This document shows positions 1 to 28,313 of a stretch of 28,313 nucleotides of DNA, piece after piece. Numbering within the stretch: the stretch's first letter is position 1; each line of letters begins with the position of its first letter. Where the stretch lies: IMG/VR virus record IMGVR_UViG_3300010370_000182, positions 1 to 28,313 of that record; one strand, written 5' to 3'. Under the pieces are notes generated by a model, which saw nothing but the letters and a program-made list of their open reading frames with translations, searched no databases and had not been told where the DNA came from. The DNA is from a virus. The position numbers and the translations under genes were made by a program.

Positions 1-1788
1 CGTGGTGGTCGTACTGTTCCTGAAGATATTCGTAAAGAAAAATGGGATGCAGTTCAAGCATCACGTGTTGAACATGCAAAAATATTTGGTGATAACTACG
101 TTGAGTTTGATAATTCAGAAGACTTACGTTCAGCGCCACCCGAAGTTGTTGATGCAAAAAATAAAGAAATGCAGGGCATCTTCAAAGACATACAAAAATT
201 TGTTGGCGCTGCACCTAAGAATGATCAGTCAAAGCAATGGATTGCAAACGAGTTAGGAAATAAAGATACTGCACCAGTTGTCAAAGATGCACGACCACAT
301 GCAGATGCTGGTCATCAAGAAGAAGGAAACAAACTAGGACTTGAATACTATGGATTTGGACGTTATGGTAAAGATGGTAAAGTAACACATCGTTCGGTAC
401 ATGGTAAACTGGTTGAAATTCAAAAGAAACAAAAAGAAACACCAGATTTGCCTGTAATGGGTTCTGGTTCAGCAAGCACCAAAGAATTTCAATTGAAGGG
501 CAAACAAAAAGAAAAACTAAAAGACATTCAGTCTAAGTCCAAACTTCCTAAAACAAAAAATGAAAGTATCAACGACAAGTTTGAAAACTTTATATCAGAA
601 GCAGTGACAGTTACAATTACTGGTGATACAGCAGAAGAAGTTTCTAAAACATTCCGTCTCCTTCGTACAGATGATGAAGAGATGACTGAGCAAGAAGAAG
701 TAAACACAATGTCGGATCCGGGTGCATACAATCTCCTTCGTTTGGGTATGCCACTTATCAAAGAAGACTTACGCAATTGGTTTGATCCTAAACATCCAGA
801 AGGTGGTTGGAAACGTATCAATAGCAAAGGTGAAGCAATTGGTCCATGTGCAAGAGAACCAGGTGAAGCAAAACCAAAATGCATGTCTAATGAAAAACGT
901 GCTTCATTGAGCAAAAAAGAACGTGCGTCTGCTGTTGCAACTAAACGCCGTCATGATCCAAATCCAGAACGTAAAGGTGAGCCAATCAACGTATCAAGTT
1001 TTGGTAAGGGCAAAATAAGCGAAGCTGCATATGAAGGTAACATTGGTATGATGGAAGTGATGAAGTTTCATCAGAAAGCAACACCAGATCAAAAGAAAAA
1101 ATTCAAAGAACATCTTGCAAATAAGAATCACAAAGAAGCATGGAAAATGATTCAACACGTTTCTGGTACAAAACTTATTGGTAAACAGTTTGAAGAAACT
1201 CAAACAAAGAAACAAAAGTTACTGTCTGATAGACACGGCAAACCAAGAACATTCTTGCTAAGAGCATCAGCAGCAAAAGAAGCACACGTAAATGGTGGCA
1301 TAGTTCACAAAGTAGGAAGTAAGTATGTTATTAAAATAAAAGAGGATATAAATGAAGATTTTTCACCAACTAATAATGCAATTGAAGCAGCTTATGGACA
1401 GAATAGTTCCACGCCGTCAGCAAAACAACTTGGAAAAGTCGGAACCAGTTCAAGAGAAAAAGACAAACCAAGACTTGACAAGCCCGTTGCCGAAGAAAGA
1501 AGAACAATCAGTCTCTCGTCCATCAAAGAGGGCTTCCAAAAGAAAATCGAAGAATCAATCGACAAAGGCATAGAGCCCGGCATTTCTATGGCAGCAGCTG
1601 GTGAATCACCTGCACGTGATATGGGTGAGAAGCTAAGTAAGAAGGGCAAAGCAACACAAGTTGTGCCAAAGAATATCAGTGAACTCACTGGTGATGAAAC
1701 GACAGCAAGCATTGGTGATCAAAAAGAAGATGAGTTGAAGAAAAAGGGCATATCACTTTTAACGTTTAAGAAGAGAAACTTCATATGA
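1..1788 (+). CDS. Modular virion-region protein, 5'-truncated, possible P-loop kinase C-terminus
   Basis: The frame is open from the first base, so the true start lies upstream; the ATG at 169 is internal. The first ~130 residues (PEDIRKEKWDAVQ, YYGFGRYGKDGKVTHRSVH) resemble the C-terminal part of kinase-like proteins of T4-like marine phages, from memory. At nt 574-606 is KFENFISEA, like the F-I-x-E-A cleavage end of T4 internal-protein leaders. A Cys/Lys/Arg-rich module at about nt 770-1000 (GGWKRINSKGE, GPCAREPGEAKPKC, KRRHDPNP) resembles DUF5872. The remainder is charged and low in hydrophobic residues. The stop overlaps the next ATG (ATGA). Likely a multi-module virion or head-associated protein; function of each module is unknown. 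Confidence 0.7.
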   Translation, partial: RGGRTVPEDIRKEKWDAVQASRVEHAKIFGDNYVEFDNSEDLRSAPPEVVDAKNKEMQGIFKDIQKFVGAAPKNDQSKQWIANELGNKDTAPVVKDARPHADAGHQEEGNKLGLEYYGFGRYGKDGKVTHRSVHGKLVEIQKKQKETPDLPVMGSGSASTKEFQLKGKQKEKLKDIQSKSKLPKTKNESINDKFENFISEAVTVTITGDTAEEVSKTFRLLRTDDEEMTEQEEVNTMSDPGAYNLLRLGMPLIKEDLRNWFDPKHPEGGWKRINSKGEAIGPCAREPGEAKPKCMSNEKRASLSKKERASAVATKRRHDPNPERKGEPINVSSFGKGKISEAAYEGNIGMMEVMKFHQKATPDQKKKFKEHLANKNHKEAWKMIQHVSGTKLIGKQFEETQTKKQKLLSDRHGKPRTFLLRASAAKEAHVNGGIVHKVGSKYVIKIKEDINEDFSPTNNAIEAAYGQNSSTPSAKQLGKVGTSSREKDKPRLDKPVAEERRTISLSSIKEGFQKKIEESIDKGIEPGISMAAAGESPARDMGEKLSKKGKATQVVPKNISELTGDETTASIGDQKEDELKKKGISLLTFKKRNFI

Positions 1789-2324
1789 AATCGTTTAACA
1801 AATTTTTAGATGAAGCAGGTCAATGTTGGTCTGGTTATAAACCAGTGCCAGGTAAAAAGCCATATACGCCCGGCTCATGTGTCAAAGAAGAAGTTGAAGA
1901 ACTAGATGAAAAAGGACCGGGTCTTTGGGCAAACATTCGTGCAAAGAAAGCACGAGGTGAACGCATGAGAAAACCCGGTGCAGAAGGCGCACCAACTGAT
2001 GCTCAAATCAAATCAATTAGAGCAAGTGAAGAAGTTGAACATCTTGATGAAGATGGTGCTTGGACACGTAAAGAAGGTCAATCTGAATCAGGTGGTTTGA
2101 ATAGAAAAGGTATTGAATCATATCGTCGTGAGAATCCTGGTTCAAAACTTTCAATGGCTGTTACAACAAAGCCATCTAAATTAGATCCAGATTCTAAAGC
2201 AGCAAAGCGCCGTAAGTCATTTTGCGCCAGAATGGGCGGCATGAAGAAAAGATTAACTTCAGCAAAGACTGCGAATGATCCAGATTCACGTATTAATAAA
2301 TCATTGAGAAAGTGGAACTGCTAA
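1785..2324 (+). CDS. Internal-head-protein-like modular protein with capsid-targeting-like N-terminus
   Basis: 179 aa, basic. The N-terminus MKSFNKFLDEA closely matches the form of the capsid-targeting leader of T4 internal proteins (MKTYQEFIAE-A, from memory), which gp21 protease cuts after I/L-x-E. Further LDE sites occur at residues 40-42 (EEVEELDE) and 87-89 (EEVEHLDE). Between them is a short CWSGYKPVPGKKPYTPGSC module. After residue 91 comes a DUF6321-like basic module (GAWTRKEGQ, KRRKSFCARMGGMKK, SRINKSLRKWNC). Its ATG overlaps the preceding stop and the following ATG directly abuts its own stop, so the three genes are translationally linked. Packaging and cleavage are inferred, not shown. 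Confidence 0.75.
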   Translation: MKSFNKFLDEAGQCWSGYKPVPGKKPYTPGSCVKEEVEELDEKGPGLWANIRAKKARGERMRKPGAEGAPTDAQIKSIRASEEVEHLDEDGAWTRKEGQSESGGLNRKGIESYRRENPGSKLSMAVTTKPSKLDPDSKAAKRRKSFCARMGGMKKRLTSAKTANDPDSRINKSLRKWNC

Positions 2325-3632
2325 ATGGCACAGTTTAGGACCGATCTAAACAAGATAGATTCAGGACAAGTATTCACTCGGTATGAAGTGAATATGTTGT
2401 CTGATCGTCTTACACCATCTAACTCATTGACAGATGCATTCGGTCGTTTACGTACTGCTCTACCATTTACACTTTTTGAGAGTTCACATAGATTTAATGA
2501 TAACGGTTTATGGGTAACATCAAACACAGCAAGTAATAGTTCACATACATTCGTAGAAAATCAAAGTACAATTGACATGACTGTTGGCACAACAGCAAAT
2601 GCAGAAGTCATTCGTGAGACAACTAAAGTGTTTTCATACCAACCAGGTAAATCATTATTGATCATGAATTCAGTTGCATTTAGTCAACCAAAAGCAAATG
2701 TTCGTCAAAGAGTCGGTTATTTTGGACAAAGCAACGGCATTTACTTAGAGAATGACGGTAATACAAATTATCTTGTGGTAAGAACAAACACTTCAAGTAC
2801 AGTAACAGAAACAAGAGTGGCACAATCAAATTGGAATGTTGATAAGTTTGATGGTACAGGTTACTCATCACAATTTGGTTATGAGCGCACTGCACTAGAT
2901 ATAGGCAAAGCAAATATTTTTTGGATTGATATTGAATGGCTAGGTGTTGGTGATGTTCGTTGCGGTTTTGTTGTTGACGGAAAAATGTTACCTGCTCATA
3001 CGTTTCATCATGAAAATAAAATTACCTTGCCTTACATGACAACGGCATCATTGCCACTAAGACTGGAGATAAAAAATACCGGTGTGACGGCAAGTAATTC
3101 AACACTGAGTCAGATTTGCTCTACTGTAATATCTGAAGGTGGTTATGAATTATATGGTACGCAACAGGCAGTAGGAACAACAATTACTGCGCCAGTTGAT
3201 TTACCAACAGCGGGAACATATTATCCAGTTGTTTCGATACGACTGAAACAAAATCGTTTAGATGCGATTGTTATTCTAACCGCACTATCAATTTTAGGTA
3301 TAACGAATAATGCATATTATAATTGGCAAGTAAGAGCAAATGCAAACACAGCTGGCGGCGGAACATGGGTGTCTGCTGGAGATAACTCTGCTGTAGAATA
3401 CAAACTTGACGGTGGATCAGTTACTGGTGGTAGAATATTAGCATCTGGATTTACGGGTGCAACCACTCAAAGTATATCACCGGTTGATATTCTCAAAGAA
3501 GCATTATTCAAGTTTCAATTAGAAAGAAATAGTTTTGCAAACACAGCATATGAACTATCATTAGTCGCTTCGGCAAGTACCAACGGTGCCGACATATATG
3601 GTTCTATGGACTGGGAAGAAATCACAAGATAA
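2325..3632 (+). CDS. Phage virion structural protein (beta-rich, adhesin- or decoration-like)
   Basis: 435 aa with the Ser/Thr/Asn/Gly-rich, beta-prone composition of a virion surface protein and no signal peptide or membrane segment. The early segment RLTPSNSLTDAFGRLRTALP followed by TLFESSHRF is the start pattern I associate with structural proteins shared by T4-like cyanophages and other marine phages. The C-terminal third (about 285-435) is rich in Ala/Gly/Thr and ends in DWEEITR. The ATG immediately follows the TAA of the previous gene with no room for its own conventional SD, so it is probably translated by coupling. Placement between modular LDE proteins supports late expression. The exact virion location cannot be told. 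Confidence 0.65.
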   Translation: MAQFRTDLNKIDSGQVFTRYEVNMLSDRLTPSNSLTDAFGRLRTALPFTLFESSHRFNDNGLWVTSNTASNSSHTFVENQSTIDMTVGTTANAEVIRETTKVFSYQPGKSLLIMNSVAFSQPKANVRQRVGYFGQSNGIYLENDGNTNYLVVRTNTSSTVTETRVAQSNWNVDKFDGTGYSSQFGYERTALDIGKANIFWIDIEWLGVGDVRCGFVVDGKMLPAHTFHHENKITLPYMTTASLPLRLEIKNTGVTASNSTLSQICSTVISEGGYELYGTQQAVGTTITAPVDLPTAGTYYPVVSIRLKQNRLDAIVILTALSILGITNNAYYNWQVRANANTAGGGTWVSAGDNSAVEYKLDGGSVTGGRILASGFTGATTQSISPVDILKEALFKFQLERNSFANTAYELSLVASASTNGADIYGSMDWEEITR

Positions 3633-3654
3633 CAAAAACTAATAGGAGATTCAA

Positions 3655-4878
3655 ATGTCAATTTTTAACGACAAAGCACTGAAAGGTGTAGCAGAAGCAG
3701 CAGCAAAGATTATGGATGAGCAGTTGAAAGGTAATCAGCATAAGATTGATGCCAACAAAAATGGCAAAGCTGATGCTCATGACTTCAAACTTCTACGTGC
3801 TAAAAAAGGCATGAAAGAAGATATTGAGCAACTTGATGAAGTTGGTGATACACCAGCTGGCAGAAAAACACTGAGCAGCTATGTCAACAAAGCACTTGGT
3901 GATAAAAATCGTGAGAAAGGTTTGCGTAAAGCAACATCACGCATGTACAAAGACAATTACTATGGTAAGAAAACAAATGAAGAAGTTGAACTCAACGAAG
4001 CATTTCCAACTGTAGCAGATGCAAAGAAACGTATGGCTGCTGGAAAAACAGAACATGGTTCAGTAACAAAAACTGCGACTGGTCTTGTGCATAAGCGTGA
4101 CTACAAAGATGATGACAGTGCAGAAGATACACAAAAGAAGTCTACAGGTTATGGCGCTCGTCAAAACTACAAGCGTTCAACACGTGTCAATGAACAACTG
4201 TCATTTACAGAAATGCTTGAACTATACAATGAACATGGTCTAAAAGTTTTAGCACCAATTGAAACTGAAGAGATGGACATTGACGGCACAACTATTCAAG
4301 TTATTGATGGCGATAAAATCAATGGCTACGTTGAAACTACAGTTGAAGAAGAAGTGACCAACGATGAATTCACAAAAGAATTCAAAGATCAGCAAGCAAG
4401 CTTTGAAGGCAAAAAGAAACAACCTAAAGTTGCAGCTGGTAAAACAATGGGTGTAAAAGCAATGCCAGAAGAAGTTGAACTTGATGAAGAGCAACTTGAC
4501 GAAAGAGCAAAATGGAGAACATCCAGCATTGCTCACAACACAGGTTATCGTAAAGATGGTCCACATGGCGGTATTGAAAATACAGCAGATACGGGTAAAG
4601 AAGATTTGTTAAGAAGTCGTCAGATGTTATCCAGATATGGCACACCAAAAAAATCTGAAGTAAAAAGTTTGAAGAAAAGTATCACAAAAAATATTGCTCA
4701 AATGAAAAAAGAAGAAGTTGAACTTGATGAGCGTACACTGACAAAAGGTGAAGCTGAAAAGAAAGAAGACTATGTAAAAGGTATGAAGAAGAAACTTTCT
4801 GGTTTCAAAGAACGTTATGGTGAACGTGCAAAAGAAGTAATGTATGCAACGGCTACCAAAATGGCGAAAAAGGACTAA
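3655..4878 (+). CDS. LDE-repeat modular protein with EF-hand-like loop
   Basis: 407 aa, strongly charged. Residues 32-43 (DANKNGKADAHD) match a calcium-binding EF-hand loop at positions 1, 3, 5, 6, 9 and 12. LxE motifs set in acidic EEVE-type context lie at 60-62, 113-115, 276-278, 281-283 and 357-359, each matching the gp21-type prohead protease consensus I/L-x-E. Modules between them include TLSSYVNKALG (72-82), a beta-rich segment (about 181-235) and a C-terminal KMKK-like unit ending in RAKEVMYATATKMAKK that I recognise from T4-like cyanophage proteins. SD AGGAG lies upstream of ATG 3655. The gene is two bases from the next. Likely a head-packaged or processed protein; cleavage is inferred. 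Confidence 0.7.
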   Translation: MSIFNDKALKGVAEAAAKIMDEQLKGNQHKIDANKNGKADAHDFKLLRAKKGMKEDIEQLDEVGDTPAGRKTLSSYVNKALGDKNREKGLRKATSRMYKDNYYGKKTNEEVELNEAFPTVADAKKRMAAGKTEHGSVTKTATGLVHKRDYKDDDSAEDTQKKSTGYGARQNYKRSTRVNEQLSFTEMLELYNEHGLKVLAPIETEEMDIDGTTIQVIDGDKINGYVETTVEEEVTNDEFTKEFKDQQASFEGKKKQPKVAAGKTMGVKAMPEEVELDEEQLDERAKWRTSSIAHNTGYRKDGPHGGIENTADTGKEDLLRSRQMLSRYGTPKKSEVKSLKKSITKNIAQMKKEEVELDERTLTKGEAEKKEDYVKGMKKKLSGFKERYGERAKEVMYATATKMAKKD

Positions 4879-4880
4879 TT

Positions 4881-6560
4881 ATGCCTGGCAAAATCAAAGT
4901 CAATTTCAAGATGCCGCCCGAAACGGCGGCTGAGAAATTATATCGCAAGCATCAAGAGTTACGTAAGAAATCTGGATTACCTGATCCAGAGCATTACAAA
5001 AAACTTGCTGCACAAAAGCAGAAAGAGATTGATGATCTAAGAAAAGAAGATGTTGAGATGCTTGATGAGATGCCAGAATCAAGTATGAAAACACGTGATG
5101 TTCATGCCCACCTAAAGAAGGCTGGTTGGGCATTGAAACGTACTGGCGGTGGTCACGATGTTTACGCACATCCAAAATCAAAAGAACACATCGCTGTTCC
5201 TCGTCATAAACAATTGAAAGCACCACTCATTCGTGGTATTCTCAAAGCATCAAGAGTTTCTGAAGAAGCCGAGATTGATGAACAATTACAACAGAAAGGA
5301 AAATTTGTGTCGGGTCCAGTCAAAAAACCATATAAATCTCCTACGATAGTAACACCGATAAGAGAAGCAAAAGATCCACGTGAGTATGATTACGAAGGCG
5401 ATATGGCAATGTCACAACTTCGTTCACTTGTTTTCAACGCTGAAGACATGATGGATTTGATGGAAGAAAATACGAATCTACCAGAGTGGGTGCAATCAAA
5501 GATTACACTTGCTGAAGATTATATTTCAACAGCAGCAAACTATCTGCGTGGTGAGTTGAATGAAGAAGTGAAAGATGAATATGCACGTAAAGTGGACAAA
5601 TACTTGAAAAAGAAACACGGTAAAGACAAACAACCACAGGGTGCAGACTTTGCAGCACAAAGACGTAAAGAAAGACTTGCAAAGAATGGACGTATGGATG
5701 AAGATACACTTGAAGAAGGTCGTCCTTCACAACGCCATCCATTAGAGGGTCATGATTATCACAAGAAATCTAATGAAGAATTGATTGGTATTGCTAAAGA
5801 TGCACACGCTGCCGCTGAAGCAATGAAGGGTCATAGTACCCGAGCAGAAAACAAATATCGTGACCAAGCAAATGATTCAGCAACAGTACGTTACTTCCGT
5901 CAAAAGAGTGGTATGCCTGACTGGTACAAGAAAAAGTATGGTCATGTCAAAGAAGAAGCGGAGATTCAAGAATCTGATGCAGCTTGGGCAGCTTCTCAGG
6001 AAAAGCGTAAAGAAAAAAAGTTGACACCTAATGATCAAGATAAACTTGGACAAGTCCGTGCTTTAATGGCTAAAGAAAAAGAAGCTAAAGCAAAGATGAA
6101 GAAAGAAGAAGTTGAACAGTTAGATGAGTTGAAAAAAGACACACTGAAATCATATCTTCTAAAAAAGACAAACAAGCCAGGCGTTCCTTCACAAAAAGAT
6201 GTAAGTGGTATGGCAAATGCGACTGTTCGTTTGATGGGCAAAAAGCCAACTTCAGAAGAAGTTGAATACTTAGATGAAGAAAACAAGCCAACTAATCCAG
6301 AACTTTGGTCTAAAGCAAAATCAATGGCTAAATCCAAGTTTGACGTATATCCATCAGCATATGCAAATGGCTGGGCAGCTAAATGGTACAAATCTAAAGG
6401 AGGTGGATGGAAGTCTGTTTCTGAGGAAACTGAGAAGCCAGAATCACGCAAAGCAAGAATCGTGAGAGACCTCGTGAAAGATAAAAAGAATGCACAAGAA
6501 GAGGCATCGGACAAGTTTCAAAAAGATCCCGAAATCTCAAGTGAAATTCAAAAGAACTAA
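4881..6560 (+). CDS. LDE-repeat modular protein with embedded HicA-like domain
   Basis: 559 aa, very charged. In order: Lys-rich helix (1-57); LDE at 61-63; HicA-like domain (69-127); IDE at 132-134; a helical module around SQLRSLVFNAEDMMDLMEE to DYISTAANYLRG (about 165-225); LNE 226-228; LEE 277-279; a His/Lys module ending MPDWYKKKYGH (about 281-355); IQE 362-364; LDE 414-416 followed by TLKSYLLKK; LDE 464-466; then a Trp/Tyr-rich PELWSKAK to AAKWYKSKGGGW module (473-510). Several modules recur in T4-like cyanophage proteins by memory. The repeated I/L-x-E sites at module borders suggest a polyprotein cut by a prohead protease. No signal peptide or membrane segment is visible. Confidence 0.72.
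   Translation: MPGKIKVNFKMPPETAAEKLYRKHQELRKKSGLPDPEHYKKLAAQKQKEIDDLRKEDVEMLDEMPESSMKTRDVHAHLKKAGWALKRTGGGHDVYAHPKSKEHIAVPRHKQLKAPLIRGILKASRVSEEAEIDEQLQQKGKFVSGPVKKPYKSPTIVTPIREAKDPREYDYEGDMAMSQLRSLVFNAEDMMDLMEENTNLPEWVQSKITLAEDYISTAANYLRGELNEEVKDEYARKVDKYLKKKHGKDKQPQGADFAAQRRKERLAKNGRMDEDTLEEGRPSQRHPLEGHDYHKKSNEELIGIAKDAHAAAEAMKGHSTRAENKYRDQANDSATVRYFRQKSGMPDWYKKKYGHVKEEAEIQESDAAWAASQEKRKEKKLTPNDQDKLGQVRALMAKEKEAKAKMKKEEVEQLDELKKDTLKSYLLKKTNKPGVPSQKDVSGMANATVRLMGKKPTSEEVEYLDEENKPTNPELWSKAKSMAKSKFDVYPSAYANGWAAKWYKSKGGGWKSVSEETEKPESRKARIVRDLVKDKKNAQEEASDKFQKDPEISSEIQKN
5085..5261 (+). other. HicA-like (YcfA-type mRNA interferase) domain inside the 4881-6560 protein
   Basis: Residues 69-127 of the host protein read as a compact HicA fold. 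MKTRDVHAHLKKAGW is the first helix, LKRTGGGHDVYAHP the strand pair with the conserved Gly-x-His (His92 being the likely catalytic residue), HIAVPRHKQLKAPLIRGIL the second strand and helix. The length (~59 aa) equals a free HicA toxin. It is flanked by LDE (61-63) and IDE (132-134), so cleavage after the two Glu residues would free a 71-residue piece. No HicB-like antitoxin is visible next to it. Recognition is by family pattern; activity is unknown. Confidence 0.7.
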
Positions 6561-6563
6561 TAA

Positions 6564-6571
6564 CATAAATA
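6564..6571 (+). promoter_or_regulatory. Late-promoter-like motif CATAAATA
   Basis: CATAAATA fits the T4 late promoter TATAAATA and the cyanophage variant NATAAATA. It stands in the 41-base gap before the structural gene at 6602, leaving about 25 bases of leader that contain the SD AGGAG. Function is inferred from motif and place. Confidence 0.55.
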
Positions 6572-6601
6572 AACAATCAAATAGATTTATAGGAGAAAAA
6601 A

Positions 6602-7180
6602 ATGCCACTTTGGGGAAATGTAGACGCATCTAACAATGCTCCAAACTTTTCGGGTTTGACAGGTTATGACACATCAACTACTGGTGAAAGTCTAGCCAAC
6701 TCAGAAACTACGTCAGTATTTTCAAATACTTACATGAGTGCAACAAGAACTAACGTAGAGTTTGGTGTATTCGGTATTGACACAACAGAAGAAGGACTCA
6801 TTACTGACGGTTCACCAACACATGCTGGTTGGGTAGCACGTACTAAAGGTTCAGGTCCTGTTGTATCAGTTTCAGCAAACACAGACGCAGTTGGTCCAGC
6901 AGCATCAGCATGTACATATACACTTATATTGTCTGGCGGTGGTACAAACAACACCTCAGCACAAGTCTCTGTAACAACGGCTGCTACTGGTAGAGTCACA
7001 GCAGTTACAGTTACAAACGCTGGTTTGTATACTGGCACACCAACAGCAAATACGTTTGGTAACACAGCATTCACTTTCACAATGGGCGGCCGTAATGGTC
7101 GTACAACATTTGAAACGCTGGTTGCTATGGGTTCAATGACTGGTGATGCATCCGATGACGCAATTGCGCCTGACGCTTAA
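6602..7180 (+). CDS. Phage virion structural protein
   Basis: 192 aa, acidic, rich in Thr/Gly/Ala/Asn and beta-prone, with no signal peptide or membrane span. The start MPLWGNVDASNNAPNF resembles the N-terminus of virion structural proteins of T4-like cyanophages, which often begin M(P/A)LWG. A Gly/Thr-rich middle (about 95-145: SACTYTLILSGGG, AVTVTNAGLYTGTPT) is an Ig-like or fibre-like beta stretch. It has its own late-promoter-like motif and a strong SD (AGGAG, 6591-6595), and is closed by a hairpin terminator, so it is probably an abundant single late transcript. The exact virion site cannot be told from sequence. Confidence 0.68.
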   Translation: MPLWGNVDASNNAPNFSGLTGYDTSTTGESLANSETTSVFSNTYMSATRTNVEFGVFGIDTTEEGLITDGSPTHAGWVARTKGSGPVVSVSANTDAVGPAASACTYTLILSGGGTNNTSAQVSVTTAATGRVTAVTVTNAGLYTGTPTANTFGNTAFTFTMGGRNGRTTFETLVAMGSMTGDASDDAIAPDA

Positions 7181-7189
7181 ATGAAAGTA

Positions 7190-7211
7190 GCGGCTAACTT
7201 CGGTTAGCCGC
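7190..7211 (+). terminator. Hairpin terminator with UUCG tetraloop
   Basis: A perfect 9-bp stem (GCGGCTAAC pairing GTTAGCCGC) encloses TTCG, giving the very stable C(UUCG)G loop, followed by an A/T-rich tail (atttatta). It lies 9 bases after the stop of the structural gene and just before the next ATG at 7219. The T-run is broken, so strength as an intrinsic terminator is moderate; it may also stabilise the 3' end of the upstream mRNA. Confidence 0.75.
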
Positions 7212-7218
7212 ATTTATT

Positions 7219-7611
7219 ATGTCATTTGAAAATTTAACTGAAGATAATATGATGTTGTATGCAGCAAAAGCTTACGATAAGCCTAACTGTATCATGAGTG
7301 AGTTTGACGAAGATATGAAAAAGTTGAATTATCTGAAACGACTTTTTCATCGGTATCATAAAAAAGAAGAAATTCGTGAGAGGTTGATACTAAATCATAT
7401 TGTAACGCTAAACAATCTGTTTGGTCCAGAAGCGACTAGCAGATTGTTATTTTTTAGTATGAGTGAAAAAGATTATTCTGCTCTCAAAACATTTTTACTT
7501 TTTCTCAATATCATGCCAAATCGTGTAAAAGGAATAAGAGGCAAAGATATTGTTTCTTCTAATATATTGATTGATATGAAAATCGCAGAAGAATTAAGAA
7601 AACTAAAATGA
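7219..7611 (+). CDS. Conserved T4-like phage hypothetical protein (DUF7207-like)
   Basis: 130 aa, helical and soluble. The pattern MLYAAKAYDKPNCI, then KKLNYLKRLFHRYHKKEEIRERLILNHIVTLNN in two pieces and FGPEATSRLLFF, then ALKTFLLFLNIMP matches a small hypothetical protein I recall next to structural genes in many T4-like cyanophages. Its function is not known to me. The ATG follows the UUCG hairpin by 7 bases with little room for an SD. Its stop overlaps the ATG of the LamG-like protein by four bases (ATGA), linking the two for translation. Confidence 0.6.
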   Translation: MSFENLTEDNMMLYAAKAYDKPNCIMSEFDEDMKKLNYLKRLFHRYHKKEEIRERLILNHIVTLNNLFGPEATSRLLFFSMSEKDYSALKTFLLFLNIMPNRVKGIRGKDIVSSNILIDMKIAEELRKLK

Positions 7612-8348
7612 TCATTGGACCAGGCATTACAATTGGTGGTGGTATCAATATTGACATCGGTGCTGGAGGCAGTGGAAATGCGATTGTAACTTCGGGATTG
7701 CAATTCAACTTGGATGTTGCACCATCATCTGGAACTACATGGACTGATTCTAGTGGTAACGGAAGAAACGCAACGCTACAAGGTTCTCCATCGTATGTGT
7801 CAATCAATGGTGGTGGTATAAGACTAAACAATGTGGATATAAATGGTACGGATTATATTAGTGTTCCTTACAATATTGCTTCAAGCACTGTAACAGTTGA
7901 AGTGGTTGCATCGTTTAATCCAACATCATTTTGGGGAGCTATTTGGGGTAATGAAATTTATAATGATAGCGGAGGATACCTAGCATATATGCCTGGTTCA
8001 ACAGATATAAGTTATGGTATTCCTAATAGTGAAACCACAGTAACCATAACCGATAGTAATGCTATAAGACAATGGATTTTCGTTATCAATGGCACACAAG
8101 CTAGTCTATTTTTAAATGGTTCACAGATTGGAACAACTGATACTATTGTTAATCAAACACTCTTTGCGACAGGTGGATTTCAATTTGGGTCAAGATTTGC
8201 ATTTAATGACGGTACAGGTTTTGGGGATACAATGAACAATGCAGACTTGGGACCAGTATTCTATCAGATGCGGGTGTATAACAAAGCATTATCTGGTGCT
8301 GAGATAACTCAGAATTATAATGCGGTAAAGTCAATATACGGTATATAA
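7608..8348 (+). CDS. LamG/concanavalin-like jelly-roll protein, putative adhesin
   Basis: 246 aa. After a Gly/Ile-rich lead (IIGPGITIGGGINIDIG, 2-18) comes a ~210-residue laminin-G-like jelly roll: LQFNLDVAPSSGTTWTDSSG then GRNATLQGSPSY, followed by YISVPYNIASSTVTVEVV, WIFVINGTQASLFLNG and the closing strand FYQMRVYNKALSGAEITQNY, which is the usual end of LamG_3 domains. Such domains bind carbohydrate or protein; in phages they occur on tail fibres, decoration proteins and baseplate-linked adhesins. There is no signal peptide. The Gly/Ile lead may be a short attachment segment. Receptor binding or capsid decoration is inference from fold and neighbours. Confidence 0.72.
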   Translation: MIIGPGITIGGGINIDIGAGGSGNAIVTSGLQFNLDVAPSSGTTWTDSSGNGRNATLQGSPSYVSINGGGIRLNNVDINGTDYISVPYNIASSTVTVEVVASFNPTSFWGAIWGNEIYNDSGGYLAYMPGSTDISYGIPNSETTVTITDSNAIRQWIFVINGTQASLFLNGSQIGTTDTIVNQTLFATGGFQFGSRFAFNDGTGFGDTMNNADLGPVFYQMRVYNKALSGAEITQNYNAVKSIYGI

Positions 8349-8351
8349 ATA
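8344..8351 (+). promoter_or_regulatory. T4-type late-promoter-like motif TATAAATA
   Basis: An exact TATAAATA overlaps the end of the LamG gene and ends 7 bases before the ATG at 8359. Transcription would begin only one or two bases before that ATG, giving an almost leaderless mRNA for the small protein or a leader for the lysis genes downstream. Motif match is exact, use is unproven. Confidence 0.5.
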
Positions 8352-8358
8352 AACTACT

Positions 8359-8610
8359 ATGAAAAATAACGAATCAAAATACTGTCCAGCTTGTAGAAAG
8401 ATGGAAAAACGCAACGAGTGTGGTTTTGGACCAGAATACTGGGACAAAAATGCAAAGAGCGTTAAAGAAGAAGATGCACCAGTAAACGCTGTAGGCGGTG
8501 GTGCCGTAGCAGGACTCGGCGTTGGTCCACAGGGTGAACCTGGTGTGAAGAAACGCAAGGCTGCAACATTCATTTCTTTTATAAAGAGAAAGTCTAATGT
8601 GGCTTCTTAG
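8359..8610 (+). CDS. Small phage protein with Cys pair and Gly-rich motif
   Basis: 83 aa. The N-terminus has CPAC (residues 9-12) and a further Cys in NECGFGPEYW, as in a partial zinc-binding knuckle. The middle has PVNAVGGGAVAGLGVGPQG, a Gly-rich motif I have seen at the ends of several T4-like cyanophage virion-region proteins. The tail KKRKAATFISFIKRK is basic-hydrophobic. Function is unknown. It follows an exact TATAAATA and overlaps the spanin gene by 14 bases, so it sits at the junction of the virion and lysis blocks. No conventional SD is clear. Confidence 0.55.
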   Translation: MKNNESKYCPACRKMEKRNECGFGPEYWDKNAKSVKEEDAPVNAVGGGAVAGLGVGPQGEPGVKKRKAATFISFIKRKSNVAS

Positions 8611-9112
8611 TTTTCTGCCAACAGGATTTTTAGAATTTATCATCAATGCTGTACTTATCGGCAGCATTGTTGGCATTGTACTAGGTTTTTTCGGTAGCAA
8701 ATTACCAGTTGTTGGTACACATGCGAATATTATCAAATACGTTTCAATTGCTTTATTCTGCGTTGGTTTATACTGGAAAGGTGGTTTCAGTGTAGAAAAA
8801 GAATGGCGTGAAAGAGTAGAAGCATTGGAAGTAAAAGTAAGACAAGCAGAAGCACAAGCAAAAGAAGCAAACGAACACATTGAAACAAGAGTAGTTGAGA
8901 AAACAAAAGTTGTTCGTGAAAAAGGTAAAATTCGGATTGAGTATATCAACCGACTTGTTGAAGGTAAAACAGTTGAGATTGTAAAAGATATGAGCGCAGA
9001 AGAAAGAGCATCATTTGAAGTCAAACAAAAAGAATTACAAGATGCTCTGAAGAATTGCCCTGTACCTAGAATCATCATTGAAGAACATAACAAAGCGGCA
9101 GAGATAAAATGA
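8597..9112 (+). CDS. Rz-like inner-membrane spanin
   Basis: 171 aa. Two hydrophobic segments (about 12-33 and 46-60) are followed by a long charged coiled coil (about 65-150; EKEWRERVEALEVKVRQAEA) and the tail LKNCPVPRIIIEEHNKAAE, a typical Rz-like end with Cys-Pro. In spanin systems this protein spans the periplasm and with an outer-membrane lipoprotein fuses the two membranes in the last step of lysis. The next gene overlaps by four bases and encodes a short lipoprotein, as expected for Rz1. Rz usually has one N-terminal anchor; two hydrophobic segments is slightly unusual. Confidence 0.78.
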   Translation: MWLLSFLPTGFLEFIINAVLIGSIVGIVLGFFGSKLPVVGTHANIIKYVSIALFCVGLYWKGGFSVEKEWRERVEALEVKVRQAEAQAKEANEHIETRVVEKTKVVREKGKIRIEYINRLVEGKTVEIVKDMSAEERASFEVKQKELQDALKNCPVPRIIIEEHNKAAEIK

Positions 9113-9375
9113 AATTATATGCATTTTTATTGATTGCGCTGTTATCTGGTTGTTCAACTACAGTGCCTGTAGTTGCAAAGTTTCCAGATGCGCCTAAATC
9201 TTTGACTGAAAAATGTCCGTCTTTGAAAAAAGTAGAAACCGATCCAGTATCTATTGTAGATTTACATAAAACTGTAGTTGAGAATTACACACTGTATCAT
9301 GAGTGTGCTATCAAAGTTGAAGAATGGAATGAGTGGCATGTGAAACAAAAGAAGATTTTTGAAAGTGTAAAATAA
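9109..9375 (+). CDS. Rz1-like outer-membrane lipoprotein spanin
   Basis: 88 aa. The signal MKLYAFLLIALLSGC is a clear lipobox with lipidated Cys15, followed by a Pro-containing segment (TTVPVVAKFPDAPKS) and two further Cys residues in a mostly helical tail. The position directly after the Rz-like gene, with the four-base overlap ATGA, and the small size mark it as the o-spanin partner. It would sit in the inner leaflet of the outer membrane and bind the coiled coil of the i-spanin through the periplasm. An unrelated phage lipoprotein is the main alternative. Confidence 0.75.
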   Translation: MKLYAFLLIALLSGCSTTVPVVAKFPDAPKSLTEKCPSLKKVETDPVSIVDLHKTVVENYTLYHECAIKVEEWNEWHVKQKKIFESVK

Positions 9376-9387
9376 TAAAGGAAAAGT

Positions 9388-10005
9388 ATGGAACTGACAA
9401 AACAACAATTAAAAGAATTGCTTCCAAAAAATCCCTATGTTGACCAGTGGCATAAAGCATTAAGTCAATTACTGCCGGATTACGAAATCAATACACCACA
9501 AAGAATCGCAGCGTTCATTGCACAATGCGCTCACGAATCTGGTGGTTTTATTTTTCTCACAGAGAATCTAAACTACAAAGCAGAAAGCCTAATGAAAGTA
9601 TTTCCAAAATACTTCAAAGATATGGCTACTGCAAAAGCATATGAAAAGAAACCAGAAAAGATTGCAAACAAAATCTATGCTGATCGCATGGGTAACGGCA
9701 ACGAAGCATCAGGCGATGGTTACAAATACCGTGGTCGTGGTCTAATTCAACTTACTGGTAAAACAAATTATACATGGTTTGCTGCATCACTAGAAATTAC
9801 ACCAGAAGAAGCAGCAGAGTATACACAAACATTTGAGGGTGCTGCACAGTCAGCATGTTGGTTCTGGGAAACAAATAAACTGAATCAATATGCAGATACA
9901 GGCGACATTCTTACAATGACAAAGAGAATCAATGGTGGTACGATAGGACTTGAAGATCGCAAAAAACATTATGCTCATGCTCTTCATGTTCTAGGAGTTC
10001 ACTGA
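9388..10005 (+). CDS. GH19 chitinase-like endolysin
   Basis: 205 aa, a single glycoside hydrolase family 19 domain of the size common in phage lysins. Visible motifs are IAAFIAQCAHESGGF with likely catalytic Glu50, the second acid candidate Glu59 in TENLNYKAESL, DGYKYRGRGLIQLTGKTNY (about 111-129) and the C-terminal INGGTIGLEDRKKHY. It is expected to cut the glycan strand of peptidoglycan. No signal peptide is seen, so export needs a holin. A good SD (AAAGGA) precedes ATG 9388. It lies directly after the spanin pair and before membrane-protein genes that may include the holin. Confidence 0.9.
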   Translation: MELTKQQLKELLPKNPYVDQWHKALSQLLPDYEINTPQRIAAFIAQCAHESGGFIFLTENLNYKAESLMKVFPKYFKDMATAKAYEKKPEKIANKIYADRMGNGNEASGDGYKYRGRGLIQLTGKTNYTWFAASLEITPEEAAEYTQTFEGAAQSACWFWETNKLNQYADTGDILTMTKRINGGTIGLEDRKKHYAHALHVLGVH

Positions 10006-10235
10006 TGAAATATCTATCACTGTTGATAGTGTTTCTCCTAGCATCATGTGGAGAACACTATCGTTATCCATGCCAAGACCCAGAGAATTGGGACAAAAAA
10101 GAATGTAAAAAACCATATTGTAGTGCAAACGGAACTTGCCCTGAAGATTTGACACATTACGAGAAGAATAAAAACGGTCAGCCTGTTCAGCCAATGCAAT
10201 TACCACAAGTTCCAAGTAAAGGAGAATGCAAATGA
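10005..10235 (+). CDS. Small phage lipoprotein in lysis region
   Basis: 76 aa. MKYLSLLIVFLLASCG is a signal with a lipobox (LASC, Cys15). The mature part has four further Cys (YPCQDPENWD, ECKKPYC, NGTCPEDL) and a Pro/Gln-rich end, suggesting a small disulfide-bonded periplasmic or outer-membrane peptide. The ATG starts on the last base of the endolysin stop (TGATG). I recall similar lipoproteins with YPCQDPENWD in T4-like cyanophages, function unknown. It could be a second outer-membrane spanin component or a surface-exclusion lipoprotein; neither is shown. Confidence 0.6.
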   Translation: MKYLSLLIVFLLASCGEHYRYPCQDPENWDKKECKKPYCSANGTCPEDLTHYEKNKNGQPVQPMQLPQVPSKGECK

Positions 10236-10708
10236 TTAAAGATTTATGGGAAGGACCAAGATATACAAACGATGAGTTGATGGCACGACTGAAGTTTTTC
10301 ATTGGTGTTATTCTAGGGCTCACTTTATTTGGTATTGTTTTTGTTGTGTTGTATAGTCTTATTTTTGTTACTCAGCCAATGAATGGTATGAGTCCTGTTG
10401 ATAACAAATTCTTTGAACTGATTATTCCTATTGCTACATTCTTGACTGGTACATTGTCGGGTATTATGTTAGCGGGTGATGACAAAGAATTGAGAGCAAA
10501 AGCACTTGATGCTGCAAACAAACCTTACACACCACCGCCACCACCACCCGTATCTTCAGTATCAGCTTCGGTACCAGTTGGCCTAAGTGGAGGATTTGGT
10601 TCAGTAGCATCAACAGCGTTTGAGCCAGTGGCATCATTTGTTGCGGCAGAAGTATCTGGCTTTGGTGGCAAACCAGCACCAGCACAACCTGAGCATCCAG
10701 AAAAATGA
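10232..10708 (+). CDS. Two-span membrane protein with proline-rich tail, holin candidate
   Basis: 158 aa from ATG 10232, chosen because SD GGAG (10221-10224) is 7 bases away; an in-frame ATG at 10226 would be almost on top of the SD. Two hydrophobic helices (about 20-46 and 61-79) are followed by AGDDKELRAKALDAANK and a Pro-rich run (six Pro after YT), then an Ala/Gly/Ser-rich soluble tail. The start overlaps the preceding stop (ATGA). Location between the endolysin and another two-span protein suggests a holin or holin partner, but the long tail is unusual for one. Confidence 0.55.
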   Translation: MIKDLWEGPRYTNDELMARLKFFIGVILGLTLFGIVFVVLYSLIFVTQPMNGMSPVDNKFFELIIPIATFLTGTLSGIMLAGDDKELRAKALDAANKPYTPPPPPPVSSVSASVPVGLSGGFGSVASTAFEPVASFVAAEVSGFGGKPAPAQPEHPEK

Positions 10709-10932
10709 TAAACTTTCTAACCAAAACACTATCTGGTGAAGGTGAAAGTAATCCAAGCAGCAAGAGACTAATTACCTTTCTTGCGTTCTTGTTGCTTGCT
10801 ACTGGCGTAATTGCCGAATTGTTTTTTGAAAAGAAATTGAATCCACAAACTCTTGATGCTATAATGTACGTTGTGCTGGGTGGATTAGGTTTTACCGCAT
10901 CCGAAAAATTTGTCTCAAAGGAAAAGAAATGA
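10705..10932 (+). CDS. Small two-span membrane protein, holin candidate
   Basis: 75 aa. A charged/polar N-terminus (SGEGESNPSSKR) precedes helix 1 (LITFLAFLLLATGVIAELFF, about 22-41), a short polar hinge (EKKLNPQ), helix 2 (LDAIMYVVLGGLGFTASEKF) and a Lys-rich tail. This is the size, charge pattern and topology of class II-type holins, and it is in the lysis block five genes after the spanins. It overlaps its neighbours by four bases on both sides. Of the candidates here it looks most like a holin, but no specific holin family is recognised. Confidence 0.55.
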   Translation: MINFLTKTLSGEGESNPSSKRLITFLAFLLLATGVIAELFFEKKLNPQTLDAIMYVVLGGLGFTASEKFVSKEKK

Positions 10933-11126
10933 AAAAAGAAATTGCATTGGCATCAATGATTCTAGCACTGCTTTTTGCGCCACTTTCAAAAGGAGCATTT
11001 GCTGCTGAAGAAAAGAAAGTGTGTGTCAAAGAGTATGACAACAAAACTAAAAAAGAAAAAGAAGTGTGCAAAACTATCAAAGTTCACAAGAAGTTAGAAG
11101 GCACAAAGATTCCTGAGAAGAAGTAA
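10929..11126 (+). CDS. Small secreted peptide
   Basis: 65 aa. MKKEIALASMILALLFAPLSKGAFA is read in two parts as a Sec signal with a likely cut after AFA. The mature peptide is ~40 residues, Lys/Glu-rich (KKVCVKEYDNKTKKE, KEVCKTIKVHKKL) with two Cys that could form a disulfide. It overlaps the holin candidate by four bases and lies one base before the coiled-coil gene. Function unknown; a periplasmic accessory in lysis or envelope binding is possible by place only. Confidence 0.55.
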   Translation: MKKEIALASMILALLFAPLSKGAFAAEEKKVCVKEYDNKTKKEKEVCKTIKVHKKLEGTKIPEKK

Positions 11127-11127
11127 G

Positions 11128-11556
11128 ATGGACGGAGAAGTAGCACTCAAAGTAGAAGTTGGTGTTCTCAAAGAAAAGGTAAACACTATTGCCGATCTTT
11201 GTGAAAAGATGGATCGTGTTATTGAAAAGCTTGCGGACAATAACACGATCATGGTCAATCAAATTTACAAAGATATGGACAAAAGAAAAGAAGATACCGT
11301 GAGCGATATCAAAGAACTTCATTCACGAATTACTACGACTGATAGGAATCTTTCCGATAAGATTGAACTTACCGAGCGTAGAATTATGGATGAAATAAAA
11401 TCTTTGCGTGATCACATTACCGAACACAATCAAAAAGAAGATGATGACATGAAGTCTATGCTTCAGTGGCGTTGGATGATTGCCGGTGGTGTAGTTGTAT
11501 TTGCATGGATTATTGCAAACGTCAAATTAGAGTTTTTGGCAAAGTTACTAAATTGA
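11128..11556 (+). CDS. Coiled-coil protein with C-terminal membrane anchor
   Basis: 142 aa. A long heptad-rich helix (about 1-108: VALKVEVGVLKEKVNTIAD, TDRNLSDKIELTERRIMDE) is followed by a single C-terminal hydrophobic segment (MIAGGVVVFAWIIANV, about 116-131) and a short tail. Tail-anchored coiled coils of this type occur in phage lysis regions, sometimes as holin partners or spanin-like proteins. It is the last gene before a consensus promoter that begins the replication block, so it probably closes the lysis operon. No family is recognised with confidence and no terminator is visible after it. Confidence 0.55.
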   Translation: MDGEVALKVEVGVLKEKVNTIADLCEKMDRVIEKLADNNTIMVNQIYKDMDKRKEDTVSDIKELHSRITTTDRNLSDKIELTERRIMDEIKSLRDHITEHNQKEDDDMKSMLQWRWMIAGGVVVFAWIIANVKLEFLAKLLN

Positions 11557-11585
11557 TTGACTTCGTTGAGGAGTATTGATATAAT
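11557..11585 (+). promoter_or_regulatory. Near-perfect sigma70 promoter upstream of primase
   Basis: TTGACT (11557-11562), 17-base spacer, TATAAT (11580-11585). The -10 is exact and the -35 differs at one position. The -10 ends six bases before the primase ATG at 11592, so the expected +1 is the A of the AUG. It fits an early promoter read by unmodified host RNA polymerase. Confidence 0.75.
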
Positions 11586-11591
11586 GATTAC

Positions 11592-12635
11592 ATGGCACTC
11601 TATACTGACACAAAATATATAAGACTTGTTTCTTCCCGCTTGCGTAACTTCAAGCAGAAGAATGATAATCTTTGGAATTTCTCATGCCCATATTGTGGTG
11701 ATTCCAAAACAAACTCACTCAAAGCCCGAGGCTACATGTATGCCAAGGGCAATGATCTCTTCTATCGTTGTCATAACTGCGGAGTAGGAACAAATGTCGC
11801 CAATTTCCTCAAACACATTGACCCAACAATACATGATGAATACGTATTTGAGAAATACAAATCAGGAGCAACCTCCAATACGTATCACAGAACGAGTAGT
11901 CCACCACCAAGAATCATCACCAACCCACCCAAATTTGGTCACATCAAAAAGCGCAGTATATTTGAACATGGGTTATGGCTCAACGATCTACCAAGTGGAC
12001 ATTTTTGTCTAAACTACGTAGAAAACAGACTCATACCTAAAGAACATTATGATAAGTTGTTGTTCACTTCAAACTACAAAGCATTTTGTGATGCACTCAT
12101 TCCTGATCACGGAAAAGAATTAGTTGAAGATGCACGATTGGTCATTCCATACTTCAATTATCAGAATGAACTGATTGCAGTATCTGGTCGTGCATTAGAG
12201 ACAAGCGACCGCACACTACGCTATGTTACGTTGCGTACAAATGAATCAACAAACAAACTAATCTTTGGCACAGATAGAGTTGACCTAACAAAACGTGTTT
12301 ATCTTGTTGAAGGTCCACTTGATTCTTTGTTTTTGAATAATTGTGTAGCAAGTGGTGATGCAAATCTTGCTCTAACGGTGAAAAATATTCAAGCAAAAGA
12401 AATTACTTTGATATTTGATAATGAACCACGTAATAAAGAAGTCTGCAAGTTGATTGAAAATGCAATCAAATCAAATCATAATGTCGTAATTTGGCCTGAT
12501 GGTATAGAGGGCAAAGATATCAATGAGATGATATTGAATGGATTTTCAGCCAGTGAGATTCAAGATATTATAGATAGTAATACATTTTATGGTTTGGAAG
12601 CAATAGCTAAATTTACATTTTGGAAGAAATTATGA
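11592..12635 (+). CDS. 61: T4 gp61-like DNA primase
   Basis: 347 aa, the length of T4 gp61. An N-terminal zinc-binding domain has CPYC (32-35) and CHNC (60-63). The TOPRIM-like part has VYLVEGPLDSLFL (about 236-248) with its Glu, and ITLIFDNEPRN further on for the metal-binding acids. The start MALYTDTKYIRLVSSRLRNF matches how gp61 homologues begin by memory, supporting ATG 11592 despite no SD at normal distance (GAGGAG is 18 bases upstream). It would make RNA primers at the fork with a gp41-type helicase, which is not in this window. The stop overlaps thyX by four bases. Confidence 0.85.
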   Translation: MALYTDTKYIRLVSSRLRNFKQKNDNLWNFSCPYCGDSKTNSLKARGYMYAKGNDLFYRCHNCGVGTNVANFLKHIDPTIHDEYVFEKYKSGATSNTYHRTSSPPPRIITNPPKFGHIKKRSIFEHGLWLNDLPSGHFCLNYVENRLIPKEHYDKLLFTSNYKAFCDALIPDHGKELVEDARLVIPYFNYQNELIAVSGRALETSDRTLRYVTLRTNESTNKLIFGTDRVDLTKRVYLVEGPLDSLFLNNCVASGDANLALTVKNIQAKEITLIFDNEPRNKEVCKLIENAIKSNHNVVIWPDGIEGKDINEMILNGFSASEIQDIIDSNTFYGLEAIAKFTFWKKL

Positions 12636-13285
12636 AAGTGAAATTGATTGGTGTAACAGCACCATTTGCGGGCCACAATTCTGCTGAAGATATGATTGTG
12701 TATATGGCACGTGTGTCAAATCCTAGTAATCAAGATATGACACGAGGTGATGAGAAACTTATTCGCTATCTTATCAAAAATCAACATTGGTCACCATTTG
12801 AAATGGTCAACGTTGTTATGGAAATAAGTACAACAAGAGATATCGCAAGACAGATTTTGCGGCATAGGAGTTTTTCCTTCCAAGAATTCAGTCAACGATA
12901 CGCTGACCCTACAAAAGATTTAGGATTTGATTTACGTGAAGCAAGACTACAAGATACAAAGAATCGTCAGAACAGTATTGAAACAGAAGACAGTGAATTG
13001 CGCTCTGAGTGGATGATCAAACAGATGAATGTGATTTCAGAGGCAAAGTATGCATATGAATGGGCAATTGAGAATGGTATTGCAAAAGAACAAGCACGTG
13101 CAGTTCTACCCGAAGGAAACACACAGTCACGCATGTACATGAATGGAAGTCTTCGTTCATGGATCCACTACTGTCAATTGCGTATGGCAAATGGCACACA
13201 AAAAGAACACATGGAAGTAGCAAAAGAATGTTGGAATATTATCGCAGATAAATTTCCAAATGTAGTAGCAGCACTAGAACAATAA
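12632..13285 (+). CDS. thyX: Flavin-dependent thymidylate synthase ThyX
   Basis: 217 aa from ATG 12632, which overlaps the primase stop (ATGA) and has GGAAG upstream; an upstream in-frame ATG at 12620 lacks this. The ThyX signature RHRx7S is at 77-87 (RHRSFSFQEFSQRY), and QARAVLPEGNTQSRMYM with NGSLRSWIHYCQLR gives the C-terminal FAD/dUMP-binding part. The enzyme methylates dUMP to dTMP with FAD and methylene-tetrahydrofolate. It is an unrelated replacement for the ThyA-type enzyme of T4. Downstream are nrdA and nrdB, so the block supplies dNTPs. Confidence 0.92.
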   Translation: MKVKLIGVTAPFAGHNSAEDMIVYMARVSNPSNQDMTRGDEKLIRYLIKNQHWSPFEMVNVVMEISTTRDIARQILRHRSFSFQEFSQRYADPTKDLGFDLREARLQDTKNRQNSIETEDSELRSEWMIKQMNVISEAKYAYEWAIENGIAKEQARAVLPEGNTQSRMYMNGSLRSWIHYCQLRMANGTQKEHMEVAKECWNIIADKFPNVVAALEQ

Positions 13286-13298
13286 TAACGGAGAGAAA

Positions 13299-15092
13299 AT
13301 GGTAGATGTCAGCAGTGTTAAAATAGACCTAGAGAGAGATAAATTATTTGATGAACTCGGAATCAAAAGACTCAAAGAATCATACATGCGAGAGACTGAA
13401 TCAAGTCCTCAAGAAAGATTTGCATTTGTTTCTGCTGCCTTTGCTAGTGATGTTGATCATGCTCAGAGGCTTTATGATTACAGTAGTAGGCATTGGCTTT
13501 CTTATTCTACTCCTATCTTATCTTTTGGCCGTAGCAAGCGTGGCCTTCCTATATCTTGTTTCCTTCCTTATCTTGACGATAGTGCAGAAGGTCTTGTCAA
13601 TACGCTGGCAGAAGTAAATTGGTTATCAATGTTAGGAGGTGGAGTTGGAATCGGACTTGGAATTCGTAGTGCAGACGATAAGTCTGTTGGTATTATGCCT
13701 CATCTTAGGACTTACGATGCTAGTAGTTTGGCTTATCGTCAAGGTCGTACACGCCGTGGCAGCTATGCCGCTTACTTAGATATTAGTCATCCAGACATCC
13801 TTATTTTCTTAGAGATGCGTAAGCCAACTGGCGACCAGAATATGCGCTGTTTGAATTTACACCATGGAATCAACATTACAGATGAATTCATGCAAATAAT
13901 TCAAACATGCATGGAAGACCATAATGCTGATGACACATGGGAACTGAAAGACCCACACAGCGGAGAAGTGAGAGAGAAAGTAAGCGCACGTGAATTGTGG
14001 CAGCGTATTCTTGAAACAAGAATGTTGACTGGTGAACCATACATTCACTTTATTGATACAAGTAACAAAATGATGCCAGAGTTTCAAAAGAAAAAAGGTC
14101 TGAGCATCAAACAATCAAATCTATGCAGTGAGATTATTTTACCTACAGACAAAGAGAGAACAGCAGTATGTTGTCTTTCGTCTGTCAATTTGGAGTATTA
14201 TGATGAATGGAAAGATGACAAACTTTTTCTTCGGGACATGGCGGAGATGCTTGATAACGTACTTCAGCACTTTATTGACAATGCTCCTGATGCTATCAGC
14301 AGAGCCAGGTTCTCTGCTATCCAAGAGCGCAGCATTGGTGTGGGGGCTCTTGGTTTCCATGCTTATCTACAAAAAAATAACATACCATTTGAGTCGGCGT
14401 TAGCAACAAGCGCAAACAATAAAATATTCAAACATATTAGAGAGAAATTAGATGAAGCGAATTTGCAGTTGGGTTCAGAACGCGGTGAAGCGCCAGATAC
14501 TAGAGGGTTCGGATACCGTTTCAGTCATCTTATGGCCATTGCTCCTAATGCTTCTAGCAGTATTATCATGGGTAATACTAGCCCTTCTGTTGAGCCTTAT
14601 CGTGCAAATGCCTATAGACAAGATACTCTTTCTGGAGCGTATCTGAACAAAAATAAATTCTTGGATAAAATTATCAAGGAGAAATGTGATGCAGACAAAT
14701 CATTGGATTATAATGAAATCTGGTCAAGTATCATTGCAAACGACGGTTCCGTCCAGCATTTGGAATTCTTGGATGAATGGACCAAAGATGTCTACAAAAC
14801 TAGTATGGAGATTGACCAACGATGGGTTGTGGACCACGCAGCTAACAGACAAAATTACATTGACCAGGCGCAATCCATTAACCTCTTTTTTAGACCTGAT
14901 GTAAACATCAAGTATCTTCATGCAGTTCATTTTCAAGCATGGAAACAAGGACTCAAAACGTTATACTACTGCCGTAGTGAGAAACTTGCTAAAGCAGATA
15001 AGGTATCTAAAAAGATTGAACGTGAGATTATACAAGAGATTGATTTGAAGCAATTGGTGAATGAAGACGTTTGTATTGCGTGTGAAGGATAA
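13299..15092 (+). CDS. nrdA: Ribonucleotide reductase large subunit (class I), no ATP cone
   Basis: 597 aa, far shorter than E. coli NrdA (761). Catalytic residues are present: Cys87 (LPISCFL), Asn274-Cys276-Glu278 (SNLCSEI), Cys291/292 (VCCLSSVNL), radical-transfer Tyr556-Tyr557 (LKTLYYCR) and a C-terminal redox pair Cys592/Cys595 (CIACEG). The N-terminal allosteric ATP-cone of about 100 residues is absent: the sequence starts near the ten-stranded barrel domain. It reduces ribonucleoside diphosphates with NrdB, which is encoded at 17351. SD GGAGAG precedes ATG 13299. Loss of the cone predicts weak or no overall dATP inhibition, an inference. Confidence 0.93.
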   Translation: MVDVSSVKIDLERDKLFDELGIKRLKESYMRETESSPQERFAFVSAAFASDVDHAQRLYDYSSRHWLSYSTPILSFGRSKRGLPISCFLPYLDDSAEGLVNTLAEVNWLSMLGGGVGIGLGIRSADDKSVGIMPHLRTYDASSLAYRQGRTRRGSYAAYLDISHPDILIFLEMRKPTGDQNMRCLNLHHGINITDEFMQIIQTCMEDHNADDTWELKDPHSGEVREKVSARELWQRILETRMLTGEPYIHFIDTSNKMMPEFQKKKGLSIKQSNLCSEIILPTDKERTAVCCLSSVNLEYYDEWKDDKLFLRDMAEMLDNVLQHFIDNAPDAISRARFSAIQERSIGVGALGFHAYLQKNNIPFESALATSANNKIFKHIREKLDEANLQLGSERGEAPDTRGFGYRFSHLMAIAPNASSSIIMGNTSPSVEPYRANAYRQDTLSGAYLNKNKFLDKIIKEKCDADKSLDYNEIWSSIIANDGSVQHLEFLDEWTKDVYKTSMEIDQRWVVDHAANRQNYIDQAQSINLFFRPDVNIKYLHAVHFQAWKQGLKTLYYCRSEKLAKADKVSKKIEREIIQEIDLKQLVNEDVCIACEG

Positions 15093-15102
15093 TGCGTGAA
15101 TC

Positions 15103-15744
15103 ATGAGCAAAACAATTGCTTTGTTTGTTCAACATCCTAAATGCTCAGTACAGTCGTGCAATGGCGTAATCAAAGCACTTGGTTCAGATTACACATATAA
15201 ATTATTTACTAAACATGAAATTGAAGACGACTTTTTTGATTCTGTGGACCTCGTATGTTTCCCTGGGGGGGTCGGTGATAGTGATTCTTATGACACATAC
15301 TTTAGGTCTCATGGGCATCTTATCACCAACTACATCAAAAATGGTGGAAGATATCTTGGTATCTGTATGGGTGCCTACTGGGCTGGGCCTGATTATTTTA
15401 ATCTTTTGTACGGAATGCAAACAGTCCAATACATCAGACGACCAAACACCTGCACAAGACGATCATACTCAAAAGCAGTGGAATGTAACTGGAACGGCAA
15501 AACAGACAGATTCTTCTTTTACGATGGACCTGCATTTGTCGGAAATCCAGAATACTATGAAGTTATCGCAAGATATGCAAACGGTGATGCAGCAGCAGTA
15601 ATACAAGGTAACATAGGTTTGATTGGTCCACATTTAGAAGCAGAAGAATATTGGTATAGCAAACCTTATTTGCACAGACATTGGAACAATAATCAACACC
15701 ATAAATTACTAAAAGAATTTGTTGATAGAATGCTGGAGAAATAA
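15103..15744 (+). CDS. BPL_N-type class I amidotransferase-like protein
   Basis: 213 aa with a flavodoxin-like glutamine amidotransferase fold. VDLVCFPGGVGDSDSYDTYF is the first loop, YLGICMGAYWAG the nucleophile elbow (Cys about 99), and IGPHLEAEEYW carries the His and Glu of a possible catalytic triad. The pattern resembles the biotin-protein-ligase N-terminal domain family (BPL_N), whose stand-alone members have no settled function. It is placed between nrdA and nrdB, 10 bases after nrdA. A role in nucleotide or cofactor metabolism, or in modifying a host protein, is possible from location only. Confidence 0.7.
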   Translation: MSKTIALFVQHPKCSVQSCNGVIKALGSDYTYKLFTKHEIEDDFFDSVDLVCFPGGVGDSDSYDTYFRSHGHLITNYIKNGGRYLGICMGAYWAGPDYFNLLYGMQTVQYIRRPNTCTRRSYSKAVECNWNGKTDRFFFYDGPAFVGNPEYYEVIARYANGDAAAVIQGNIGLIGPHLEAEEYWYSKPYLHRHWNNNQHHKLLKEFVDRMLEK

Positions 15745-15745
15745 T

Positions 15746-15925
15746 ATGATAGGTGAAATATTGGTGTGGGGCTTTTTTTCAGCATTAGGTTGGATGGGTG
15801 CAAACTGGACAGTTGATAAAATTATGCCCGAGAAAACAGAAACACAAGTTTGTTCTGAATGGAAAGAAGAACGCAAAGAAGACGGTACAATTCAACGAAC
15901 AAGAACTTGTGAGCCGAAAAAATAA
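15746..15925 (+). CDS. Small membrane-anchored protein
   Basis: 59 aa from ATG 15746, one base after the previous stop TAA and with GGAGAA upstream; an in-frame ATG at 15719 lies inside the preceding gene and lacks an SD. An N-terminal hydrophobic helix (IGEILVWGFFSALGWMGANW, 2-21) is followed by a charged tail with two Cys (VCSEWKEERKEDG, RTRTCEPKK). Type I/III topology is probable, with a short soluble tail. Function unknown; similar single-span peptides are frequent in T4-like genomes. Confidence 0.5.
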   Translation: MIGEILVWGFFSALGWMGANWTVDKIMPEKTETQVCSEWKEERKEDGTIQRTRTCEPKK

Positions 15926-15926
15926 A

Positions 15927-16181
15927 ATGTGGGCATATATATTTACATTCTTGAGCATGTTTGTTACTGATATCGTATACACACAATTACTCAAATCGGT
16001 TCAAAATGACAAACCTCTTGCATCAAGCATATGGGCAGCACTGATAACATTTCTTGGTGGTGTAGCAATCATCAATTATACCAGCAATAACATGATGATT
16101 ATACCTGCAATACTAGGAGCATTTTGTGGCACATACGTCGGAATGAAATTTCACTTACATGAGAAAAAATGGCACACTTAG
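15927..16181 (+). CDS. Small integral membrane protein
   Basis: 84 aa from ATG 15927, immediately after the previous TAA. Three hydrophobic segments are visible: MWAYIFTFLSMFVTDIVY (1-18), SSIWAALITFLGGVAIINY (33-51) and MMIIPAILGAFCGTYVGM (56-73), ending with a His/Lys-rich tail. The motif of an Asp in helix 1 and Gly-Gly in helix 2 looks like a small transporter-like repeat, but no family is recognised. It overlaps the next gene by 13 bases. Function unknown. Confidence 0.55.
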   Translation: MWAYIFTFLSMFVTDIVYTQLLKSVQNDKPLASSIWAALITFLGGVAIINYTSNNMMIIPAILGAFCGTYVGMKFHLHEKKWHT

Positions 16182-16810
16182 TAGCAAATATACCACCAGT
16201 ACACTGTTATATTCGTAAAGAGTTTCTTTATGACTTTCAAAAAGGTCACGGAGAATATGAACCTTGCATATGGATATCAATTAAGAGTATTCGTGGTCAA
16301 GCATTTAGAATAGAGGCATACTTACCAAACTATGGCGCACTTTATGACAAACTACCTCTCCATGCGTTTGTATCACGCACAGAGAATCTTGATCCTAAGA
16401 AGTTTTTATCTTTAGATACTTTGCAAATTTGGGATTGTTTTAGTTATGATTTTACTGTAATTCAAAAATCTTTTCTGAGAAACTTATCAGCAAAGTTTTA
16501 TGCTAAAGATAAACAATTCTATCAGGGCAATTATTTGTTCACAGTTGATCACTCTGCACCAGATTTGAATGTTATAGACACAAGCTATGCAGAATGGCCA
16601 GAAGACCATAAGAGTTTTAATTTTATTGAATTAGATAACGGTCAATATGCTGCACAGCCAAACAATCGTTGTTTATTCTTAGATGCAGCAAGTAATCCAA
16701 AGCAGCTAAAGTTTCCTGACTTCAAAGTATGTACAAAAAAATATGTTGTTGAACAAAATCCAAAATGGGCATTAGGTGACACAGACACCGTAATGTACGA
16801 GAAAGAATAA
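16169..16810 (+). CDS. Conserved phage hypothetical protein
   Basis: 213 aa, soluble, rich in aromatic residues. The middle (VIQKSFLRNLSAKFYAKD, then GNYLFTVDHSAPD) and tail (QYAAQPNNRCLFLDAASNP) look like a folded enzyme-size or binding domain, and I recall a similar hypothetical in the nrd region of T4-like cyanophages. No catalytic motif is evident. It overlaps the upstream membrane-protein gene by 13 bases and ends one base before the next ATG, so it belongs to the nrdA-nrdB operon. Function unknown. Confidence 0.55.
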   Translation: MAHLVANIPPVHCYIRKEFLYDFQKGHGEYEPCIWISIKSIRGQAFRIEAYLPNYGALYDKLPLHAFVSRTENLDPKKFLSLDTLQIWDCFSYDFTVIQKSFLRNLSAKFYAKDKQFYQGNYLFTVDHSAPDLNVIDTSYAEWPEDHKSFNFIELDNGQYAAQPNNRCLFLDAASNPKQLKFPDFKVCTKKYVVEQNPKWALGDTDTVMYEKE

Positions 16811-16811
16811 A

Positions 16812-17045
16812 ATGAAACTATTCATAAACATCATCGTTTTCTGGATACTCATGACGTATTCAATATCAATTGGTGATCCAGTAGCTATTGTTTTATGTTT
16901 AGTTGGGTTTTTAGTTATGATGGTGGTTATTGAAGAAACAGAAGGAAGTAGTAATAATACAAAGGAGACAATATGGCAAAGCAAAGAGGAGATTCAACCA
17001 ACGCACACAAGTCGGTCGAAAAAAGGACGAAGCAAGGTGGGTTGA
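16812..17045 (+). CDS. Small two-span membrane protein
   Basis: 77 aa. Two adjacent hydrophobic helices (LFINIIVFWILMTYSISIG, 3-21, and VAIVLCLVGFLVMMVVI, 24-40) are followed by a polar, Ser/Thr/Lys-rich tail. The final 24 codons are shared, in another frame, with the small basic gene at 16973, so the C-terminal tail is probably shaped by that overlap. The ATG follows the previous stop by one base. Function unknown. Confidence 0.5.
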   Translation: MKLFINIIVFWILMTYSISIGDPVAIVLCLVGFLVMMVVIEETEGSSNNTKETIWQSKEEIQPTHTSRSKKGRSKVG

Positions 17046-17113
17046 TTAGAACTGGCACTATGAATAAGAATGAGAAAAGAACTTTCAAGCCATATAGAGG
17101 ACAAGGAAGATGA
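16973..17113 (+). CDS. Small basic protein overlapping its neighbours
   Basis: 46 aa beginning MAKQRGDSTNAHKS and ending KRTFKPYRGQGR. It has a textbook SD (AAAGGAG, 5 bases from ATG), overlaps the end of the preceding membrane-protein gene by 73 bases in another frame, and its stop overlaps the thioredoxin ATG (ATGA). It is about one third Lys/Arg/Gln with no hydrophobic core, as in nucleic-acid-binding or disordered peptides. I recall a closely similar tiny protein near nrd genes of T4-like cyanophages. Function unknown; being so short it is easily missed. Confidence 0.7.
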   Translation: MAKQRGDSTNAHKSVEKRTKQGGLIRTGTMNKNEKRTFKPYRGQGR

Positions 17114-17358
17114 AACGAATACTTAGATTCACAGCATCATGGTGTGGTCCTTGTAAATCACTAGCAGCGAATCTGGCAGAAGTTGATGCAAAATATCCTG
17201 TTGAGGTAATAGATATTGACATTCATCCAGACGTTGCAACAGAATATGGTGTGCGTAGTGTACCAACTCTTGTTATGCTAAATGAAAACATAGAAGTAAA
17301 AAGAATAATCGGAAATAAAACATCAAGAGAACTAAAGGAGTGGATCTATAATGATTAA
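17110..17358 (+). CDS. Thioredoxin-like protein
   Basis: 82 aa, shorter than E. coli thioredoxin (109). The active site is WCGPC (Cys12, Cys15) and the cis-proline loop is SVPTLVML (Pro52); the start MKRILRFTASW is strand 1. Its stop overlaps nrdB by eight bases. The place, just before nrdB and downstream of nrdA, implies it reduces the C-terminal Cys pair of NrdA during ribonucleotide reduction, as phage thioredoxin/glutaredoxin partners do. It could also be called a glutaredoxin-size NrdC analogue, but the CGPC motif favours thioredoxin. Confidence 0.88.
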   Translation: MKRILRFTASWCGPCKSLAANLAEVDAKYPVEVIDIDIHPDVATEYGVRSVPTLVMLNENIEVKRIIGNKTSRELKEWIYND

Positions 17359-18343
17359 AAAGCAGCAGTCAAGATTGACCGATGAACGAACATCTTTCAA
17401 ACCCTTTGCATATCCATGGGCGTATGAGAGATGGCTTCAACACGAACAAAGTCACTGGCTTCATACTGAAGTTCCGATGCTTGAAGATGTGAAAGATTGG
17501 AAAAATAAACTAACACAAGAAGAAAAAAACTTTCTGACACACATTTTTCGTTTCTTTACACAGGGTGATATTGATGTTGCTGGTGGTTATGTCAAAAACT
17601 ATTTGCCATATTTTCCACAACCAGAAGTTCGTATGATGTTGTTGGGTTTTGCTGCACGTGAAGCATTACATATTGCAGCGTATTCACATTTGATTGAAAC
17701 ATTAGGTATGCCAGATACCACTTATTCGGAGTTTATGGAATATGAAGCTATGCGTGAAAAACATGATTATGTACGTGATATTAGTTCACAGAATGGTGAT
17801 GCTGCTTCTACTGCTACTCATATTGCAGTTTTTAGTGCTTTCACCGAAGGAATGCAATTATTCAGTTCCTTTATCATGTTACTTAACTTCGCAAGACAAG
17901 GCAAAATGAAAGGTATGGGACAAATCATTACTTGGTCAATCGTTGATGAAACACAACATGCTGAGTCTATGATCAAATTGTTCCGTTCATATATCGAAGA
18001 GAATAAAGAAATTTGGAATGATGATCTCAAATCAAGAATCTATACTATTGCAGAAAGAATGGTAGAACTAGAAGATAAATTTATTGATCTTGCATTCAAT
18101 ATGGGTGGTATCAGTGGTCTATCGTCAGAAGATGTAAAGACTTATATTCGTTATATTGCTGATCGTCGTTTGATTTCTTTGGGACTGAAGGGTGTATTCA
18201 AAGTCAAAAAGAATCCATTGCCGTGGGTTGAAGAGATGATCAATGCACCAACACACACCAATTTCTTTGAGAATCGTGCTACAGATTATTCAAAGGGTGC
18301 GTTGTCTGGTAATTGGGAAACTGTATGGGGTAAAGCCGCATAA
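17351..18343 (+). CDS. nrdB: Ribonucleotide reductase small subunit (class I)
   Basis: 330 aa, a full-length ferritin-like subunit. Metal ligands can be placed by spacing against E. coli NrdB: Asp73 (FTQGDIDVA), Glu104 and His107 (REALHIAAY), a later Glu in FSAFTEGMQLF, and Glu/His in IVDETQHAES. Tyr111 is at the position of the radical Tyr122, so it is a tyrosyl-radical enzyme rather than a Tyr-less subclass. It pairs with the NrdA at 13299, four kilobases upstream, with seven small genes between. SD GGAG lies inside the thioredoxin end. No ATP-cone is fused to it. Confidence 0.93.
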   Translation: MIKKQQSRLTDERTSFKPFAYPWAYERWLQHEQSHWLHTEVPMLEDVKDWKNKLTQEEKNFLTHIFRFFTQGDIDVAGGYVKNYLPYFPQPEVRMMLLGFAAREALHIAAYSHLIETLGMPDTTYSEFMEYEAMREKHDYVRDISSQNGDAASTATHIAVFSAFTEGMQLFSSFIMLLNFARQGKMKGMGQIITWSIVDETQHAESMIKLFRSYIEENKEIWNDDLKSRIYTIAERMVELEDKFIDLAFNMGGISGLSSEDVKTYIRYIADRRLISLGLKGVFKVKKNPLPWVEEMINAPTHTNFFENRATDYSKGALSGNWETVWGKAA

Positions 18344-18355
18344 TACTAAATATAA

Positions 18356-18382
18356 AGTCTGATTATCTTTTGTGGTCGGACT
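18356..18382 (+). terminator. Weak hairpin after nrdB
   Basis: AGTCTGA (18356-18362) can pair with TCGGACT (18376-18382) through one G-T wobble and a 13-base loop. It lies 12 bases after the nrdB stop. The sequence following is A-rich rather than a T-run, so it is a weak candidate for termination or 3'-end protection. Confidence 0.3.
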
Positions 18383-18400
18383 ATTAAAAAAAATTCTCAA

Positions 18401-18422
18401 TTGTTACAATTCCGTTGCAATT
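18401..18422 (+). promoter_or_regulatory. Pho-box-like direct repeat upstream of pstS
   Basis: Two abutting 11-base units, TTGTTACAATT and CCGTTGCAATT, share GTTxCAATT. The 11-base period and the TGTTACA/CGTTGCA cores resemble the PhoB box (TGTCATA and TGTCACA cores every 11 bases). The site ends 34 bases before the pstS ATG, leaving room for a -10 around 18429-18440 (TTTTAG or TAGTCT, poor matches) as in PhoB-activated promoters. It suggests use of the host phosphate-starvation regulator. Confidence 0.5.
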
Positions 18423-18456
18423 GAAATGTTTTAGTAGTCTAACCATAGGAGATAAT

Positions 18457-19482
18457 ATGAAGCAGTTTTTAGCATCTATTCTATTAGCAGTATCTTCGGT
18501 CGTATCAGCAGCAGAACTCACTGGCGCTGGTGCGACCTTTCCATTTCCAATCTATGCAAAGTGGGCTGAAGCATACAAAGCACAAACTGGCATTGGTCTA
18601 AATTATCAATCAATTGGTTCTGGTGGTGGCATCAAACAAATCAAAGCAAAAACAGTAGACTTTGGTGCAAGTGATATGCCACTGAAAAAAGAAGAATTGG
18701 ACAAAGAAGGTCTTGTTCAATTTCCAGCAATCATTGGTGGTGTCGTGCCAGTTTTCAATCTTGACGGTGTAGCACCAGGTCAATTGAAGTTGACACCAGA
18801 AGTTATTGCAAACATTCATATGGGTAAAATCACAAAATGGAACGACAAAGCAATTACTGATTTGAATCCTGGTGTTAATCTTCCAGCATTAGCAATCACT
18901 GTAATTCATCGTGCAGATGGTTCGGGCACTACATTTATCTGGACAAATTTCTTGGGTAAAGCAAACGCAGAGTTTGCAAAAACTGTCGGTGAAGGCACAG
19001 CAGTCAAATGGCCTGTTGGTGTAGGTGGTAAAGGCAATGAGGGCGTTGCAGCACAAGTGCAGAGAATCAAAGGCGCATTTGGATATGTTGAGTATGCATT
19101 TGCAAAGAGAAACAAAATTGCATTTGCACAATTGAAGAATCGTGATGGTGTTTTTGTATTACCTGATGATTCTACATTCAAAGCAGCAGCAGCAAATGCT
19201 GACTGGAACAATGCACCAGGCATGTATTTGTTACTCACATGGCAGACAGGCAAAGATGCTTGGCCAGCAACTGGTGCAAGTTTTATCCTGATGCACAAAC
19301 AACAAGCAGATGCACTAACAGGTCGTGCAATTCTCAAATTCTTTGATTGGTCATATAAGAATGGTGGTCAAATGTCAACAGAATTGGAATATGTTCACAT
19401 GCCAGCCGATGTAATTAAATTAGTTCAGGAAAATTGGAAGAAAGATTTCCGTGGTCCTGATAATACAACAATTTGGAAATAA
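18457..19482 (+). CDS. pstS: Phosphate-binding periplasmic protein PstS
   Basis: 341 aa from ATG 18457 with SD AGGAG; the longer in-frame start at 18415 overlaps the Pho-box-like site and lacks an SD. A Sec signal (MKQFLASILLAVSSVVSA) is followed by hallmark PstS phosphate-site motifs: GAGATFPFPIYAKW, YQSIGSGGGIKQI, DFGASDMPL and RADGSGTTFIWTNFLGK. It should capture phosphate in the periplasm and hand it to the host PstCAB transporter, which is not encoded here. It is the first gene of a two-gene cassette with an outer-membrane porin. Codon use looks like the neighbouring phage genes, so it is not a recent arrival. Confidence 0.93.
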   Translation: MKQFLASILLAVSSVVSAAELTGAGATFPFPIYAKWAEAYKAQTGIGLNYQSIGSGGGIKQIKAKTVDFGASDMPLKKEELDKEGLVQFPAIIGGVVPVFNLDGVAPGQLKLTPEVIANIHMGKITKWNDKAITDLNPGVNLPALAITVIHRADGSGTTFIWTNFLGKANAEFAKTVGEGTAVKWPVGVGGKGNEGVAAQVQRIKGAFGYVEYAFAKRNKIAFAQLKNRDGVFVLPDDSTFKAAAANADWNNAPGMYLLLTWQTGKDAWPATGASFILMHKQQADALTGRAILKFFDWSYKNGGQMSTELEYVHMPADVIKLVQENWKKDFRGPDNTTIWK

Positions 19483-19491
19483 GGATAAATC

Positions 19492-20898
19492 ATGAAATTA
19501 TTCAAAAAACTTTCTATCGTAGTTGCACTAGCAGCAGTAATTCCAGCATATGCTGATGAGTATAAAGACACACTGAATCTTCTGAGAGAGAAAAATATTA
19601 TTACTCAGCAAGAATACGAAACTAAACTCAAAGCATATGAAGAGAAAGAAGAAAACAAAAAGTTTGCAGAGCAAAGAATTGATAAAGATGTTAGCGATTC
19701 AGTCAAATATAGACAAGCAAGAGCAAATGATGGTTCAGTCATGGAAAACGGAATTGGACTCAAATCCAAAGACGGAAATAATACCATACAGCTTACGGGT
19801 CGTTTACATATGGACTATCGTCATTACACACCAGATTATGGCGTAAGTCAAACCACGGATGCGTATCAGAACACCGCTGAAGCAAGACGAGCAAGATTTG
19901 GAGTAAGAGGACAATTTGCTAAAGACTTCAAATATCAATTACTTGCCAACTTTGGTGCTAGTGACGGATTTAGTTCAACATCAAGTACCGCAGATGAGAT
20001 GTGGGTCAACTACGCAGCCAATCCTGAAATGCAGTTTCAATTTGGTCTGTTCAAAATGCCATTCAGTTTGGAACAAATGACTAGTTCTAACAACCTTGAT
20101 TTTATGGAGCGTAGTCTTGTGGGTCAGAACGACAGTGAATTAATTCCAGCTAAAGAAACTGGTTTTATGTTACATGGTATTCCAAAACCCGGCTTGACTT
20201 ATGCGATTGCTGCAAGTAGAGGTAAAAGCAATAAAAGTGCCGAGTTTGATGGATTTGATTACATTGGTCGTGTGACTACAAACATTGCTGAACTCACAGG
20301 CAGCAAAGCATACACAGCACATTTGGGTGCAGCATATAGCACTGGTGAAATCAAGAGTGGTGTAATACCTGTTAGTGGCAGAACTGAATCACGTATGCAG
20401 AGTGGTTGGTTCACTGGTTCAGCATTGAGTGGTGCAACAACAAGAACACGCCAGGGTCTTGAAGCCGCTTTTGCTTATGATGGACTCAAGCTACAGGGTG
20501 AGTATTTCAATTTCAAATATGAACCTGAAACAGGTAGCAATCAAGAAATCAAAGGCTATTATGTACAAGCTGTTTACAATTTGACAGGCGAATCACATTC
20601 ATATAAAGATGGCGTATTCGGTTGGATCAAACCAAATAATCCTGTAGACAAAAATGGTCGTGGTGCATGGCAAGTAAGTGTTCGTGCAAGTGAGTTTGAT
20701 GCAAGTGACATTAGTGTTGCTACAGGTAAAGCAAATCGTGCCACAGCAATGACTTATGGTATTACTTGGTTCTGTACTGATAATCTACGTTTTATGCTAA
20801 ATTATGTTGATACCAAATTTGATTCTTTGGTTGGATCATCAGGTAGTCGTGTGAATGGTGATAAAGCAATCATGTTCAGAAGTCAGCTAAGTTTCTAA
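19492..20898 (+). CDS. Phosphate-selective porin (OprO/OprP family)
   Basis: 468 aa. Signal MKLFKKLSIVVALAAVIPAYA, then a short helical linker (LNLLREKNIITQQEYETKL) usual in this family, then a beta barrel beginning at NTIQLTGRLHMDYRHY with alternating hydrophobic strands and ending LMLNY-type strands and a terminal Phe (SQLSF), the signal for outer-membrane insertion. Motifs ARRARFGVRGQFAKDFKYQL and FQFGLFKMPFSLEQMTSS are characteristic of Porin_O_P. It would let phosphate or other anions cross the outer membrane. It follows pstS by 9 bases. A full-length, intact porin on a phage genome is unusual. Confidence 0.88.
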   Translation: MKLFKKLSIVVALAAVIPAYADEYKDTLNLLREKNIITQQEYETKLKAYEEKEENKKFAEQRIDKDVSDSVKYRQARANDGSVMENGIGLKSKDGNNTIQLTGRLHMDYRHYTPDYGVSQTTDAYQNTAEARRARFGVRGQFAKDFKYQLLANFGASDGFSSTSSTADEMWVNYAANPEMQFQFGLFKMPFSLEQMTSSNNLDFMERSLVGQNDSELIPAKETGFMLHGIPKPGLTYAIAASRGKSNKSAEFDGFDYIGRVTTNIAELTGSKAYTAHLGAAYSTGEIKSGVIPVSGRTESRMQSGWFTGSALSGATTRTRQGLEAAFAYDGLKLQGEYFNFKYEPETGSNQEIKGYYVQAVYNLTGESHSYKDGVFGWIKPNNPVDKNGRGAWQVSVRASEFDASDISVATGKANRATAMTYGITWFCTDNLRFMLNYVDTKFDSLVGSSGSRVNGDKAIMFRSQLSF

Positions 20899-20900
20899 AG

Positions 20901-20922
20901 AAGCCCCGAAAGGGGCTTTTTT
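20901..20922 (+). terminator. Strong intrinsic terminator after porin
   Basis: AAGCCCC and GGGGCTT form a 7-bp stem around GAAA, followed by a T-run (ttttttatt). It starts two bases after the porin stop and closes the phosphate cassette. All parts of a classical rho-independent terminator are present. Confidence 0.93.
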
Positions 20923-20965
20923 ATTACTCTAAATAAATGTTTACTGCCTAATATAGGGAGGCACC

Positions 20966-21421
20966 ATGAAACATTTATTAGCACTTGTCATGGTAATGTT
21001 GTTATCTTTTTCTGCTTTTGCTCAAAATGAACGTTTTGAACTGAATTTCAAAGATAACAAAGTAATTCACAATGATTCCGATTGGGAATTTTTGATGCAT
21101 GAATACACATATGATTTTTTAGTCAGCAAAAAAATTCATATGCTGGACAACGATAATTTTATAGTTCATTCATATATTGAATTTGACACGCCGTACACAT
21201 ACTCTGCATTCAATGAACCCACACACAAGATATATACAATGGGTGTTATGAGTTGCTCAAGAAAAGCATTCATGTTGTTACGCCAAGTATATGTAAAAGA
21301 AGACAGCAATATACAAGTAATTCAACCAATTCAACCAAACGAATATGTCTCTGAAGTTGAAACGCCGGGAACGGCAAGAAATCAGATGTATTTGAAAGTA
21401 TGTTCAGGAGAAATCGTATGA
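20966..21421 (+). CDS. Secreted protein, surface-adhesin-E-like pattern
   Basis: 151 aa. A Sec signal (MKHLLALVMVMLLSFSAFA, cut before QNERF) and a strong SD (GGGAGG) are clear. The mature part is beta-prone with Cys in GVMSCSRKAFMLL and in YLKVCSGE. The order (aspartate/Trp-containing middle, a CxxxR-type strand, PGTARNQMYLKVC near the end) is reminiscent of surface-adhesin protein E-like domains, but the match is only by eye. It starts after the porin terminator and overlaps the nuclease gene by four bases. Periplasmic or surface location is likely; function unknown. Confidence 0.55.
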   Translation: MKHLLALVMVMLLSFSAFAQNERFELNFKDNKVIHNDSDWEFLMHEYTYDFLVSKKIHMLDNDNFIVHSYIEFDTPYTYSAFNEPTHKIYTMGVMSCSRKAFMLLRQVYVKEDSNIQVIQPIQPNEYVSEVETPGTARNQMYLKVCSGEIV

Positions 21422-21861
21422 AAAAATTTTATGCTATAGTAGGTTTTTTATTCCTTTGTTTATTTTTACCAGTATCAGCAAAAACTCCACAGGGTGTAAT
21501 GTATGATGCACAAATTTTGCGTGTAAGTGATGGTGACACTATTGTTATCGCAGCACCATTTCTACCTGCACCATTGAAGCCAGAACTTGCAGTTCGTATC
21601 TACGGTGTAGATACACCAGAAAAAGGTTTTCGTGCTAAATGTCCACAAGAAGATGAGCGTGGTAAATTAGCATCAAAGTTTACAACGAATCTGGTTGCAA
21701 AATCTGTCAAACGTCAAGTTGTACTTTATGACTGGGATAAGTTTGGTGGTCGTGTATTAGGAGATATTATTTTAGATAACCAAAGTCTTCGTGGTTTGCT
21801 CATTGCAAATGGATTTGCACGTGAATACTTTGGTGAAGCAAAACAATCATGGTGTAACTAA
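21418..21861 (+). CDS. Secreted staphylococcal-nuclease-like (thermonuclease) protein
   Basis: 147 aa from ATG 21418, which overlaps the previous stop (ATGA) and has AGGAG upstream; an earlier in-frame ATG (21400) lacks an SD and would spoil the signal. Signal MKKFYAIVGFLFLCLFLPVSA, then an SNase OB-fold: RVSDGDTIVI, VRIYGVDTPEKG (Arg60, Asp65, Thr66, Glu68) and KFGGRVLGDI (Arg112), matching the catalytic Arg/Glu/Arg set and calcium acids. It should be a periplasmic nuclease cutting DNA or RNA. It might degrade incoming competitor DNA or scavenge nucleotides and phosphate. Confidence 0.85.
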   Translation: MKKFYAIVGFLFLCLFLPVSAKTPQGVMYDAQILRVSDGDTIVIAAPFLPAPLKPELAVRIYGVDTPEKGFRAKCPQEDERGKLASKFTTNLVAKSVKRQVVLYDWDKFGGRVLGDIILDNQSLRGLLIANGFAREYFGEAKQSWCN

Positions 21862-21863
21862 TC

Positions 21864-22040
21864 ATGCACATCAATCACACTTGCTCCGCGTGTGGTTCAG
21901 AATTTGGTATATCATATGATGAAATGCACACCGAAACTGATCCAAACTTTTGTCCATTTTGTGGTGAATATTTGATCCTTGATGAAGATGATTTCAATGA
22001 TGAAGACCTCCATGATGATGAAGATGAAGAGCCTCTATGA
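21864..22040 (+). CDS. Small zinc-ribbon protein with acidic tail
   Basis: 58 aa. Two knuckles, CSAC (7-10) and CPFC (30-33), are spaced as in a zinc ribbon, followed by an Asp/Glu-rich tail (DEDDFNDEDLHDDEDEE). The ATG is two bases after the nuclease stop and its stop overlaps the next ATG (ATGA at 22037), so it is embedded in the operon. Such acidic ribbons may bind basic protein surfaces or mimic DNA; no family is recognised. It is short and could be overlooked, but the Cys pattern and tight packing support it. Confidence 0.68.
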   Translation: MHINHTCSACGSEFGISYDEMHTETDPNFCPFCGEYLILDEDDFNDEDLHDDEDEEPL

Positions 22041-22438
22041 CATGGTACTATGATGGTGTGCCATTTGATGACGATGGCACATCTTTTGGATTTGTGTATC
22101 TAATAGAAAATCTAATCACAGGTAAAAAATACATTGGACGCAAATACTTTAGTAAAGCTGGTTACCGTCAAGTCAACGGCAAAAGAAAAAAAATCAGAAA
22201 AGCTAGTGACTGGGAAACCTATTACGGTTCCAACGAAACACTTAAAAGAGAAGTAACGGAGTTGGGACCACATAATTTCAGAAGAACTATATTGAAATTG
22301 TGTAAAACTAAATCGGAGTGTTCATATTGGGAAACAAAAGAGATATTTGTTAGAGATGCCCTTTTGTCTGAAGATTATTATAATTCGTGGGTAACATGTA
22401 AAATTACAAAAGCACACTTGATTGGAAAAATAAAATGA
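22037..22438 (+). CDS. GIY-YIG-like nuclease
   Basis: 133 aa. FGFVYLIENLITGKKYIGRK (17-36) is a GIY-YIG core, with FVY and YIG as the paired strand tripeptides and Arg35 after them. SDWETYYGSNETLKREV follows, and the Glu in SYWETKEIFVRDALL could be the catalytic acid. Proteins of this form occur in T4-like phages as free-standing nucleases, possibly homing or host-DNA-degrading. No DNA-binding NUMOD-type repeat is seen. It overlaps its two neighbours by four bases. Target and role are unknown. Confidence 0.75.
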   Translation: MTWYYDGVPFDDDGTSFGFVYLIENLITGKKYIGRKYFSKAGYRQVNGKRKKIRKASDWETYYGSNETLKREVTELGPHNFRRTILKLCKTKSECSYWETKEIFVRDALLSEDYYNSWVTCKITKAHLIGKIK

Positions 22439-22701
22439 ATATCTTTGTTCCCATATTATGGATTTGTATCAATTCTAATTGTGTATTCATGCAACAAACC
22501 ACACACTTTTTGGAAGAAAACCAGTGTAGAGAATCTTTGCAAGAGCAGAAAAAAAAGATACGATTTATGGCCAAGAAAAATAAAGGAAATGTCAAGCAGT
22601 TAGAAGGCACTTGCGTGAGTGTAGATACCGATCAGTCGCCAACAAAAACTTTACCCGTAAAAATGCTGCAACCGCACATAAATAGAATTGACGGTGCCTA
22701 A
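22435..22701 (+). CDS. Small, probably exported, Cys-containing protein
   Basis: 88 aa. A short hydrophobic N-terminus (MNIFVPILWICINSNCVFM) may be a weak signal or anchor. The rest is polar with Cys in NQCRESLQEQKK and EGTCVSVDTDQ, a spacing that would allow one or two disulfides. It overlaps the GIY-YIG gene by four bases. The end of the gene contains a CATAAATA motif (22677-22684). No family recognised; periplasmic location is a guess from the Cys pattern. Confidence 0.5.
   Translation: MNIFVPILWICINSNCVFMQQTTHFLEENQCRESLQEQKKKIRFMAKKNKGNVKQLEGTCVSVDTDQSPTKTLPVKMLQPHINRIDGA
22677..22684 (+). promoter_or_regulatory. Late-promoter-like motif CATAAATA
   Basis: CATAAATA fits the cyanophage/T4 late pattern NATAAATA and lies inside the 3' end of the 22435 gene, 51 bases before the TTG-start gene at 22735. 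Expected +1 is near 22690, leaving a leader with the AGGAGG SD. Motif only. Confidence 0.4.
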
Positions 22702-22734
22702 TGGGACTGTCCAATTTTATAGGAGGGTATTTTT

Positions 22735-22881
22735 TTGTTCAAAAAGTTAGTTGAGTGGTTTACAAAACCTCAAATCACGGAGATTGAGTATTACATCGCC
22801 TCAAGAGATCCGAAATCACCTGCCGATGTAGAACAGCTTATCAAAGAGTTCAACCAAAAAAGGAAATTACAATGTTTTTAA
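22735..22881 (+). CDS. Small phage protein, TTG start
   Basis: 48 aa starting at TTG 22735. AGGAGG (22721-22726) is 8 bases upstream, one of the strongest SDs in the window. The ATG at 22701 in another frame gives only 17 codons. The protein begins (M)FKKLVEWFTKPQITEIEYY and continues IASRDPKSPADVEQLIKEF, an amphipathic pattern I recall in small proteins of T4-like phages and of bacteria (DUF3563-like). It overlaps the following ATG (22872) by ten bases. Function unknown. A TTG start following a perfect SD suggests deliberate tuning. Confidence 0.65.
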   Translation: MFKKLVEWFTKPQITEIEYYIASRDPKSPADVEQLIKEFNQKRKLQCF

Positions 22882-23132
22882 ATCAACCACAATTCCCCAC
22901 ATTCTATACCTGGAATGATATTCAGCGCAAATCTGAAACAATTGCCATCAAAACTGTTGACTTCAACAAGAGTTTAGTAGATAATACTCTAAACTTCATT
23001 GATGATATTACAGAAAAGAACTTTACTACATATACGAAGAAAGCACTAAACTTCAATCAAAATGTAGCGGAAGATGCGAAAAAAATCATCAAGTCAGAGT
23101 CAGTCTCAGAAAATAAAGGAACTAAGTCTTGA
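22872..23132 (+). CDS. Hypothetical helical protein, weakly phasin-like
   Basis: 86 aa, almost wholly helical after an aromatic N-terminus (MFLNQPQFPTFYTWND). Amphipathic stretches TIAIKTVDFNKSLVDNTLNF and KKALNFNQNVAEDAKKIIKS, with regularly placed Asn/Phe, look like phasin-type helices, but this is only a resemblance. SD AAAGGAAA precedes the ATG, which is inside the end of the TTG-start gene. Function unknown; a small scaffold or granule-binding protein is one possibility. Confidence 0.45.
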   Translation: MFLNQPQFPTFYTWNDIQRKSETIAIKTVDFNKSLVDNTLNFIDDITEKNFTTYTKKALNFNQNVAEDAKKIIKSESVSENKGTKS

Positions 23133-23346
23133 TATTGAACACAAGACTAAATTCTGGCAACCAGTAGTAAAGAACGGTTGGTGGATGAAGTTTTCCACCT
23201 ACCGTGATCATTACATATTATTGACTGTTGTATCAACGTACACATGTCAAACTATTATACGTTATTATGAAGATGAACAAGACGCAGTTCAGTTTATAAA
23301 TTTCATCACCGCATGTGATTCTCAATCAATCTTTCAATCGGCATAA
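23074..23346 (+). CDS. Conserved hypothetical, Trp-rich, start uncertain
   Basis: 90 aa if begun at ATG 23074, which would overlap the previous gene by 59 bases. The first ~15 codons (KKSSSQSQSQK) are low-complexity, while conserved-looking sequence starts at DIEHKTKFWQPVV, NGWWMKFSTYRDHYILL and continues to QDAVQFINFI. AAAGGA at 23115-23120 would suit a start near 23128-23134, but only ATT or CTT codons are available there. The true start may therefore be a rare codon or the upstream ATG. The domain looks like a compact beta-sheet protein; function unknown. Confidence 0.5.
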   Translation: MRKKSSSQSQSQKIKELSLDIEHKTKFWQPVVKNGWWMKFSTYRDHYILLTVVSTYTCQTIIRYYEDEQDAVQFINFITACDSQSIFQSA

Positions 23347-23349
23347 ATT

Positions 23350-23976
23350 ATGGATAAATTAGTTATGATAAAGTCTTTGGCAGACACAAAAAATCTGATA
23401 AGCGCCCTTATTGAAAACAAAACGCAGATGTTTGCAACGACTGAGATACCAAAACCAATGGACGAATTAGTCGCAGCAGCAAATGCATGTGTGAATGCAC
23501 TTCAGAATGGTAATAAAATATTCTTCATGGGCAATGGTGGTTCAGCAGCAGAAGCACAACACTTAGCTGGTGAATTGGTTTCTTACTTTTTGAAACAAAG
23601 TGAGCCATATGCAGCAATTGCATTGAATACTGATACTTCGGTGATGACAGCAATCGCAAATGATATGGGTTATGAACATGTATTCTCACGCCAGCTTCAA
23701 GCGTTATCTAAACCTGGTGATGTGGCAGTCTATCTATCAACATCGGGTCTATCAAAAAACATTCTAAATGCAATGGAATATGGTAAAGAAAATGGTGTAG
23801 TAAACATTTCATTCACTGGCATGAAGACACGATACATGCACCAACATTCCGATTACTACATTGCAATTCCTTCCACATCAACGCCACATATTCAAGAAAT
23901 GCATTTGATTTTGGGACATCTTCTCTGCCAGTTCATTGAAGAAAAATTACAACCCAAAGTAAAAGATGACTTCTAA
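23350..23976 (+). CDS. gmhA: Phosphoheptose isomerase-like SIS-domain protein
   Basis: 208 aa. The SIS fold has IFFMGNGGSAAEAQHLAGEL, the GmhA glycine/serine loop, then ALNTDTSVMTAIANDMGYEHVF, a second loop VYLSTSGLSKNILNAM and the C-terminal TPHIQEMHLILGHLLCQFIE carrying the Gln/Glu/His active-site set. GmhA converts sedoheptulose 7-phosphate to D-glycero-D-manno-heptose 7-phosphate for lipopolysaccharide inner core or for nucleotide-heptose. The ATG is four bases after the previous stop; the next ATG overlaps its stop by one base. No other heptose gene is in view, so it must act with host enzymes. Full length with key residues present. Confidence 0.88.
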   Translation: MDKLVMIKSLADTKNLISALIENKTQMFATTEIPKPMDELVAAANACVNALQNGNKIFFMGNGGSAAEAQHLAGELVSYFLKQSEPYAAIALNTDTSVMTAIANDMGYEHVFSRQLQALSKPGDVAVYLSTSGLSKNILNAMEYGKENGVVNISFTGMKTRYMHQHSDYYIAIPSTSTPHIQEMHLILGHLLCQFIEEKLQPKVKDDF

Positions 23977-24290
23977 TGCCTAAAGAAAAGTCTTGCCCAC
24001 GTTGCGGTACTACACACAAGAAACGTGGTCCTTACTGTTCAATGTCATGTGCAAATGTACGTGAGCATTCGGATGAAGACAAAGCTATTAGGCGCAAAAA
24101 ACTCATTGAATATCATCAAACACCCGAGGGTGCGGCAACAAGAGCCAAATCTGCCGAAATAACTTCAGCAATACGAAGAGGTGAAGAGTGGCAAAAAACC
24201 GAAATGGAAGATTATGCGGTAGATATCCCTGACGTTACCGATTACGCAGCAGAGTATGATGAAACGTGGGAAAGAGCAGAAAAGTGGTAA
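23976..24290 (+). CDS. Zinc-finger phage protein
   Basis: 104 aa. CPRC (7-10) and CSMSC (about 21-25) make a treble-clef or ribbon zinc site as seen in phage HNH/NUMOD-like proteins, followed by a basic helix (AIRRKKLIEYHQTPEGAATR) and an acidic C-terminal tail (EDYAVDIPDVTDYAAEYDE). I recall near-identical starts in T4-like cyanophage hypotheticals. No HNH catalytic motif is visible, so it may be only the DNA-binding half. It directly follows gmhA and ends 10 bases before a consensus promoter. Confidence 0.6.
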   Translation: MPKEKSCPRCGTTHKKRGPYCSMSCANVREHSDEDKAIRRKKLIEYHQTPEGAATRAKSAEITSAIRRGEEWQKTEMEDYAVDIPDVTDYAAEYDETWERAEKW

Positions 24291-24300
24291 TAAATAGATA

Positions 24301-24329
24301 TTGACAATGTAGTTCTTACAGTCTATAAT
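24301..24329 (+). promoter_or_regulatory. Perfect-consensus sigma70 promoter
   Basis: TTGACA (24301-24306), 17-base spacer, TATAAT (24324-24329), every base consensus. Its -10 ends six bases before ATG 24336, so the expected +1 is the A of AUG and there is no SD. Just upstream (24289-24296) is AATAAATA, a late-promoter-like motif, so early and late starts may be stacked. Confidence 0.85.
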
Positions 24330-24335
24330 TTGAAT

Positions 24336-24503
24336 ATGGCTGACATATATACATTTACGCCGAAATATAAACCCGAAAAATCTATTGAACTAGATAGACT
24401 TCGGGCTAAACTTATGGAGTTACATGAAGCAAGAGATGCCCTCAATAAAGAAATTAGATATACAAAAGACGCAATCACTTTGCTTGAAAAGGGCGAAAAA
24501 TGA
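24336..24503 (+). CDS. Small coiled-coil protein, probably leaderless
   Basis: 55 aa: MADIYTFTPKYKPEKS, then a continuous helix with heptads (IELDRLRAKLMELHEARDA to YTKDAITLLEKGEK). The ATG sits at the predicted start of transcription of the consensus promoter 24301-24329 with no SD, so it is likely read as a leaderless message. Its stop overlaps the next ATG (ATGA at 24500). Function unknown; a strong early promoter suggests a host-takeover or regulatory peptide. Confidence 0.65.
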   Translation: MADIYTFTPKYKPEKSIELDRLRAKLMELHEARDALNKEIRYTKDAITLLEKGEK

Positions 24504-24742
24504 TTGATGACGATGACGAAATGCATGATGATGAAATTGAAAGCATTACCGTTATTGATAAGTTAGATATTTTGATAGGTCTAATCAAAAGAGGCAATCC
24601 AGAAAAACAAGTGGCGATTCTTTCGTTACTTGAAGAAACCAAGTTTCACCTTTTCCATGCATGGAATGAAGCACAATATTATCGTGAATTATGTGAGAGT
24701 TATGAAACCGCCATCAACAAAGCAGTCAGTGGACTAAGATAA
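24500..24742 (+). CDS. Small acidic helical protein
   Basis: 80 aa, acidic N-terminus (MIDDDDEMHDDEIES), then helical (IGLIKRGNPEKQVAILSLL, EETKFHLFHAWNEAQYY) with no membrane segment. It overlaps the small coiled-coil gene by four bases, so both are on the early transcript from 24301-24329. No family recognised. The charge and size fit a small early regulatory or DNA-mimic protein, but this is speculation. Confidence 0.5.
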   Translation: MIDDDDEMHDDEIESITVIDKLDILIGLIKRGNPEKQVAILSLLEETKFHLFHAWNEAQYYRELCESYETAINKAVSGLR

Positions 24743-24772
24743 TTTGTAGAGTCCACTGTCAAGGAGACAGAT

Positions 24773-24865
24773 ATGGACTTAGTATACAAACAAATTTTAG
24801 CTTATGTTTTGCTTTTGTTTCTTGTTGTTCTTTTACCAACCTTCTTTACAATATTCACACAATGA
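24773..24865 (+). CDS. 30-residue single-span membrane peptide
   Basis: 30 aa, MDLVYKQILAYV followed by a hydrophobic run (LLLFLVVLLPTFFTIFTQ). SD AAGGAGA lies about 5 bases before the ATG, and the stop overlaps the D,D-peptidase ATG (ATGA), so it is translated just before that gene. It has the look of a tiny membrane partner or leader for the peptidase. No known family; short size limits confidence. Confidence 0.6.
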   Translation: MDLVYKQILAYVLLLFLVVLLPTFFTIFTQ

Positions 24866-25740
24866 AAGACAATAGACCATATAAACATTTTACTATTGTT
24901 GAGTGGATTGTTGTATTTGGCATTCTGTTCTTTTTGGTTTTTGCATCTGCGGAAGCAAAGAATAGGTATAAAAAACACGCAGTCTATAATATCCCTCAGA
25001 GAAATGTATCTGTAATGATTACTGATGTAACTGAGAGTAAAGTTTTATGTGCAACAAATGCCGAAGAGATTCGTGCATTAGCTAGTATTACTAAGTTGAT
25101 GACTGCAATGGTCGCATTGGATTATGATGACAATATGGACCATAAGATAATGTTGAGCAGAAAATCTGGCTCACATTTACCATTGCGTGAATATACACGT
25201 GAGGAGTTGTTTCATGCATTATTGGTGAAAAGCGATAATGGTGCAGCAGAATCGTTTGCACATGATTATCCTGGTGGTCGTGAAGCATTTCTAAACGAAA
25301 TGAATATACGTGCTAAAAGTTTAGGAATGAAAGATACACATTTTGATGATCCATCTGGTCTGAGTAGTAAGAATGTAAGCACTGCACGTGATATTACGAT
25401 AATGGTTATGGCAGCGGCTCTTTATCATGAGATCAGAGAGATATCAACAAAAAAAGAAGCATACATTTTCACACAAAGTAAAAAGAAACAGAGAAAAGTT
25501 GTACTCAGTAACACCAATCGATTGATTCTATCACAAGTTGATGGTGTACAAGTAAGTAAAACTGGCTATACAAACCCAGCTGGATTTTGCGTAGCAATTA
25601 TGGTTGAGAAAACAATCAACAACGAAAAACATTATCAAGTGTATGTTGTTATGGGTGCAAGAAACTCTAAACAAAGAGCAGATGAAGTGAAGAGGTTGGT
25701 TTATACAAAATATGGAGAATCAAATCATGGTGCAGGATGA
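24862..25740 (+). CDS. D-alanyl-D-alanine carboxypeptidase-like protein (peptidase S11)
   Basis: 292 aa. An N-terminal hydrophobic segment (IVEWIVVFGILFFLVFASA) is a signal anchor or signal peptide. The penicillin-binding fold carries all three active-site motifs: Ser75-I-T-Lys78 (SxxK), Ser124-D-Asn126 (SxN) and Lys233-T-Gly235 (KTG). There is no C-terminal PBP5-type domain or amphipathic anchor, so it resembles PBP7/endopeptidase-type S11 enzymes. It would trim the peptide stems of peptidoglycan in the periplasm during infection. It is coupled to a 30-residue membrane peptide and lies far from the GH19 lysis block. Intact, with phage-like codons. Confidence 0.88.
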   Translation: MKDNRPYKHFTIVEWIVVFGILFFLVFASAEAKNRYKKHAVYNIPQRNVSVMITDVTESKVLCATNAEEIRALASITKLMTAMVALDYDDNMDHKIMLSRKSGSHLPLREYTREELFHALLVKSDNGAAESFAHDYPGGREAFLNEMNIRAKSLGMKDTHFDDPSGLSSKNVSTARDITIMVMAAALYHEIREISTKKEAYIFTQSKKKQRKVVLSNTNRLILSQVDGVQVSKTGYTNPAGFCVAIMVEKTINNEKHYQVYVVMGARNSKQRADEVKRLVYTKYGESNHGAG

Positions 25741-25942
25741 ATTCAATGCGATTATGAATCGAATCAAACATCTAACAGAATACGAAGTTGAAGTAAGCGT
25801 ACCAGATGACTTTCAATTCTATGGTGAAGTACCATACGATATGAATATTGCAGGAGATAAAGCATGGGTAAAAGTTCTAGCAGAAACAATGGAAGAGGCA
25901 AAGATAAAAGCAAATGAATACTTTGAAGGCAAATACAAATAA
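25727..25942 (+). CDS. Small hypothetical protein
   Basis: 71 aa from ATG 25727, preferred over in-frame ATG 25712 because GGAG (25714-25717) is 9 bases upstream of it. The protein (MVQDEFNAIMNRIKHL, VSVPDDFQFYGEVPYD, KAWVKVLAETMEEAKIKA) looks like a small alpha/beta domain with a central acidic strand. It overlaps the end of the peptidase gene by 14 bases and the next gene by 29 bases. Function unknown. Confidence 0.55.
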   Translation: MVQDEFNAIMNRIKHLTEYEVEVSVPDDFQFYGEVPYDMNIAGDKAWVKVLAETMEEAKIKANEYFEGKYK

Positions 25943-26063
25943 GCCGTGGATGGCACCAGAATACGATATACCACTATTGGATGGTGAAGAGATGTGGTCG
26001 CAAGAAGTAATTGATACGACTGCAAAATATCTATTGAACGATATTGAGAAAGATGAAAAGTAA
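25914..26063 (+). CDS. Small acidic hypothetical, start uncertain
   Basis: 49 aa from ATG 25914, overlapping the previous gene by 29 bases; an internal ATG at 25950 would give 37 aa starting MAPEYDIPLLDGEEMW. The C-terminal half (IDTTAKYLLNDIEKDEK) is an acidic amphipathic helix. The stop lies four bases before the first tRNA. SDs are weak for both starts. Function unknown. Confidence 0.45.
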   Translation: MNTLKANTNKPWMAPEYDIPLLDGEEMWSQEVIDTTAKYLLNDIEKDEK

Positions 26064-26067
26064 TAAT

Positions 26068-26151
26068 GCGAGTGTGGTGGAACGGTATACACAGCAGACT
26101 TAAAATCTGCCGCCTTCGGGATTGAGGGTTCAAGTCCCTCCGCTCGTACCA
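26068..26151 (+). tRNA. tRNA-Leu (TAA)
   Basis: 84 nt including encoded CCA. Acceptor GCGAGTG pairs with CGCTCGT, the anticodon stem GCAGA/TCTGC encloses CTTAAAA with anticodon TAA (26101-26103), there is a short hairpin variable arm (cgccttcggg) as in class II tRNAs, and a T arm GAGGGTTCAAGTCCCTC. The anticodon reads TTA/TTG codons common in this AT-rich genome. Confidence 0.93.
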
Positions 26152-26157
26152 AACAAT

Positions 26158-26234
26158 GGGCCTTTAGCATAATTGGTTATTGCAGCAAACTCATAATTTG
26201 TACTGTCTCGGTTCAAGTCCGAGGGGGCCCACCA
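26158..26234 (+). tRNA. tRNA with CAT anticodon (Met, or Ile2 if modified)
   Basis: 77 nt including CCA. Acceptor GGGCCTT pairs with GGGGCCC (two G-T pairs), the anticodon stem GCAAA/TTTGT encloses CTCATAA with CAT at 26192-26194, and the T arm is CTCGGTTCAAGTCCGAG. CAT can be elongator Met or, after lysidine modification, Ile for ATA codons. The G1-C72 pair argues against an initiator. Sequence alone does not decide. Confidence 0.88.
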
Positions 26235-26239
26235 AACAA

Positions 26240-26314
26240 CTGGCGTTCGTATAATGGATAATACAACGGTCTTCTACACCGTGAATATGGGTTCGATTCC
26301 TGTACGCCGGACCA
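26240..26314 (+). tRNA. tRNA-Arg (TCT)
   Basis: 75 nt including CCA. Acceptor CTGGCGT pairs with ACGCCGG, the anticodon stem ACGGT/ACCGT encloses CTTCTAC with TCT at 26273-26275, and the T arm contains GGGTTCGATTCC. It reads AGA/AGG, and AGA is frequent in the genes around it. It follows the CAT tRNA after a five-base spacer. Confidence 0.93.
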
Positions 26315-26335
26315 AACACTAACGGAGAATATATT

Positions 26336-26695
26336 ATGAGTGAAGCAAAAGCAAAGAGAGAAAAATATTGGTGGGAATACTATCCCTTACATAAATTATG
26401 GTGTAATGATGCTTGTCCTCTTGTTCCCCGTTTTCAGTATCGTCCTGGTGATGAATACAATGCAAACAATTGGCATCTACACTGGCTCTTGTTACACTGT
26501 TGGACTATGGAACATTTCGCCATCGGAGTTGATGCTGAGATTGATCCACATAATGGCATTTATGTTGGGGCTATTCTTCCCTATCTTAGAATTATCGTAG
26601 GCATTCGTCACACATGGTATTCATGGCAATATAAAGTGTGGCGTTTATTGCGTAGAAAACCGGCAATGAAAAATGAAAAAGGAGAATACAATTGA
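26336..26695 (+). CDS. Hypothetical protein, Trp/His-rich
   Basis: 119 aa, unusually rich in Trp and His (KYWWEYYPLHKLWCND, NNWHLHWLLLHCWTMEHF), with a possible membrane-associated middle (GIYVGAILPYLRIIVGI) and a basic tail (RLLRRKPAMK). Its ATG is 21 bases after the tRNA-Arg CCA, with GGAGA upstream. Its stop overlaps the TTG start of the next gene. A peripheral membrane protein is possible; no family recognised. Confidence 0.55.
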   Translation: MSEAKAKREKYWWEYYPLHKLWCNDACPLVPRFQYRPGDEYNANNWHLHWLLLHCWTMEHFAIGVDAEIDPHNGIYVGAILPYLRIIVGIRHTWYSWQYKVWRLLRRKPAMKNEKGEYN

Positions 26696-27198
26696 GCCTA
26701 GTATCTTATGCTGAAAATGAATTAGACCGCATTGGTATGACCGATGATGGTGACATGAATGGCATGATGCGAAAGCATTTGCTGCACATGGTCAAAGAGT
26801 TTGCAGATGAAGGACATTCTGGTTTCTCTGGCAACTATGCATTACAATGCCTCAAAAAACTATTGAACTTCAAGCCGTTGTCACCATTGACGGGTGAAGA
26901 TGATGAATGGACAGAAGTAACACGAATAAGTGGCTATCCTCATTTTCAAAACAAACGATGCAGTTCAATCTTCAAAGAGGGTGACACCGGAGAAGTTTAT
27001 GATATTGATGGGAAAGTATTTTGGGAATGGCTTCGTGATGAAGAAACTGGTGAGCAATTCAAATCATACTATACAAGCAGAGATAGTCGTGTGCCTGTAA
27101 CTTTTCCTTATACCGTACCCGATGAACCTATCTACGAATATCGAAAGTCTGATGCAGAGCCATTGTCACCACCACAAACTAAAGAGGGATTATTGTAA
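26692..27198 (+). CDS. Hypothetical protein, TTG start
   Basis: 168 aa from TTG 26692 (TTGA overlaps the previous stop), with AAAGGAG about 7 bases upstream. The N-terminus (SLVSYAENELDRIGM, GMMRKHLLHMVKEFADEGHS) and the segment LTGEDDEWTEVTRI, then QNKRCSSIFKEGDTGEVYDI, are like a small phage protein I recall in many T4-like and other phages, of unknown function. Soluble, no signal. It ends on the first base of the next ATG. Confidence 0.58.
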   Translation: MSLVSYAENELDRIGMTDDGDMNGMMRKHLLHMVKEFADEGHSGFSGNYALQCLKKLLNFKPLSPLTGEDDEWTEVTRISGYPHFQNKRCSSIFKEGDTGEVYDIDGKVFWEWLRDEETGEQFKSYYTSRDSRVPVTFPYTVPDEPIYEYRKSDAEPLSPPQTKEGLL

Positions 27199-27578
27199 TG
27201 AGTAATTCTGGCACATTTACGGGCATTACAGGTATAAATGTAAATGATCTTTGGATTAAAGATAGTACACATTCAATTAGTGCTGTACACAATAATGTAT
27301 CAGTAACGCCTCTGGAAACAATTCAAGGCAAATGCATTCAAGCACAAAAAATAATTTCGTCACATGACATATTAGCTGCGACTGCTACCATTGATACTGA
27401 AGAGATGATAAAAAAGGAACTGGTACGTCAATTGGCTGAGGAAATGATGCGGTCAAAGTGTGTTGAGTTTACAAAACAGAATGATATGACAACAGGTGGC
27501 TGTGTTTTTCGTGCCAGAATCTTTGTGACACCTGATGACCAAGTCCGGCTACTCAGGCAAGCAAATGTTATCAAATAA
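27198..27578 (+). CDS. Hypothetical protein
   Basis: 126 aa, soluble. The N-terminus is Gly/Thr/Asn-rich (SGTFTGITGINVNDLW) and the C-terminal half has a helix (MIKKELVRQLAEEMMRSKCVEF) and a strand pair (GGCVFRARIFVTPDDQVRLL). The arrangement suggests a small virion or nucleoprotein factor, but no family is recognised. Its ATG overlaps the previous stop by one base (TAATG). Confidence 0.5.
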   Translation: MSNSGTFTGITGINVNDLWIKDSTHSISAVHNNVSVTPLETIQGKCIQAQKIISSHDILAATATIDTEEMIKKELVRQLAEEMMRSKCVEFTKQNDMTTGGCVFRARIFVTPDDQVRLLRQANVIK

Positions 27579-27598
27579 ACAACAAGAAAGTTACTAAA

Positions 27599-27661
27599 AT
27601 GGAACAAAAAGTTGCCAAAAAGAAATCATTGTGGAGAAAAAGGCAGGCACCTAGCAGATAA
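27599..27661 (+). CDS. Possible 20-residue basic peptide
   Basis: 20 aa, MEQKVAKKKSLWRKRQAPSR, in the 145-base gap between two genes. It is nine-twentieths Lys/Arg, with a single Trp. There is only a modest SD (AAGAAAG). It could be a tiny nucleic-acid-binding peptide or chance; it ends just before a promoter-like sequence. Confidence 0.35.
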   Translation: MEQKVAKKKSLWRKRQAPSR

Positions 27662-27664
27662 TGC

Positions 27665-27693
27665 TTGACAATCTTACCGCTCTTTGATACTAT
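27665..27693 (+). promoter_or_regulatory. Sigma70-like promoter before 27723 gene
   Basis: TTGACA (27665-27670) is exact and TACTAT (27688-27693) follows after 17 bases, a 4/6 match to TATAAT. Expected +1 is near 27700, leaving a ~23-base leader with a purine-rich SD (GAGAGATAAG) before ATG 27723. Unlike the two stronger promoters in this window, it makes an ordinary leader. Confidence 0.6.
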
Positions 27694-27722
27694 ATCAATG
27701 TGATGTGAAAGAGAGATAAGAA

Positions 27723-27995
27723 ATGAGAAATATTGTTGACAGATTTGATATAAGTGAGTTGTGTGGCTGGGTTGGTATGGTGTTGATTCATGCTGCTACT
27801 CTTCCTACTAGTTTGGGTGTGATTCTAGGGTATAACGATAGACTTCCTCCTCTTAGTATGGTTTTGATGGTGTGGGCTGGTTTGTTTTTGTTTTTGATTC
27901 GTGCGATAGGCAGAAACGATAGGTTATACATAATAAGTAATGCTGTTGGTTTCTTTTTCAATAGTGTTCTGTTGGCTTTGATTGTGTTTAGATAA
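27723..27995 (+). CDS. Small multi-span membrane protein
   Basis: 90 aa. Three hydrophobic helices (about 15-33, VGMVLIHAATLPTSLGVIL; 44-61, SMVLMVWAGLFLFLIRAI; 69-89, IISNAVGFFFNSVLLALIVF) and few charged residues. The size and three-helix form recall one half of a SWEET-type sugar porter or a small phage membrane protein, but the resemblance is by eye. It follows its own promoter-like sequence. Function unknown. Confidence 0.6.
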   Translation: MRNIVDRFDISELCGWVGMVLIHAATLPTSLGVILGYNDRLPPLSMVLMVWAGLFLFLIRAIGRNDRLYIISNAVGFFFNSVLLALIVFR

Positions 27996-28006
27996 TGGAG
28001 AACATG

Positions 28007-28204
28007 ATGAATTACGGAATGTTTACAGACTACGGTAATCAAGTAGTCGGTGGTGTTGTGATTGCTGCGAAAGAACTTGGTTGGTCGGTTGGTGAAGTTA
28101 TCGAAATTCTAGAAGATATCTCTACCGTTCGTGGTCTACACGAAGCAAGTGATACCGCTGTTCGTGAGTCAGTTTATAGTGCAATATTCATGGAGAATAC
28201 ATAA
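28007..28204 (+). CDS. Small hypothetical protein
   Basis: 65 aa from ATG 28007 (GGAG 27997-28000 is six bases away); in-frame ATGs at 27995 and 28004 are alternatives but poorly spaced. The protein (TDYGNQVVGGVVIAAKELGW, EVIEILEDISTVRG, SDTAVRESVYSAIF) looks like a small helical domain. The stop overlaps the next ATG by one base (TAATG). Function unknown. Confidence 0.5.
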   Translation: MNYGMFTDYGNQVVGGVVIAAKELGWSVGEVIEILEDISTVRGLHEASDTAVRESVYSAIFMENT

Positions 28205-28313
28205 TGAGTGATTTAGCGTGGGAGTTGCAGGCATACGGCGCCTCTAAAGCCGATATTCTTGAGTCAATTACTGATTCAATTACATTCAAACTATCTGGTC
28301 CTGGTATGATTGC
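28204..28313 (+). CDS. Partial hypothetical protein, cut by window end
   Basis: The frame from ATG 28204 (MSDLAWELQAYGASKADIL) stays open to the window edge, 36 complete codons. It overlaps the previous stop by one base. Too little is visible to name it. Confidence 0.5.
   Translation, partial: MSDLAWELQAYGASKADILESITDSITFKLSGPGMI

Follow-up and report, generated by a model that had tools for sequence, protein, structure and literature searches.

The toxin of the HicAB system is an mRNA-cleaving enzyme that is neutralised by HicB, and free HicA cuts mRNA. In phage T4, the internal head proteins IPI, IPII, IPIII and Alt are single cargos with removable end peptides; they have a capsid-targeting peptide, are processed by the prohead protease gp21 and are ejected with the DNA. 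One account (PMC9026906) states that gp21 cuts after L/I-x-E, that the T4 internal proteins are small and basic and that many are ejected with the DNA. The head proteins DarA/Hdf of P1 and the ejection proteins of SPN3US/phiKZ are, in the sections available of PMC12810830 and PMC9026906, retained and ejected with the DNA, some being processed by a prohead protease. Here we analysed a metagenomic viral contig of 28,313 nucleotides (the window, meaning this whole stretch), which encodes P0001, a 559-residue modular protein with a HicA cassette (4881..6560, plus strand), defined by its open reading frame, module analysis and AlphaFold2. The evidence leans slightly towards P0001 being a gp21-processed internal-head polyprotein whose HicA piece is freed, kept with the DNA and brought into the host as a takeover factor.

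A first-pass annotation of the window had proposed that residues 69-127 of P0001 (5085-5261) form a HicA (YcfA) domain with its Gly-x-His, and both proposals were borne out. Pfam PF07927 (HicA_toxin) matched residues 72-123 (5094..5249, plus strand) with a score of 38.9 bits, above its cut-off of 27 (E=9.5e-10; in the record, E=5.6e-13), and PHROG 353 'toxin' matched residues 67-125 (E=6.7e-13). The fold prediction that the annotation had suggested as a check agreed with this. An AlphaFold2 model of the HicA piece, built on an alignment of 31 sequences, had the HicA order of helix-strand-strand-strand-helix, with a core pLDDT of about 86-88 and disordered flanks; the model and its PDB matches correspond to a dsRBD-like fold of a three-stranded sheet and two helices. 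The top five PDB matches were all HicA-family structures (6g26 with two chains, 1whz, 4p78 and 4c26; best E 1.5e-3, target-normalised TM 0.84-0.86, identity 24-27%), and 4c26, 6g26 and 1whz were also matched in a profile search with the HicA segment. In the alignment with 4c26, Gly90 and His92 of P0001 (5148..5156, plus strand) correspond to Gly22 and His24 of B. pseudomallei HicA, and mutating either of these abolished toxicity (PMC3969222). The Gly and His are invariant across 31 distinct sequences, and dN/dS between the window cassette and its relatives was mostly 0.03-0.29. The sequence is far from those of solved HicAs, as would be expected if the HicA-like fold were degenerate or due to chance and lacked a function. 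Such a fold is scarcely credible given the low dN/dS, the invariant toxicity residues and the presence of HicA at 42 loci, although these loci are mutually related and thus are not independent observations. We conclude that P0001 contains a genuine HicA domain, which is under purifying selection and retains both residues required for toxicity, the Gly and the His.

The first-pass annotation saw no HicB, and none was found in the window or its relatives: PF15919 was present in 0 of 28 relative records, PF05534 in 0 of 23 records including the window, and Pfam scans of 20 window ORFs contained no HicB family. The adjacent HicB of a HicAB type II toxin-antitoxin system was thus not detected beside P0001. 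We considered that HicA might act late in the producing cell, freed or within the precursor before packaging, cutting host mRNA or countering defence, with packaging being incidental. The P0001 gene lies in a structural operon that is presumably expressed late, and cutting mRNA is what free HicA does. However, a free RNase with no antitoxin would threaten phage mRNA as well, and the protease-type sites on both sides suggest that activity is held back until prohead cleavage, which leaves late action very improbable.

The cassette is bordered by two acidic linkers on the plus strand, EDVEMLDE (5046..5069) upstream and EEAEIDE (5262..5282) downstream. The LDE at residues 61-63 and the IDE at 132-134 had been named as flanking sites, exactly as we found them; the predicted gp21 cuts after Glu63 and Glu134 would free residues 64-134 (5070..5282, plus strand), a piece of 71 residues with a mass of 7.9 kDa and a pI of 9.8. 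The linkers EEAEIQE (5952..5972), EEVEQLDE (6105..6128) and EEVEYLDE (6255..6278), all on the plus strand, have predicted cuts after Glu364, Glu416 and Glu466, respectively. L/I-x-E sites thus occur at domain borders, as in T4-type internal head proteins processed by gp21. A full-length AlphaFold2 model of low overall confidence (mean pLDDT 60) showed folded blocks with low-confidence linkers between them, and in this model 8 of the 11 [LI]xE sites were in residues with pLDDT<50 (binomial p=0.011). Because shuffling predicts 5.7 plain [LI]xE sites in P0001 against the 11 found (p=0.02), two such sites alone are weak evidence. Plain [LI]xE density also hardly discriminates modular proteins from others (13.4 versus 11.5 per 1000 aa), so the argument rests on the longer, EEVExLDE-type motif, [ED][VIAT]E.{0,1}[LI][DEN]E. 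P0001 contains four copies of it versus 0.009 expected, with at most 2 in 20,000 shuffles, and its density is 2.37 per 1000 aa in modular proteins versus 0.061 in other ORFs, a 39-fold difference. Among 31 distinct cassette sequences, 29 have [LI]xE directly before the first Met of the HicA cassette, x being D, E, T or Q. The downstream site is looser, with [LI]xE in 22/31 and [LIVM]xE in 27/31 sequences, and this counts against the internal-head reading.

The nucleotide sequence of the linkers allows a different explanation. The 12-base word GAAGAAGTTGAA has seven copies in the window, all within linkers (expected 0.00), so that the linkers may owe part of their conservation to recombination at the DNA level, another point against our reading; the Val codon of the window linkers is GTT in 8/8 cases. 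Together with extensive module shuffling, these features would fit linkers that are recombination joints and flexible spacers instead of protease sites, with modules being swapped via short stretches of DNA common to the linkers, in a protein that stays whole and has HicA working within it. Nevertheless, in the relative L119 the same linker peptide is encoded with different Val codons, GTT, GTA and GTC, so the protein sequence is kept too. Furthermore, the middle residue upstream of the cassette varies while L/I and E are retained, which is the gp21 rule, and the motif recurs in gp21-adjacent core genes outside the shuffled modular proteins. We regard this second rival as rather improbable; the linkers may be both protein cut sites and DNA exchange points at once.

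Of 28 relative records, 13 contain gp21 itself (Peptidase_S77, PF03420), and among the 13 records above 85 kb in length 11 do so; no gp21 is seen within the window, a metagenomic fragment of 28 kb. The gp23 N-termini of three relatives fit the gp21 rule at inferred cut positions (LSE/T, LQE/T and LTE/A). Genes directly upstream of gp21 carried the EEVExLDE-type motif at 7 of 13 gp21 loci. Overall, the motif was found in 7/30 gp21-adjacent core genes compared with 15/1450 other non-modular ORFs (Fisher p=9e-8; shuffling predicts 0.1), and several of those 15 resemble modular proteins overlooked by the module profiles. Judged from sequence, the motif flanking HicA very probably represents the cleavage site for gp21 in these phages, since it is shared with core genes next to gp21.

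The P0001 operon encodes further modular proteins on the same strand. The ORF at 1..1788, whose frame is open to base 1, encodes the C-terminal portion of a polyprotein that the contig end truncates. Its whole relatives have about 900 residues with a cytidylyltransferase and a Zeta-like kinase in the N-terminal part; one of them (L136:2282-5020) is a 913-aa polyprotein that starts MKFRDFLRE/, a capsid-targeting-like N-terminus, and contains cytidylyltransferase and Zeta-toxin-like P-loop kinase domains. In the window, the truncated ORF is followed by a 179-aa modular protein (1785..2324) with the T4-like capsid-targeting N-terminus MKSFNKFLDE/A, two EEVExLDE linkers and a C-terminal DUF6321. 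A virion structural protein (2325..3632; phrog_1645, head and packaging, E=5.6e-134) lies between the modular genes, and P0002 (3655..4878), a second modular protein of 407 aa, has the same linkers as P0001. The N-terminal loop of P0002, DANKNGKADAHD / DANKNGKADAHDF, resembles an EF-hand or dockerin calcium loop.

The N-terminus of the 179-aa protein compares with MKTYQEFIAE/A of T4 ipII and ipIII. P0001 has no capsid-targeting N-terminus, which counts against the internal-head reading, and for this reason we describe it as working like T4-type internal head proteins and do not file it as a member; such a peptide is present in the 179-aa sister and in the HicA protein of L108. At L122:5001-5468, an N-terminal HicA is followed by an internal capsid-targeting-like stretch, LLSFSQFIAE/AEYQ.

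Virion membership of relatives was taken from published tables and record annotation. The published virion list of S-CREM2 (PMC10665884) includes gp137 (4 peptides, 4.1% coverage) and gp160 (7 peptides, 13.1% coverage); we found DUF6321 in gp137 and WFDP and NGWA-like modules in gp160. For S-SCSM1, the record annotates ORF29 as 'virion protein', and the paper behind this record used mass spectrometry to identify virion proteins (PMC9602691). The relatives detected by mass spectrometry have DUF6321, WFDP or NGWA modules in common, not HicA. DUF6321, moreover, is not specific to T4-type heads, since among phage isolates it is carried by hundreds of cyanophages as well as by small podophages that infect Prochlorococcus and Pelagibacter. 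Both findings count against the internal-head reading. The first-pass idea of a virion-packaged cargo freed during head maturation therefore stands in part: the HicA domain is there, the gp21-type motif is found beside gp21 as well, and proteins with the same modules are reported in purified virions, but those proteins are without HicA. Separately, S-CREM2 gp160 (L180:34343-35236) contains GATGFTGAAAPEGPVAGYDP, and this resembles the N-arm (GADGFTGAAAPGGPNAGFDP) of the major capsid protein of S-CREM2 itself.

On the internal-head reading, P0001 would be a prohead-core polyprotein of a T4-like phage, with small folded modules on acidic linkers that serve as sites for gp21 (L/I-x-E, here usually EEVExLDE). 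We infer that the precursor is packaged, entering the prohead together with the other modular proteins of its operon, of which some bear the T4-like capsid-targeting peptide, and that gp21 cuts after Glu63 and Glu134 to give an intact, basic 71-residue HicA domain with no antitoxin. The freed piece would most likely stay with the packaged DNA, enter the new host alongside it by ejection and act there as a takeover factor, possibly as an RNase cutting mRNA or by binding RNA.

The main rival accepts the cleavage and ends there: P0001 would be a scaffold-like core protein cut by gp21, whose HicA piece leaves the head with no host role and would be of use in assembly, perhaps by binding RNA or DNA within the core. 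The linker motif is indeed common to core genes beside gp21, and most other modules match no enzyme family. In addition, PMC9026906 reports that many T4 core-protein fragments leave the head after cleavage, those of gp22/gp67 being mostly lost, so the HicA piece could be lost too, which weighs against its retention. On the other hand, invariant Gly and His residues needed for HicA toxicity are unexpected in a throw-away spacer, and the operon's first polyprotein carries the enzyme domains cytidylyltransferase and Zeta-like kinase in relatives. Moreover, gp154 of S-CREM2, a cytidylyltransferase with the capsid-targeting-like N-terminus MKNFSSFLTE/A, is reported in virions. Taken with this evidence, a role confined to the core appears unlikely.

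To describe the arrangement of modules we derived 19 profiles from the four modular proteins of the window, because gapped alignments blurred the borders that were mapped from BLAST end points. The profiles revealed that modules are extensively reshuffled among relatives. HicA was found in 37 proteins with 20 module arrangements, its position being initial, central or close to the end. The L108 protein runs from a capsid-targeting-like peptide (MKSFTQFINE) through EVEILDE, HicA and EEVELDE to DUF6321, and in L119 HicA is inside a 1431-aa protein with nine EEVExLDE linkers. The L119 protein (L119:4824-9116) also has an intein-like insertion that splits its NGWA module (KFDVYP...SAYANGWAAKWY; Pfam Intein_splicing E=5.9e-4, under the family cut-off). 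It is possible, and we propose it tentatively, that these proteins consist of exchangeable gp21-bordered cassettes that are cut apart at maturation and injected with the DNA, one of them being an antitoxin-free HicA RNase that is inactive until cleavage.

HicA-bearing members were found only in metagenomic viral contigs; among phage isolates the HicA segment had no close match and only distant YcfA-type proteins. Elsewhere in the window, 18415-20898 encodes a PstS-like phosphate-binding protein (phrog_5385) and, after it, a phosphate-selective porin O/P (PF07396, E=1.7e-48); for a phage, this combination looks unusual. Searches of bacterial genomes, which detect close relatives only, found none of the HicA module or of this porin. 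A Staphylococcal-nuclease-like domain and a SegE-type GIY-YIG endonuclease are encoded at 21400-21861 and 22037-22438. A cyanobacterial host was weighed since the phage resembles Kyanoviridae, and was not adopted; a search of 23 records, many of which are fragments, did not detect psbA (PF00124).

In a search of open-licence papers we came across neither a HicA-bearing head protein nor such a prohead-protease polyprotein. If the internal-head reading is true, the T4 internal proteins would no longer comprise single cargos alone but also a polyprotein whose cassettes are interchangeable and released by a protease, and a toxin-antitoxin toxin with no antidote would join the likely injected phage proteins. 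The EEVExLDE-type motif could offer a route to predicting internal-head cargos of uncultured T4-like phages by sequence alone, and the abundant 'hypothetical' virion proteins of aquatic T4-like phages would gain a possible role. P0001 resembles T4 IPI, IPII, IPIII and Alt in belonging to a T4-like group with gp21 in larger relatives, in its L/I-x-E sites and in the small basic piece predicted to be freed, and the likeness extends to the capsid-targeting-like N-termini of its sister proteins. Unlike the T4 proteins, it strings several cassettes in one precursor, these are reshuffled between phages, and one of them is HicA. The domain shares its fold, family profile and Gly-x-His with HicA of HicAB (PF07927), whereas it is embedded between cleavage-type sites instead of being a free small protein and has no HicB that we could find. 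The P1 DarA/Hdf and SPN3US/phiKZ proteins differ in that the sections available to us describe neither reshuffled cassettes nor a HicA cargo. A further comparison is with the Kyanoviridae T4-GC119-type hypothetical proteins (S-BM3, Syn9 gp114), S-CREM2 gp137/gp160 and S-SCSM1 ORF29; WFDP, NGWA-like and DUF6321 modules are common to them and the modular proteins described here, but they are without HicA and have few or no EEVExLDE linkers.
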